A stretch of DNA of 64,000 bases from Thiohalocapsa sp. (GTDB lineage: Bacteria; Pseudomonadota; Gammaproteobacteria; Chromatiales; Chromatiaceae): the NCBI GenBank assembly GCA_028277725.1, contig JANQFX010000102.1:1-64000 (forward strand). The letters are read 5' to 3'. Shown here in pieces: positions 1 through 64,000 of this stretch; position 1 is the stretch's first letter; each line of letters starts with the position of its first letter. A model generated the notes under the pieces. The model made no database searches. It was not told where the DNA came from and was given only the letters and a program-made list of their open reading frames with translations. A program made the position numbers and the translations under genes.

Positions 1-93
1 TTCAAGCGCCCAAGCGCTTGAAAAATGGCGCGAAGCGGAAACCGCGTTTTCGCTTCGCGTCTTGAAAAATTGCCAGGACGGCAATTTTTCAAG
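1..93. repeat. Three consecutive hairpin-forming palindromes
   Basis: TTCAAGCGC-ccaa-GCGCTTGAA (1-22); CGCGAAGCGGAAA-ccgcg-TTTTCGCTTCGCG (29-59, one G:T); CTTGAAAAATTGCC-aggac-GGCAATTTTTCAAG (61-93, perfect 14-bp arms). Confidence 0.85.
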
Positions 94-215
94 GTCCCCT
101 TAGGAGAGCGCGCCAGCCAAGTAACTTCAAGCCATTGCAATGCGCAATGTCACTCGATAATTGTTTCGCATGAGTCCCGAAGTCTCTGTGACGTACCCGA
201 CTGAGAGCCTGAGAG

Positions 216-1052
216 ATGCCGACACTGCAACAGGATGACGGGGAGAGAAGAGAACCAAAGGGGGCGGATAAAGTCGCGCACTTGGGTTTCGATCACCGCT
301 CTTTCGTTGGGCCTGAAGCGCTCTACGACGTCTTCTCAGCGATGCAATTCAATTTGCTCACCACACTGGGATTGCGCGAGCATCATCGCCTGCTGGACAT
401 TGGTTGTGGATCACTCCGTGGCGGGCGCCTCTTCATCTCCTACCTGGCACCGGGACACTACGCCGGCATCGAGCCCGAGGAATGGCTGGTGGCGGAGGGG
501 GTCAGACTGCAGCTCGGTACCGAGTTGCTGCGGATGAAGTCGCCGGAGCTCGCGCATCGTGACGACTTTCGGCTCTCGGCGCTGGACCGACGATTCGACT
601 TCCTGCTGGCGCAGTCCATTTTCTCTCATGCCACACAGTCACAGATCCGCACTTGCCTGAGCGAGGCAAAGCGGGTCCTCGAGCCCGAGGGCCTGTTTGC
701 GGCGAGCTTCTTCGAGGGCGAGCAGGACTATCGGGGGGAGCGGTGGGCATTACACGCCTCCTATACCTTCGATACCCTGACGAAATGGGCGGGCGAGGCG
801 GGCCTGCACGTCATGCGTATCGACTGGCCACACCCGGACGGGCAGCAGTGGTTGGTGTTTAGACACGCCCTGGCCAGCCCATGGACCGCCCCGCCTACCG
901 ATGCGCTCCGGTTGAAGCAGGATCTTGCGTTCTGCCGAGCGCGGCTGAAGCGGCTGGAAGACTCTCGCTACCTTCGCATCGGTCGAGCCTTGCACCGCCT
1001 CCTCGGGACATTGCGCTTCCGCCTGGACCGACTCCGGCGCCCCCCTGGATGA
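216..1052 (+). CDS. Class I SAM-dependent methyltransferase
   Basis: 278-aa ORF; LLDIGCGSLRGG motif I, later LAQSIFSHAT and EAKRVLEPEGLF typical of class I MTases. Confidence 0.8.
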   Translation: MPTLQQDDGERREPKGADKVAHLGFDHRSFVGPEALYDVFSAMQFNLLTTLGLREHHRLLDIGCGSLRGGRLFISYLAPGHYAGIEPEEWLVAEGVRLQLGTELLRMKSPELAHRDDFRLSALDRRFDFLLAQSIFSHATQSQIRTCLSEAKRVLEPEGLFAASFFEGEQDYRGERWALHASYTFDTLTKWAGEAGLHVMRIDWPHPDGQQWLVFRHALASPWTAPPTDALRLKQDLAFCRARLKRLEDSRYLRIGRALHRLLGTLRFRLDRLRRPPG

Positions 1053-1247
1053 GGCGCCGTCAGTGCACGGGATGCCTTTCTTCATGCCATGCCCGGCGAC
1101 ATGCGCTCGCAAGCGTCGCCCAACGGAAAGCTGGATGACTCCGGGTCTGGCCGGAGCGCCTTGCGCTGCAGACGGAGGATGACGCGAAACGCAGTCCCGC
1201 CGCCCGGGGTGTGGACTTCTGGCCCGATTCACCTGTCGATCAGAGTC

Positions 1248-2546
1248 TCAGGTTGGTGATTGCAGCGCGCCGACCGCGCGCGCCCCGGCGCGCCGCCCGG
1301 CGAGCATCGCCTCATGACTCCAGAAATAGCACCAGAGGCCGTAGCGCCCCGTGGGCTCGATGTCGACGCGCTTGAGCCAATCGCGAATGATCCGCACGGC
1401 TTCGCGGCGGTGCTTGTCGTAGATGCAGTAGGCGTAGCGGATTTCATGGGTATGGGTGGCGACGATGCGGTCGTCGGCCCGTAGGGCGCCGACGCGGACC
1501 AAGTCCGCGATCACGCGATCCACCAGCCCCTCACGCGGTAGTGGCCGCGACGCGGAGAAGGACACCTCGGCGGAGATGGACGCACAGCCGGGCGGACAGA
1601 CGTCATCGCTGAAGTTGGCCGGGTAGCTGATGCGGAAGAAACAGACATCGGACTCCGGAAAATGCACCCAATGGTAGGGCCCGAGATCGGCACGCTGCAC
1701 GCCGATGTTCACCACCATGATGCTGTTCGCACGCAGTCGCGCGGCGGCCGCTTCGACCTCCGGCGGCACCTCGGTGCAGATGCCGATGAGATCGGGCAGC
1801 GGAATACTGCTGATCAGGGTGTCGTAGCCGAGGTCGTGGCCGTCGTTGAAGCAAACCCGACGCCGCGCCGTATCGACGTGGGTCGCCCGTTGACCGAGTT
1901 GGACCGGCCCGGCGCGGTGTGCGACCGCGTCGACGAACCCGTCATAGCCACCGGGACCCTCCGGATAGAGAAAGGTCGCATTGCTGCCCACGGCGGTGCG
2001 TTTGCTCCACAAGGCGCCCCGCAACACCTGCCAGGCGGATGGGTGCGGCACACGGTTGTTGGTCCACTCGAAGGTCATGTCCCGCGGATGGACGGTCCAG
2101 AACTTCTCGCTGTAGGGGATCAGGAAGGTCTCGGCGAAGCCACGGCCGATGTGTTTGTACATCCACTGCTCGTAGTTCTGCGGCTCCAGATTGCGGTCCC
2201 TCAGCAGGTAATCGCGCAGGCAGCGCGCGCGCAGGCCCAGCGGCAAGCCGGCGGTGTTGACCTGGAACGGGTACGGCGTGTACACGCCGTGAGAATAGAT
2301 ATAGGCCCGACGCTTGTGGGTGCGCAGAGGCACTGCCGCATCCGCCAGCATGCCCAGGACGCGCTCGTCCCAGCTCTGTAGCACGTGGATGCCGCGGTCG
2401 AAGGCGAAACCGTCGACGTGGTCAGCCGCGGCGACGCCGCCGATCCGATCCGCAGCCTCGTAGACCGGCGCTTGGGTGTCGATGGAGGCGGCGAGCCCGG
2501 CGACGCCGGCGCCCAGAATGACGATGGGCTGGTGTCGCGCGCCCAT
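1248..2546 (-). CDS. FAD-dependent amine-oxidase/protoporphyrinogen-oxidase-like oxidoreductase
   Basis: N-terminal dinucleotide-binding IVILGAGVAGLAAS and DRGIHVLQSW; 432 aa. Confidence 0.75.
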   Translation of the reverse strand: MGARHQPIVILGAGVAGLAASIDTQAPVYEAADRIGGVAAADHVDGFAFDRGIHVLQSWDERVLGMLADAAVPLRTHKRRAYIYSHGVYTPYPFQVNTAGLPLGLRARCLRDYLLRDRNLEPQNYEQWMYKHIGRGFAETFLIPYSEKFWTVHPRDMTFEWTNNRVPHPSAWQVLRGALWSKRTAVGSNATFLYPEGPGGYDGFVDAVAHRAGPVQLGQRATHVDTARRRVCFNDGHDLGYDTLISSIPLPDLIGICTEVPPEVEAAAARLRANSIMVVNIGVQRADLGPYHWVHFPESDVCFFRISYPANFSDDVCPPGCASISAEVSFSASRPLPREGLVDRVIADLVRVGALRADDRIVATHTHEIRYAYCIYDKHRREAVRIIRDWLKRVDIEPTGRYGLWCYFWSHEAMLAGRRAGARAVGALQSPT

Positions 2547-2902
2547 GAGACTGCTCCTTAATGGTCGTGGCCGACCGCACGCGTCGGCGAAGCGGCCATT
2601 GGGGGCTGGTCGTGCGGTTGGCGCTCGTGGTTCGGCGACCCGCTGGTGCGCATGCTGTCATGCTCGCTTGCCATGCGGCAAGCCCTGGTGTTCCAATAAG
2701 GAAAGACCGTTCGACGCGGCAGGCAGCGTTCTCGCGGCGTACACGGCCGGCTGTAGCCACCGGCTATACCTACATCCCGGAGGGCCGACCGCCCCGAAGA
2801 CATGCATCTGCCGGTTCCAACTGCAGTCGCCCCAGGAACCTGCACTTGGTGCTCGGGGACACTCGCGGTCGCGTGCGTCGGCGTAGCAGTGCTTTACGGA
2901 AC

Positions 2903-3865
2903 ATGAACGACCTGACTTTGGGAACCCATCCCCATGCGGTTCCGGATAGCAAGTTTCGCCGCGTGCTCATCACGGGCTGCGGCGGCATGCTCGGCTCCGC
3001 GCTCTATCCGGATTTCGCTGCACGCTTCCCCCTGGTGGTCGCCAGCGACCTCGACGTGTCGGAGCCTTGGCTGGCGGCACTCGATGTGACCGATGCGACT
3101 GCGCTCTGCGCTGCATTCGATTTGATCGAGCCCGACCTGGTGCTGCACCTGGCGGCGAAGACAGACCTCGAATTCTGCGAACGCGAAGCAGCCGTTGCGT
3201 CGGCGGCCAACCACCTGGCGACACGCATGATCGCGCACCTGTGTGCGGCCCGCGACATCGACCTCGTCTACATCAGCACGGCAGGCGTCTTCGACGGAAC
3301 CAAGGCCGAGCCCTACTGCGAGGATGATGCCCCCAACCCGCTGATGATCTACGGCGAGACGAAGTTCCAAGGGGAAGAAGCGGTGCGGAGCATTTGCAAG
3401 CGCCATTACGTCGTCCGCGCCGGCTGGATGATCGGCGGCGGCAGGGGCAAGGACAAGAAGTTCGTCGCCAAGATCATCGAGCAACTCGAACAGGGGGCTC
3501 ACGTCATCCATGCAGTCGCCGACCGGCTTGGCACGCCGACCTATACCCGAGACTTCTCCCAAACGCTGCTGCAACTGATCGAAACCGGCGCCTACGGCAC
3601 GTATCACATGGTCTGCGAAGGCAGCGGCTCACGGCTGGATGTGGCGCAGGCGATCGTCGACTTCTTGGGCGCCGACGCGCAGGTGAAGGCCGTGGACTCA
3701 TCGTTCTTCAGCGATCGATATTTCGCGCCACGACCGGTCTCCGAGATCATGGTCAATGCACGGCTCGACGCACTGGGCATCCGGACCATGCGCCCGTGGC
3801 GTGAGGCCTTGCGCGAGTACCTGGAGCAGGAATTCGGCTCCGCCTCCACGCGCGCAGCGCAATAG
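2903..3865 (+). CDS. NAD(P)-dependent sugar reductase, RmlD/dTDP-4-dehydrorhamnose reductase-like SDR
   Basis: Start placed at internal ATG; VLITGCGGMLGSALYPDF, YGETKFQGE (YxxxK), RAGWMIGGG. Confidence 0.8.
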   Translation: MNDLTLGTHPHAVPDSKFRRVLITGCGGMLGSALYPDFAARFPLVVASDLDVSEPWLAALDVTDATALCAAFDLIEPDLVLHLAAKTDLEFCEREAAVASAANHLATRMIAHLCAARDIDLVYISTAGVFDGTKAEPYCEDDAPNPLMIYGETKFQGEEAVRSICKRHYVVRAGWMIGGGRGKDKKFVAKIIEQLEQGAHVIHAVADRLGTPTYTRDFSQTLLQLIETGAYGTYHMVCEGSGSRLDVAQAIVDFLGADAQVKAVDSSFFSDRYFAPRPVSEIMVNARLDALGIRTMRPWREALREYLEQEFGSASTRAAQ

Positions 3866-3950
3866 GGCACGGCCCGTGCCCCGAGACGGCGGACAGTCGA
3901 GTCGTCGGCGTCGATTCGAGCCGCGCCCGTCGCCATACCCGTCCTGTTCC

Positions 3951-4691
3951 ATGCGCGTCCAGGTTCCGCTTGCACGGATCGGCGCTTTGAGTGCCATGCT
4001 CCTGCTGTTGTCCGCCTGCGCGGCGAAGCCGGCGCCCGATCGCGCGCCCTTTCCGACACCCCAGGCGGCACCGGACCTGTATCAGGCCCCGATGGAGGCG
4101 CAGACGCGGTTTCGTATAGGCGACAGTATCGCCGTGCGTTCCTACTACGATCCGCAGTTCAACCAGGACCTCATGGTACGCCCGGACGGCAAGGTGTCGT
4201 TGCTGCTGCTCGGCGAGTTGCGCGTGGTGGACATGACACCAGGGGAGCTGCGTGCCTTGTTGCTTCGGCAGTACAGCAAAGTGGCGAATGCGCCGGATAT
4301 CACCGTGTCGCTAGCGGAATCCGCTGATCTGGAGATCTTCCTCGGCGGTGAGGTCAAGCAGCCGTCGGTGCATCGACTGAAGGGATCGCTGACGCTGCTG
4401 CAGTCCATCAGCATGGCGGGCGGACTGCTGCCCACCGCGAATGTCCACCAGGTGCTTCTGATCCGCCGCGACGCGACGGGCTCTCAGGACGTCTTCGAGG
4501 TCGACCTGGCGCGTGTCCTCCGGAACGAGATTCCAGACCCCTATTTGCGCAGGCACGACCTGATCTACGCACCGCGAACGGCGATCGCCGACGCCAACCG
4601 ATGGGTGACCCAGCATATCGATGGCATCGTGCCCGACTCGGTGCTGTTCAGTTTCGGGTGGGTGCAGCAAAACACGAAGTTGGGACAGTGA
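3951..4691 (+). CDS. Polysaccharide export lipoprotein (Wza family, Poly_export/SLBB)
   Basis: Lipoprotein signal LLLLSAC at N-terminus; FRIGDSIAVRSYYDPQFNQDLMVRPDGKVSLLLLGEL... and SLTLLQSISMAGGL. Confidence 0.88.
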   Translation: MRVQVPLARIGALSAMLLLLSACAAKPAPDRAPFPTPQAAPDLYQAPMEAQTRFRIGDSIAVRSYYDPQFNQDLMVRPDGKVSLLLLGELRVVDMTPGELRALLLRQYSKVANAPDITVSLAESADLEIFLGGEVKQPSVHRLKGSLTLLQSISMAGGLLPTANVHQVLLIRRDATGSQDVFEVDLARVLRNEIPDPYLRRHDLIYAPRTAIADANRWVTQHIDGIVPDSVLFSFGWVQQNTKLGQ

Positions 4692-4698
4692 GCGGGGC

Positions 4699-5646
4699 AT
4701 GACTATGGCACCCCCCGAAACCGCGCCGAGGGTTTCCATCGTTCTGGTGACCTGGAACTGCGTCGATGATCTTCGCCGTTGCCTGACCGCCATCGCCGCC
4801 AGCAACGTCGACGATGTCGAGGTCATCGTCGTGGATAACGCGTCCGTCGATGGCACCCGCGAGCACGTGCTTAGGGCCTATCCGGATGTGCACCTGATCG
4901 AGAACGATCGCAATCTCGGGCACAGCAAAGGGGTCAATCAGGGCCTACGGGCGGCCGAGGGCGACTACGTCCTGGTCTTGGATGCAGACGCGGAATTGAT
5001 GCCCGGTGCGCTCCACAGCCTGACCGAGTTCCTGTCCTCGCATCCGGATGTCGGCATCGTGGCACCGCAGATGCTGAATACGGACGGCTCCGCGCAGCAT
5101 ACGTCGCGGGCCTTCCCATCCGCTATCAATGGCTTGTTCGGTCGCCACAGCGCGCTGACGCGCCTATTCCCGAACAACCCCTGGGCGCGGCGCTACCTGA
5201 TGACGGAAGCGGCGCAGGGCGACTCTCCCTACCCGGTAGAGCAGGTCTCGGCCGCGTGCATGATGTTCCCGCGCTCGCTGGTGGCGGAGGTCGGCCTCTG
5301 GGACGAGGGGTACTTCGCCTACTGGGTCGACACGGCCTGGTGCTGGCATGTGGGTCGCCAGGGCCGGTCCATCTTCTGCGTCCCCGCGGCACGGGTGATA
5401 CACCACGAGAACAATCGTCCCGGTCGGCCACGGTCGCTATTGCGGATTTGGCTGTTCCATGCCGGCGCCTTACGCTTCTATCGGACCACCCGCCGGTTCG
5501 GCTGGCTGGACCCCAGGGTATGGATCGCCCTCGTGGGGTTGAGTATCCGGGCCGGGATACAGCTGATCGAGAGTTGGCTCCTGCGCTTGCATATGGCCCG
5601 GTCGCGGCGGGCCTCGGCAACGACCGACTCCACGCCCCAGTGCTGA
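4699..5646 (+). CDS. Glycosyltransferase family 2 (rhamnosyltransferase-like)
   Basis: VSIVLVTWNCVDDLRRCL...EVIVVDNASVDGT...YVLVLDADAEL. Confidence 0.88.
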   Translation: MTMAPPETAPRVSIVLVTWNCVDDLRRCLTAIAASNVDDVEVIVVDNASVDGTREHVLRAYPDVHLIENDRNLGHSKGVNQGLRAAEGDYVLVLDADAELMPGALHSLTEFLSSHPDVGIVAPQMLNTDGSAQHTSRAFPSAINGLFGRHSALTRLFPNNPWARRYLMTEAAQGDSPYPVEQVSAACMMFPRSLVAEVGLWDEGYFAYWVDTAWCWHVGRQGRSIFCVPAARVIHHENNRPGRPRSLLRIWLFHAGALRFYRTTRRFGWLDPRVWIALVGLSIRAGIQLIESWLLRLHMARSRRASATTDSTPQC

Positions 5647-5651
5647 GCACC

Positions 5652-6437
5652 GTGCACGAAGAGCCTGCACCCCTGCCAGAGCACGTTTGCTACGTGATCG
5701 CCGCCGACACCGTCGAGGTGGGTCGCTCGCAGGCCTGGCTGGAGGCGCTGTATCGGCTGTTCGAGATCGCGTGCGCCGCGCTCGCGCTCCTGCTCGCGGG
5801 TCCGATCATGTTGTTCGTAGCCCTTTGGGTGCGCCTGGATTCCCGCGGGCCGATCCTGTTCACCCAGCAACGCGTCGCCCGGAGTCGGATCGTAACGGCC
5901 GCCGAGCTGCCGACCTCGACCCGACTGCATCTCTGGGGGGCAGACGCCACAGACGCCCAGCGCCTGCTGTTGCCCACGACCTTTCGCTTCGTCAAGTTCC
6001 GGACCATGCGCCAGGATGCGAAGGACTGCTTTCCGCAGCTCTATCGGTACCGCTATCCGGATCGACAGGCATTCCTCACCGATCGATTCAAGAGGGAAAA
6101 TGATCCCCGCGTGACGCGGGCCGGCCACTGGCTGCGCCGCCTCACCTTGGACGAGCTGCCCAATTTCTGGTGCGTACTGACCGGCGACATGCGCCTCGTC
6201 GGCCCGAGGCCGGAATTGCCGGAACTGTTGTGCAACTACGCACCGCAGGAGATGGCGAAGTTTGCAGTGAAGCCGGGCATCACCGGATTCGCGCAGATTC
6301 GCGGTCGAGGCCACCTGAGCTTTCGCGATACCCTGAAGTACGACTTGGAGTACGTTGCGCAGCGTTCGGTCTGGTTGGATCTGCACATCCTCTTCGTCAC
6401 CCTCTGGCTCGTCGTCGCCCGCCGAGGCGCTTTCTGA
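5652..6437 (+). CDS. Sugar-phosphate (undecaprenyl-phosphate) transferase, bacterial sugar transferase family
   Basis: GTG start; one N-terminal TM; FRFVKFRTM, RLTLDELPNFWCVLTGDMRLVGPRPELP, KPGITGFAQIRGR. Confidence 0.9.
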   Translation: MHEEPAPLPEHVCYVIAADTVEVGRSQAWLEALYRLFEIACAALALLLAGPIMLFVALWVRLDSRGPILFTQQRVARSRIVTAAELPTSTRLHLWGADATDAQRLLLPTTFRFVKFRTMRQDAKDCFPQLYRYRYPDRQAFLTDRFKRENDPRVTRAGHWLRRLTLDELPNFWCVLTGDMRLVGPRPELPELLCNYAPQEMAKFAVKPGITGFAQIRGRGHLSFRDTLKYDLEYVAQRSVWLDLHILFVTLWLVVARRGAF

Positions 6438-6438
6438 T

Positions 6439-7836
6439 ATGCAGGATGCACTCGACCTTCGTCGCCTGCTGTCGCCCCTGCTGCGCAATTGGCCGTGGAT
6501 TCTGTGTTTCGTCCTCTCGGCCATGGCGACCGCGCTGGCACTCACCTATGTCTACAGCGAACGCTACGAGGCCACTGCGCTCCTGTCGTTCAGACCCGTG
6601 GCGGCACCAGACGCCAATCCGGCGCTGCCCCAGGCCTTCGGCTCGCCGGTCCCGGCGGCGCCACTCAAGGTGGTGGGGCACACGCTGTTGGAGCTGGCTC
6701 GGGCACCCGACCTGCTGGAGCAACTCGTGAACGAGTTCGATCTCGATGCGGAGCGGTCCAAACAGTACGCGCCGGGATTGATTGGACTGGTCGGACGCCT
6801 GAAAGATGGGCTGCGGGATGCGCTGGGTGACCTGATGGCCCTGGCCAAATACGGTCGCATACCGGAGTCGGACCCGCGGCTTCAGGCGATGCAGAAACTC
6901 GCATCCAACATCAGTGTACGCAGCTACGATGCCTATGTGTTTCGCGTTCAGGTCGAGGACATCTCCCCGATACGGGCCGCCGCCATCGCCGATATCGTGG
7001 CGCAGGCCTTGGTCGAGCGAAGCCGGGACGGGGATCGACGCCCGGGGGTGCTCGAGCGAGAGCAGCTGGCAGCTTTGCTGGCCGACAAGCGGGCTGAACT
7101 GACCGAGGCGCGGGCCGAGTTGCGCGGCGCGCTGACCGCAGGAGATGCGGCGTCGGTCGAACTGGAGACTCAACAGCTGCTGGAGCGGCGGACTCTGCTG
7201 AAGCTCGAGCGCAGCCGGCTCAATGCCGACGTGAAGAAGGCGCGACAGCGCCTGGAGGCGCTGACGGCGAAGGCGGCCTTGAAACGCGATCTGACCACCG
7301 GCGGTGAGATCCGCAGCCCGGTGGGCTCTGCAACCATCTCGCCGGACGATTTCAAACGCCTGGAATCGGAGAAACTCACCGCCGAAGTGGAACTCACGGC
7401 GCTGGAGGCACAATACGCCGCCCTGGATGGGTCGGTGTCCGAGGTGGAGCAACGCATCCGCGGTATGCCCGCGCTGCAGGCGCGCGTGGATGGGCTGCGG
7501 ATGCAGCTGCGGCTCCTGGAGCGGGATGTCGAGCTACTGTCCGGCGCCTACCAGGATGCCATGATCCGATCCACGAATCTGGGCAGCGAGGTCACGTTGT
7601 TCGCCCGCGCCCTGGTTCCGGTAGAGCCTACGAGCCCCATCAAGCTGTACCACGTGGGTCTGACGGGTTTCCTTGCCGTGTTCGTGGCGATCGGTGCGAC
7701 CTACGTCCTTGCGTTTCTGGCGGATGAACGACGGGCTGTTCTCCGCCTGACCAGCAATGCGCAATCGGCCGCCCTCCCGATGGCGCCTGAGCCGAACGCG
7801 CGGATCGGGGTCGACCATGACGATGGACCCGGCTAG
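6439..7836 (+). CDS. Wzz/GNVR chain-length determinant-like protein (no kinase domain)
   Basis: N-terminal and C-terminal TM segments, long coiled coil between (EREQLAALLADKRAELTEARAEL...), SPIKLYHVGLTGFLAVFVAIGATYVLAFL. Confidence 0.75.
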   Translation: MQDALDLRRLLSPLLRNWPWILCFVLSAMATALALTYVYSERYEATALLSFRPVAAPDANPALPQAFGSPVPAAPLKVVGHTLLELARAPDLLEQLVNEFDLDAERSKQYAPGLIGLVGRLKDGLRDALGDLMALAKYGRIPESDPRLQAMQKLASNISVRSYDAYVFRVQVEDISPIRAAAIADIVAQALVERSRDGDRRPGVLEREQLAALLADKRAELTEARAELRGALTAGDAASVELETQQLLERRTLLKLERSRLNADVKKARQRLEALTAKAALKRDLTTGGEIRSPVGSATISPDDFKRLESEKLTAEVELTALEAQYAALDGSVSEVEQRIRGMPALQARVDGLRMQLRLLERDVELLSGAYQDAMIRSTNLGSEVTLFARALVPVEPTSPIKLYHVGLTGFLAVFVAIGATYVLAFLADERRAVLRLTSNAQSAALPMAPEPNARIGVDHDDGPG

Positions 7837-8005
7837 GGAGGAGTGGGGCCAAGATGCCCCAGATCCGGCTCCGGACTCGCCCCCGGCCCCGGCAAGCGTG
7901 CATCGAGGCTGCGGCGTCTTCGTGGTCGGACTTGTCTTGTCCGTCGCCCTCGGTACCGGGTTCGGTCTGGCCGTCAGCTATCTACTGCGCAAGCTCGGTG
8001 TGTGA
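7817..8005 (+). CDS. Small single-TM protein in polysaccharide operon
   Basis: 62-aa ORF MTMDPAREEWGQ...GCGVFVVGLVLSVALGTGFGLAVSYLLRKLGV, tightly spaced between wzz-like and polymerase genes. Confidence 0.55.
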   Translation: MTMDPAREEWGQDAPDPAPDSPPAPASVHRGCGVFVVGLVLSVALGTGFGLAVSYLLRKLGV

Positions 8006-8008
8006 CGC

Positions 8009-9538
8009 GTGCTAGTCCGGCTCAGCGGAATTCGGCGCGCCGGCTCGATCTTGCTGCTCGGCAGCGGTTTCGCGGTCCTGGCCTCTCGATTGTGGACGCT
8101 GGATGGTCGCTGGTTCGTCCTCGTCATCGCGGCCACCATGGTCATGCCCATCGCCGTCGTCGTCGTTCTGATGATGCCCGGGCTGCTGTTGCCGGGCTTC
8201 TTCGCTACCATTCCGCTCGCTTCCATCGAAAAGTGGCTGTTCCTCGACATGGTCCCACCAGACCAGGCCGGCAATGCCATGGCCTCGGGGATGATCGGCA
8301 TCGGACCGATCGACCTCGTGCTCGTGACCCTGGCGGCCGTGTGGTTCGTGCAGCGATTCGTGCGGCATGATAGGCCGTGCATCCGGCTACGGGCCTTCGA
8401 TTTTCTGGTTCTGAGCCTCGTCCTGGCGTATCTCCTATCCATCGTCGGCACACCGAGGCCCGTCCTGGGGCTATTCGCCGTGGCTTATCTGGCCAAGCAC
8501 GTCTTCGCCTATTTTTACGTGTCGCGCCACTTCCAGCACCATCACCTGCAGTGGTGGCTATTGGCGGTCCTGGTCGCCATCGTTTTCGAGGCCGTCCTAG
8601 GGTTGGCGCAGAGCCAGCTGGACCTCCTGCAGGGTTTGGCTCGGGACAAGGGCGCGGGCAGCGCCGAACGCCAAGCGCAATATGCCGTGCCCGGTATCGA
8701 GATGTACTACCGGGCAGAAGGGTCCACCTACGACTCCCACTCCTACGGCATCTACCTCGCCATGTTGCTGCCCTGGCCCATGGTGTTCCTGTTCGATAAC
8801 AAGCTCCGGGTGCTTTGGCGCTGGGTACTCGGCGCTGTCACCGTGCTGGGCATGATCGGGCTCGTGCTGAGCCTCTCGCGCTCCGCCTGGCTCAGTTTCG
8901 CCATCGCCATGACGATCGGCGTCGCGCTCATGCGCTTCCGCGTGGGTGTACGCTCTGTCGGGCGCGTCTTCCTGTGGGGCTCCGCGCTGTTGTTGCTGAT
9001 CGCCCCCTGGGGTGTGGGCTTGATTGCCGAACGATTCGCGAGCGCGCCCATCGAGATCCTGACAACACGCTTCGAGCAATTCATGGTCGCCGTCGACATA
9101 CTGCTTGCCCACCCCTTGTTTGGATTCGGCGTCGGGAATTACATGGAAGCCCTCGCCATCTACAACTTCGATTGGGCATGGATCATGCCAGTGCACAACG
9201 TGCTGCTCTGGATCGGTGCCGAAAGCGGCCTGTTCGGGATCTTCGCCTTCTACGGCATCATCGTCGGCGCCATGGTTCGTCTCTTCTCCGTGACCGGATC
9301 GACAGACCGCCGCAGCGCCTTCATTGCACTCGCCACCCTCCTCGGGCTCATCGCCTATGCCTTGGACGGCCTGACCAATCCGCTGTTTCGAGAACCCACC
9401 GTCTACATGATGTTCTGGACACTTATCGCCATTGCCACCGTGTTACCCGACCTCGACGTCCAGCGCGAGTGCGAGACAACGCCCAGCCCATGGCGCACCT
9501 GGTATGACCGCCAACAACCGCCGGCGCGCTCGGTATGA
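8009..9538 (+). CDS. O-antigen polymerase/ligase (Wzy/WaaL) family membrane protein
   Basis: GTG start; multi-TM, 509 aa; HPLFGFGVGNY, LSLSRSAWLSF, HNVLLWIGAESGLFGIFAF. Confidence 0.82.
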   Translation: MLVRLSGIRRAGSILLLGSGFAVLASRLWTLDGRWFVLVIAATMVMPIAVVVVLMMPGLLLPGFFATIPLASIEKWLFLDMVPPDQAGNAMASGMIGIGPIDLVLVTLAAVWFVQRFVRHDRPCIRLRAFDFLVLSLVLAYLLSIVGTPRPVLGLFAVAYLAKHVFAYFYVSRHFQHHHLQWWLLAVLVAIVFEAVLGLAQSQLDLLQGLARDKGAGSAERQAQYAVPGIEMYYRAEGSTYDSHSYGIYLAMLLPWPMVFLFDNKLRVLWRWVLGAVTVLGMIGLVLSLSRSAWLSFAIAMTIGVALMRFRVGVRSVGRVFLWGSALLLLIAPWGVGLIAERFASAPIEILTTRFEQFMVAVDILLAHPLFGFGVGNYMEALAIYNFDWAWIMPVHNVLLWIGAESGLFGIFAFYGIIVGAMVRLFSVTGSTDRRSAFIALATLLGLIAYALDGLTNPLFREPTVYMMFWTLIAIATVLPDLDVQRECETTPSPWRTWYDRQQPPARSV

Positions 9539-9699
9539 AGAACGCCTGCGCCCCAACGCCCACCCGCACGGCGGCGCTCTATCGATCCACAAGCCCGGGC
9601 AACCAACCGCCCGGCGCCTCGTGCAGCGATCGCGAAACGGCTGCGCGACGCCCGAACAGCGTGTACTCTTTCAACACTGTCCCCAACAGGTATGCTGCA

Positions 9700-10770
9700 A
9701 TGTCCAGAAACTCCTTTGCTTCTTTCCTGTTACTCGTGCCAGGACTGTTGCTCATCGTCACCGCATGCTCTCCGCCAACCTATGAAGGCTCGGGCTGCGT
9801 GCAGCCTGGCATGAAGGCAGGTGAGGATCTGGACCCAGCATACTTCAGTATCTACACCAGTACCGTGAATGGTGAGAATCTACGCCGGCTATACTCTGAT
9901 CCCTGTCGCGAGCTCAATCATGCGCGCATCTCACCGGATGGCCAGTGGATAACCTTTACGCGCTACAACCAGCGCAACCCGACCACGGGATTGGCAACGG
10001 AAAACACGGGCTACGGCAACACGGAGATCATGGTCGGGCGCATGGACGGTTCCGAACTCAAATCCGTCGTCGGGCCGCGCTCTGGAGAGATCTCCGGCAA
10101 CGGCTACTGGACTCCGGACGGCAAGGGTATTCTGTTCGTTTCGATGAAGCATGGGCAGCTACCCGCAATCAAGCGCCTGGATCTTTCCTCTGGTGCCATC
10201 ACCACCATCAACACCAAGCCGGACGGCATCAATACCGACCCGCACCGGGTCGGCGGAAAACTGGTCTTTGCCAGCAGGGAGCGTCCGTCGGACCCGAATT
10301 CCATTTGGGTGGTCGACTCCTCCGCGACAGCCAAGCAAATCAGTTTTCCACAGCCCACCCGCGAGACCCAGCGCCTCGCGAAGAGCCATCCCGGTCTCGG
10401 CGATTTCGACCCGAAACTGTCGCCGGATGCCAAGTCGGTCGTCTTCATGCGTCGTGCTGCAAAAGACAGTTGGCACGTCGTCAAGGTGGACCTAGCCACC
10501 GGTGAGGCGTCCAATCTCTCCGGGCACGATGCCACCGACGCAGTGCCGGAATGGTCCCCGGACGGCCGCGACATCATATTTTGGCATGCGGACTTGAAGA
10601 ACCTCAAAAACTCCGGTTTGTACGTGATGCAGCGTGACGGTAGCAACCGGCGTCGGATTCCGCTGCCAGGCGGATACTTCTATACCATGCCGGCCTTTGC
10701 GCCCATCAACGCATCCAACCCGGATGGCCGCATGATTGTGTTTTCCGCCAAGAAGGAACCACTGCTCTGA
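9700..10770 (+). CDS. TolB-like beta-propeller (PD40/WD40-like) lipoprotein
   Basis: Lipoprotein signal LIVTAC; repeated ISPDGQWITF, WTPDGKGILFVS, LSPDAKSVVFMR, WSPDGRDIIFWH blades. Confidence 0.8.
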   Translation: MSRNSFASFLLLVPGLLLIVTACSPPTYEGSGCVQPGMKAGEDLDPAYFSIYTSTVNGENLRRLYSDPCRELNHARISPDGQWITFTRYNQRNPTTGLATENTGYGNTEIMVGRMDGSELKSVVGPRSGEISGNGYWTPDGKGILFVSMKHGQLPAIKRLDLSSGAITTINTKPDGINTDPHRVGGKLVFASRERPSDPNSIWVVDSSATAKQISFPQPTRETQRLAKSHPGLGDFDPKLSPDAKSVVFMRRAAKDSWHVVKVDLATGEASNLSGHDATDAVPEWSPDGRDIIFWHADLKNLKNSGLYVMQRDGSNRRRIPLPGGYFYTMPAFAPINASNPDGRMIVFSAKKEPLL

Positions 10771-10870
10771 TAACTGATGGCTATCTCGAACTGCTCGAGA
10801 TGCCCTGATACGGTTTCGATGGACGCGCGCATTGCACGCATCATCCACTCGAAACTCGGCAACGCGGGCC

Positions 10871-11713
10871 ATGAACACTGATCAAAAAGCACTCTCATTC
10901 AAGCTCCTTCGTGGGCTGTTGCGGCCCAGCACCATGCTACAGCGCGCCTGGGCCAAGTCGCGCCTGGGGCCCATCGGTCTGCGGATCTATTTCGACGCAA
11001 CGCCCCGCCCGCATTTTGCCTACTGTATGTTCCAGGCCGCCTTGATGGCGAAGCAACTTGGCCTCGACAAGATATCGGCAATCGAGTTCGGCGTGGCCGG
11101 CGGAAACGGCTTGTTGGTCATGGAGGAGCTGGCCGCCGATATCGAGCGGGCCGTGGGCGTTGGATTCGAGATCTACGGGTTCGACACCGGTGAAGGCATG
11201 CCGGCTCCGGTGGACTACCGGGATGTGCCCTGTGTCTGGCGGGAGAAATTCTTTCGCATGGATGTCGAAGCGCTGCGCTCGCGCCTAGGATCATCGCAGC
11301 TTGTGTTGGGCGATGTCGCTGAGACCGTGAAGGACTTCTTCGCCAAGGAGCACCCCGCTCCTCTCGGCTTCGTGTCTTTCGACTTGGACTATTACAGTTC
11401 GACGGTGGCAGCGCTCGAAATCTTCGACGGGCCACACGACACCCGCCTGCCGAGGTGCTTCTGCTATTTCGATGACTTGGTAGGCGAAGACCACGACCTG
11501 ATGTGCGAGCACGTCGGCGAGCTGCTCGCGATCGAGGAATTCAACGCATCAAGCGCCAACCGGAAATTGGCGCGAATCTATGGCTTGGGCAGCAAACGCT
11601 GGTTGCGTTGCCACTGGGCAGAGTCGGTGTTCGTGCTGCACGATTTCCGACATCCCCATTACGATACCTACATCCTGTCGTCACCGTCGCGCCAGATGCC
11701 TTTGGGGTCCTGA
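10871..11713 (+). CDS. Class I SAM methyltransferase-like protein
   Basis: IEFGVAGGNGLLVME motif I-like, IYGFDTGEGMP, PLGFVSFDLDYYSST. Confidence 0.6.
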   Translation: MNTDQKALSFKLLRGLLRPSTMLQRAWAKSRLGPIGLRIYFDATPRPHFAYCMFQAALMAKQLGLDKISAIEFGVAGGNGLLVMEELAADIERAVGVGFEIYGFDTGEGMPAPVDYRDVPCVWREKFFRMDVEALRSRLGSSQLVLGDVAETVKDFFAKEHPAPLGFVSFDLDYYSSTVAALEIFDGPHDTRLPRCFCYFDDLVGEDHDLMCEHVGELLAIEEFNASSANRKLARIYGLGSKRWLRCHWAESVFVLHDFRHPHYDTYILSSPSRQMPLGS

Positions 11714-12240
11714 CAACCTCGTCTCCTTTCATGACCGTCCTGCTGCGCTTGCCCCGGGTTTGAGCAATTGCGCATTGCCGGAGCCGAACACCGTTCGTGC
11801 ATCTTTTGCGCTCCCCGCTCCAGGTAGCGGTCAACCGCTGAGTCGTTCCCTCAGATGCCTGTTCCGCCGGGCGTTCGAGCGACGTTCGCACATCCTCCAC
11901 TGAGCGAGCCACCCGCCATCCACTCCGCCGAGCTTCAAATGAGAAGCAGCAGGTGGGCGGGTCGGCAGGCGCTTTGCGCTGGGCAGCTGGCATGGCGCAA
12001 CGACGAGGACGAAGGTTCCCCTCCCATGACGAAACACCGGGCCCGGGCGGTGTCGGCAGCGCCGGCTCGTGCCTGCGGCTCGGAGCGCGGGTTTGGGACT
12101 GTGGTCACGGCGCTGGTGGTCCGGACGACGTTAAATCTGAAAGTGGGGCGGGCGCGAGCCGCCGCTCAAGAGCAGGCAGTGCTCCGCTCCGCCCACGCGG
12201 TCGCGTGGCTCAAGAATACCTTCGCGTGGAGAGAACGGAC

Positions 12241-15200
12241 ATGTCGAGCACTGCAGCCAACCTACGACGAGTGATCACCACCCTATTCGGAGCGGTCATG
12301 CTGTTCTCCGTTTCGACCAGCTCCTCCGCGGCGGAATGGGAGGCCATAGGGCCGTTCGGGGGCGATCAGTTCGACGTGCGCATTGTTCCGGGGAATCCCG
12401 ATACGCTCTACGCGCTTGCAATCCACGGTATCCACCGGAGCCGGGACGCAGGCGACACCTGGGAGCGCATTCACACCCGCGACATGTTCATTGGTTTCGT
12501 CGGCTTCAATATCGATCCCAACGACACGGCCCACCTGCATGTCGGAACCTGGGAAACCGGCGTCTGGGAAAGCTGGGACGAGGGCGACACCTGGTCGGAT
12601 TGCGGACTAGGCCTGCCGACGCTCGTCGATGCGCCAGATGTGTATCACCCCGTGGTGTCCCTGGCTCAGGACGGTGATGGGCAGCTGATTGCCGCACTGG
12701 GGTCGATCGGCGATCGCGGGGAGCCGCCGGCACGTATCTACCGGTCGGTTAGTGGTTGCAACGACTGGGTTGCGGATGACGCAGGCATCGAGCCGGCGGG
12801 CGTCGCAGAGACACAGGATGTGCAGACTCTGGTGAGCACCGATGCAAATGGTCGCGTCTGGGCGATCAGCTATGGTGCCGGCGTGTATCGTTCCGAGGCT
12901 GGACACTGGATGGATGCAAGCGGCGATCTGCCCCTGGCAGCGATGAAGACGACCGTGCTTGCCCATGATCCAGATGACCCCGACCGGGTCATCTTGGGCA
13001 CGGAGGATCACTGGATATTCGAGAGTCTCGATGCCGGTCTGTCCTGGACGCCCTGGGCGCTGCCCGAGCAATTGGTCGGGCTATCCCAACTGCCCCTCGT
13101 GTACATGATTGCGATCGATCCCAACAACAGCCGCTTGGCCATTGCACAGGCCATCGACAATAGCATTCCTCCGGAGATCCCGCTGTTTAGCGCGCAGCCG
13201 TCTCAGGATCAGGGGTTGGGCGCCTACCTCACCAGGGATGGCGGTATCACCTGGGACACCCAGCGAGCGCTGTTCCTTCGAATTGCAATCGACCCCCGCG
13301 AAAGCGTACTCCTCGAAGCGCAGCAGCCACCGAACGCGTCGACTCCGCAAATATCGCGGATCTGGTATTCAACGACGGTCGGCATGAACGCCGTGACGCG
13401 GTTCGATCGAAAAACCGATTCTGCCGAGGTCATCACAGACGGCATCGAGGGTGCGGTGATGAACCGGGTTTGGGTCAGCCCACAGACGGCGGATTCGTCC
13501 GAGAGTATTGTACTGGCCATGCTCGAGGGATATCTCACCCGCTACGAGCGCGACACCGACGCTTGGGAGCATTACGAAACCTATTCCTTCTCCGACGATA
13601 TAGGTTTCGTGAGCTACAACTGGGCCTTCGCAGCGGACTGGCTGGACGAGGGACGGATCTATTTCGCAACAGGCGACCCGGCCTGGCAATTCCAAGCCAG
13701 TCGCGGCGTCTATGCCAAGTCGTTGGACTGCTTCAGTGCGCCCTGCGATGCGCCAGAGCAACTGCTCGCCGACGTCGGCGTCTGGCAGATCGTCTCGACG
13801 CCTCTGCGCCCGGAAACCCTGTACGCCACGACTCAAGGCGACGGCATACTTCTCAGCGAGGATCGCGGCTCCAGTTGGTCGGACCTGAGTGAGGGTCTAC
13901 CCGCGGGCGCGAGCGTTACGGATCTGATCCTGGACGAGACGGGTGGGCCGCTGCTGGCGGCGCTGCGGACCTGGAGTGGTGAGGCGGCCAACGGTGAGCC
14001 GGAGCAGTGGTGGGTCGAGCCGAATGAGGATGGGGCCGTCTATGTCTTCAAAGACGAGGGCTGGGTCCGCGCCGCCGGTATCGATGCCGCGGTATTGGAT
14101 TTGGAGTCACACCCATCCGACCTGCAAACATTGTATGCCGGCACCTCCCGGGGCGTCTTTCGCAGTATCGACCGCGGCCAGAATTGGGAATGCGTTGCGC
14201 CGCCTTTGTTGACCTATGCACTGGCCGTCGATCCCGCCCACCCGGACTATCTCTTTGCCGCAACCGCGCGTGGCGTGTTTCGCAGCACCAATTCCGGGGC
14301 CCAATGGCACGATTTCTCGGACGGGCTGCCACTGGACCTCATGCACTCCATCAGCCTGGACTCTCAGACAGGCGTCCTCTATGTCGGAACCGCAGGCAAC
14401 AGCGTCTACAGATTGACTCCGGACGAGAATCCCGAACCCCAACTACGCATCGATCCGCCTGTCCTCGACTTCGGCGTCGTTCCCGTCGGCTTCCACGACG
14501 ACGCCCGAATCGTAGTGAGCAACGACGGGGAGGCGGACCTTTGGGTCGAGGATATCCTGGTATCCGGTGCCGCCTTCTCGCTGCCTGACGGCTTCAAGGA
14601 TCCCTTGCGCATCCCCCCGCGTAGCTCCGAATCGCTGCACCTGCGCTTTTCGCCGCAGAGTGTCGGAGAAACCACGGGGACGATTTCGATCACAAGCAAT
14701 GACCAGACGGCAACGCAGTCGGTTTCCACGGTAAACGGTGAGGGCCGTGCGGCCGTCGATCCCTCGCCGGATGCCCGCGTCAATGGCAGCGAGACCGGAG
14801 AAACCGTTGACTTCGGTGACTCTGTGACGCTGTCGACCCACCTAACCGCAGGTGACTATCTTGGACGCCTGGTCGATGTCTGGATCGGGTTCTCAACCCC
14901 CTACGGCGTCGACTATTGGTTGGTCGAGGGTGCCGGTTGGGTTGAATCCGAGACACCGTTGCGCGCCTTTGTCGCACCTGTTGCGGACTTCGAAGAGTTC
15001 TTACCGGCCATCGAGCTAGCCCCTGCCGCAGCGGGTGATTATGTCTTCACTTTCGCGCTCGACGATAACTCGGATGGTGTCTACGATGGCACCTGGCGCG
15101 ATGATGTCGGCTTCACTGTGCAGCCACCACCCGCCCAGCTCATCGTTGTCCCAGGCGCACTGGACTTTGGCACCGTGGCCGTTGGTTCATCCAATACGCT

Positions 15201-16521
15201 CGCAGTCGGTCTGGGCAATACTGGAGGTCAGCCATTGACGGTCGATAGCGTCGCACTCGGCGATCCCTCACTGTCACTACTCGATCCGCCTTCCTTCCCT
15301 ATCGTTCTCGATGCGGGAGAGTCCACCGCGCTCCTGGTGACCTATGCGCCTTTGTCGGTTGGCCCGATGGCTTCAACCCTTTCCGTGCGTAGCAATGCGG
15401 AGCAGACGCCACGCGAGGTCGCAGTGACGGCCGCAGGGCGCGAGTCAGTAGCGCCGGTACCCGACGCTCGCATCGCCGGAACAGATGCCGGCGGCAGGGT
15501 CGACTTCGGGCAGTCGGTGACCTTCTCTACCCACCTCACCGCGAACGACTCTGTCGGTCGTGAGGCGGACTTGTGGGTTTCTTGGACGGCCCCGACTGGC
15601 AGCCTGTACTGGCTGGTGTACGGGGAGGGATGGGTCGCGTCCGAGACGCCCCGGCGGTTGGGTGTCTTGCCAATGGGTGACTACGACCCGCTGTTCAGCT
15701 TCGAGTTTCTGCCGCCTGTCGCCGGCGAGCATAGCTTCACTTTCGCCATAGACGACAATACCGACGGCGTTTTCGACGGGACCTGGAGCGACACGGTCAC
15801 CTTTGTCGTAAACGAACAACCTCCAGTGCTGGTCGCCTTCCCCGACACCTTGGATTTCGGGGATGTGCCGGTTGGCTCCGAATCGACGAAGACCGTTGCC
15901 ATTGGCAACGTCGGCGGCCGAGAGCTTGTGATCGACACGGTCGATTTCGGTGATCCTGCACTTGCGCAGATCGATCCGCCGGAGATGCCGATCGTGCTCG
16001 CCAGCGGCGAGTCGATCCTCCTATCCCTGGTCTACGCACCCATTGAGCCGGGAGCCCTCAGCAGCAGTGTGAGTTTTCTGAGCAATGCTGGCGTTGGTTC
16101 CGGGGGGCTCTTGGTGACCGGTGCCGCCGAAACGGCCGCGGTGCCGGCGCTCGATGCACGGATCAACGATTCCGATCTACCTGGGTCCATCGTTCTCGGG
16201 CAGTCCGTATGGCTGTCGATCCATCTGGAAGCCGGCGACTATTTGGGGCAGGACGCGGATTTCTGGGTGTCCATGAGATCTCCCCAAGGCGAGACGCAAT
16301 GGTTGGTTTACGGAACGGGTTGGGTCGTCTCCGACGCGCCGCTTCGTTTCTTCGCCGCACCCATCGCGAGTTACGGAGAAGTCTTTGGCATCCCATTCTC
16401 GCCCACTGACACTGGAGAATACGCGCTTCGCTTCGCCGTAGATAACAACGCCGACGGCGCCTTGGACGAGACTTGGAGCGATACGGTGTCGATATTGGTC
16501 GACGCGTCCGAGGCAGTGTAA
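12241..16521 (+). CDS. Large exported Asp-box (BNR/sortilin-like) propeller protein with tandem ASH (choice-of-anchor D) modules
   Basis: Signal peptide MSSTAANLRRVITTLFGAVMLFSVSTSSSAA; at least seven Asp-box-like motifs (RSRDAGDTW, ESWDEGDTW, ESLDAGLSW, LTRDGGITW, LSEDRGSSW, RSIDRGQNW, RSTNSGAQW); three LDFG.V.VG ASH starts. Confidence 0.8.
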   Translation: MSSTAANLRRVITTLFGAVMLFSVSTSSSAAEWEAIGPFGGDQFDVRIVPGNPDTLYALAIHGIHRSRDAGDTWERIHTRDMFIGFVGFNIDPNDTAHLHVGTWETGVWESWDEGDTWSDCGLGLPTLVDAPDVYHPVVSLAQDGDGQLIAALGSIGDRGEPPARIYRSVSGCNDWVADDAGIEPAGVAETQDVQTLVSTDANGRVWAISYGAGVYRSEAGHWMDASGDLPLAAMKTTVLAHDPDDPDRVILGTEDHWIFESLDAGLSWTPWALPEQLVGLSQLPLVYMIAIDPNNSRLAIAQAIDNSIPPEIPLFSAQPSQDQGLGAYLTRDGGITWDTQRALFLRIAIDPRESVLLEAQQPPNASTPQISRIWYSTTVGMNAVTRFDRKTDSAEVITDGIEGAVMNRVWVSPQTADSSESIVLAMLEGYLTRYERDTDAWEHYETYSFSDDIGFVSYNWAFAADWLDEGRIYFATGDPAWQFQASRGVYAKSLDCFSAPCDAPEQLLADVGVWQIVSTPLRPETLYATTQGDGILLSEDRGSSWSDLSEGLPAGASVTDLILDETGGPLLAALRTWSGEAANGEPEQWWVEPNEDGAVYVFKDEGWVRAAGIDAAVLDLESHPSDLQTLYAGTSRGVFRSIDRGQNWECVAPPLLTYALAVDPAHPDYLFAATARGVFRSTNSGAQWHDFSDGLPLDLMHSISLDSQTGVLYVGTAGNSVYRLTPDENPEPQLRIDPPVLDFGVVPVGFHDDARIVVSNDGEADLWVEDILVSGAAFSLPDGFKDPLRIPPRSSESLHLRFSPQSVGETTGTISITSNDQTATQSVSTVNGEGRAAVDPSPDARVNGSETGETVDFGDSVTLSTHLTAGDYLGRLVDVWIGFSTPYGVDYWLVEGAGWVESETPLRAFVAPVADFEEFLPAIELAPAAAGDYVFTFALDDNSDGVYDGTWRDDVGFTVQPPPAQLIVVPGALDFGTVAVGSSNTLAVGLGNTGGQPLTVDSVALGDPSLSLLDPPSFPIVLDAGESTALLVTYAPLSVGPMASTLSVRSNAEQTPREVAVTAAGRESVAPVPDARIAGTDAGGRVDFGQSVTFSTHLTANDSVGREADLWVSWTAPTGSLYWLVYGEGWVASETPRRLGVLPMGDYDPLFSFEFLPPVAGEHSFTFAIDDNTDGVFDGTWSDTVTFVVNEQPPVLVAFPDTLDFGDVPVGSESTKTVAIGNVGGRELVIDTVDFGDPALAQIDPPEMPIVLASGESILLSLVYAPIEPGALSSSVSFLSNAGVGSGGLLVTGAAETAAVPALDARINDSDLPGSIVLGQSVWLSIHLEAGDYLGQDADFWVSMRSPQGETQWLVYGTGWVVSDAPLRFFAAPIASYGEVFGIPFSPTDTGEYALRFAVDNNADGALDETWSDTVSILVDASEAV
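14431..16521 (+). repeat. Three tandem ~230-aa composite repeats (ASH + ~130-aa partner module) inside the large CDS
   Basis: Repeat starts ~14431, ~15136, ~15826; each has LDFG-V-VG..., then PDARI-GS/T...VDFGQSV-LSTHL-A-D, then YWLVYG-GWV-SETP-R, then F-DDN-DGV-DGTW-DTV-F-V. Confidence 0.85.
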
Positions 16522-16804
16522 CCTTCGGCGGGCACATGGCCGATTCGTCTCCGACGCTCGCGGCCGACGTCCGCGATCCGCTGCGACGCTCGGGCGGTCC
16601 TCAAGCTCCATCGTGAGGGGTACCAACCCGACCGTGGGGGCGCGACGTTGGCGGATGACCGGCGCAGTCTTTCGCTCCGCGTCGCCGTTGCGCTCCTTAG
16701 GAGCAGGCGCCAGAGCGAACATGATGGCCAGACCATGCCTGTCTGCTCCCACCGGAGCGATCGGACGCCACTCCAAGAAGGCAGCACAGTCAGAGAGCAA
16801 ACCG

Positions 16805-17590
16805 ATGAGACTCCAGAACATCAATCGGAACGCACGGGCGGTCCTGAAGGCAGCTGCGTGCGAGGTCATACGGAGGTATCACCAAGTCGCTCCCGAGTTC
16901 ACGCGCTTCTATAGCGGGACTCCGACCAACCCCGGCCCTGTCTTTGCGAAAGAGGCGGATTTTCTGTATACGCTGGCGCGAATCCTGATGCCGAACCGGA
17001 TTCTCGAAATCGGACTTGGAGGTGCGGCATCAACGCTCGCATTCGCGGAGGCATTGCGGCAAAACGGCGGGGAGGGACGCCTCGTCAGCATCGACACCTC
17101 ACACGAGATGGCGGCAAGGGCGAACATACTGCTGAAGATGCATGGACTGAAGCGTTTCGCCACTACCCTACTTGGATCATCGGATGATCCTTCGATTCGT
17201 GAGCAGGCCGCAGAGATGCTAGGCCAGGTGGACATCTTGCTCATCGACGGTGATCACTCGTTCGACGGCGTGGTCCGTGATTTCCAGAACTTTCACACAC
17301 TCGTCGCCGCAACCGGCGTGATCATATTCCACGATACGGGTCCTTTCGAGAACCGGTATGCGGATCAGATTGCGAAGCTCCCGCGCGAACACAACGCGGC
17401 ATGCCCGATCCCGACGGCCGACGGCAGGGGCGTCTATCATCGCCCCGACGTTGCGCGTGCCGTTGATTGGATACTCGAACAGCATCCGGAATACGGCAGC
17501 CTTGCAATACACAACATGGCGGAGCCGTCCTGCGGTATCGCAATCCTGCAACGAAGAGCGCCCTTTTTTTCCCCGGCCGAACAACCCTGA
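16805..17590 (+). CDS. Class I SAM-dependent methyltransferase (Methyltransf_24-like)
   Basis: ILEIGLGGAASTLAFAEAL, VDILLIDGDHSFDGVVRDFQNF, GVIIFHDTG. Confidence 0.78.
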   Translation: MRLQNINRNARAVLKAAACEVIRRYHQVAPEFTRFYSGTPTNPGPVFAKEADFLYTLARILMPNRILEIGLGGAASTLAFAEALRQNGGEGRLVSIDTSHEMAARANILLKMHGLKRFATTLLGSSDDPSIREQAAEMLGQVDILLIDGDHSFDGVVRDFQNFHTLVAATGVIIFHDTGPFENRYADQIAKLPREHNAACPIPTADGRGVYHRPDVARAVDWILEQHPEYGSLAIHNMAEPSCGIAILQRRAPFFSPAEQP

Positions 17591-18143
17591 CTGGACACGT
17601 GCCCCCCGGTGATCCAGTCCACCGCCGATGCAGCATCTCCGGCCTGAGCGCAGAGACGTCATGTGTCTTGCAATGTCCCTGAATCGTCGGCGACCCATCC
17701 GGTCCGGTCCCGTTGAACCGCTCGAGGACCGGCTGTACTCCGGTTGACCGACGCAATCACCCTCGCTAATCTCGAACATGCGAGGAGCGACGCTTGCGCA
17801 AGCACATCACCGCCAAGGTTGTCACAAGGCGGCTCGGTGCACTGCGCCGTCGCGGGCGCGTGCGGCGCCAGCACCGCCGATATCCATGGCCCGCGCCCGC
17901 TCGCGCAGTCTCCACATCGACTTCACTGCGACGCCTGGGAGCGCCGAGCCCCTTACCCTTGGGGATCTCGACAAGAGGCCTCCCGGAGCGGTTGTTCGAG
18001 ACGCGAGGCAAATGCGCGTTTTCCGCTTCGCTCCACTTCTCCAACGCTTGCGCGCTCGAGACGTGGCGAGGCCTCCTGCTCCGCACGGGCAGCTCGACTG
18101 TTTCGAGACCCCAGTTTGTCCCACTTGACCAGAGCCTGCCGCG

Positions 18144-19217
18144 ATGCCCGACCGACCCTTGATCTCCGTCGTCATGGCCACCTACAACCGGGCGGACATC
18201 TTGCCCGCGACGGTCGAGTGTCTGCAACGGCAAACCTTGGCCGATGATGAGTTCGAAGTCATCATCATCGACGACGGATCACCTGACAATACAAGGGAGG
18301 TCGTGGCGGATCTGCAATCTCGGGTTCGGTTTGAACTGACCTACCTCCATCACGACAATCGCGGTCCAGGCTATACGCAGAATCGCGGTCTGCGGAAGGC
18401 GCGGGCGGAGGTCGGATTGTTGATCGCGGATGACATTATGCTCATCCCAACTGCCCTCGAGGCGCATTTGCGTGTGCATGACGAACACCCTGATCAGGAG
18501 ACGGCGGTGCTAGGTCAGGTGCTGCAGTCACCGGAGCTGACCGACAGCGTCTTCCTCCAGGTCTGGGACCCCTTTCGGTTCGATGCATTCACCGGGCTCG
18601 AGACCTTGCCGTACTACCTGTTCTGGGCTTGCCAAGTCTCCTTCAAGACTGCGTTCATGCGAGACGCGGGTCTCTTCAGAGAGCATCGCGGCCGCGGGGG
18701 CGCGGCGGCACATGAGGATGCGGAACTCGGCTATCGTCTGCACCAGGCGGGGATGCGACTTCGCTATGCGCCCGAAGCACTGGGCTACCACTACCATGTC
18801 GAGACCCTGGAAGGGGCGATGCGTCGTGGCTACGAACGGGGGCTCAATTTCGGTGAATTCCACGCATACGTGCCTGAGCCCGAAATCGTGGTGCGCTACC
18901 ACGTATTGCAGCCCTCCACGCTGGCCGACCACGTGCGTGCGTTCGGCGCAGCACACCGCCGATACCTGCTCGGTGCGGACCGCAGTCCGTTGTTGCTCAT
19001 GCTGCGCTACGTGGCTCGCTCTATCGTATTCAACGGGTTCACCGCCAACTTCTTGTGGTTACCACTCACGCGTGCCGCGGAACAGGCTTCCTGGGCCGAG
19101 CGATTGATGCATCGCGACCTGTATCGTGGCCTGATTTCCTGGCAGTTCACTCGCGGCACTCGGGACGCGAAATCTCTGTACCAAACGGGGAAGGCCCAAC
19201 CATCGGCGCTTTCCTAA
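18144..19217 (+). CDS. Glycosyltransferase family 2 with galactosyltransferase-like C-terminal region
   Basis: LISVVMATYNRADILPATVECLQRQ...EVIIIDDGSPDNT; HEDAELGYRLHQAGMRLRYAPEALGYH. Confidence 0.87.
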   Translation: MPDRPLISVVMATYNRADILPATVECLQRQTLADDEFEVIIIDDGSPDNTREVVADLQSRVRFELTYLHHDNRGPGYTQNRGLRKARAEVGLLIADDIMLIPTALEAHLRVHDEHPDQETAVLGQVLQSPELTDSVFLQVWDPFRFDAFTGLETLPYYLFWACQVSFKTAFMRDAGLFREHRGRGGAAAHEDAELGYRLHQAGMRLRYAPEALGYHYHVETLEGAMRRGYERGLNFGEFHAYVPEPEIVVRYHVLQPSTLADHVRAFGAAHRRYLLGADRSPLLLMLRYVARSIVFNGFTANFLWLPLTRAAEQASWAERLMHRDLYRGLISWQFTRGTRDAKSLYQTGKAQPSALS

Positions 19218-19292
19218 CGGAACGGAGCGCACCAATCCGCCCGTCTCGTTCGCGCCTCCCAGCGTGCGTGCCTGTCTCGGTGTACATACCTC

Positions 19293-20444
19293 ATGAAGAT
19301 TCTGATCAGCGGCGGCGCGGGGTTCATTGGGTCGGCGGTAGCCGAACGGCTCGCGGCGGATGGTCACGACGTTCGTCTCTTGGACAACCTCTCTCCGCAA
19401 GTGCACGGGAAGGACGGTCGCCGGTCGTTCAGCCTCAGCCGGGCCCGTGCATCGGGCAGGTTGGTCGTGGGCGACGTCACCTCAGCGGAGGACTGGCATC
19501 GATGTCTAGGGGATGTCACCCATGTGCTACACCTGGCGGCAGAAACCGGGACTGGCCAATCGATGTACAGCGTTGGGCGCTACTGCGAGGCCAATGTGGC
19601 GGGCACCGCCACTTTACTGGACATACTTCGGAACACGGAACACCAGGTGTCGAGGGTCGTCGTGGCGTCCTCCCGCGCCGTCTACGGGGAAGGGGCCGCG
19701 CATTGCCCCAGGCATGGCACCGTCTATCCGCATGGGCGCAGGATACAGGACATGGAGCAGGGACTCTTTGCACCTCCATGCCCGATCTGCCAGGTTGCGA
19801 CGACGCCTGAACCGACATTGGAAGAGGCTCGACTGCGGCCGAATTCGATCTATGCAGTCACCAAGTTGGCCCAGGAGCAGCTCATTATGACTGCCTGCCC
19901 GGCATTGGATATCGAGGCCGTGGCGTTGCGATATCAGAATGTCTATGGCCCTGGGCAATCGCTGGTGAACCCGTATACCGGTATTCTATCGATCTTCGCG
20001 GTCGCCATGCTCTCGGAGCAGCCGATCAATGTGTTCGAGGACGGGGCCGAGACGAGAGACTTCGTCTATATCGATGATGTCGTCGAAGCAACGAACGCTG
20101 CCTTGTTTGCCGACAAGGTGAATGGCCATATCGTCAACGTCGGTTCGGGTAGGCCAACATCGGTGGTGCAAATCGTCGGGCTGCTCGCCGCAGCGCTCGG
20201 AGTTGAGCCCCGTTATCGCGTGTCTGGAGACTTCCGGGTTGGCGATATCCGACACAACTGGGCCGACATCTCCAAAGCCGCACGATTGTTCCACTACGAA
20301 CCCACCTGGGCGGTAGATGCCGGAATCAGTCGGTTCGCCCGATGGGTGCAGGACGAACTGGAGCAGTACATCCAATCAGGCGGCAGCTACGATGCCGCCT
20401 TGGACGAGCTACGACAACATGGCCTGTTGCATCGAAGCCGCTAA
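19293..20444 (+). CDS. NAD-dependent epimerase/dehydratase (GalE/UDP-glucuronate epimerase-like)
   Basis: MKILISGGAGFIGSAVAERLAADGHDVRLLDNLSP; SIYAVTKLAQEQ; RDFVYIDDVVEA. Confidence 0.88.
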   Translation: MKILISGGAGFIGSAVAERLAADGHDVRLLDNLSPQVHGKDGRRSFSLSRARASGRLVVGDVTSAEDWHRCLGDVTHVLHLAAETGTGQSMYSVGRYCEANVAGTATLLDILRNTEHQVSRVVVASSRAVYGEGAAHCPRHGTVYPHGRRIQDMEQGLFAPPCPICQVATTPEPTLEEARLRPNSIYAVTKLAQEQLIMTACPALDIEAVALRYQNVYGPGQSLVNPYTGILSIFAVAMLSEQPINVFEDGAETRDFVYIDDVVEATNAALFADKVNGHIVNVGSGRPTSVVQIVGLLAAALGVEPRYRVSGDFRVGDIRHNWADISKAARLFHYEPTWAVDAGISRFARWVQDELEQYIQSGGSYDAALDELRQHGLLHRSR

Positions 20445-21532
20445 TGCGAACGACCCAACGGCCTCGACTCGGCATGCCGCCATCGACTCCAAAGCCAAAC
20501 GGGGAGCAACAGCGTCGCTGCATTCGCAAGCCAATACACCGCCCGCGCAGGGACTTTCGGCAGACCAAGGCGATCGAGCAGGGCACTGGGGGGGCGCTTA
20601 CCATGGAAGGTTGCGTACATGGCATGGAGAAATCCCAGCGCCTTGAGTCGGGCATACCAACGCAAGATGTCAGGGCAGCACCCGAGCCGTGGGATCAGTT
20701 CCTCACGCAATTCAAGCCCCTGGCGTACCAGGTCTTCCATGACCGATTCCCGCGACGCTGCATTATCGAAAATCTGGCAGGTGACCAGCGGCGCGGGTAA
20801 CAGGTAAGAGGGGTAGGCTTGGATGAACCTGGCGATGAATATCGCGTCTGCGGCAGGCCAGTGGCCTGGGTAGAACCCGCCGATTGACAAAGCACATTCG
20901 CGGTCCATCAGGACCCCGGTGACGCCCGCGAACGGATAGTCGACGAAGAAATCCGAGCTGCCGAGGCGCCTACTGCGTATCGAACGCCCTCCATAGAGCA
21001 GCCTGTTCTTCAGTCGGTGGCCCAACTGAAGGGATGTTCTGTCGCGTTCGATCTTGCGCGCGTCTCGAATGGCATAGCGGGTGCCCACCAGTCGAGCATC
21101 AGGCCTGTGCTCGACCACGTCGAGACAGGCGGACAAGAACCCGTCGGACATCAAGTCGTCGTTGTCCATCAGTGTTACCCATCTTCCACGGGCGAGCTGC
21201 AGGCATTTGCACCAATTGCCGTAGACACCCAAATTGCGGGCATTCCGAAACAGTCGCACTCTTGCGTCGTTCAGGTCGTCGACGACTCGGTCGATCTCCG
21301 AAGACCGCAGTGGATCTGGATCATCGTCCACGACCAGCACTTCGAATGTTGCATCGGTTGTTTGCGCCAGGGCACTACGCAAGGCCTGCCGCAGCATCTG
21401 CGGTCGTCGGTATTGCGGAATAGCAATAGACACGCTGGGCTCTGTGGAAGCCTGACCGGGTCGAATCAAGTGGGATGGTAGCTTCGCGATCTCCGCGACC
21501 CCATCCTGGTGCGACAACAACGGCTCACGCAT
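20441..21532 (-). CDS. Glycosyltransferase family 2
   Basis: PSVSIAIPQYRRPQMLRQALRSALAQT...FEVLVVDDDPDPLRS; GRWVTLMDNDDLMSDGFL. Start taken at internal ATG 21532. Confidence 0.83.
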   Translation of the reverse strand: MREPLLSHQDGVAEIAKLPSHLIRPGQASTEPSVSIAIPQYRRPQMLRQALRSALAQTTDATFEVLVVDDDPDPLRSSEIDRVVDDLNDARVRLFRNARNLGVYGNWCKCLQLARGRWVTLMDNDDLMSDGFLSACLDVVEHRPDARLVGTRYAIRDARKIERDRTSLQLGHRLKNRLLYGGRSIRSRRLGSSDFFVDYPFAGVTGVLMDRECALSIGGFYPGHWPAADAIFIARFIQAYPSYLLPAPLVTCQIFDNAASRESVMEDLVRQGLELREELIPRLGCCPDILRWYARLKALGFLHAMYATFHGKRPPSALLDRLGLPKVPARAVYWLANAATLLLPVWLWSRWRHAESRPLGRSH

Positions 21533-22931
21533 TGGAAGTTTGACCCATGACTGTGCGAATGCCTCGAACACCGTAGCGGTAGACGTCGGCGGGTGACATG
21601 TCGAGTTCGGCGAGCGCCTGGCGTGGCCAGCGCCAATAATTGTAGGCGCCTTGGACGACGGCCTGGGCAAGAATGAAGGCCCAGACACCGAGCGCGGTTT
21701 GGCTCACCAACACAAGCCCAAGCAGAACGACCCCGATACCTGAGACGACGGATGCCCGGACGAAGGGCACCCGATTCTGCGTCAAGAGGAAGGCGCAACT
21801 GATGAGCAGATTGACCTCGAGGAGGGTCAGCATTGCGTAGGCCCCCAAGACGCCCGTCCCCAGTAAACTGGTCTCGCTATCCAACCAGGCTAGCAACGGA
21901 GCACCTGCGAGCAGCAGGACTAGCGCACCCAGGACGAAGGACCCCCAGGCGAATAGCAGCACCACCGCGAGCCCTGCGCGCAGGGCCTCCTTGTCACCGC
22001 TGACCTGCCACGCATTCAGCTTGGGGGCCAACAGCTGGAAGACGACACCCGATAGGATGAGCAACGTGGTCAATAATTGATTACTGAGGTTGTAGCTGGC
22101 CGCTTGGCTCATGCCCAAGAAGCTGGACGCAATGAGGATATTCGCACTGAGGACGAGATATCCGCCCACATGAACCACTCCCAACCGCAGGGAGTTGCGC
22201 CAAACGACCGGCAACAGCCGCTCTGTACTCGCCCGTGCTCGGCGCAGCGCCGACAACTCCGGGCGACTACGCGCGTACAACGCGAGGTGCAGCAGCGCCC
22301 TGTCAACGATGGCGGCCACGAGAGACGCGATGCCCAGTCCGATGAGGCCCCCATCGAGCGCCACAGCCAGGGCGCCGACCACGAGAAAGGTGGTGCGTGA
22401 GGCAACGATGATCTTATTCGTCAGGGTGACGTCCCCACGCCCCTGCAGGATCGCGCTGTAGCGCGCGAAGAATAGGCTGATGATGTAGCCGAGCGCAAAA
22501 GCTAGCCAAGCCAAGACGAGGTCGTCCGCGGGCTGGGCGTCGGTCGCGACGGACAGCACGAAGGCAGTACCGCCAAGCAACAGTGCAGCCGCCGCCATGC
22601 CTGTAACCCGAACATACAAGAGCCGAGAAGTCGCCAGCAATTCCGCCAGCAATTGCGGGTCAGCAGGACGCTGCACCTGGACCAAATCGAAACCCTCCGG
22701 ATGGAGCGATTCGGAACCAGAATAGATGTAGGCAGAGAGACGGACGAGCGTGGGACGAAGGCCCAGCTCTAGCAAGCGTGCCCCATTTGCCAAGGCGATG
22801 AACAGTATCCACATGCCCACGTCGGCGGCGGGCATCTGTTTGAGGATGAGCGGCAACAGGAGAATGGCCGCGCCAATGTTGAGGCCGTTGGCGAGGTATC
22901 CCCAGAAAAGATCAGAGGATCGGAGATGCAC
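21525..22931 (-). CDS. Polysaccharide flippase (Wzx/MATE-like, oligosaccharide flippase family)
   Basis: 468 aa, 12+ hydrophobic segments; N-terminal FWGYLANGLNIGAAILLLPLILKQMPAADVGMWILF. Confidence 0.8.
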   Translation of the reverse strand: MHLRSSDLFWGYLANGLNIGAAILLLPLILKQMPAADVGMWILFIALANGARLLELGLRPTLVRLSAYIYSGSESLHPEGFDLVQVQRPADPQLLAELLATSRLLYVRVTGMAAAALLLGGTAFVLSVATDAQPADDLVLAWLAFALGYIISLFFARYSAILQGRGDVTLTNKIIVASRTTFLVVGALAVALDGGLIGLGIASLVAAIVDRALLHLALYARSRPELSALRRARASTERLLPVVWRNSLRLGVVHVGGYLVLSANILIASSFLGMSQAASYNLSNQLLTTLLILSGVVFQLLAPKLNAWQVSGDKEALRAGLAVVLLFAWGSFVLGALVLLLAGAPLLAWLDSETSLLGTGVLGAYAMLTLLEVNLLISCAFLLTQNRVPFVRASVVSGIGVVLLGLVLVSQTALGVWAFILAQAVVQGAYNYWRWPRQALAELDMSPADVYRYGVRGIRTVMGQTSNA

Positions 22932-22980
22932 GTCACTTACGCGGTATCGACCCTAATCGAGTGCGCGGTGGCGAACCCGA

Positions 22981-23874
22981 TCATCGTATCGGCCCACCGC
23001 TGTCGTCCGCGCCCGTCGGGGGTGGCCTTTGCCAGACCATAATGTCCTGCAACGACAAGTAGTCGTCGTCGCAGTTCCAGCTACCTGGGACGAACTGCTT
23101 GAGTACGAGGCCCTGTTTGGCGCCCGCCGCCCGCAGGTAAGACAGTTGCAATCCAATCGCACGCTCAGGGGCGTCCGGGAAGAGCGTGGACCAGGTATCG
23201 TGATGCTCCCAATGACTGTGAGGGTTAGCAGGGAGGAGCCGCGAGAATTGGAGGTCGGATCGGAGCGAGTTGGGGTAGCCATCCAAGGCAAAGCAGGTCG
23301 CGATGAAGCACTTCCCCGGGCGGAGTACCCTCGCGACCTCCTGCAAATACCGATCGACGACAGACGGCCTGAGATGGGTAAAGATCGACCAGGCCAGCAC
23401 GAAGTCGAAGCTGTCGTCTGGATATGGACAGCGCAGCGTGCTCGGATCGACTTGTCCCGTCGGACTGTAATATGCGTTGTGGAGGTCGATATGCCGGAAA
23501 TGAACCTGGGCCAACTCTGAAGTGATATTGCCCTGTGCCCAACGTATTGCGACGGGGTCGCTGTCGAATCCCTCGTAAGCGCCCCGGAAATAATGGGGCT
23601 TGGTCAGCATGCGGGCAATGAACCGGCCATGGCCACAGCCGATGTCGAGTACATCCGATCGCATGTGGAGACCGCCCAAGAGCTTGAAGTAGGCGATGTA
23701 CTCATCCGTGGTGGCCAGATACTCGTCCAGTGGTGCGACACGACGCCGGATGGACAAGGGGGGAATGGGCCTGGCCAGCTCGTGTCGGAGCCTGGAGCGG
23801 AATGGGAGGTCCAGCCAATCGAGCGCGGTATCGGCCAGTCCGCGAACATGCGAGACCAGGGTCGTGTTGACCAT
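22981..23874 (-). CDS. Class I SAM-dependent methyltransferase
   Basis: SDVLDIGCGHGRFIARML; DDSFDFVLAWSIFTHLRPSVVDRYLQEVARVLRPGKCFIATCF. Confidence 0.85.
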   Translation of the reverse strand: MVNTTLVSHVRGLADTALDWLDLPFRSRLRHELARPIPPLSIRRRVAPLDEYLATTDEYIAYFKLLGGLHMRSDVLDIGCGHGRFIARMLTKPHYFRGAYEGFDSDPVAIRWAQGNITSELAQVHFRHIDLHNAYYSPTGQVDPSTLRCPYPDDSFDFVLAWSIFTHLRPSVVDRYLQEVARVLRPGKCFIATCFALDGYPNSLRSDLQFSRLLPANPHSHWEHHDTWSTLFPDAPERAIGLQLSYLRAAGAKQGLVLKQFVPGSWNCDDDYLSLQDIMVWQRPPPTGADDSGGPIR

Positions 23875-24214
23875 GTGGTTCCCTCAGGGCTGGATCCAGC
23901 CGCGCGTAAGGATGCATCCGTTTGTGCCCCGAATGTGCCCACCCCTTTCGGCGGCACCGCAATCCCCCTAGGGGAATGGGCTCTACGGGGATCCCTTAGG
24001 ACATCGATCCATCCTCAATGGGCGAGGGGGATGGCAGAATGGTACAGGACAGCGCAGTCCTTCGGTAGTCTCGGTGTCGAGCTTCAGATCATGCGCAGCG
24101 AGATGCGTGACGGCAGTCGGAAGCCTGTTCCCCCACTCTGGTCGCAACCAGCCGAACGGGCCTCATTAGGCCCGGGCATTGGTCTGCTTCTCGCCCCATG
24201 AGCCACAACCCCCC

Positions 24215-24461
24215 TTCAACCTAGATGGAGCGGTTGGACGGTCGTCAGGGTGCGTCCCGCGGGCCGTCCAGCGAGGCACAACGACGAGGAATAGTCTCTC
24301 TATTCCAAGAAGTTGTAACAAAGCTGGGCGGCACGCGGGGCGTGCCATGGCGACCGTAGCGCCCGCCACCCAATGGGTGATCCCAGATTTGCCGCGGAAC
24401 CAGAAACAAGTCAGCGCTTTACATAGAAATCGGCGCGGTCAACTGCTCCATCTAGGTTCAA
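24215..24461. mobile_element. MITE-like/non-autonomous element bounded by ~24-bp imperfect terminal inverted repeats
   Basis: Left TTCAACCTAGATGGAGCGGTTGGA (24215-24238); right end, reverse-complemented, TTGAACCTAGATGGAGCAGTTGAC (24438-24461); 20/24 match; 247 bp, no transposase. Confidence 0.5.
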
Positions 24462-24683
24462 GGCACTGCTGTCGGACATGGACGGCGTGCTCTTCCACGG
24501 GCCGTCGCCGCTGCCCGGTGTGGCGAAGTTCCTGCGTCGCATCGAGCCCCTGCCCCACCTATACGTCACCAACAACCGAACGACATGGCCCTCGCGCGGC
24601 TCGGCGTGAACGCAGCGGACTGCGTCATGGTCGGCGACCCACGCCTGCTCCAAGCGCACGAACAAGCGTGCAATCTATGGTGA
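24454..24683 (+). pseudogene. Remnant of HAD-superfamily (NagD-like) phosphatase
   Basis: FKALLSDMDGVLFHGPSPLPGVAKFLRRIEPLPHLYVTNNR... stops; a shifted frame then reads RLGVNAADCVMVGDPRLLQAHEQ (C-terminal HAD motif). Middle missing. Confidence 0.65.
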
Positions 24684-24844
24684 TTTTTTCTACTATTCCG
24701 GGCAGATAAGCGCGACACCCAAGCGCGCACAACGGACCCCGGCCCGACCACTGCCAACACCGTCCCTCTGGCACCCTGCTCGACGCGGAAAACGCCGACC
24801 CGAATCTCGGTGCGCCCGCGGGAGATCATGATCGCGAGGTCATC

Positions 24845-26914
24845 GTGTACCCAAAATACTTCGGCCTCAGAGAAGCCAGCTTCTCCATCACGCCGGACCC
24901 GCAATACCTCTATCTGAGCGGACAACACCGCGAGGCCTTGGCGCATCTGCTCTTCGGCGCCGGCGACGGCGGCGGGTTCGTGCTGCTGACCGGCGAGGTC
25001 GGGACCGGCAAGACCACTGTCTGTCGCGCGTTCCTGGAGCAGTTGCCGGAGGGGGTCGAGGTGGCCCTGGTGGTCAACCCGGCCATGACAGCCACGGAAC
25101 TGCTGCACGCCATCTGCGACGAATTCCGTATCGAGCTTCCCGGCACCGACCCGTCGGTGAAGTCGATGCTCGACCACCTCAACCACTACCTGCTCGATGC
25201 GCATGCCCGCGGCCAGCGCCCCGTGCTCATCATCGACGAGGCGCAGAATCTCCGACCGAAGGTGCTGGAGCAAATCCGCCTGCTCACCAACCTGGAGACT
25301 GCGAAACGCAAGCTGCTGCAGATCTTCCTCATCGGCCAACCGGAACTGCGCGTGCTGCTGGCGAGCCGAGACCTGCGTCAGCTGAATCAGCGCATCACCG
25401 CCCGCTACCACCTGCAACCGCTCTCCGCCAAGGAGACGGCAGCCTATGTCGATCATCGCATCGCGGTGGCCGGCGTCGACCGGCCCCTGTTCACCGCCTC
25501 GGCCCTGAAACGGGTGCACCGGGTGACCGGCGGCGTACCGCGACTCATCAACCTGGTCTGCGAGCGCGCGCTACTCGGCGCCGCCGTATCGCGCCGATTG
25601 CAGGTCACACCGGACGTCGTGACCCACGCCGCCCGCGAGGTCATCGATCGGCGCGATCCATCGGCACCCAAGCCTCCGAGGGCGCTCGGCATGGCGGCGG
25701 CGCTGCTGCTCGCCCTCGGGCTCGGCACCTTCATCGGCGGCTCCGGCGCCCTGGAGCGTCTACGGGACACCATCCCGACGGAGTGGCTGGCAGGGGTCGG
25801 GCTGCCCGCGACCGATGCCGCCGACGCCGAACCGGCGGCATTGGCCGCAACCGCCGATCCCGGACCGACGCCTGGCGCGGACGACGCACCCGCGCAGCCC
25901 AACGCCATGGCGGAACCGACGACGGACGACGCGGACGCAGCGCCGGTCGGGAAAATCGCCAGTGTCATGGTCGACAGCCCAGAGAACAGCGGCCCCGAGA
26001 CCGACCCGGAGGTCATGGCCGAAGTGCCATTAGCAGAACCGGACGACGCCCCCTTGGCGCCCCTGGACAGTCCGACCGAAACCCTCGCCAGCGAGGAAGG
26101 CCCGAGTCCGACGACCCACGTCACGCCCGCTGCCGAGAGCCAGCGGCCCGTCTTGGTGGCCGAGGGCGAGCAGCAGGAAACCCCGCCAGCCGACGATCTG
26201 GCCGTCGAACCCCTCGGCGAGCCCGCCAAGGAACCCACCGCCCGGTCCACCAAGGTGCCCCGCATCGCCACGGCCAGACTGAACACGGAAGTGTCCAGCA
26301 TCGATGCCGACGCCCTTGGCGATGCGCTGATCGACCGGCGATCCGTCGTCGACGAATTGCTGCGCCTGTGGCAGGTGGACATGGCGCCGGGGGTGCGACA
26401 TCTCGACTGCGCTGCGGTGCCGGCCTTCGCGCTGGCCTGCGAACGCGGCGCAGGGCGCTGGTCAGACCTGCGACGCTTCGATCGACCGGCGGCGCTGAAG
26501 CTCGCCCTGGCCGACGGTGGCGTCGGTTTCGCGGTCGTCGTCGGCCTGGACGACGAGCACGCGCTGCTGCAACGCAGGAGCGGCCTCGCCATGGTGCCCA
26601 TCGCGACCCTGGACGAGCGCTGGTCCGGCGACTATCTGTTGCTGTGGCGACCGCCACCCTTCGGCGGCAACATCATCGGCCCGAGGACCGCGCCGGATGC
26701 CGTGGCCTGGCTACGCGAACGCCTCGCGCTCCTGCCGGACAGCACGCTGACGGTGGATCCTTCCCGCTACGACGCGGACGTCAAGGCGACGGTGCGCCAA
26801 TTCCAGACCCAGAACGACCTGACCGACGACGGCATCGCGGGGCCGCGCACCCTGATCATGCTGAGCAATGCCTTGGCGGACTTGGATGTGCCTCGCCTGT
26901 CGACCAACCGCTGA
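24845..26914 (+). CDS. gspA: ExeA/GspA-type AAA ATPase with C-terminal peptidoglycan-binding domain
   Basis: GTG start; MYPKYFGLREASFSITPDPQYLYLS, LLTGEVGTGKTTVCR Walker A, VLIIDEAQNL Walker B, C-terminal VRQFQTQNDLTDDGIAGPRTL. Confidence 0.88.
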   Translation: MYPKYFGLREASFSITPDPQYLYLSGQHREALAHLLFGAGDGGGFVLLTGEVGTGKTTVCRAFLEQLPEGVEVALVVNPAMTATELLHAICDEFRIELPGTDPSVKSMLDHLNHYLLDAHARGQRPVLIIDEAQNLRPKVLEQIRLLTNLETAKRKLLQIFLIGQPELRVLLASRDLRQLNQRITARYHLQPLSAKETAAYVDHRIAVAGVDRPLFTASALKRVHRVTGGVPRLINLVCERALLGAAVSRRLQVTPDVVTHAAREVIDRRDPSAPKPPRALGMAAALLLALGLGTFIGGSGALERLRDTIPTEWLAGVGLPATDAADAEPAALAATADPGPTPGADDAPAQPNAMAEPTTDDADAAPVGKIASVMVDSPENSGPETDPEVMAEVPLAEPDDAPLAPLDSPTETLASEEGPSPTTHVTPAAESQRPVLVAEGEQQETPPADDLAVEPLGEPAKEPTARSTKVPRIATARLNTEVSSIDADALGDALIDRRSVVDELLRLWQVDMAPGVRHLDCAAVPAFALACERGAGRWSDLRRFDRPAALKLALADGGVGFAVVVGLDDEHALLQRRSGLAMVPIATLDERWSGDYLLLWRPPPFGGNIIGPRTAPDAVAWLRERLALLPDSTLTVDPSRYDADVKATVRQFQTQNDLTDDGIAGPRTLIMLSNALADLDVPRLSTNR

Positions 26915-26956
26915 GCCCAGCCCCAACAGCGACCGCACCCGCGTCGGTCCACCGCC

Positions 26957-28126
26957 ATGTCCTACATCCTCGAAGCCCTGAAGAAATCCCAGAGCGAGCG
27001 CGAACTTGGCGATGTACCGCGCATCGAGGGGTTCGGTGTCGACGTCCCCATGGAGGTGCCACAGCCCCGCCCGTGGGCCTACCTGGGCCTATTGGCCGGC
27101 CTGCTCTCCCTCGCCGCGGTGGCGCTGCTGCTGCTCCGCGGGCTCTCAGGAATGCCGGATGAGCCTGCCCGGGCACAAGCGGGAGTCGCGCCGGCCGCAC
27201 CACTGCAGGAGCAGGTCGATCTGCGCGAGCCTCCGGCGGACCCGCCGGCGCCCGAGGCCGCTGCAGGGGCCGAGCAGGGCACGCTCGAGCCGACGGGCCA
27301 GCCGGACAGATTGACCGAGGCTGCGCCGACGGCGCAGGAGGTCACCGCGAGGCGCGCGATCAACCCGAGCGCCCCGGCGCCGACCGCGACCAGCCAGGCG
27401 GCACCAACGGTGTCCTCGGCAACGATTCCAACCGCGGCAGTACCCGGCGACATGATCCGACCCATGCCGGCATCCATACCCTCCCCAGGGATCGATAGAC
27501 AGGACGTCAGCGGGCAAGCAGGGAACCAGCAACCGCAGGTGTTGGTGGTGCCGGCTCCGGCAACGCCCGGTCAGCCCCAGCCGAGGGGTGCAGACGAGCT
27601 GCGCCGCGCAGTCCTCGGTACAGGCGACGACGCCATATCGGCCTCGGCGGCGGGTCTATCCACCCGCCCATTGCCGAGCCCGCCGCCGCCTGACCAAGCA
27701 CTGCCGCAACGGGCCCCGCCATCGAGCGACCGGGCGCCGATACCGCCCGACCTGATCGCCGAGATCGAGGCCTTCAAGGAGCTGGTCCGCAAGCGCCAGC
27801 CGGAAGGCAACCAGCGTGCGAGCGCACCGCCCCGATTGCCTGATCCGCCCGGCCTCGCCCCCCCTAAGCTAGAGCGTGCCGCGCCCGCGACGACGGATAC
27901 CGCCGCCCTACCACCGCGCCCGTCCCTGGACCTGCGCAACCGTCTACCGCCGTTCTCGATGAACGTGCACGTCTACAACGCAGAACCCGCTCGACGCTTC
28001 GTCTATATCAACGGACGCAAACTCACCGAAGGGCAGGCAACGCCGGACGGCATCCGGCTGGAGCGGGTCGCCACCAACGGCGCCGTGTTGAGCTACGACG
28101 GTCAGGAGTTCTTCCAGCAGCGCTGA
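26957..28126 (+). CDS. gspB: General secretion pathway protein B (GspB-like)
   Basis: MSYILEALKKSQSERELGDVPRI N-terminus; one TM; C-terminal LPPFSMNVHVYNAEPARRFVYINGRKLTEGQ. Confidence 0.87.
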   Translation: MSYILEALKKSQSERELGDVPRIEGFGVDVPMEVPQPRPWAYLGLLAGLLSLAAVALLLLRGLSGMPDEPARAQAGVAPAAPLQEQVDLREPPADPPAPEAAAGAEQGTLEPTGQPDRLTEAAPTAQEVTARRAINPSAPAPTATSQAAPTVSSATIPTAAVPGDMIRPMPASIPSPGIDRQDVSGQAGNQQPQVLVVPAPATPGQPQPRGADELRRAVLGTGDDAISASAAGLSTRPLPSPPPPDQALPQRAPPSSDRAPIPPDLIAEIEAFKELVRKRQPEGNQRASAPPRLPDPPGLAPPKLERAAPATTDTAALPPRPSLDLRNRLPPFSMNVHVYNAEPARRFVYINGRKLTEGQATPDGIRLERVATNGAVLSYDGQEFFQQR

Positions 28127-28295
28127 GGAGCTCGACGTCTCCAGGATGGCTGCGTTCCACTCGGACCCTGGGGGCACAGCGTGGTATTCGGCGCTCGGGG
28201 GCGCGGAGTCTTGCTCGGCGCGTCCGAGATCCCCCGAGATCCTGGTACTGGGGAGCACCTTGTCGCCCTGAAGGTCGACACTCCGGCCGACGGTG

Positions 28296-28481
28296 CTAGC
28301 GCACCAGCATGACCAACAACACCACCAGCCCAACCACGGCGGCCAGGGGCAGAAGAGCCGCCTGCCAGTCGCCCTTCTCGGCCTTGGGGCCGTTTTCCTG
28401 CCACTGCTTGAAGGCTGGCCATAGGTAGAAGAGCATCATGATCATGACGCCTGCGGCGGCGATCTTGAGAAACAGCTCCAT
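28296..28481 (-). CDS. Small two-TM membrane protein
   Basis: 61 aa, MELFLKIAAAGVMIMMLFYLWPAFKQWQENGPKAEKGDWQAALLPLAAVVGLVVLLVMLVR. Confidence 0.65.
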   Translation of the reverse strand: MELFLKIAAAGVMIMMLFYLWPAFKQWQENGPKAEKGDWQAALLPLAAVVGLVVLLVMLVR

Positions 28482-28623
28482 GGTTCGATCCCCTGTGTAT
28501 CGAGTGCGATCAACTGGACAAAAAGAAGGCCCGGCACCGAGAAACGGGCCGGGCCGTCGGGCCGCGGGTGCCGGGGAGACGCCGAATCATCGACTCGGCG
28601 CCCCGCCAGATCGGGGCCGGGGC

Positions 28624-29289
28624 TTAGTCATCGCCCATGATGCCCAGGATCGACAACAGGCTGATGAAGATGTTGAAGATGCTGAGGTAGATGCCGTAGG
28701 TGGCCATGATGTAGTTCGTCTCATAGCCGTTCTTGATCCGACTGGTGTCGAACAGGATGAACCCGCTCATCAGCAGGATGATGGCGCTGGACACGGCGAG
28801 CGCGAGCGCCGGCATGTTCAGGAACAGGTTGGCGATCATCGCCACGACGACGACCATCATGCCGGCGAACAGGAACCCGCCCATGAAGCTGAAGTCGGTC
28901 TTGCTGGTCAGCGCGTAGGCGGACAGGCCGAGGAAGATCAGCGCCGTACCGCCAAAGGCCGTGGCGATGATGCCGGGGCCGTTCGGCAGGGCCATATACA
29001 TGCTCAGAATGGCGCCCAGACCGAAGCCGAGCAGGCCGGTGATGCCGAAGATGACGCCGATGCCGGCGCTTGAGTTGGCCGTGCGCGGCAGAACGAACAT
29101 GCCGAGGATCATGGAGACGACCACGGAGGCCAGATAGACCCAGGATGGCATCGCCAGTGCCATGGACAGCATCGCGGTCAGCGCGCTGAAGCCGAGGGTC
29201 GCGGACAGCAGCAGGTAGGTGTTCTTCAACACCTTGTTGGTTTCGAGCACGACCGGGCTCGGTCGCGCGACGGAAAACTCGTTGGCCAT
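28624..29289 (-). CDS. yccA: Bax inhibitor-1/YccA family membrane protein
   Basis: Start MANEFSVARPSPVVLETNKVLKNTYLLLSATLGFSALTAMLSMAL; multi-TM; C-terminal IYLSIFNIFISLLSILG. Confidence 0.88.
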   Translation of the reverse strand: MANEFSVARPSPVVLETNKVLKNTYLLLSATLGFSALTAMLSMALAMPSWVYLASVVVSMILGMFVLPRTANSSAGIGVIFGITGLLGFGLGAILSMYMALPNGPGIIATAFGGTALIFLGLSAYALTSKTDFSFMGGFLFAGMMVVVVAMIANLFLNMPALALAVSSAIILLMSGFILFDTSRIKNGYETNYIMATYGIYLSIFNIFISLLSILGIMGDD

Positions 29290-29641
29290 GTGTGACACCT
29301 GGTTTCGGGTTGAGGTTGTGCGAGTCAGTGCGGGCTGCACGGCCGGCATGCAATGATCGACTCGACAAAAACCGCCGGCCGCAATGACATTCTTTGGAAG
29401 GATACTGCACTCATGGACACATGCAACCTTACGGCTTGGCAAGGTGCGCACCCCGGGTGCCGCCGTCCGCGGCGGCTTGATGCGCCCCCTTTGATCACGC
29501 CGACACCGTAGCATCGCACAGTGAACCGCCAGCGCTCGTGATGCGGGCGACTTTGCGGTATCCTACCCGGTTTAGCGGGTCGTCAATCCCGCGCGGACGT
29601 GCGCACGGATTCCTGTGCGACGTTCGAAAGCGGTTTCATCC

Positions 29642-29731
<90 letters not shown>

Positions 29732-30018
29732 CATCGGCGGCCCGCCATGACAGCCGGCCCGCCAGACCCGCCCCCTTGAATCCGGCGGCGCTCCAACCGC
29801 GGCAACGAGCAACAGGCCCGACGGCAGCGCCGCGATTAATCGCGCAACCATGCCAAGGTGCACTTGTCTCAGGGCTCGGCGGGGAACGCCGGCGCTGCGG
29901 CGCGCCCAGGTGCGCACCTGTTCTTCGGCGATCCGCCGACGGGCCCCCTTCGGCTCGGCCCGAACCGCCCCACACTTGAACCGATATCAATCCGCAACCG
30001 ATTCTCCGGGAGCATCCG

Positions 30019-31284
30019 ATGTTCGATACCGACATGCAGATCGCAGGCTATGACGACGAGCTCTCGCAGGCCATCCGCGACGAGGAACGCCGCCAGGAGG
30101 AGCACGTCGAGCTGATCGCCTCCGAGAACTACGCCAGCCCCCGCGTGATGGAGGCCCAGGGCTCGGTGCTCACCAACAAGTATGCCGAGGGCTATCCGGC
30201 CAAGCGATACTACGGCGGCTGCGACTACGTGGACATTGCCGAGCGCCTCGCCAGCGAGCGCGCCAAGGCGCTGTTCGGCGCCGCCTACGCCAACGTGCAG
30301 CCGCACTCGGGCTCCCAGGCCAACGCGGCGGTGTTCATGGCGCTATGCCAGCCCGGCGACACGGTGCTGGGCATGAGCCTGGCACACGGCGGCCACCTCA
30401 CCCACGGCGCCAAGCCCAACTTTTCCGGCAAGATCTACAACGCGGTGCAGTACGGCATCCGCCCGGACACCGGCGAGATCGACTACGACGAAGTCGAGCG
30501 CTTGGCCCACGAGCACAAGCCGCGCATGATCATCGCCGGCTTCTCGGCCTACTCCCGCGTCGTCGACTGGCAGCGCTTCCGCGACATCGCCGACGCCGTC
30601 GGAGCCTACCTGCTGGTGGACATGGCCCATGTCGCCGGCCTGGTCGCGGCAGGTGTCTACCCGAGCCCGGTGAACATCGCCGACGTCACCACCACCACGA
30701 CCCACAAGACGCTGCGCGGACCGCGCGGCGGGCTGATCCTCGCCAAGGCCAATCCGGAGCTTGAGAAGAAGTTTAATTCGCTCGTGTTCCCCGGTACCCA
30801 GGGCGGTCCGCTGATGCATGTCATCGCCGCCAAGGCCGTGGCCTTCAAGGAGGCGCTGGAGCCGGGCTTCAAGGACTACCAGCGCCAGGTCGTGCTCAAC
30901 GCCCAGGCCATGGCGGAGGTCTTCCTGTCGCGGGGCTTCGACGTCATCTCCGGCGGCACCGACAACCACCTGTTCCTGGTCAGCTTCATCGAGCAGGGCC
31001 TGACGGGCAAAGAAGTCGACGCCTGGCTCGGCGCCGCCAACATCACCGTCAACAAGAACGCGGTCCCCAACGACCCGCAGTCCCCCTTCGTCACCAGCGG
31101 TATCCGCGTGGGCACGCCCGCCATCACCACCCGCGGCTTCGGACTCGACGAGGCCAAGCAGCTGGCCGGCTGGATGTGCGACGTCATCGACGCTCGTGGC
31201 GAGCCGACGGCCACCGCCAAGGCCCAGGAGCAGGTGCTCGCGCTCTGCGCGCGGTTCCCCGTCTACGGCGCCCACGCCCGCTAG
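30019..31284 (+). CDS. glyA: Serine hydroxymethyltransferase
   Basis: [57 protein letters not shown]-lysine motif. Confidence 0.97.
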
Positions 31285-31318
31285 CCGGGGCGCCCAGAAC
31301 AGGCCCCGGCCGCCGCCG

Positions 31319-31846
31319 ATGCGCTGCCCCTTCTGCGGAGCCCACGACACCAAGGTGGTGGACTCGCGGCTGTCCGGCGACGGCGACCAGGTGCGCCGTC
31401 GCCGGCGCTGTGTGGTCTGCAACGAGCGCTTTACGACCTACGAGAGCGCGGAGCTGAACCTGCCGCGCGTGGTCAAGCGCGACGGCACCCGCGTCCCCTT
31501 CGACGGGCGCAAGCTCCGCTCGGGCATCATGCGGGCCGCCGAGAAGCGGCCCATCAGCACGGACCAGATCGACGCCGCCGTGGCGCACATCAACCGCAAA
31601 CTGCTCGGCAGCAGCGAGGGTGAGGTCAGCAGCCACCGCATCGGCGAGCTGGTGATGGACGAGCTGCGCGAGCTGGACCAGGTCGCCTACGTGCGCTTCG
31701 CGTCGGTGTACCGGGAGTTCGAGGACGTCGCCGCCTTCCGGGAAGAGATCGAACGCCTGGAGCGCCAGCCCAGCGCCGAGGAGAAGAAGGCCCAGCTCGA
31801 CCTGCTCGACGCCCTGGAACCGCCGCGGGACAAGCGCACATCGTGA
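31319..31846 (+). CDS. nrdR: Transcriptional repressor NrdR
   Basis: [42 protein letters not shown]. Confidence 0.96.
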
Positions 31847-32991
31847 TGGACGTCGGCAATGATGCGCGCATGATGGCCCGCGCCATCGTGCTCGCCAAGC
31901 ACGGGCTCTACACCACCGACCCCAACCCGCGGGTCGGCTGCGTGTTGGTGCGCGACGGCGAGATCGTCGGCGAAGGCTTCCACCGGCGCGCGGGCGAGCC
32001 CCACGCCGAGCGCAACGCCATCGACGCCGCCGGCGAGCGCGCCCGCGGCGCCACCGTCTACGTCACCCTGGAGCCCTGCTGCCACCACGGCCGCACGCCG
32101 CCCTGCACCGATGCGTTGCTGGAGGCGGGCGTCAGCCGGGTCGTCGTCGGTATGGAGGACCCCAACCCCATGGTCTGCGGCAAGGGCCTCGGGCGCCTGA
32201 GGGCAGCGGGTGTCGAGGTGGTCACCGGCGTGCTGGAGGCCGATGCCCGCGCACTGAATCCCGGCTTCGAGCGACGCATGCGCGGCGGCCTGCCCTACGT
32301 GCGCTGCAAACTTGCCACGAGCCTCGACGGACGCACCGCCATGGCCAGCGGCGAGAGCCAGTGGATCACCTCGGCCGACGCCAGGCGCGACGTGCACCGC
32401 CTGCGGGCGCGCTCCTCGGCCGTCATCACCGGCATCGGCACCGTCCTTGCGGATGACCCGCACATGAATGTGCGCCTCGGCCCCGAGGAGTTCCCGGCAC
32501 TCTGGCCGGACGAGTTGCCGCGACAGCCCCTGCGGGTGGTCGTGGACAGCGGTCTGCGCATGCCGCTCGACGCCCGCATGCTGCAACTCCCGGGCGCCAC
32601 CCTCATCGCCACCTGCGAAGACAGCCCGAAGGCCATCGCCCGCGCCAACGCCGTCGGCGCAGAGGTCCAGGTGTTCGCGCCGGACGACAGGGGCCACGTG
32701 GACCTGCGCCAGCTGCTGCGTTATCTCGCCGAACGCGAGATCAACGAGGTCCTGGTCGAGTCCGGCGCGACCCTCGCCGGCGCCTTCATGCAACAGGGAC
32801 TGACGGATGAACTTTTGCTTTATATCGCACCGCACCTGATGGGGGACGGCGCCCGCGGGTTGTTCAAACTGCCCGGCCTGGAGCGCATGGAGCAGCGGCT
32901 CGGCCTGATCATCGACGACACCCGCCGCGTCGGTCCCGACCTGCGGCTGCGGCTGCGCCGCGCCGCGGCCGAAGCATCCGCCGGCCAATAG
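31843..32991 (+). CDS. ribD: Riboflavin biosynthesis deaminase/reductase RibD
   Basis: [11 protein letters not shown]..., [40 protein letters not shown]. Confidence 0.95.
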
Positions 32992-33015
32992 CGGCCAACC
33001 GCTCGCGAGAACCGA

Positions 33016-33130
33016 GGGTGGAATAAGCGCAGCGGTTCCACCCGTTCGCGGCGCGAGAAGGAACCTCCATCTCTCGGTAATCATGGTAGTCAGCCCGGCC
33101 TGGCGGTGGGTCCGCTTCGCTTGACCCACC
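33016..33130. repeat. Pair of REP/BIME-like palindromes in opposite orientation
   Basis: GGGTGGAA-taagcgcagcgg-TTCCACCC (33016-33043) and GGTGGGTC-cgcttcgctt-GACCCACC (33105-33130); shared AAGCGNAGCGG loop when one is reverse-complemented. Confidence 0.7.
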
Positions 33131-33211
33131 CTACGATGGCTCAATCTTCTCCCTACCACGCTGGCCGATGGCCGCGGCCCAGATCGCTCAAGCAGACAGG
33201 GGAAGACCCGC

Positions 33212-33532
33212 ATGACAGAAGAAGACCGCATCGAACTCGAGGCCGCCGCCTTCCGCGGGCTCATCGGGCACCTGCAGAACCGCAACGATGTGCAGAACAT
33301 CGATCTGATGAACCTCGCAGGCTTCTGCCGCAACTGCCTGTCCAAGTGGTACCTCGCCGCGGCCCGCGAGCGCGACCTGCCGATGACCGACGAGGAGGCG
33401 CGCGAGGCCATCTACGGCATGCCCTATTCGGACTGGAAGGCGAAACATCAGCAGGAGGCAACGCCCGAGCAGAAGCGCTTGTACAAGGAGACCGCGCCGC
33501 AGCACGCGGTGATCGACATCCCCGCCGCCTGA
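33212..33532 (+). CDS. DUF1244 domain-containing protein
   Basis: LQNRNDVQNIDLMNLAGFCRNCLSKWYLAAA...EEAREAIYGMPYSDWKAKHQ. Confidence 0.9.
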   Translation: MTEEDRIELEAAAFRGLIGHLQNRNDVQNIDLMNLAGFCRNCLSKWYLAAARERDLPMTDEEAREAIYGMPYSDWKAKHQQEATPEQKRLYKETAPQHAVIDIPAA

Positions 33533-33572
33533 CCCGTTGCCTCAACACCGCCCAGCGCCCCGGAGACCCCAG

Positions 33573-33887
33573 ATGTCCGTCCTGATGGAGTTCAGCATGT
33601 TCCCGACCGACCAGGGCGAGAGCGTCAGCGCCCAGGTGAGCGAGGTCGTTCGCATGGTCCGGGAGTCCGGCCTCGACTACCGACTGACCCCGATGGGGAC
33701 AGTTGTCGAGACCGACAACATCGCCGAGGCCATGGCCCTGGTGGAGCGCGCCGCCGCCGTCCTGGACGACCTCGGCTGTCGGCGCATCTACTCGGCCATC
33801 AAGCTCGACATTCGACACGGCCGCGGCGGCCGCATGACAGGAAAGATCGAATCCGTCGAGGGACGGATCGGGGAAGTGGAGCGCTGA
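33573..33887 (+). CDS. MTH1187 family thiamine-binding protein
   Basis: MSVLMEFSMFPTDQGESVSAQVSEVVRMVRESGLDYRLTPMGTVVET; IKLDIRHGRGGRMTGKIESVE. Confidence 0.88.
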   Translation: MSVLMEFSMFPTDQGESVSAQVSEVVRMVRESGLDYRLTPMGTVVETDNIAEAMALVERAAAVLDDLGCRRIYSAIKLDIRHGRGGRMTGKIESVEGRIGEVER

Positions 33888-33961
33888 GCCCGCCCGACAC
33901 GGCGGGTCGCGCACCAACGGCCGTCCGCCCCCTCCCTGGGTCGGACGGCTCTGCCTCAGAC

Positions 33962-35692
33962 TTAGTGCCCCGAGGCACCCTCGGCGCCGATGCCCGTATC
34001 GCAGCGGACCTTCTGCGCCTCGAATGCCTCGCGTTCCCGCTTGGCCTGCGCCGAGTTGTCGAGAATCGACACAAACCAGATGAAGAAGAACGCCAGCGGC
34101 ATGGCGACGATGGCCGGGTTGTTGAGCCCGATCAGGCCCACGGAGACCTCGACGCCGTCGACCATGGCGGTATTGCCCAGCACATCGCCCCAAACGGCCT
34201 TGGACATGATGGTCAGCACCACGGCGCTGATCAGCCCGGCCAAGCCGCCGGCCAGGGCGCCGCGGGTGGTCATCTTTCGCCAGTAGATGGAGACCAGCAG
34301 GACCGGGAAGTTGGCGCTGGCCGCAACGGCGAACGCGAGACCGACCATGAAGGCGACGTTCTGGCTCTCGAAGGCGATGCCGAGCCCGATGGCGAGCAAG
34401 CCCAGGCAGAAGGTGGCGATCTTGGAGATGCGGATCTCGGTGGCCTCGTTGGCCCGCCCGCGCGCGATGACGCTGGCGTAGAGGTCGTGGGAGATGGCCG
34501 ATGCGCCGGCCAGGGTCAGACCCGCGACCACGGCCAGGATGGTGGCGAAGGCGACCGCCGAGATGAAGCCCAGGAACAGGTTGCCGCCGACGGCCTCCGC
34601 CAAACGGATCGCGACCATGTTGGTCCCGCCGTCGAGCCCCTGGACCAACTGATCCTTGATGAGTGTTCCATTGGCCGCGATGGCGTCGGGCTTGAAGAAC
34701 TCGGGGTGCTGGGCCAGCAGCACGATGGCCGCAAAGCCGATGATGAAGGTCAGCACGTAGAAATAGCCGATGAAGCCGGTGGCGTAGAAGACCGACTTGC
34801 GCGCCTCCTTGGCATCCGGCACGGTGAAGAAGCGCATCAGGATGTGCGGCAAACCCGCGGTGCCGAACATCAGGGCCAGACCCAGCGAGATGGCGTTGAT
34901 CGGGTCGGTGACCAGCGAGCCGGGGGCCATGATCGAAAGCCCCTCGGGATGGGTCTCGACCGCCTGGCGGAACATCTCCTCCGGCGAGAAATCGAACGCC
35001 GACATGGCCGCAAAGGCCATGAAGCTGGCACCGGAGAGCAGCAGCACCGCCTTGGTGATCTGCACCCAGGTGGTGGCCGTCATGCCGCCGAAAATGACGT
35101 AGACCATCATCAGAAGGCCCACGGCGACCACCGCCATCCAGTATTCCAGTCCAAACAGCAATTGGATCAGCTTGCCGGCGCCGACCATCTGCGCAATCAA
35201 ATAGAACGCCACCACGACCAGCGACGACACGGCCGCCATGGTGCGAATCTGCGTCTGGCCGAAACGATAGGAGCTGACATCGGCGAAGGTGAACTTGCCG
35301 AGGTTACGGATCTGCTCGGCGATCAGGAACATGATCACCGGCCAGCCGACGAGGAAGCCGATGGAGTAGATCAGCCCGTCGTAGCCGGACGCGAAGACCA
35401 GGCCCGAGATACCGAGGAAGGACGCCGCCGACATGAAGTCGCCGGAAATGGCGAGTCCGTTCTGAAAGCCGGTGATGCCGCCACCGGCGGTATAGAACTC
35501 CTTGGCGGAGTGGCTGCGCCGTGCGGCCCAGTAGGTGATTCCAAGCGTCGCCACGACGAACGCCAGGAACATGTAGATGGCGGTCCAGTTCGTTGCCTGA
35601 CGCTCAACCGCGCCGGAGACGGCGGGGGCGGCCAACAGGGCGACCGGGGTCAACAGGGCAAAGAGCATCCCTAAGCGCGATAGCTGAATCAC
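33962..35692 (-). CDS. actP: Cation/acetate symporter (ActP-like sodium:solute symporter)
   Basis: [35 protein letters not shown]; multi-TM; GTG start giving [17 protein letters not shown]. Confidence 0.9.
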
Positions 35693-35997
35693 TGCTGATC
35701 CTCCTGAATGGCGGAGGTCAGGGCATCGAAACGGCCATTGGCGCGGTACACATAGACGCCGGTCAGGATGAAGGCGCTGACGATGATCAGGATGCCGACC
35801 GGCATACCAAGGGTGGTCACGGCGCCCGCCGAGACCGGCGTCGCGAGCAGCGACGGCGCGAAAGCGATGGTCAGGATGAAGCCGAAGTAGATGATCAGGA
35901 TCAGGGCCGTCAGCGTCAGCGAGAAACGCCTGCGTGAACGAACGAGCTCCTGGTACTTCGGATGCGCCTTGATGGCGTCTATGGAGGCTTTTTGCAT
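35689..35997 (-). CDS. DUF485 domain membrane protein
   Basis: Start [46 protein letters not shown]; 4-bp overlap with actP. Confidence 0.88.
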
Positions 35998-36472
35998 GTG
36001 ATATGTAGCAGTTGCAATTGGTGGAACGACACTTGCCAGCGCCAGTGGGAAAGCGAGTGCGAGCAGCTTTCTGCCGGGCCATAGACGCGCGAAGGGCCGC
36101 AGGCCCGATGGCATCCGCGCGCCCTGAACCGCGATCCATTCTGGTCATCGCGCACGACGACGCCCCCGACAGGCAGAAAGCCGTCGAGGGTTACAGCGGT
36201 CATCAGGGGGATCGATGCCTGGATCTCGCGTCGCGGATTCTGCGAGACGGTTTACCCGGAGTCAAACCAAAAGGGATTGATTCTATGAATGTTCTGTATT
36301 CATGATCGTCCGCCGCACCCATCAGCGAGGCCAGGGTCGAACACGAATGCATGGACCCCATGCCGCACCGGACCCCACCGAGCCGCACACGCCGACAACA
36401 GCTGGGATACGCGAGCGGGTCGGAACACGGGCCTGGCCGTGACGGCGTGCGGCAGACGAGTGGAGGGGCGCC

Positions 36473-38224
36473 CTATCCGGCCTCCGCCTGTGCGGGCGTC
36501 GTCAGGTCTCCCGCATCCGCAACCGCCTCCCAAAAGGCCCGATGTGTCGCGCGTGAGATCTCCGCGTCGATACGCACCTCCAGGAGCACGCCGGGGCCGG
36601 CATCGCCGGCGAGGGCGGCGTCCAAGGACGCCGCATCGTCGGCCAGCCGATGCTCGAAGCCAAAGGCGGCGGACAAGGCGGACAGGTCAGGCGTCACCGG
36701 CGTGCGCCAGAGTCGTTCGAATCCGGGGAGGCCGCATTGTGGCAGGTAGTCGAAAATGCGCCCGCCACCGTTGTTGATGACGACGACGGGGCGCGGAAGT
36801 CGGTCCGGTAGTAGCCAGCCGCTCAGGTCGTGCACAGCGGACAAGTCGCCGAGCAACGCCCAGCAGGGCCGGCCGGCCTGGTTGAGTCCGGCCAGGGTCG
36901 ACAGCTGCCCGTCGATGCCGCTTGCGCCGCGGTTGCCGAACAGCGCCAGCGCGGCCGAGCGTGTCCCCGACCAGGTGTCGAGCTGGCGGATGGGCATGGA
37001 GTTGGCGCAGAGCAGCGCCTCGCCGATGGGGATGCGGCGCAGGAGCGCCTGAATGAGGTGCGGCTCGCACCAGGGCGAGGTCGTGAGGTGCGCGTCGACC
37101 ATAGCCTGGACACGGGCCTCCGCCCGGTACCAGGCCGCAGGCCAGTCTGGGTCGGGCACTGCGTCAGCGCTCAGCGCGGCGCAAACACTGGCGGGCTCGG
37201 CAACCAGGCGAACGCGCAGGTCGTGACCCGGATCGCACCAGCCGCCGGCGGGGTCCACCAGCAGGGTCGGGATACCCGCGAGCCACTGACCGAACACCTT
37301 TGAGATCGGCGCGCCGCCGAAGCGCAACACCCAGTCCGGCCGCAGCGACTGCGCCGTGGCGCGGTTGCGCAGCAAGGTGTCCTGGGTGGTCAACACCGCA
37401 TCCGCGACCGGGCCGAAGCGCAGCCCGGAGAGCGGGTCGGCGAGCACCGGTAGGGCCAGTCTGCGGGCCGCATCCGCCAGCGCGGCGGGGAAGTCGGTGG
37501 CGAAGAGGCCCGGTCCGACGACCACGAGCCCCCGCCCGGCGGGCAGCCGCAGCGGCTGCAACGCACTCCGGGCGCTTTCGATTCGCGGCCAGCCCTTGTC
37601 CGACTGGATCGCCTTGGCCGGAAGCGAGTCATCGCAGTCCGGGCCGGGCACCAGCGGCTCCTCGAAGGGGAGATTGATCTGGGCCGGACCGGGCCTTGGT
37701 CCCTGCGCAACGGTCGCCGCGCGCCGGCCAAGGCCGGCAGCGCTCTTGAGCGCGACCTCGTCCCCGCCGGGAAGCCCGGGGTCGTGCGCCTCCCGTGTGA
37801 AGGCGCCGAACAGCCGCGTCTGGTCGATGGTCTGGTTGGCGCCGAAGCCCCGCAGCGTCGGCGGCCGGTCCGCCGAGAGCAGCACCAGCGGGATGCCCGT
37901 CTCGCTGGCCTCGATGACGGCCGGGTACCAATGCGCCGGCGCCGATCCGGAGGTCGCGAGCAGGCCCACCGGCCGACCCGAGGCCCGCGCGGCGCCGAGG
38001 GCGAAGAAGGCGGCGCTGCGCTCGTCCAGGATGGGGATCAGCTCGAGCCCCGGCGTGCGCTGGGCGGCAATGACCACCGGCGTGGAGCGCGAGCCCGGCG
38101 ACAGGACCAGGCAGCGAACGCCGCCGTCCCAGAGGCCGGCAAGCAGTGCCCGTGCCCAGCGCAGGTTGATGCAGCCCTGCTGGTCCATGAGCTGCGACGA
38201 TGGGCTGAGCGCTTTGCTGGTCAT
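36473..38224 (-). CDS. menD: 2-succinyl-5-enolpyruvyl-6-hydroxy-3-cyclohexene-1-carboxylate synthase
   Basis: INLRWARALLAGLWDGGVRCLVLSPGSRSTPVVIAA; GFGANQTIDQTRLFGAF; NRGASGIDGQLSTLAGL; VVVINNGGGRIFDYLP. Confidence 0.92.
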   Translation of the reverse strand: MTSKALSPSSQLMDQQGCINLRWARALLAGLWDGGVRCLVLSPGSRSTPVVIAAQRTPGLELIPILDERSAAFFALGAARASGRPVGLLATSGSAPAHWYPAVIEASETGIPLVLLSADRPPTLRGFGANQTIDQTRLFGAFTREAHDPGLPGGDEVALKSAAGLGRRAATVAQGPRPGPAQINLPFEEPLVPGPDCDDSLPAKAIQSDKGWPRIESARSALQPLRLPAGRGLVVVGPGLFATDFPAALADAARRLALPVLADPLSGLRFGPVADAVLTTQDTLLRNRATAQSLRPDWVLRFGGAPISKVFGQWLAGIPTLLVDPAGGWCDPGHDLRVRLVAEPASVCAALSADAVPDPDWPAAWYRAEARVQAMVDAHLTTSPWCEPHLIQALLRRIPIGEALLCANSMPIRQLDTWSGTRSAALALFGNRGASGIDGQLSTLAGLNQAGRPCWALLGDLSAVHDLSGWLLPDRLPRPVVVINNGGGRIFDYLPQCGLPGFERLWRTPVTPDLSALSAAFGFEHRLADDAASLDAALAGDAGPGVLLEVRIDAEISRATHRAFWEAVADAGDLTTPAQAEAG

Positions 38225-38268
38225 GCGAATGGCTCGGTCGCCTGCGGCGTCGGGGCGCAGACTACGCC

Positions 38269-39678
38269 CTACGCGTACTGCAGTGCGGAGAGCACGGCGG
38301 AGAGCTTGGCGTCGATTTCCCGCCACTCGGCGTCCGGCTCGGAGCCGGCGACGATGCCGGCGCCAGCGTACAGGGTCGCCCACGCCTCCTGCAGCAGCGC
38401 GCAGCGCAGTAGGACCCAGAGCTCGCCGGTGCCTTCGCGGCGCCAGATGCCAGCGGCGCCGGTGAACCAACCGCGGCTGAAGGGCTCGTTGCGCTCGCGC
38501 CAAGCACGCGCGGCCGCGCGCGGCTCGCCGTTGGTGGCCGGGGTCGGGTGCAGCCGGGCGGCGAGGTCGAACAGGCTGGTGCCGGGGCGGGGTCGGGCAG
38601 AGACCGTACTCCAAAGGTGCTGGGCATTGTTGAGCTGCATGACCTCCGGGCGCGGCGGCGCGGTGATGTCATCGCAGCAGTCCGCGAGGGCGGCGTGGAT
38701 CGCATCGATGACGACGCGGTGCTCACGCAGATTCTTGGCACAGTTGAGTAGGGCGTCGCGCAGGGCGGCGTCCTCGGCACTGCCGGCGGCGCGCAGCGCC
38801 GTGCCGGCCAGGGCATCCACCTCCAGGCCTTCGCGGTCGAGCCGCAGCAATCGCTCTGGGGTCGCTGCGACGAAGGTCCGCCCGCCGCGGGTCAGGCTCA
38901 GCACCTGACAGGACGGGAACAGACACTCCAGGGCGCCGAGCAGCCGCGGGATGTCGAAGGCGCGCTGACCAGTGACGTCGAGCCGTCGCGATAGCACCAC
39001 CTTGTTCATATCGCCCGCGTCGATGCTGGCCAGGGCCGATTCCACCAGTCGCGTCCAACTGGCGGCGTCCGGCAGGCTGGCGGAGACGCTCACCGGTGCC
39101 GATGGGCGTGGCCCCTCGGGGCGTCGGTAGAGGGCCGGGACCAGATGCCGCAGCGTTCGTCTCCAAGCGGTCAGAACCTCGTCGGGGCGCGCCGGCAGCG
39201 AGGTCGAGAAGATCAATGCGGCCTCGTGGTCGCGGCACTCGATCCCGATCTCGGGCACCCAGAGCAGGGCGTTGGGGAAATCGGCGGCCTCTGCCTGAGC
39301 CGCCGATGCGCCCGGCGGCAGGGCCCCGTCCTGTGATGCAAAGCCGAGCAGGGCGAAGGGCTCGAAGCCGGTCTCGTCCGGGTCGTAGCTCAGCCAGCGG
39401 AGCCCGTCCGCGGCGTCCGCGAGGGCCTGAAAACGTGCCGCCCCCGCCGTTTCGACACACGCGGCCTCACCATAGCCGGCATGCAGTTCGCCCAGGTCGG
39501 CCCGCTGGAATTGGAACTGGGCGCCCTCCAGGCGCGGCGCGGCCCCCGGTGGGCGCGGCAGCGCGAGCAGCAGCGACAGCAGGGCGCCGCCCCCGCCGTC
39601 GAGGGGCAGCTTTGTCAGCTCGTCGGCGAGTCGGGCCTCGAGCTGGTCGAGGATCGCTGTGGGGGAGAGCATGTCCAT
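38269..39678 (-). CDS. menF: Isochorismate synthase
   Basis: DMNKVVLSRRLDV..., FVAATPERLLRL, LHPTPATNGEPRAAARAWRERNEPFSRGWFTGAAG. Confidence 0.88.
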   Translation of the reverse strand: MDMLSPTAILDQLEARLADELTKLPLDGGGGALLSLLLALPRPPGAAPRLEGAQFQFQRADLGELHAGYGEAACVETAGAARFQALADAADGLRWLSYDPDETGFEPFALLGFASQDGALPPGASAAQAEAADFPNALLWVPEIGIECRDHEAALIFSTSLPARPDEVLTAWRRTLRHLVPALYRRPEGPRPSAPVSVSASLPDAASWTRLVESALASIDAGDMNKVVLSRRLDVTGQRAFDIPRLLGALECLFPSCQVLSLTRGGRTFVAATPERLLRLDREGLEVDALAGTALRAAGSAEDAALRDALLNCAKNLREHRVVIDAIHAALADCCDDITAPPRPEVMQLNNAQHLWSTVSARPRPGTSLFDLAARLHPTPATNGEPRAAARAWRERNEPFSRGWFTGAAGIWRREGTGELWVLLRCALLQEAWATLYAGAGIVAGSEPDAEWREIDAKLSAVLSALQYA

Positions 39679-39867
39679 GGCGGATCAGCGCTGCCGCAGG
39701 CTTCGGTCGATGGCCGGTGCAGCGGTCGGTCGGCTGGCGGCTGCGCGGCGGCTAGTGGGCATCCGGGCTCGGGTTGGTCGGTTCGATCGTCCGTCGGGCC
39801 CGCCGCGGGGCCGGCGCCTGACAAGGCGACCGGTCCGGCGGCGGCCCGCAACGGTGGCTGCGGAGCC

Positions 39868-40848
39868 CTACTCTGCGCGTGCGGAGCTAGTGAGTTCGAC
39901 CATGCGCCAGAATTCGTCCAACGCCGCGATGGTGCGCGTCGGACGCTCCCACTGCGGCATGCCGAGGGTGGGTTCGACCTTGGTGACCTGCCAATTGTGT
40001 CGCCCCTCCAGGAACTCCGGTAGCAGCTCGAAGGTGACATTGGCGTCGCGATCGTGCACCACCAGCACCGGCAGCGATAGCCTGTCGTAGAGCGTGCCGA
40101 CGGCGTCGCGCGTAAAGAGCTGGCCGGACAGGAACCGATAGGGCGCGTGCATGGCGCCGGGCTGGTGCGAGGTGGCGTAGGCGTAGTCGATGAGTTCCTT
40201 CGGCGGCTCGCCGACGTAGCTCTGGCGCAGGAAATAGCGGATGCTGCCGCGCACCGTCAGCAGGTTGTAGAGGCCCTGCCCGAGCCCCGGCAGCGTGAAG
40301 ATGCGGTGCAGGGTCTTGCCCAGGCCGCCGGAGGGCAGGCGTCGGGCGCTGAAGCCGGTGGGCGAGAGCAGCGCCAGGGACTTGAAACGCTCCGGCATGG
40401 CGAGGCAGGCACGGGCGGCGAACTCCGACGCTAGCGAAAAGGCCACCACGTCCGCCGGCTCCTTGACCACATCGGTGAGGAAGGCCGTGATGGCCTCGGC
40501 ATAGAGTTCCGGCGAGTAGGGGCGCTTGCCGCGGTCCGAGAAGCCGAAGCCGGGCAGGTCCGGCGCATAGACACGGCGCTCCGCCCGGTAGTGCTCGAAC
40601 AGCGGCTTCATCTCGAATACGCTCGGCGCCGCATTGACGCTGTGCAACAGCACCAGGGGGCGGGTGCCCTCAGGGCCGGCTGCGTACCAGCTGATCTCCT
40701 TCAGGCTTGGCGTGGCGTAGACCTCGCGCGGGGCATCGACCGCCGGCGGCAGCGGGACCGCAGCATTGAGTTGTCGCCCTAGGCTCCGCTTGTCGGCGGC
40801 AGGCAGGGAGAGCACACCGGCTCGGCCGGCGAGTGCTTCGATAGACAT
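39868..40848 (-). CDS. Alpha/beta hydrolase
   Basis: PLVLLHSVNAAPSVFEMKPLFEHY...VYAPDLPGFGFSDRG, nucleophile region VVAFSLASEFAARA, VLVVHDRDA. Confidence 0.82.
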   Translation of the reverse strand: MSIEALAGRAGVLSLPAADKRSLGRQLNAAVPLPPAVDAPREVYATPSLKEISWYAAGPEGTRPLVLLHSVNAAPSVFEMKPLFEHYRAERRVYAPDLPGFGFSDRGKRPYSPELYAEAITAFLTDVVKEPADVVAFSLASEFAARACLAMPERFKSLALLSPTGFSARRLPSGGLGKTLHRIFTLPGLGQGLYNLLTVRGSIRYFLRQSYVGEPPKELIDYAYATSHQPGAMHAPYRFLSGQLFTRDAVGTLYDRLSLPVLVVHDRDANVTFELLPEFLEGRHNWQVTKVEPTLGMPQWERPTRTIAALDEFWRMVELTSSARAE

Positions 40849-40933
40849 CTGGCGCTCCTGTCGCCGTCTTCGCGGCGGCGTTTGTTCATGTGATGAGACC
40901 GGCTGGCCCGATCTGGGTTCGGTCTGGATTCGC

Positions 40934-41533
40934 TCAGCGTTCCACCGACAGCAGGACTTCGTTGCGGCGCAGGAATCCGGGTACGAACGGCGCATTGTAA
41001 CGCGCGAAGACGGGCTCTCCGACCGGCCTGAGCCCGGCCCGCTCGACGGAGCGGAGGAGTTCGTCCGCCTGCGCCTCCCAGCGCGCCTGCCCCCAGCCGC
41101 CGCCGAAACGACGCGCGGCGATGAGTTCAGCCGGCAGCTGGCGCAGGCTCACCGCGTCGGTACCGGGGGGCGGCAGCATGTACATGGGATATTCCTTGGC
41201 CATCACGAAGCCGACCAGCCAGTCATCGCCGTCGCCCCCCGCGACGCGCTGGAACATCGCCGGTGCGAGCATCGGGACCTTCCGGCCGAGGGCATTGCGG
41301 CCGCGCACGTAGTCCAGCAGTTGGGGGTAGGCGGCGGCGTCGACCGCGTCGAAGTCGGCCTGGACACGGGTCTCGGCTACCCGCATCGGCGCGTATTCGC
41401 GCAGCTGGAAGCCGTCGCCGCGCTCGATGACCTCGTAGTCCGGCGCGTCCGGGTTGATCAGCGCCAGCACGAGCAGGACCAGCGGCAACAGCATGCCGGC
41501 GATGAGCCAGTAGTTGAGCTTGGCGAAGGGCAT
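40934..41533 (-). CDS. SOUL family heme-binding protein
   Basis: PDYEVIERGDGFQLREYAPMRVAETRVQADFDAV...NALGRKVPMLAPAMFQRV...YPMYMLPPPGTDAVSL. Confidence 0.85.
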   Translation of the reverse strand: MPFAKLNYWLIAGMLLPLVLLVLALINPDAPDYEVIERGDGFQLREYAPMRVAETRVQADFDAVDAAAYPQLLDYVRGRNALGRKVPMLAPAMFQRVAGGDGDDWLVGFVMAKEYPMYMLPPPGTDAVSLRQLPAELIAARRFGGGWGQARWEAQADELLRSVERAGLRPVGEPVFARYNAPFVPGFLRRNEVLLSVER

Positions 41534-41979
41534 GATCGGCTTGGGGGTATGGAGGCAGGCGGGCGGCCCGTCCATTGAACCACGCGTCGGCATGGTCCGG
41601 CGTTGCCGATGGTCAAGGGATGCTCGCAGCCCGCCACGTCATCGTGCAATGTCCGACTCGATGCGCGGCTTCAACCTGCCAACCGGATGCCGACGTCGGA
41701 GCGCGGCGTCGGGCAACGGCGGGCAGGATTCCATCGGTGCCGCTATCATTCACCGGAGTCGGCGCCGCAGCTGAAGGCGCCGAGGTATTGTTGAGCCGAT
41801 GCAGCCGAGCCGATCGCGCTCGAGCTCGAGGACAAGGAGCACCCCGACGATCTCGGGGCGGGTCGCGGCACTGTTGCGCCAACGGGCGCCTAGCCGGATT
41901 GCATGCCATGGGCCGAGGCCGAGACCACCGCTATCGATTCCCCGCTCCAAACGCCCCGGCGCTGCTCGCTTCCAGGGCG

Positions 41980-42621
41980 ATGGGCCCACTGCTGTTGGGC
42001 CCTGTGCTGCTCGGCACCGTGCCCTTGAGCCTGAGCCTGCTGCTCCCCGCCGCGCAGGCACAGGACGGCAGCACGCCCAGCGGCGCCGACATCTACGCCT
42101 ACTGCGTCGACTGCCACGGCAAGCGCGGCGAGGGCGGCAAGGACGGAACCTACCCGCGCATCGGCGGGCTACCCCGGGACTACCTCGACCGCCAACTGCA
42201 CGCCTTCAAGTCCCAGACCCGCATCAACAAGCCGATGGTGCCCATCTTCAAGCACTACCGCTTCGATGCCGAGATCATCGACCGGGTGGCCGGTCACGTC
42301 GCCGGGCTGTCGCCGCCGGCGCCCAATCTCTGGCCCTACGCGCCGAACCCAGACGCCCTGGCGGCCTACCCGGACAGGGCCGCCTATGTCGCCGCCGGCG
42401 AGCAGACCTACGCGGGGTCCTGCGCCCGCTGTCATGGCGAGGACGGCGGCGGGACGGAGGCTGGGCCGCCGCTGGTAGCGCAGTATCCGGCCTACCTGAT
42501 CAAGCAGATCGGCGACTTCGCCCGTAGCGGGCGCACCCATGCGCAGAGCGAGCGCTGCGCCGACCTAACCCCGGCCGCCGCCGATGCGGTGGTCAATCAC
42601 CTGGTGGAGCTCAGCAAATGA
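41980..42621 (+). CDS. Diheme c-type cytochrome
   Basis: Signal peptide followed by two CXXCH motifs (YCVDCHGKRGEGG; SCARCHGEDGGG). Confidence 0.88.
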   Translation: MGPLLLGPVLLGTVPLSLSLLLPAAQAQDGSTPSGADIYAYCVDCHGKRGEGGKDGTYPRIGGLPRDYLDRQLHAFKSQTRINKPMVPIFKHYRFDAEIIDRVAGHVAGLSPPAPNLWPYAPNPDALAAYPDRAAYVAAGEQTYAGSCARCHGEDGGGTEAGPPLVAQYPAYLIKQIGDFARSGRTHAQSERCADLTPAAADAVVNHLVELSK

Positions 42622-43775
42622 CCACAGCCTCCCTCGATCGGGCACGCGCCGGTTTTCTGATGGCCTTGCTGGCGCCGCCTATCGCCGCGTGGGCGACGGA
42701 CTCCGTGTCCGACGCCGGTCAGGACGAGCCGCGGGCGGGCACCCTGGAGACGGTCGCGGAGCTGCCCGTCAATCCCGGCAACCTCGCCGTGACCGCCGAC
42801 GGGCGCATCTTCGCCACCGTGCACCAGTTTCGCCCCGCCGATGCGCGGCTGATCGAGGTCACCGGCGAGACGGCCTACGCACCCTGGCCCAATGCGGCCT
42901 GGAACGGCGCCTTCGCGTCCGGCCCCGACGTGCTCAACGCACCGCTGGGTATCCAGATCGACGACCGCGAACGGCTATGGGTCCTGGACAACGGGCTGCC
43001 GCTCGCGCCAGATCAGGAGCCGCAGGCGCCGAAACTCGTGGCCTTCTCGATCGCGGACGGGGACCTGGTCTTTCGACACGACTTCTCCGAGGACACCGGC
43101 CCCGCCGGGAGCTTCCTGAACGACCTCGCCGTGGATGCCGAGCGCGGCTTCGTCTACATCGCCGACGTCGGCGGCAGCGCGCAGCCCGCCCTGGTGACCC
43201 TGGACCTGAACACGGGCAGCGCGCGCCGCTTCACCGCCTCCGAGGCCCTGGCCGCCGAGGACGTGGACCTGGTGATCGACGGCCGCACACTCGGCTCCGA
43301 GGACGACGACGGCAGCCTCGACCCGGCCCGAGTTGCACTCAACCCGATCACCCTATCCGCCGACGGCGAGACCCTCTTCTTCGGCGCCATGAGCGGCGAG
43401 ACCTGGTACCGACTGCCGGCCCGGCTGCTGCGCGACGGCGCCTCGGATGGGGACATCGCCGCCGCCATCGAGCCCGTCGGCCGCAAGCCGGTCTCGGACG
43501 GGGCCTCAACCGATGCCGCCGGTAATCATTACTTCACCGATCTCGGGCGCAACGCCATCGGCCTGCTCGGCGCCGACGGCGAGGCGCGTACCCTGGTCCG
43601 GGACCAGCGCCTGAGCTGGCCGGATGCCCTGAGCTTCGGCGAACCCCGCTGGCTCTACGTGGCAGTCAATCAGTTGCATCTCTCGCCACCGCTCAACAAC
43701 GGCGTCGAGGGCGGCGGCCCGCCGTTCCTAATCCTGCGCCTGCGCACCGAAGACGCCGGCCTCGCCGGACGCTGA
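42618..43775 (+). CDS. Major royal jelly/Yellow-family (SMP-30-like) beta-propeller protein
   Basis: LPVNPGNLAVTADGRIFATVHQF, PLGIQIDDRERLWVLDNGL, FLNDLAVDAERGFVYIADVG, YFGAMSGETWYRLP-like blade; 4-bp overlap with cytochrome c. Confidence 0.75.
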   Translation: MTTASLDRARAGFLMALLAPPIAAWATDSVSDAGQDEPRAGTLETVAELPVNPGNLAVTADGRIFATVHQFRPADARLIEVTGETAYAPWPNAAWNGAFASGPDVLNAPLGIQIDDRERLWVLDNGLPLAPDQEPQAPKLVAFSIADGDLVFRHDFSEDTGPAGSFLNDLAVDAERGFVYIADVGGSAQPALVTLDLNTGSARRFTASEALAAEDVDLVIDGRTLGSEDDDGSLDPARVALNPITLSADGETLFFGAMSGETWYRLPARLLRDGASDGDIAAAIEPVGRKPVSDGASTDAAGNHYFTDLGRNAIGLLGADGEARTLVRDQRLSWPDALSFGEPRWLYVAVNQLHLSPPLNNGVEGGGPPFLILRLRTEDAGLAGR

Positions 43776-43850
43776 CAGCCCGCTCGCTCCCCAGTTCACC
43801 AGGCCCCACCCCCGGCCCGACCACCCCTCCAGCATCGATCAAGAGACCCC

Positions 43851-46661
43851 ATGGCCCCTGCGCAACCGCCGACCGCCCCGCCCCTGTTCAAACCCGGCCA
43901 GCGCTGGCTGTCCGAAACCCAGGCGGAGCTCGGCCTCGGCATCGTCGAGGCGAGCGACGAGCGCACGGTCACCATGCGCTTCCCGGCGACCGGCGAGCAG
44001 CGCCAGTACGCGCGCCGCAGCGCGCCGCTGTGGCGCGCGGAGTTCGCCATCGGCGACCCGATCCACGACATCGACGGCCTGCTGCTGAGCATCGTCGAGG
44101 TGGCCGACCACGACGGGCTCCTGGTCTACGCCGGCGAGGACGCGAACGGCGAGCGACACCAGGTGCCGGAGCAACTGCTGGCCGCGGACCTGCACCTGAA
44201 CCGGCCGCAACAGAAGCTGCTCGCCGGCCGGCTGGACCGCGACACCTGGTTCCGGCTGCGCCAGCGTACCTGGCGCCACCGCAGCGACTGGCCGGCGTTG
44301 GATGTGCGCGGCCTGGTGGGTGCACGTATCGCGCCCATCCCGCACCAGCTCTATATCGCACGCGAGGTCGCCGATCGGCTCGCGCCGCGGGTGCTGCTGG
44401 CCGACGAGGTGGGGCTAGGCAAGACCATCGAGGCCGGTCTGGTGCTGCATCGGATGCTGCTGGATGGCCGCGCACGCCGCGTGCTGGTGCTGGTGCCGGA
44501 GGCGCTGCTGCACCAGTGGCTGGTGGAGTTGCTACGCCGATTCAATCTGGGTTTCTCGCTCTTCGACCGCGAGCGCATCGGTGCGGCCGGTGCCGGCAAC
44601 GCCTTCGAGAGCGAGCAGCGTGTGCTCTGTAGCCTGGATCTGCTCACCGAGACCCCGGCGCACGCCGCCGCCGCGCTCGGCGCGGACTGGGACCTGCTCA
44701 TTGTCGACGAGGCGCATCACCTGCGGTGGACGCCGGAGGACAGCGGCCTGGACTATGACCTGGTCGAGGCCCTGGCGGACCAGACCCCCGCGGTGCTGCT
44801 GCTGACGGCGACGCCGGAGCAACTCGGGCGCAGCGGACACTTCGGCCGGCTGCGCCTGCTCGATCCCGAGCGATTCTCGGACTTCGACGCCTTCTCCGAG
44901 GAGGAACAGGGCTACGCGGACATCGCCGACATCGCCGGGCGGCTGCTCGCCGCCGAACCGCTGGGCGATGACCAGCAGGCACGGTTGCACGCGCTGCTCG
45001 GCGACACGGCGGAGCTCTCGACGGAGGAGGTCGTCGCCCAACTGCTCGACCGCCACGGCACCTCCCGCATCCTGTTCCGCAACACGCGCGCCGGTGTGGC
45101 CGGCTTTCCGGAGCGCCACGCCCAGGCCAGTCCGCTCTCCGCGCCCGAGGGCTATGCCGCCGCCGGCACCGACCCGCTGCACCCGGAGCTGGGTACCGGC
45201 GAGGACTGGCCGGCGCGCGATCCGCGCGTGGCCTGGTTGGTGGAGCTGATGCGCGAGCTCAACCCGGCCAAGGTGCTGCTGATCGCGGCCAAGGCCGAAA
45301 CGGTGCTGGCGCTTCGCGCGCACCTGCACGAGCGCGAGGGACTGCACGCGGCCGTGTTCCACGAGGGCATGGAGATCGTCGAGCGCGACCGCGCCGCCGC
45401 CTACTTCGCCGATCCGGACGAGGGCACGCGTCTGCTCCTGTGCTCCGAAATCGGTAGCGAGGGACGTAACTTCCAGTTCGCACACCACCTGGTGCTGTTC
45501 GACCTGCCGCTCGATCCGGAGCTCTTGGAACAGCGCATCGGGCGCCTCGACCGCATCGGCCAGACGCGCCGGGTCGAGATCCACGTGCCCTACATCGGCG
45601 GCACCGCCATGGAGACCCTGTACCGTTGGTATGCCGAGGGGCTGGACGCCTTCGGCCGCCACTGCCCGGCGGCGCCGGCGGTGTTCGAGCAGCTCGCCGA
45701 GCGCCTTGAAGGGCTGCTGCAACAGAGTCCCGCGGCTCCGAGCGACGTGGACGGCCTGATCCAGGACGCCGCCGCCCTGCGCAAGCGCCTCAATACCGAA
45801 CTCGCGGCCGGTCGGGACCGGCTGTTGGAGCTGGGCTCCAACCGCCCCGAGGTCTCCACCGAACTCGTCCAGGCCATGGAGGGCATGGACCGCGACCCCG
45901 GCCTGTTCGAATACCTGAACGCCTTTTGGGACGCGTTCGGCGCGGAGCAGGAACCGGGCCCCGGCGGCTCTGTGGTGCTGCAACCCGGTCGGCACATGCT
46001 CCAGGAGCACCTGCCCGGCCTGCCGGAGGATGGCATGACGCTGACCTTCGACCGACCCCATGCGCTGGCGCATGAGGATCGCGCCTTCCTCACCTGGGAG
46101 CACCCCATGACCCTCGCGGCCATGGACCTGCTGACTGGTTCCGACCTCGGCAGCGCGGCGGTCATCCTGACCCGCAACCCGGGCTTCCGCGCCGGCGCCC
46201 TGCTGCTGGAAATGCTCTACGTCGCCGAGTGCCCGGCCCCGCCGAGCCTGCAGGTGCAGCGCTTCCTGCCACGACTCGGCCTGCGGCTCCTGCTCGACGA
46301 GGAGGGCAAGGACCGCGCCGACGAGTTGACGTCCGACGCCCTGAGCGGCAAATGTCTGACCGGCAATCGCAAGCTCGCCTCCGCCGTCATTACCGCCAAG
46401 ACGGCGGCCATTGAAAAGCTGCTCGCCGACGGCGAGGCGCGGGCCGAGACCGCCGTCGCGGCGCTGCGGGCCCAGGCCATCGCCGGCATGGAATACGCCC
46501 TGGACGCCGAGGTCGAGCGCCTGGCCGCCCTGGCGCGGGTCAATCCGAGCGTACGCGACGACGAGATCGGCCAGCTGCAGATGCTGCGCGAGCGCCTTGG
46601 GCAGGTTCTGGACCGGGCACACCTGCGCCTGGATGCTCTACGGCTGGTGGTGCATGCCTGA
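43851..46661 (+). CDS. rapA: RNA polymerase-associated ATPase RapA
   Basis: FKPGQRWLSETQAELGLGIVEASDERTVTMRFPATGEQRQYA; LLADEVGLGKTIEAGLVLHRML; DEAHHL; QRIGRLDRIGQ. Confidence 0.95.
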   Translation: MAPAQPPTAPPLFKPGQRWLSETQAELGLGIVEASDERTVTMRFPATGEQRQYARRSAPLWRAEFAIGDPIHDIDGLLLSIVEVADHDGLLVYAGEDANGERHQVPEQLLAADLHLNRPQQKLLAGRLDRDTWFRLRQRTWRHRSDWPALDVRGLVGARIAPIPHQLYIAREVADRLAPRVLLADEVGLGKTIEAGLVLHRMLLDGRARRVLVLVPEALLHQWLVELLRRFNLGFSLFDRERIGAAGAGNAFESEQRVLCSLDLLTETPAHAAAALGADWDLLIVDEAHHLRWTPEDSGLDYDLVEALADQTPAVLLLTATPEQLGRSGHFGRLRLLDPERFSDFDAFSEEEQGYADIADIAGRLLAAEPLGDDQQARLHALLGDTAELSTEEVVAQLLDRHGTSRILFRNTRAGVAGFPERHAQASPLSAPEGYAAAGTDPLHPELGTGEDWPARDPRVAWLVELMRELNPAKVLLIAAKAETVLALRAHLHEREGLHAAVFHEGMEIVERDRAAAYFADPDEGTRLLLCSEIGSEGRNFQFAHHLVLFDLPLDPELLEQRIGRLDRIGQTRRVEIHVPYIGGTAMETLYRWYAEGLDAFGRHCPAAPAVFEQLAERLEGLLQQSPAAPSDVDGLIQDAAALRKRLNTELAAGRDRLLELGSNRPEVSTELVQAMEGMDRDPGLFEYLNAFWDAFGAEQEPGPGGSVVLQPGRHMLQEHLPGLPEDGMTLTFDRPHALAHEDRAFLTWEHPMTLAAMDLLTGSDLGSAAVILTRNPGFRAGALLLEMLYVAECPAPPSLQVQRFLPRLGLRLLLDEEGKDRADELTSDALSGKCLTGNRKLASAVITAKTAAIEKLLADGEARAETAVAALRAQAIAGMEYALDAEVERLAALARVNPSVRDDEIGQLQMLRERLGQVLDRAHLRLDALRLVVHA

Positions 46662-46808
46662 AGCTCAGGTCTTGGCCCTGTGACTGCCGGAGGTCGGGCT
46701 GAGGCACGAAGCCCGACACACCGCCTGTGGGCAACGCCCGATCGTCGGGCACGATCGGCGCCGGCGCTGGTCGGAGTCCTCATCCGCCATCGACAAGCGA
46801 ACGCAGCC

Positions 46809-47747
46809 ATGTCCCGTTTCGACCACAATCGCCGCCGATTCCTCAGGGTCAGCGGTGGGTTGATCGCCGCCGGGCTGGCAGCACCGATCACCGGAGCACG
46901 GGGTGACCGGCGCGTCGGCGGCCCGCTGACCAAGCCCATTCCCTCCTCTGGACAGCGGCTGCCGGCCATCGGCATGGGCACCTGGATTACCTTCAACATC
47001 GGCGAGGACCCGGACGCCATCGCGGTGCGCCGACAGGTGCTCGACGCCTTCTTCGCCGCCGGCGGCGGCATGATCGACTCCTCGCCCATGTACGGTTCGG
47101 CGGAGGCAGTGCTCGGCCGCACCCTGCCGGCGGATGCGCTCCAGCGCGGCCTGTTCTCGGCCACCAAGGTCTGGACCGGCGACGGCGACGCCGGGCCGGC
47201 GGAGATCGATGCCTCGCGGGCGCTGTGGCGACTGCCCCGCTTCGATCTGCTGCAGATCCATAACCTGCTCGCCTGGGAGGCGCACCTCGACACGCTGATG
47301 GACATGCGCGCGCAGGGTTCGTTGCGCTATATCGGCGTCACCACCTCCCACGGCCGCCGGCATCGGGAGCTGGAACGCATCATGGCGGACCGGCCCATCG
47401 ACTTCGTGCAGCTCACCTACAACGTCGTCGACCGCGAGGCCGAGGACCGGCTCCTGCCGCTGGCGCACGAGCGCGGCATCGCCGTCATCGCCAATCGGCC
47501 CTTCCGCCGCGGCGCCCTGCCGCAGCGCGCGGCCGGCAGGCCCCTGCCGGGCTGGGGGCGCGAGATCGGCTGCGATACCTGGCCGCAGGCGTTGCTCACC
47601 TTCATCGTCTCCCACCCCGCGGTGACCTGCGCCATTCCGGCGACCAGCCGGGTGGACCACATGCGCGAGAATATGGCCGCCGCCCGCGGTCCACTGCCCG
47701 ATGCGGCGCTACGCGAGCGCATCGCCGCGGACTTCGCGGCGCTCTGA
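46809..47747 (+). CDS. Aldo/keto reductase with Tat-type signal
   Basis: NRRRFLRVSGG N-terminal RR motif; PAIGMGTWITF, MIDSSPMYGSAEAVLG, AIPATSRVDHMREN. Confidence 0.85.
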   Translation: MSRFDHNRRRFLRVSGGLIAAGLAAPITGARGDRRVGGPLTKPIPSSGQRLPAIGMGTWITFNIGEDPDAIAVRRQVLDAFFAAGGGMIDSSPMYGSAEAVLGRTLPADALQRGLFSATKVWTGDGDAGPAEIDASRALWRLPRFDLLQIHNLLAWEAHLDTLMDMRAQGSLRYIGVTTSHGRRHRELERIMADRPIDFVQLTYNVVDREAEDRLLPLAHERGIAVIANRPFRRGALPQRAAGRPLPGWGREIGCDTWPQALLTFIVSHPAVTCAIPATSRVDHMRENMAAARGPLPDAALRERIAADFAAL

Positions 47748-47800
47748 GCCTCGGCCGGCGCCGACGACCGGACACCGAGTCGACGCCGCCGATTCGACCC

Positions 47801-48523
47801 ATGGACTGGTTCAGCTACGGCCCGGCGGACCTGGTGCCCTTCTCGTCGGAGACTTGGCTGGGCCTATTCGGCCGATACAACCAAGAGGGATTGGGTTGGG
47901 TGGTGGCGGGGCCTGCGACCGTGCTGGTCCTTGGGCTGCTGGTGCGCTTCGCTGGGGGCCGGACCGATTGGCTGTCGCGCGCGAGTCCCCGCCTTCTGCT
48001 GGCCCTGTCGGGGTGCTGCTGGCTCTGGATCGCCTGGGCCTTCTTCCATCAAGCCGTCAGTACGCTGCTCTGGGCCGCCGATTGGCTCGCCTGGGGCTTC
48101 GCGGCACAGGGCCTCGTCCTGCTCACCGCTGCATCCCTGCTGCCTCCAGCTCGGGACCCGGCGAACCGATGGCCCAGGGTCGTTGGCTGGGGGCTCATCG
48201 TTGTCGCGCTGATCGGCGCGCCGCTGCTCGCCTGGTCCACCGGCCAGCCGCCGCAGGGCATCGGCTGGTTCGGCAGCGGTCCGACACCCACCGCCGTCGG
48301 CACCCTCGGGCTGCTGTTGGTCCTCCCTGTTCGCCTTGGCTGGCTGCTCTTGCCCGTGCCGCTGATCTGGTGTCTGCTCGCGGGCATGCTTGGCCAGGTG
48401 CTGCATGACCCGCTGTGGCCCCTGCCCCTGATGTGTGCATTGGTCGCTCTGCTCGGCTGGTTCGGCATGCACACCAGGCCGTCGAATAATACTAACCATG
48501 GCTGTGCCCCGAGTGGACACTGA
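47801..48523 (+). CDS. Multi-TM membrane protein, DUF6064-like/unknown
   Basis: 240 aa, strongly hydrophobic with ~7 segments; family not recognised with certainty. Confidence 0.6.
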   Translation: MDWFSYGPADLVPFSSETWLGLFGRYNQEGLGWVVAGPATVLVLGLLVRFAGGRTDWLSRASPRLLLALSGCCWLWIAWAFFHQAVSTLLWAADWLAWGFAAQGLVLLTAASLLPPARDPANRWPRVVGWGLIVVALIGAPLLAWSTGQPPQGIGWFGSGPTPTAVGTLGLLLVLPVRLGWLLLPVPLIWCLLAGMLGQVLHDPLWPLPLMCALVALLGWFGMHTRPSNNTNHGCAPSGH

Positions 48524-48594
48524 GGTAAGTTTCGGGGGATCAACAAGACCGCGCCTCACCCGAGTGACGTGAAGGCGCAGCACCACGTGCGGAG

Positions 48595-50523
48595 ATGATC
48601 ATGAGTGGAGATTCGACGAACAAGGGCGGCGCCTGGCGCACAGCCTATGAGCGTTCACTGGCGGACCCGGAGGGCTTCTGGAGCGAGGCGGCCGCCGCCG
48701 TCGATTGGGATCGGACCTGGGACCGTGTCCTGGATGACAGCAACGCGCCCTTCTACCGGTGGTTCAGTGGCGCCGAACTCAACACCTGTCACAACGCCGT
48801 CGACCGGCACGTGGCCAACGGGCGCGGAGAGCAGGCGGCCATCATCCACGACAGCCCGGTGACGGGCAGGGTCGAGACAATCACCTACGCGGAGCTCCAG
48901 GACCGGGTCGCGCGCTTCGCCGGCGTGCTGCGCGACCTCGACGTCGCCAAGGGCGACCGTGTCATCGTCTATATGCCGATGGTGCCGGAGGCGGCCGTCG
49001 CGATGCTCGCCTGCGCGCGCATCGGTGCCATCCATTCCGTGGTCTTCGGCGGCTTCTCGGCGCGGGAGCTGGCCACCCGCATCGACGATGCGAAGCCCAA
49101 GGTCGTCGTCGCCGGCTCCTGCGGCATCGAGCCGAATCGCATCGTGCCCTACAAGCCGCTGCTGGACGACGCCATCGAGCAGGCCAGCCATAAGCCGGAA
49201 CACTGTGTGATCCTACAGCGCGAGCAGCAGACGGCCGAGCTGATCCCGGGCCGGGACCTGGACTGGGCACAGGCGGCCGCAGCCGCCGAGCCCGCCGACT
49301 GCTTGCCGGTGGCGGCCACGGACCCGCTCTACATCCTCTACACCTCCGGCACCACCGGCCAGCCCAAGGGCGTGGTGCGGGACAACGGCGGCCACGCGGT
49401 CGCCATGACCTGGTCGATGCGCAATATCTACGGCGTCGAGCCCGGTGAGGTGTTCTGGTCTGCCTCCGACGTCGGCTGGGTCGTGGGCCACTCCTACATC
49501 GTCTATGCCCCGCTGCTGCACGGCTGCACCACGATCATCTACGAGGGCAAGCCGGTCGGCACGCCGGACGCCGGCGCCTTCTGGCGCGTCATCGAGCAGC
49601 ACAAGGTCGCGGTGCTGTTCACGGCCCCGACCGCCTTCCGCGCCATCAAGCGTGATGATCCCAATGCCGAACACCTGGGGCGCTACGACACCTCCAGCTT
49701 GCGCGCGCTGTTCCTGGCCGGCGAGCGCTGCGACCCCAACACCCTGGAGTGGGCCGGCGAGATCCTGCGGGTGCCCGTGGTGGATCACTGGTGGCAGACC
49801 GAGACCGGCTGGGCCATCGCCGCCAACTGCCTTGGCCTGGAGGTGCTGCCGATCAAGTCCGGCTCGCCGACCAAGCCGGTGCCCGGCTACGACGTGCAGG
49901 TGCTGGGCGACGACAGCGAGCCGGTGGCGCCGGGCAACATCGGCCGCATCATGATCAAGCTGCCGCTACCGCCGGGCTGCCTGCCCACGCTCTGGGGCAA
50001 CGACGAGCGCTTCCGCGCGTCCTACCTCGCCGCCGAGTCCGGCTACTACCTCAGCGGCGACGCCGGCTACATGGACGACGACGGCTACGTATTCGTCATG
50101 AGCCGCATCGACGACATCATCAATGTCGCCGGACACCGCCTCTCCACCGGCGGCATGGAGGCGGTGCTGGCGGGGCATCCGGACGTCGCCGAGTGCGCGG
50201 TCATCGGCGTCGCGGACCAGCTCAAGGGCGAACTGCCCCTGGGGCTGGTCGTGCTCAAGGCCGGCGTCGACCGGCCCGAGGCCGACCTCGCCAAGGAACT
50301 GGTGGCCAAGGTGCGCCAGGAAATCGGTCCCGTCGCCGCGTTCAAGAGCGTGCTGGTGGTGTCGAGGCTACCCAAGACCCGCTCCGGCAAGATCCTGCGC
50401 GGCACCATGAAGCACATCGCCGAGGGCACCGAGTACCGCATGCCGGCGACCATCGACGACCCGGCGATTCTGGAGGAGATCAAGGCAACGCTCGCCGCCG
50501 CGGGCTATACCCACGGCAGCTGA
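48595..50523 (+). CDS. prpE: Propionyl-CoA synthetase / acetyl-CoA synthetase-like
   Basis: LYILYTSGTTGQPKGVVRDNGGHAVAMTWSMRNIYG; YLSGDAGYMDDDGYVFVMSRIDDIINVAGHRLSTGGMEAVL; LPKTRSGKILRGTMKHIA. Confidence 0.9.
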   Translation: MIMSGDSTNKGGAWRTAYERSLADPEGFWSEAAAAVDWDRTWDRVLDDSNAPFYRWFSGAELNTCHNAVDRHVANGRGEQAAIIHDSPVTGRVETITYAELQDRVARFAGVLRDLDVAKGDRVIVYMPMVPEAAVAMLACARIGAIHSVVFGGFSARELATRIDDAKPKVVVAGSCGIEPNRIVPYKPLLDDAIEQASHKPEHCVILQREQQTAELIPGRDLDWAQAAAAAEPADCLPVAATDPLYILYTSGTTGQPKGVVRDNGGHAVAMTWSMRNIYGVEPGEVFWSASDVGWVVGHSYIVYAPLLHGCTTIIYEGKPVGTPDAGAFWRVIEQHKVAVLFTAPTAFRAIKRDDPNAEHLGRYDTSSLRALFLAGERCDPNTLEWAGEILRVPVVDHWWQTETGWAIAANCLGLEVLPIKSGSPTKPVPGYDVQVLGDDSEPVAPGNIGRIMIKLPLPPGCLPTLWGNDERFRASYLAAESGYYLSGDAGYMDDDGYVFVMSRIDDIINVAGHRLSTGGMEAVLAGHPDVAECAVIGVADQLKGELPLGLVVLKAGVDRPEADLAKELVAKVRQEIGPVAAFKSVLVVSRLPKTRSGKILRGTMKHIAEGTEYRMPATIDDPAILEEIKATLAAAGYTHGS

Positions 50524-50547
50524 GGGGGCATCGACGGCAGCGCCGGT

Positions 50548-51039
50548 TTATCGGCGCTGCCCGTCCGCCGCCTCGGCGATGGCCGCAAGGAACTCGTCGA
50601 GCTGGTCCAGCTCGGTCAGCAGCGGCGGCAAGGCCGTCCGCAGATGCGCACGCAGGACCGACAACCGCTCCGCGTCCAGTTCGACCGCATAGGCATGGCG
50701 GAAAAAGTGCCGGAAGGACAACAGCTCCCGCAACGCGGACACCGACTCCCGCGACAAGACCGCGGGCCGAATGCCCTCGATGGCCAGGCCCATGGCGTGC
50801 AGCAGCTCCTGATGCCAATCGCCTCCGCTCGGCACATCGCCGTCCACATGCCGCGCCACGCGCAGCAGGATGCTCTCCATCGAGCCGTAAGCGTGGTGCA
50901 GTGCAACCGCCGCCTGCGCGCACACGGCCGCGTCGGCATCATCCCTGAGCTTCAGGCTTGCGAGTTCATGCACGCGTCGCTCCAATACCGCACGGTCGAA
51001 GGCGATCTCCGCGCGCAGTCGTTGAACCCTTGCGTTCAC
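50548..51039 (-). CDS. HepT-like toxin (HEPN nuclease family)
   Basis: RX4HXY motif in LSFRHFFRHAYAVEL; follows nucleotidyltransferase with 4-bp overlap. Confidence 0.72.
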   Translation of the reverse strand: MNARVQRLRAEIAFDRAVLERRVHELASLKLRDDADAAVCAQAAVALHHAYGSMESILLRVARHVDGDVPSGGDWHQELLHAMGLAIEGIRPAVLSRESVSALRELLSFRHFFRHAYAVELDAERLSVLRAHLRTALPPLLTELDQLDEFLAAIAEAADGQRR

Positions 51040-51395
51040 AGCTCGATCCCCTCCGCCGCGATGCGCTCCGCCAAACTCACCGGGGCCTCCTCCAGCCGCA
51101 CGAGATCCACCGGGCCGTTGACCAGGCCCATCAGCTCGGCGAGCGCCGCGAAGTAGCGGGCCGGCGGAATGCCGCTGGCTGCCAGATCGAGGTCGCTGCC
51201 GACATGGTGCCCGCCGGTCGCGAGCGAGCCGAACAGCACCACGCGCCGCGCCCCGTAGGTCTCCCGCAGGCAGCGCGCCGCCTCGGGCAGTATCGCCCGC
51301 AGCCGCGCCGCACGGGCGTCGGCCGCCGCCTGCTCGGCGGCGGCGCGGCGACGCAGATGGCGCGCGGTGTCAGCGGCTGTGATGGGCGGACTCAT
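51036..51395 (-). CDS. MntA-like minimal nucleotidyltransferase antitoxin
   Basis: RRVVLFGSLATGGHHVGSDLDLAASG: GSX10DXD motif. Confidence 0.8.
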   Translation of the reverse strand: MSPPITAADTARHLRRRAAAEQAAADARAARLRAILPEAARCLRETYGARRVVLFGSLATGGHHVGSDLDLAASGIPPARYFAALAELMGLVNGPVDLVRLEEAPVSLAERIAAEGIEL

Positions 51396-51510
51396 GCCCG
51401 GATTCTAGCGCGGAAGCTCAGGGTAGGAGCGGCATTCATGGCCTCGCTCCAACGCTCCTGCGGTGGATCGACTGGCGGACGCTTCGCATCCAGCGGCTTT
51501 GCGGCAGCAC

Positions 51511-51894
51511 TCAATGCTTCAACGGCATGAAGGTCACCGGCTGCTGCTTGACGTAGTCCTGCTCGAAGTCGAGTTCGATGGCGAAACCCTCGCCCTCGCG
51601 GCGGATCTTGACCTGCTTCAGCTCGGGTAGGCGCACGGCGAGGTAGGTGGTGAAGGCCGCCGCCTGGGCCTCGTGGTCCGAGACAATGGCATGGGCGAGG
51701 TTGGCGCAGATGAACTGGGCCTTCTGCGCCTGCGTCGGGGCGTCGATGCGGGCGCCGTCGAGGTCGATGCCCTCGGTGTCCATGCGCCGGTCCATCTTGT
51801 CCAGGTAGGCGCCCTGGTGATCCGGCAACGGCTTGCGGCGGTCGAACTCGATCTGTGCGATGCCGTCCAGCAGGACGGCCATCTGTTTGTTCAT
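51511..51894 (-). CDS. Conserved hypothetical protein
   Basis: 128 aa, MNKQMAVLLDGIAQIEFDRRKPLPDHQGAYLDKMDRRMDTEGI...; clean ORF start, family not named. Confidence 0.6.
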   Translation of the reverse strand: MNKQMAVLLDGIAQIEFDRRKPLPDHQGAYLDKMDRRMDTEGIDLDGARIDAPTQAQKAQFICANLAHAIVSDHEAQAAAFTTYLAVRLPELKQVKIRREGEGFAIELDFEQDYVKQQPVTFMPLKH

Positions 51895-52495
51895 CCTCGT
51901 CTCCCCTGATGCTCCACTCGACAGCGGCCTGTTGCGCCGCTTCCGATCGCTCGTTGAAAGAACCCTGCCCGGCCCTGCGTCGTGGTGATGGCACGCGCGG
52001 TCGACCTCCGACCCAACAGGCCGACCGCCACAGCGTTTGCGACCATCAGCCGCCCCGGCGCCGGCGACCAAACACCCGCGAGTCATGCGATGAGCCGGTG
52101 GCGCCTCACCTTGCCCCACGGAGCCTGAGCACATGACGCCGATGCAGGCCAAAATCACCAACGACACGACCCCGCCGCCGCTCCGGAACAGGGATCCCAG
52201 CAACGAGCTCGCCATGCTGGACGCTCGTCCGGGCGAACCCCGAGCGCGTGCCGCGGCCCGGACGGGCAGAGGCCCCAGCTTCCCGAGCGACGCTGCACCG
52301 GAGGCAATTGTTCTTGTCGTTGACAAGCAAGGGCTTCTGGGTCATGCTGATCTGCTTTCTCGCCTGCAATGCGATGCTCGTCTGGGTCGGCCCTACCGAC
52401 GCATGCCCTTCGTCGGCACCGAGTCCGAGCTGTTGGTGCGGTGCGAGAGCACATCCATCCGGCTACCCCGAGCGTTCGAGGACACCTAACTAGTC

Positions 52496-52759
52496 ATGGC
52501 CAATTCCGCCCAAGCCCGCAAACGCGCCCGTCAGGCCGAGCAGCACCGTCAACGCAACGCGGCCCAGCGCAGCACCCTGCGCACCGCGATCAAGAAGGTT
52601 CTCAATGCCCTGCGCAGCGGCGACAAGGCCGCCGCCGCCGATGCCTACAAGGCCGCTGTTCCGCTGATCGACCGTGCCGCCGGCAAGGGTCTGATCCATG
52701 CCAACAAGGCAGCCCGTCACAAGAGCCGCCTGAACGCGCACATCAAGGCAGCCGGCTGA
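52496..52759 (+). CDS. rpsT: 30S ribosomal protein S20
   Basis: [35 protein letters not shown]...[21 protein letters not shown]. Confidence 0.97.
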
Positions 52760-52777
52760 TCCCTGTGCCCCAGGCCC

Positions 52778-52796
52778 TCGCTCAGGCCCTGAGCGA
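52778..52796 (+). terminator. Possible hairpin terminator after rpsT
   Basis: TCGCTCAG-gcc-CTGAGCGA hairpin 19 nt after stop codon; no clear U-tract. Confidence 0.35.
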
Positions 52797-52993
52797 AGGC
52801 AGGCGCAACGCTTGACCGATCCGCGGACTCGGCCGCGTCCACACCGGCTGGCCGGACGCCGCAACAGTCCGATGAACGCGACGGCGCCGGAGGCAGGCAG
52901 TGTGCCGTCGCCCCTGGCCCTATCGATGTCGCCTAGGCATCGAGCTCCACCGCGCCCCATGAGCAACGATGCGCCGTCCGGGCGCGATCGCCG

Positions 52994-53341
52994 GTGACCC
53001 ACCGACCGCGCAACCTCTTCGAGGCGCTACCGCGCGTCGAGTCGGGCGAAGACTTCGAGTCCCTCCTGCGCCTGCCCGGTATCCACATCGAGCGTATCGT
53101 CAGCAGCCCCCGACCCGAGCCCGTGCTCTACGAGCAGGCCTGGGATGAGTGGGTGCTCCTGCTCGACGGCGAGGCGACGCTGGACCTCGACGGCGATCTG
53201 GTGCGGCTGCGCGCCGGCGACCACCTGCTGATTCCCGCCGGGCTGCCGCATCGCGTCCTCGCGACCTCCGACGAGCCCCGCTGCCTCTGGCTCGCCGTGC
53301 ATCTGCGCAACGCCCCCGCCACGTCCGAGTCCGCCGGCTAG
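52994..53341 (+). CDS. Cupin-domain protein
   Basis: DEWVLLLDGEATLDLDGDLVRLRAGDHLLIPAGLPHRVLATSDEPRCLWLAVHL. Confidence 0.82.
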   Translation: MTHRPRNLFEALPRVESGEDFESLLRLPGIHIERIVSSPRPEPVLYEQAWDEWVLLLDGEATLDLDGDLVRLRAGDHLLIPAGLPHRVLATSDEPRCLWLAVHLRNAPATSESAG

Positions 53342-53389
53342 CGGCTGGCGGCTGACAACCACCCGATTCGCCCGACTGCCCCGGCGCCC

Positions 53390-54493
53390 ATGTCCGCCCA
53401 CCTCTTCATCGCCGCCACCGCCCACGGCTACGGCCACGTTGCGCAGGTCAGCGCCATCGCCCATGGGCTCTTGCGGCGCGATCCCGGGCTCCGGATCACC
53501 CTCGCGGCTACCGTCGACCAGGGCTTCCTGCGCGAGCGCATGCCCGCGGGCGTCCGAATCCTGCGCCGTGCACTGGATGTCGCGCTACCCATGGACGGCC
53601 CACTCCGGGTGCGCTGGGAGCAGGGGCTCTCGGTCTATAGCGAGTTCGACGCCGAACACGAGCGGCACCTCGCCGAGCAGCGTGCCCTGCTGACGGAGCT
53701 GAGGCCCGATCTGGTACTCGCGGACGTGCCCTGGGTGCCCCTGGCCGCGGCGCGCTCCCTGGGCATCCCGGCGGTCGGGCTCTGCTCGCTCAACTGGCTG
53801 GATGTCCTGCGCGAAAGCCCGATCGGTGCCCGTCTGCCCGCGACGCTGGCCGAACACATGCACGACGCCTATGCGGGGGCGGAGTTGTTCCTGCGCCCGG
53901 CGCCGTCCATGCCCATGGGCTGGCTGCCCAATGGCCGCGACATCGGCCCCATCGCCCGGCTGACACCGCGCGACAGGGCCGGTCTGCGCCGACGCCTCGG
54001 GCTCGCCGACGACGTCCGCCTGGTGCTGGCGCAGTTCGGCGGCGCCGGCTCCCTGGTTCCGCCCCTGCATGCCTCGCTGCCGCCGAACACCCGGCTCCTG
54101 ACGCCGGTCGCCCGGCTCGCCGAGCGTGACGACACCCTGTTCGTCGGCCCCGAGGCCGGCCCCCATGCGCCGTCCATCGCCGAGGTGCTCGCGAGCTGCG
54201 ACGCCCTCATCACCAAGCCCGGCTACGGCACCTTCGCCGAGGCCGCCTGCCACGGCGTGCCCGTGCTGTCGGTGCCACGCGGCGACTGGCCCGAAGAGCC
54301 GCACCTGGACCGCTGGCTCGCCCGGCAGGTGCCGTTCCGATCCCTGCCTCTGGCGGAATTCGCCGCCGGGCGCATCGCCGGGCCGCTCGAGGAACTGCTC
54401 ACCGCGGGCCCCGCGGAGCCCGTTCCGGCGAGCGGCGTCGACGAGGCGGTGGAACTGCTCTGGCCCTGGCTGGGCGGGGCTGGCACCCGGTAA
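53390..54493 (+). CDS. Glycosyltransferase-like (MurG/L-arabinokinase N-terminal-like) protein
   Basis: FIAATAHGYGHVAQVSAIAHGLLRRDP; CDALITKPGYGTFAEAACHGVPVLSVPR. Confidence 0.72.
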   Translation: MSAHLFIAATAHGYGHVAQVSAIAHGLLRRDPGLRITLAATVDQGFLRERMPAGVRILRRALDVALPMDGPLRVRWEQGLSVYSEFDAEHERHLAEQRALLTELRPDLVLADVPWVPLAAARSLGIPAVGLCSLNWLDVLRESPIGARLPATLAEHMHDAYAGAELFLRPAPSMPMGWLPNGRDIGPIARLTPRDRAGLRRRLGLADDVRLVLAQFGGAGSLVPPLHASLPPNTRLLTPVARLAERDDTLFVGPEAGPHAPSIAEVLASCDALITKPGYGTFAEAACHGVPVLSVPRGDWPEEPHLDRWLARQVPFRSLPLAEFAAGRIAGPLEELLTAGPAEPVPASGVDEAVELLWPWLGGAGTR

Positions 54494-54607
54494 GCTGACC
54501 GAGCCTATCTCAACCCGCAGATCGGCTGTAAGCAAATAACAAAAGTGTGCGGTGTGGCTCGGTAGCATTGGAGTGGGTGCTTGGTTCTCCGGCATTGATC
54601 GATGCCC

Positions 54608-54973
54608 TCATCGACCACCGTCGCGATTCGCGCCCACCCGCACCCGATAGGTCGGCTCTTCCAAGAAACTGGACAGGAGTCGTCGGCGCGTCTTGGCGCC
54701 GACAAGACTGAGCTTCACGTGCTCCGTGCCGTCGGGTGTGCGTTCGTCGAAGCCTTCGCCCAGTCCGATGCCGCCAACGTCGGTGAGCGCGTACCGATCA
54801 TGCTCCTTGGACTTGGGCCAAGCGCAGCAGCGAATCTCGAAGCCGGCTGGACACTCACTCAGCAGATGCTGGCGCAGAGAGTCCTCCATGTCCTGACGAT
54901 GATCCGAGATGCCGCCCTGCCAGAATTCGAGCCAGAGTTTGTCGATCTTGTTGCGGAGGTCGCCGGTGATCAT
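54608..54973 (-). pseudogene. Chimeric/truncated ORF: HsdM-like N-terminus joined to an unrelated C-terminal segment
   Basis: MITGDLRNKIDKLWLEFWQGGIS matches typical HsdM N-termini; no methyltransferase motifs; remainder contains HDRYALTDVGGIGLGEGFDE. Confidence 0.6.
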
Positions 54974-54992
54974 CGAATGCGCGGGGCTCCTG

Positions 54993-55379
54993 TTACCAAA
55001 GGGTGGGGACGTCGTAGTTGGCTATGGCGGCATCGGCGGTGATGAGGGTCATGTCCTCGATCTGCGCCTGGGCGATGAGCATGCGGTCGAAGGGGTCGCG
55101 GTGGTGCATCGGTAGCTGCTGCAACCCCTGGATGTGGCGGAGCGACACCGTCAGTGTTTGTAGTCCGTTGGCTTGCTGCTGGGTGTGAAGCATCCTCGGC
55201 CAGGGCACGGTGAGCTCCAGCTTGCCCAGTTGATGCTTGATCTGAACCTCCCAGAGCGACGCTAGGCTGAGGTGCAGGCTGTTGGCCTGATCCTGACAAG
55301 CCGCGAGTGCGGCTTCGCCGACGCGTGTCGGGTCGGTGTTGAGCCACAGAAAGGCATGGGTATCCAGCAGCAGCTTCAT
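54993..55379 (-). CDS. PIN-domain toxin (VapC-like)
   Basis: MKLLLDTHAFLWLNTDP...SLASLWEVQIKHQLGKL...HHRDPFDRMLIAQAQIEDMTLITADAAI. Confidence 0.9.
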   Translation of the reverse strand: MKLLLDTHAFLWLNTDPTRVGEAALAACQDQANSLHLSLASLWEVQIKHQLGKLELTVPWPRMLHTQQQANGLQTLTVSLRHIQGLQQLPMHHRDPFDRMLIAQAQIEDMTLITADAAIANYDVPTLW

Positions 55380-55618
55380 GGGTTGCCGCCCAACCAGAAT
55401 TCGTCCGGCAGCTCGGCGTCGAAGTCGTCGCTCATCGTGATGGCGCCGGGGAATTGGCCGAAGGTGCGCACCGACTTTCCGACATCCGGTTTGTCGGTGG
55501 TCGCGGGGCTTTCGTACATCACCACGACCTTGGCCTTACCGGCCTGGACATCGTCCGGCAGCTTGAGGTGGATCTCGTGGTTCTCGTCGATTTCGGTTTC
55601 CAATTCGATGGCTTGCAT
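55376..55618 (-). CDS. Antitoxin for the PIN toxin (DUF2281-like)
   Basis: MQAIELETEIDENHEIHLKLPDDVQAGKAKVVVMYE...GAITMSDDFDAELPDEFWLGG; 4-bp overlap with PIN gene. Confidence 0.72.
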   Translation of the reverse strand: MQAIELETEIDENHEIHLKLPDDVQAGKAKVVVMYESPATTDKPDVGKSVRTFGQFPGAITMSDDFDAELPDEFWLGGNP

Positions 55619-55671
55619 GTCGTTAGCGCCTTTGTTGGGCGATGCCTGATGGGAATGGGTATTCGGGCGGC

Positions 55672-58600
55672 TCATGCCCCGTCATTCTGCTCGCTGACGT
55701 TCGGCGTCTTGCCGAAGCTCGCGACGATCTCCAGCAAGCGGTCGATCTGGTCGTCGGAGTCGAAGACGCTGTCCGGGTCACCGAGCTTGGCGAACGGCAT
55801 CTCGTAGAGGCTCTCCAGCTCAATGGCGCCGCTTTTGGCAATCTGGCGCTTGAGCATGCCGAGAAACTGCACCTGCTTGGCGGTGAGGCTCGGGTAGGCC
55901 TGCACGAAGTCGGCAAAACGGGCGTTGACGGCGGCCTCGTCCATGCCGACTACGGAACGCAGCACCTGTTCCATGGGCGCGGCGGTGTCGTAGAAGCCCT
56001 TGAGCACGTTCAGGTCAAGGTCCGGATGGCTGGTGTGGACCAGGGCGTTGAGGGCATCCAGTTCAGCCGGGGATACGGGCTCGCCATCGCGGATCTTCTT
56101 CAGCACAGGATCAGTCTCGAACAGGTCTTGAAGGGCCTGTTCCACCTTGACCTTGTAGGCCTTCATGTCGACGGAGGCCAGGTAGGTGCCTTGGGTCTCG
56201 CGGACCTCATTGGTGTCGGTGACGTCGATGACAGGCGGCGCGACCGGGGGCTGACTGCTACCGTCGCGGTACTTCATGATGTCCCGCAGCTCGATCCGTG
56301 CCTGTTCGAGCTCGTCCAGGGATGCCGCGCTCCACCACGCCGGGTCGCGGGCCTGCTTGATGGAGGTGGCCTTGGCCTGGACTTGGTTGAGGTTCATCTG
56401 CAGCTGGTGCAGCCGGTCCACGGCCTCGCCGACGCGGTCATCGAATAGGCCGGAGTTGTTGATCTTCTCGCGCTGGATGCGGGTGACGAGCAGATCCCAC
56501 TGGTAGGCGTCGGACTGGCCGCGGATGTCCACCCACTGCATGAGCGGAGCGATCTCGGTCTCCAGGGCAACGACGGTGTTGGGGGCGAGCTGGCGAATGA
56601 CCGGCAGCTCGCTCATGGTCTGCTTGACCTTCCACTTGTCCCGAACCGCCAGGGCCTTGTCGTCCAAGCTGTTGATGGCCTTGTGCATCCATTGCGCCAG
56701 CACGTCCACGAAGTCCACCTCGGCGGCCTGCAGCGCGGATTGGGTCAGGTCCAGACGGGCCTCGAACAGCACCTGCATAGTGGACTTGGATTGGGTGACG
56801 ACGACATCGCGCTGCTTTAGACCGTGGTACTCGACGACGCCCCAGTGATCGAAGATCTGGAAGTGGGTCTTGTCCTTGCCGGGGCCGAGCAGGCGCTTGT
56901 ACAGCCTCGTGCCGCGCCCGACCATCTGCCAGAACTTGACCGGTGACTTGACCGGGCGGGCGAAGACCAGGTTGACCACCTCCGGCACATCGATGCCGGT
57001 GTCCAGCATGTCGACGGAGATGGCGATGGTGAGTTGGTCGTTACTGCCGTCGCCTTTGAAGTCGTCGATCAGGTCCTCGGCGCGCGGGTCGTAGTTGTCG
57101 ATGACCTGGCAGAACTTGCCGGCGTACTGCGGGAACAGTTCGTCAAACAGCTGTTCCAGCAGCTTGGCATGGCGATGATTGCGGGCGAAGACGATGGTCT
57201 TGCCGAGCGTCTGGCCGTCCGCTTGGCGGATGCCGTGATCCATCAGGTTCTGCAGGATCTTGCGGTTGGTGTCCTTGTTGTAGATGGCGCGGTCGATCTG
57301 GTCGCTGTCGAAGTCCAAGGCGTTGGGATCGATGCCTTGGTCCTCCAGCTCGGCGACCTGCTCGGCAGTCAGCGCGTGGCCTTTGATGCCGTCGCGCAGG
57401 AAGCCGGTGGTGTGCTTGACGACTTGGTAGGGGACCAGATAGCCGTCCTCCACCGCGCGGTCCAGGTCGTAGTTGGCGGTGGGCTGTTTGAACTCGCAGT
57501 CGAACAGGCGACAGGTAGAGCGGCTGACCATCTCCACAGGCGTGGCGGTGAGGCCGAGTTGAAGCGCATCGAAATAGCGGAACAGGTCACCGTAGACGTT
57601 GTAGATGCTGCGGTGGGACTCGTCGGCGATGACCAGATCGAAGAAGCCTGGGTCGAAGCGCTCGAAGATCTTGAGCATCGCCGGGTAGGTGGCGAGGAAG
57701 ACTTGGCTCGCGACGTCGTCGGCACTGCTGCTATTCAGCACGGTCACCGGTGCGCTGAGGAACTGGCTGTAGGCGTTCTTGGCCTGTTTGCGCAGCTCGC
57801 GCCGGTCGCAAAGAAACAGGATGCGCTTGGCCCAACCGGCCTGCATGCAGACGTCGGACAGCGCGATGGCGAGACGGGTCTTGCCGGTGCCGGTGGCCTG
57901 CACGGCCAAGCCCCTGCGCTGCTTGGTCTCGTAACGCTCACAAATGCGCTTCAGGGCCTCATGCTGATAGAGCCGGTCGGTGAGGATCTCCGGTTTCGGA
58001 GAGACGCTGGCGAATGGCTTGCGTTCCGAGCGCTTGCGGATCAGGTGTTGCAGGCTGCCCTTTGCGTAGAAGTCGTAGAGGCGCCGGGGCGGATAGGCCT
58101 GAGACGGATGGTCGTCCCAGACCCAGATGTCATGGCCGTTGGTGTAGAAGATGACGGGTCGCTGGCCGTGCATCTTCTCCAGTCCATCGGCATAGTGACG
58201 AGCCTGATGGCGGCCTTTCTCCGCGTCGACCGCGGTCTTCTTGGCCTCGATAACGGCCAAGGGCTTGCCGTTGTCGTCCCAGAGTACGTAATCGGCCCGG
58301 CCGATGCCCGTGGGCGTCGGCTGGTGCAGGATGTCCACCTCTTGGCCGACCTGCTCTGTGCTCGCACCATCGGCGCCGATGTTCCAGCCGCGCCCGGCAA
58401 GCAGGGTGTCGATGAGCCGGCGGCGGGTGCTCTCCTCGTCGAGTTTGAGCTGACTTGCGGCACCCTGGGCCTTGGCCTTTAGTGCATCCAGTTCTGTCTG
58501 AGTCTTCTCGAGCTCAGAGGACTTCTGCTTCTCTGCCTCCAGTTCCGCCAGCAAGACTTGCATCTGAGCCTCTTGCTTCGCGAACTTCTTCATTAGAGCT

Positions 58601-59073
58601 TTGCGTTCCTTCTTGAACTGGCTCTTGGCGGACGCCTGCGGCTGGGGCTGCTTAAAGGTCGGGAGGTCGCTTGCCTCACCCTGCCCATAGCTCACCAGCA
58701 CCCAACGGCTCAGATCCCATGCTTCACGTAGCAGCCAGAGCGCAGTCTCCGCAGAGACCTTGTCGCCGTGAGCTGCCTTATTGCCGTGGATACGCATGGC
58801 GTGGAGCTTATCCAGCACGACCCTCGGCGAGATCGCCTGGAAGGCATGGCTGCTGAGCAGTTCCATGAAGCTCGCCATCGGCGGACGGGGGAGGTCCGCC
58901 CTATGATAGACAACCGCGACGAGCCGCTCGGCGAACGCCCGAAGCTTGACCAGGGCGCTTGACGGGTCCACCGCCGCGTATTGCTCCGCGAAGCCTGCGA
59001 GTGATGCCAGCTCAGGCCACTTGGGCCTCAGATGCTCGAAGTTCTGCGATTCCATGATCTGCGGTGCGCTCAT
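55672..59073 (-). CDS. hsdR: Type I restriction enzyme R subunit (HsdR-like) with DUF4145-like N-terminus
   Basis: [28 protein letters not shown] nuclease motif; [18 protein letters not shown] Walker A; DESHRS; TDVL-like [38 protein letters not shown]. Confidence 0.9.
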
Positions 59074-59085
59074 GCCTAAGCTCTA

Positions 59086-59102
59086 AGCGAAGGCCGTGCC
59101 AA
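59086..59102 (-). promoter_or_regulatory. Candidate sigma54 (-24/-12) promoter for hsdR
   Basis: Minus strand TTGGCACG-GCCT-TCGCT vs consensus TTGGCACG-N4-TTGCW: one mismatch, exact spacing, immediately after activator stop codon. Confidence 0.65.
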
Positions 59103-60626
59103 CTACGTTTCGACGCCGTGCTTCTTGATCCAGCCGTTCAGCGTCTGGTAGCTCCCGAGCCCCAGGAGGGCGGCCGCCTTTGAGCGATTCTCGCCTGTTT
59201 GTGTTAGCGCCCGAACGACGTAGTGTCGTACGACCTCATCGATAACCGAATGAATATCAAAGACTTCATCAATCGTTCGACCTAAGACTCCCTGTTCTTG
59301 GGACAGGCCGCGGAACATCGCTGCTTCGAGGTCTGCTGCATCGATTCTCTTGTTCTGAGACCAGAGTGATGCTCGCAGCAAGGTCGAGTTCAGCTCGCGT
59401 ATGTTACCGGGCCACCGATGCTGTCTGATAAGATTTCTTCCCTCAACAGAGATTTTCTTCTGCACGAAGCCAGGCTGACCAGCGGCGTCACGGTTGATTC
59501 GTTGCAGCAGCGCGTCGGCGAGCAGCGGGAGGTCGCCGGCTCGCTCCCGCAGTGGGGGCAGATTGAGCACGCCGACCGCGACTCGGTAGAAAAGATCCTC
59601 TCGGAACCGACCCATCGCGACCTCCTGGACGAGGTTCCGGTTGGTCGCGGCGATCACGCGCACATCGACGCCTTTAGCCACGGTGCTTCCTACGGGATAG
59701 AAATCCCCCGTTTGCAGGACACGGAGCAGCCGAACCTGCGCGTCCAGGGAAAGTTCACCGAGTTCATCAAGGAAGAGCGTACCGCCGTCTGCCCGCTCGA
59801 AATAGCCGGCCTTGGATGCGCCAGCCCCGGTGAAGGCGCCCTTCACGTGTCCAAAGAGCGCAGAGTCAGCTAGCTCTCGGGGGATCGCGCCGCAGTTAAC
59901 CGGCACGAATACTCGGTCGCGGCGCGGGCTGGCGTTGTGGATAGCGGTTGCGAACAGCTCCTTGCCTGTACCCGTCTCACCGTGGATCAGGACCGGTACT
60001 TCGCGTGTGGCCATGACGTTTGCTTGAGCGATGAGCTCACACATCGCCGGATCTTGTGTGAGGATGTCATCGAACGCTGCGTCAATCGGGACGTCTGCGG
60101 CGAGCAGGCGTCCGACCTGCCTTGCGCTGCGAGCAGACAGCTCAGGCAAGAACTCCGCGGAGATATCGAACGGGATGTTGACCTGTTCGACACCCTCCTC
60201 GACGGACGACTGGAAAAAGACAGCGGGATACTTGGTCTTGCCGAGCAGAACCCAGACGGCCTGCATGGCAGGAGTTCCAGGGCTGAGCAGGATGCAGAGA
60301 GTGTCGGAAGGATGCTCTGCGCAGGCCTTCGCCAGGCAACCGTCGGCTGCTTGGTAGATGTCATGGTAGTGGACAGGGGAGCGTAGCTGGGCGCGCGCGC
60401 TCTCGATTGGCGTGTCAATCACCGAGTGCAGCAGATTCAGGTATGGCGTTATCTCCTCGGCCGCGTAGTTGTAGAGCAGATAGGCGCACCGAAATCGCTC
60501 GGCGAACAGGGTTGAGGCAATGGGCCCAGCAGCTTCGGCGCCTTCGCTCTCTGCGGAGCTGGCGGTAAGGTCAGCGCGACCGATCCAACTGACTAAGACT
60601 CTCGACAAGGACACCTCGGGCGACAT
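59103..60626 (-). CDS. Sigma54-dependent activator with CARF/RtcR-like N-terminal sensor domain, AAA+ and Fis-type HTH
   Basis: VPVLIHGETGTGKELFATAIH, GAFTGAGASKAGYFERADGGTLFLDELGELSLD (GAFTGA loop), RSKAAALLGLGSYQTLNGWIKKHG HTH; N-terminus VLVSWIGRADL... and LSPGTPAMQAVWVLLGKTKYP. Confidence 0.85.
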   Translation of the reverse strand: MSPEVSLSRVLVSWIGRADLTASSAESEGAEAAGPIASTLFAERFRCAYLLYNYAAEEITPYLNLLHSVIDTPIESARAQLRSPVHYHDIYQAADGCLAKACAEHPSDTLCILLSPGTPAMQAVWVLLGKTKYPAVFFQSSVEEGVEQVNIPFDISAEFLPELSARSARQVGRLLAADVPIDAAFDDILTQDPAMCELIAQANVMATREVPVLIHGETGTGKELFATAIHNASPRRDRVFVPVNCGAIPRELADSALFGHVKGAFTGAGASKAGYFERADGGTLFLDELGELSLDAQVRLLRVLQTGDFYPVGSTVAKGVDVRVIAATNRNLVQEVAMGRFREDLFYRVAVGVLNLPPLRERAGDLPLLADALLQRINRDAAGQPGFVQKKISVEGRNLIRQHRWPGNIRELNSTLLRASLWSQNKRIDAADLEAAMFRGLSQEQGVLGRTIDEVFDIHSVIDEVVRHYVVRALTQTGENRSKAAALLGLGSYQTLNGWIKKHGVET

Positions 60627-60910
60627 GGGTACACGATGGCATCAGAGTCTACACGCCTCCTCGCAGTGCTGGCGCGCACCTACGAAAAGGCTGGGTCATT
60701 GGCGTTTCCCGTTCAGGGCGGGTTGCCCCGCTATGTTCAGCGGCGCCTTGGTCAGAGTCAGGGCTGAGAATGATAAGGAAGCGAACACCACGCCCTTGTC
60801 AGAACAGGGCGCTTCCCTGCCAATTTCGGCCATGGATGACAAGAATCAGCGTTTTGCGTAAGGGCAACAGACGGGACTTGGTCAGCTCGCGCCAAGCGGG
60901 CCGTCTTTGC

Positions 60911-62398
60911 TCAGACCCCATGGCCCCGGTCCAACTCGCACCGCGGCACCCAGCAGCCGTGGAAGCCGACGGGGACGGCATGCGGCAGGGTGGCGGTGGC
61001 CTGGAGGCTCAGGTCCGCGGCGCGCAGGACGACCAGATCGGTTCCGCCCGTCCCGGCACGGAAGACCAGACTCAGCAGCCAACCCTCGCCGCCGTCATCG
61101 TCCGGCACCAGCATGGGCTCGCCGACCAGGTCGAGGCCGAAGTCCCGCGTGGTGAGCCGGCCGGTCTCGGTATCCAGGCGCTGGATGGACGTCAGGAAGG
61201 GGGTGCGCCGATCCGGCGGCGCGCCGACGCCATAGAGGATGCGCTGCCGCTCACCGAGGGCCGTCGGGGCGCTGACCGGCAACTCGAATGCATGGTCGTC
61301 GACCTCCGGGCCGAGGCTCAGGCGCTCGCAGCGACCGGCGGCCGGGTCGATGAGCAGGCGCTCCAGGCGCGGCACGACGCCGTCCGGTGGATTGCGGAGC
61401 AGCTCGTCGAAGGCGTCGAAGTCCGGGTATCGGCCGAAGCGGATCACGTCCAGCACCAGGTGCCGGCCGTCGTCGAAGGCCTGGGCGACATGGAACACGA
61501 AGCCCGGCGGCCCGGACAGGACGATGGGCCCCTGCGCAGCCGAGGTCTCACCGCGCGGCAGCAGCAGCACCTGCATGGGCCGGTCCGTCTCCAGGCGCAG
61601 GGAGCCGACTGGCGTTTTCAGCCCCAACAGCGCCCGCGTCAAGTCGAAGTCCGCATAGGGCAGCAAAAAGCAGCGCCAGCGGCGGGTGATGGCGAAGTCG
61701 TGCAGGAAGCTGAAGCGCTCCAGGGCATGCTGCTCGGGCGCCTCCATGCGCCCGTCGGCGCCGATGCGGTAGAGCATCAGCAGATTCGGCCGGCCGGAGA
61801 CGAGGCCGAAGTTGTGCAGTTCCCCGCTCGCGGCATCCAGCGTCGGGTGCGCAGAGAAGGGCAGCAGCGGCGCCAGCCACCGACCCAGGCCCGAAAACGG
61901 GCTGGCCAGACCGCCGCCGAACTCCTCGGTACCCAGGTTGGCAAGCGTGGCTGGGTCCAGGCGGTGGGGCGGGCCGCCCTCCCAGAGCGCGAGCAGCCGC
62001 CCGGCATGCCAGCGGACACTGGTGTTGGCGGCGTTCTTGAAATTGAGCCGAAACAGATTGGCCGGCAGCCCGCCCGGCAGATTGGTGCCGAAGGCGCGAT
62101 AGCGCATGCGCCCGCTGCGTTCCTCCTCCAGGTACTCGCAGGTGCGGACGAAGCGGTTGCTGTAGCGCACCTGACCGGCGCGCAGGTCGAGCTTGGTGAT
62201 GTGCCCGTCGCCGTCGAAGGGATGGCGGTAGCGCTGGCCGCCGCGCTCGAAGCGGCCGGGGCCGTTGCGGAAGTAGCAGCCGTCGATGGCCGCGGGGAGC
62301 TCGCCCTGCACCGGCAGCGGCACGTCGCCGTGTTCTTCTCGGACGGTCCGGGTCGCGGCCGCGAGGACCTGCTCCATGTCGGTACTGGTCAAGTCCAT
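60911..62398 (-). CDS. Carotenoid oxygenase family protein (paralog 1)
   Basis: DGCYFRNGPGRFERGGQRYRHPFDGDGHI; NFKNAANTSVRWHAGRLLALWEGGPPHRLDP; FLHDFAIT; HGCWVPR. Confidence 0.87.
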   Translation of the reverse strand: MDLTSTDMEQVLAAATRTVREEHGDVPLPVQGELPAAIDGCYFRNGPGRFERGGQRYRHPFDGDGHITKLDLRAGQVRYSNRFVRTCEYLEEERSGRMRYRAFGTNLPGGLPANLFRLNFKNAANTSVRWHAGRLLALWEGGPPHRLDPATLANLGTEEFGGGLASPFSGLGRWLAPLLPFSAHPTLDAASGELHNFGLVSGRPNLLMLYRIGADGRMEAPEQHALERFSFLHDFAITRRWRCFLLPYADFDLTRALLGLKTPVGSLRLETDRPMQVLLLPRGETSAAQGPIVLSGPPGFVFHVAQAFDDGRHLVLDVIRFGRYPDFDAFDELLRNPPDGVVPRLERLLIDPAAGRCERLSLGPEVDDHAFELPVSAPTALGERQRILYGVGAPPDRRTPFLTSIQRLDTETGRLTTRDFGLDLVGEPMLVPDDDGGEGWLLSLVFRAGTGGTDLVVLRAADLSLQATATLPHAVPVGFHGCWVPRCELDRGHGV

Positions 62399-62514
62399 GC
62401 GGTGGAGCTCCGGGCGTTCGCGGGGTTGGGCACTACATTGGGGTTCATGCCCGTGTTTCGGGCCGGCGACGCGAACGCCTGCACCTGCGCCTGCGTCTAC
62501 CCGTGGGCCAGACC

Positions 62515-62940
62515 TCAACCCTTCTTCAGCAGGTCCGCCAGATCACCGAAGGGCCGGTGGGTCGTGGTGCTGGCCTTGCCGGCGTCGGCGTTGTCGGCGT
62601 CCGGGTCGCGCCCGGCGGCGATGGCCGCGATGCGCTCTTCGAACTTCTGGTGCTCGTTGTCGTGACAGTACAGGCAGAGCAGCTCCCAGTTGCTGCCGTC
62701 CGCCGGGTTGTTGTCGTGGTCCATGTCCTTGTGATGGACCGTCAGCTCGCGCAGGTTGGTGCGATCGAAGCTGCGCCCGCAGCGCCCGCAGACCCAGGGG
62801 TAGAGCTTCAGCGCCTGCTCGCGGTAGCCGGCGGCGCGTTCATCGCTGGCGCGGCGCGCGGAGGCGACGATGCGATCGAGCTTGTCGGTGTCGATGGTCC
62901 GTCCGGTCTTGCCGTGGCGGGGGAGGTCGTTCTTGCCCAT
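62515..62940 (-). CDS. yajD: YajD-like HNH nuclease
   Basis: KLYPWVCGRCGRSFDRTNLRELTVHHKDMDHDNNPADGSNWELLCLYCHDNEHQKFE. Confidence 0.92.
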   Translation of the reverse strand: MGKNDLPRHGKTGRTIDTDKLDRIVASARRASDERAAGYREQALKLYPWVCGRCGRSFDRTNLRELTVHHKDMDHDNNPADGSNWELLCLYCHDNEHQKFEERIAAIAAGRDPDADNADAGKASTTTHRPFGDLADLLKKG

Positions 62941-62970
62941 GTCTCGAACCCAGGAGGATGAAGCTTGAAG

Positions 62971-63058
62971 GGTGAAGTTTGAAGTGAGAAGGGGGAGTGT
63001 GAAAGGGCGGACCGCGTCTTCTTCTTTCACACTTCACACTTCATACTTCGAACTTCAC
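62971..63058. repeat. Imperfect inverted repeat built of GTGAAGT-like units
   Basis: GGTGAAGTTTGAAGTGAGAAGGGGGAGTGTGAAAG... opposed to CTTTCACACTTCACACTTCATACTTCGAACTTCAC. Confidence 0.75.
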
Positions 63059-63060
63059 GC

Positions 63061-64000
63061 ATGCCGACTCAGCCAGTATCCCAAATGCCAGCCGATCCAG
63101 CCCAACGCCCCTGGGCCGGGGCGCTCGCCCATCCAGCGCGGGAGTTCGCCGCTACCCGGCTCGAGGTCCGGCGCGGGGCCCTGCCGGCGGGGCTGCGCGG
63201 CACGCTCTATCGCAACGGCCCGGCCCGGCTGGAGCGCGGCGGGGTCCGCGTCGGTCATTGGTTCGATGGCGACGGGGCCGTGTTGCGGTTGTGCTTCGGC
63301 GGCGACGCCGCCGAGGCCAGCTATCGCTACGTGCGCAGTCGGGGCTACCTGCGGGAGGAGGCGGCCGGCCGGCTGCTCTTCGGCAACTACGGCATGACCG
63401 CACCCGGGCCGGTCTGGAACCAGTGGCGACGCCCGCTCAAGAACGCCGCCAATACCTCCGTGATCGCCCTCGACGACCGCGTGCTGGCGCTCTGGGAGGG
63501 CGGCGGCCCGCACGCCCTGGACCCGACGACCCTGGAGACCCTCGGCGAGACGAACCTCGATGGCCCCGGCGGCAGGCTCGAGCAGCAGCAGCCCTTCTCC
63601 GCCCACCCGAAGCAGGACCCGGAGACCGGCGATATCTACAACTTCGGTGTCTCGATTCCGGGGCCGAACGCCCGCTTGATGCTCTACCGCTGCGACCGCG
63701 CGGGGCGACTGCAGGCCAAGGCGCAGCAGCCGCTGAGCGGCGTGCCCATGATCCACGACTGGGTCCTGGCCGGGCGTTGGCTGGTCTTCCTGGTGCCTCC
63801 GGTGCGCATTTCGGTCTGGCCGGTGCTGCTCGGACTCCAGTCCTACGCCGCGGCCATGTCCTGGCGCCCGGAGCTCGGCACCCAGATCCTGGTGTTCGAC
63901 CGCCACAGCCTGGAGCTGGTGGCCCGCAACGAAACGGGGCCCTTCTACCAATGGCACTTCGGCAACGCGGCCTGCATCGACGACGGCTGGTTGGTGCTGG
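63061..64000 (+). CDS. Carotenoid oxygenase family protein (paralog 2), truncated by window end
   Basis: Open frame from ATG 63061 to window end: LYRNGPARLERGGVRVGHWFDGDG, KNAANTSVIALDDRVLALWEGGGPHALDP, NFGVSIPG, MIHDWVL, YQWHFGNAA. Confidence 0.9.
   Translation, partial: MPTQPVSQMPADPAQRPWAGALAHPAREFAATRLEVRRGALPAGLRGTLYRNGPARLERGGVRVGHWFDGDGAVLRLCFGGDAAEASYRYVRSRGYLREEAAGRLLFGNYGMTAPGPVWNQWRRPLKNAANTSVIALDDRVLALWEGGGPHALDPTTLETLGETNLDGPGGRLEQQQPFSAHPKQDPETGDIYNFGVSIPGPNARLMLYRCDRAGRLQAKAQQPLSGVPMIHDWVLAGRWLVFLVPPVRISVWPVLLGLQSYAAAMSWRPELGTQILVFDRHSLELVARNETGPFYQWHFGNAACIDDGWLVL

Follow-up and report, generated by a model that had tools for sequence, protein, structure and literature searches.

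The window, the whole stretch of 64,000 nucleotides of Thiohalocapsa sp. DNA that was analysed, carries a run of genes on the minus strand that begins with a sigma54 activator gene and hsdR. The layout given in the initial annotation, an activator of 507 aa and an HsdR of 1133 aa encoded co-directionally and 29 nt apart, was confirmed. The activator (59103..60626, minus strand) was assigned to the RtcR_PspF2 family of CARF-AAA+-HTH sigma54 activators by PADLOC, Pfam and sequence motifs. The PADLOC profile PDLC01995 (RtcR_PspF2--CARF_AAA_HTH) matched with 650 bits, aligning residues 9-506 of 507 with profile positions 2-481 of 481, and Pfam identified a Sigma54_activat domain (2.6e-65) and an AAA lid. 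The Walker motifs and the GAFTGA loop were located at residues 216, 263 and 281, the Walker A sequence GETGTGKE being at residue 216 and the GAFTGA sigma54-contact loop at residue 263. The protein scores 331.6 bits with the RtcR equivalog of NCBIfam, under the cut-off of 650. Its gene is not adjacent to rtcBA, its neighbours being hsdR and RPE65-like genes, and the RtcB of this genome is encoded on another contig. The genome also contains rpoN. When a collection of genome contigs was searched with the full activator, the matches were mostly generic sigma54 AAA+ domains.

The N-terminal part of the activator forms a putative CARF sensor domain (60165..60608, minus strand; residues ~7-154), recognized from an AlphaFold2 model, PDB matches and an alignment. 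The first 187 residues were modelled using an alignment of seven sequences, and the model had a mean pLDDT of 80.5. Its best match in the PDB was Csm6 (6tug; Z 16.8, rmsd 2.8, 145 aligned), with further matches to Csm6' (8pe3, Z 15.3), VC1899 (Z 14.1), Cad1, Can2 and Csa3; the top of the list consisted of CARF proteins throughout. Two motifs conserved in the alignment, SWIGxTDLxA and SPGTPAM, lie where the first main strand and the fourth main strand of the domain end, the places described for CARF pockets (Makarova et al., 2014; PMC4012209). Together, the matches and the motif positions support a CARF fold for the modelled domain, as the initial annotation had proposed. No match was found when phage records were searched with the sensor domain.

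The intact hsdR gene (55672..59073, minus strand) encodes a type I restriction subunit, matched by PADLOC profile PDLC03047 with 858 bits. The protein has DUF4145, HSDR_N, ResIII/SWI2_SNF2, Helicase_C and EcoEI_R_C domains (Pfam) and carries EAK, Walker A and DESH motifs. Two small genes follow. A VapB-like antitoxin gene (55376..55675, minus strand; probable start 55618; NCBIfam TA_VapB E 8e-5, below the cut-off) overlaps the hsdR stop codon by 4 nt and is itself overlapped by 4 nt by a gene for a VapC-like PIN-domain toxin (54993..55379, minus strand; Pfam PIN 3.5e-10), and the unit thus extends beyond the activator and hsdR pair first delimited. A 121-codon ORF (54608-54973) comes after the VapC-like gene.

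A predicted sigma54 promoter at the activator stop codon

A predicted sigma54 -24/-12 promoter, TGGCAC-GGCCT-TCGCT (59086..59101, minus strand; GG-N10-GC, 10 of 11 consensus positions), starts one base past the stop codon of the activator, inside the 29-nt gap. The predicted transcription start, ~12 nt past the -12 element, falls almost on the annotated HsdR ATG at 59073. Because of this closeness, and because alignments with relatives begin at codons 5-7, the true start of HsdR is probably the ATG at 59055 (codon 7).

Loci were collected by sensor-domain searches among relatives, at the levels of order, class and phylum, and in plasmids and viral contigs. These yielded 59 non-redundant full-length activators, and hsdR is the cargo in 21 of them, the window counted. 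Tabulated in this way, the adjacency to hsdR noted at first in a single locus proved to be recurrent (20 relatives and the window). A promoter was scored where GG-N10-GC matched at least 9 of 11 consensus positions no more than 60 nt from the activator stop. Such a promoter was found in 20/21 of the non-redundant activator-hsdR loci, 0-35 nt past the stop codon, compared with a chance expectation of 0.24 promoters over the 21 loci (dinucleotide shuffles); the remaining relative, L173, is without a clear promoter. The stop codon of several activators overlaps the promoter itself (TGATGGCA). An earlier set of 34 loci gave 21 promoters with 0.23 expected, and in the controls for that set none of 71 stop codons belonging to the other genes of these loci was followed by the promoter, which was found in 0.7% of background tiles. 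No shared inverted repeat that could serve as an activator-binding site was found upstream of the activators.

The excess over expectation is strong evidence, at the level of sequence, for sigma54 control of hsdR. As regards transcription, the idea put forward in the initial annotation, in which hsdR is switched on through the activator, is supported by the CARF fold, the recurrent adjacency, the conserved promoter and the presence of rpoN.

Gene order in relatives and the hsdM remnant

In all 20 relatives hsdR is followed by hsdM, and hsdS comes next where the contig continues. The start of hsdM overlaps the hsdR stop or lies no more than 64 nt from it in 11/20; in the remaining loci the gap between hsdR and hsdM forms an accessory slot. 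This slot holds a 656-aa gene in L155, long coiled-coil genes in L161 and L165, a 327-aa gene in L175 and a 226-aa gene resembling uracil-DNA glycosylase in L238, the names beyond gene length being our own reading of the sequences. The VapBC genes of the window fit the same slot, and relatives of the VapB-like antitoxin occur in L224, L232 and L236. The order activator-hsdR-hsdM-hsdS is present in a genome of the same genus (G009:C53, locus L107), the HsdR of which is 78% identical to that of the window. Plasmid pVF1 of Vitreoscilla filiformis also carries the operon in intact form.

The 121-codon ORF of the window is composed of two pieces. Its first 24 codons (54902..54973, minus strand) are a remnant of hsdM, identified by DNA homology over 65 bp (54909-54973) with 89% identity to the same-genus locus L107, 88% to L160 and 83% to L238. 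A plasmid-wide tblastn search with the ORF returned eight records, with matches running from residue 1 to residue 24-30 and lying, where annotated, at the start of DNA methyltransferase genes. The rest of the ORF (54608..54901, minus strand) is a 3' remnant, the last ~97 codons of the ~300-aa gene that partners an OLD-like ATPase; it matches the C-terminal part of the partner protein in L235 (3e-8) and L163 (5e-5) by tblastn. This ATPase-partner pair sits downstream of hsdS in L163, L157, L178, L238 and others. The two pieces are joined in frame.

The initial annotation was right that no complete hsdM or hsdS lies in the window, but it overlooked the first 24 codons of hsdM. Their presence indicates that the operon was interrupted, not built without hsdM, and since the stump runs on into the end of a gene from beyond hsdS, one deletion of about 5 kb, a size estimated from the gene sizes, accounts for the loss of both hsdM and hsdS. 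The window is likely to carry a recurrent type of defence operon in a copy that a deletion has damaged, codon 24 of hsdM having been fused to the tail of the last gene. The undamaged operon would have the order activator, sigma54 promoter, hsdR, accessory gene(s), hsdM, hsdS, OLD-like ATPase and partner gene.

The draft assembly comprises 121 contigs, and a misjoin at ~54902 could have produced the same junction from a genome with intact hsdM and hsdS. This is improbable, as both sides of the junction come from the same operon type with order and strand correct, just what a simple deletion would leave, the reading frame is kept across the fusion, and the missing part of hsdM is on no other contig of the assembly. 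A search of the rest of the genome for hsdM and hsdS, as advised in the initial annotation, found no complete gene of the matching kind in the 84%-complete assembly; with the closest HsdM as query nothing was detected besides the stump, and no Methylase_S domain was found in that assembly. An HsdM and HsdS acting in trans from elsewhere in the genome may be absent from an assembly at this level of completeness, and a different type I-like hsdM fragment is present on contig C64. With HsdR intact, such a complex would make the locus a working inducible restriction subunit; given that the close HsdM query matches the stump only and that Methylase_S is missing from the assembly, we regard this as rather unlikely.

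HsdR of this type needs the M2S complex for DNA recognition. Recruitment of HsdR as an effector that degrades DNA on its own once turned on by the CARF/sigma54 activator is very unlikely, and with it the independence from HsdM and HsdS suggested by the initial annotation. HsdR, the activator and the promoter are all preserved, and cognate hsdM and hsdS are missing from the assembly, as such a role would have it; the M2S requirement, the hsdM gene behind hsdR in every relative and the hsdM stump fused to the operon tail all argue against it. The ~5-kb deletion would leave an intact HsdR without its cognate M2S, and this HsdR is most likely inert unless served by another M2S. The lone HsdR thus has the look of a relic of recent origin, not of a new weapon that acts alone.

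The state of the remaining genes was also assessed. Neither the activator nor HsdR shows clear decay, and the window HsdR differs at only 2 of 222 columns that are invariant in 16 relatives. Relative-rate tests on HsdR (97 versus 66 changes, chi2 5.9; 89 versus 67, chi2 3.1) show only a weak acceleration of the kind that relaxed selection may cause. Either the deletion is recent or HsdR is still of use. In L236, which has the activator nearest to that of the window (70%), hsdR has been lost and the activator gene is followed by vapB and part of vapC, which suggests that this branch is prone to decay. Against this reading of the locus count the lack of clear decay in HsdR and the activator, the 84% completeness of the assembly, the small chance of a misjoin, the failure to find an activator-binding site upstream and the absence of a clear promoter in L173.

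By their HsdR proteins the window, L107, L238 and L160 group in a single clade (support 1.0); the activators of the same four loci are dispersed over the activator tree. DNA similarity between the window and L107 spans hsdR and the promoter and drops off at the activator. These data suggest that activators have been exchanged at this boundary between similar hsdR operons.

A proposed switch and its relation to known systems

By analogy with RtcR, the CARF domain would keep the AAA+ activator inactive until a signal of infection or damage, probably RNA ends or a cyclic oligonucleotide, is bound. The activator would then assemble and contact RNA polymerase-sigma54 at the promoter past its own stop codon, and hsdR, together with hsdMS in most loci as the gene order has it, would be transcribed. 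With hsdR first and hsdM tightly coupled to it, host DNA may be unmethylated in intact loci before induction.

Activators of this kind also head VWA-PP2C-kinase-helicase clusters and OLD-like ATPase pairs (AriA/GajA-like matches), and their further cargo includes a reverse transcriptase, MoxR-vWA with a DrmA-like gene and a DpdF-like helicase. As a tentative generalization, the CARF-sigma54 regulator and the promoter at its stop codon may form a portable alarm cassette that serves many defence cargos, among them type I restriction-modification, OLD-like ATPase pairs, reverse-transcriptase systems and kinase/helicase clusters. In its restriction-modification form the entire hsdRMS operon, R first, would be silent until the alarm, and induction would cut the unmodified chromosome, an inducible and self-destructive restriction.

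RtcR-like CARF-AAA-HTH regulators were tied to restriction-modification and predicted to regulate restriction in 2014 (Makarova et al., PMC4012209). The architecture is the same here, and so is the role proposed, in which a ligand sensed by CARF would control DNA restriction through sigma54; where that paper treats these regulators the association is given in general terms, and the promoter position, the hsdR-first order, the swapping and the broken copy come from the present analysis. RtcR, the regulator of rtcBA, forms oligomers once 5' tRNA halves ending in 2',3'-cyclic phosphate are bound by its CARF domain (Hughes et al., 2020; PMC7790460), and oligoadenylates failed to activate it in vitro (Kotta-Loizou et al., 2022; PMC9650030). 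The activator of the window is likewise a CARF-AAA-HTH sigma54 activator, but its cargo is restriction or defence rather than rtcBA, and the ligand may differ. RtcR homologs also head the CoCoNuT superoperons, long defence operons in which type I restriction-modification may be found (eLife 2024, PMC11090510). The present operons share this arrangement of an RtcR-like gene ahead of type I restriction-modification; their cargo, in contrast, is hsdRMS and an OLD-like ATPase pair, and McrBC/CoCoNuT was not among the genes identified in the examined loci. HsdR has the domains of ordinary type I systems (EcoKI-like hsdR family, PRK11448), with hsdM-hsdS downstream in relatives; unlike in those systems, hsdR is first behind a predicted sigma54 promoter and hsdM is often overlapping or closely spaced. 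A literature search, incomplete in coverage, found no work joining CARF, sigma54 and type I restriction.

Taken alone, the copy in the window is unremarkable, a relic that belongs to a known kind of system and is damaged. What may be new lies at the family level: the link of the promoter to the stop codon of the regulator, with its statistics, the swapping of regulators between similar hsdR operons, hsdR as the first gene of a putatively co-transcribed restriction-modification operon, and the use of this switch ahead of several further kinds of defence cargo. A promoter recurring at the regulator's stop codon is a simple sequence signature with which sigma54-controlled defence genes can be found. 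The usual view of restriction-modification is that protective methylation has to be constant. The intact family, with hsdR first behind a predicted inducible promoter and hsdM often overlapping it, makes this view testable: either methylation is expressed in another way, for example from a promoter of hsdMS itself, or restriction in these systems is suicidal and triggered by alarm.

A role of VapC as a signal amplifier was considered because the rtc operon of E. coli responds to ectopic VapC by induction (work cited in PMC7790460). It was not adopted as the main reading, since a VapBC match between hsdR and hsdM was found in none of the intact relatives. A search for direct repeats as insertion marks around the island gave only weak, chance-like families. 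The GC content of the island is 0.60-0.63, compared with 0.68-0.72 in the flanks.

Viral, plasmid and other settings of the activator family

Activators of the RtcR_PspF2 family were found on eight IMG/VR contigs classed as viral (L209-L216), some of which carried a predicted sigma54 promoter match no more than ~100 nt from the activator stop codon. The activator-hsdRMS operon on the Azotobacter chroococcum plasmid pAcX50d (L096:9526-15721), in which both hsdR and hsdM are frame-split, is a further decaying copy besides that of the window. An activator of this family also headed a reverse-transcriptase-containing cluster at three loci (L229:3704-10243, L233 and L105), and in L169:2582-17905 two convergent family members enclosed a different type I-like cluster.

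Surroundings of the island and a second type I-like locus

Near the activator-hsdR island the window encodes an MNT/HepT-like toxin-antitoxin pair, nucleotidyltransferase plus HEPN (50548-51395). An RPE65-type carotenoid-oxygenase-like gene (60911-62518) and a second gene of similar appearance on the opposite strand (63061-64000) are separated by an HNH endonuclease gene (62515-63030). On contig C64 (L002) of the same genome, a type I-like hsdM fragment lies upstream of a gene whose product is DUF1016-like at its start and HsdS-like at its end; this fragment and the hsdM remnant in the window belong to different families.
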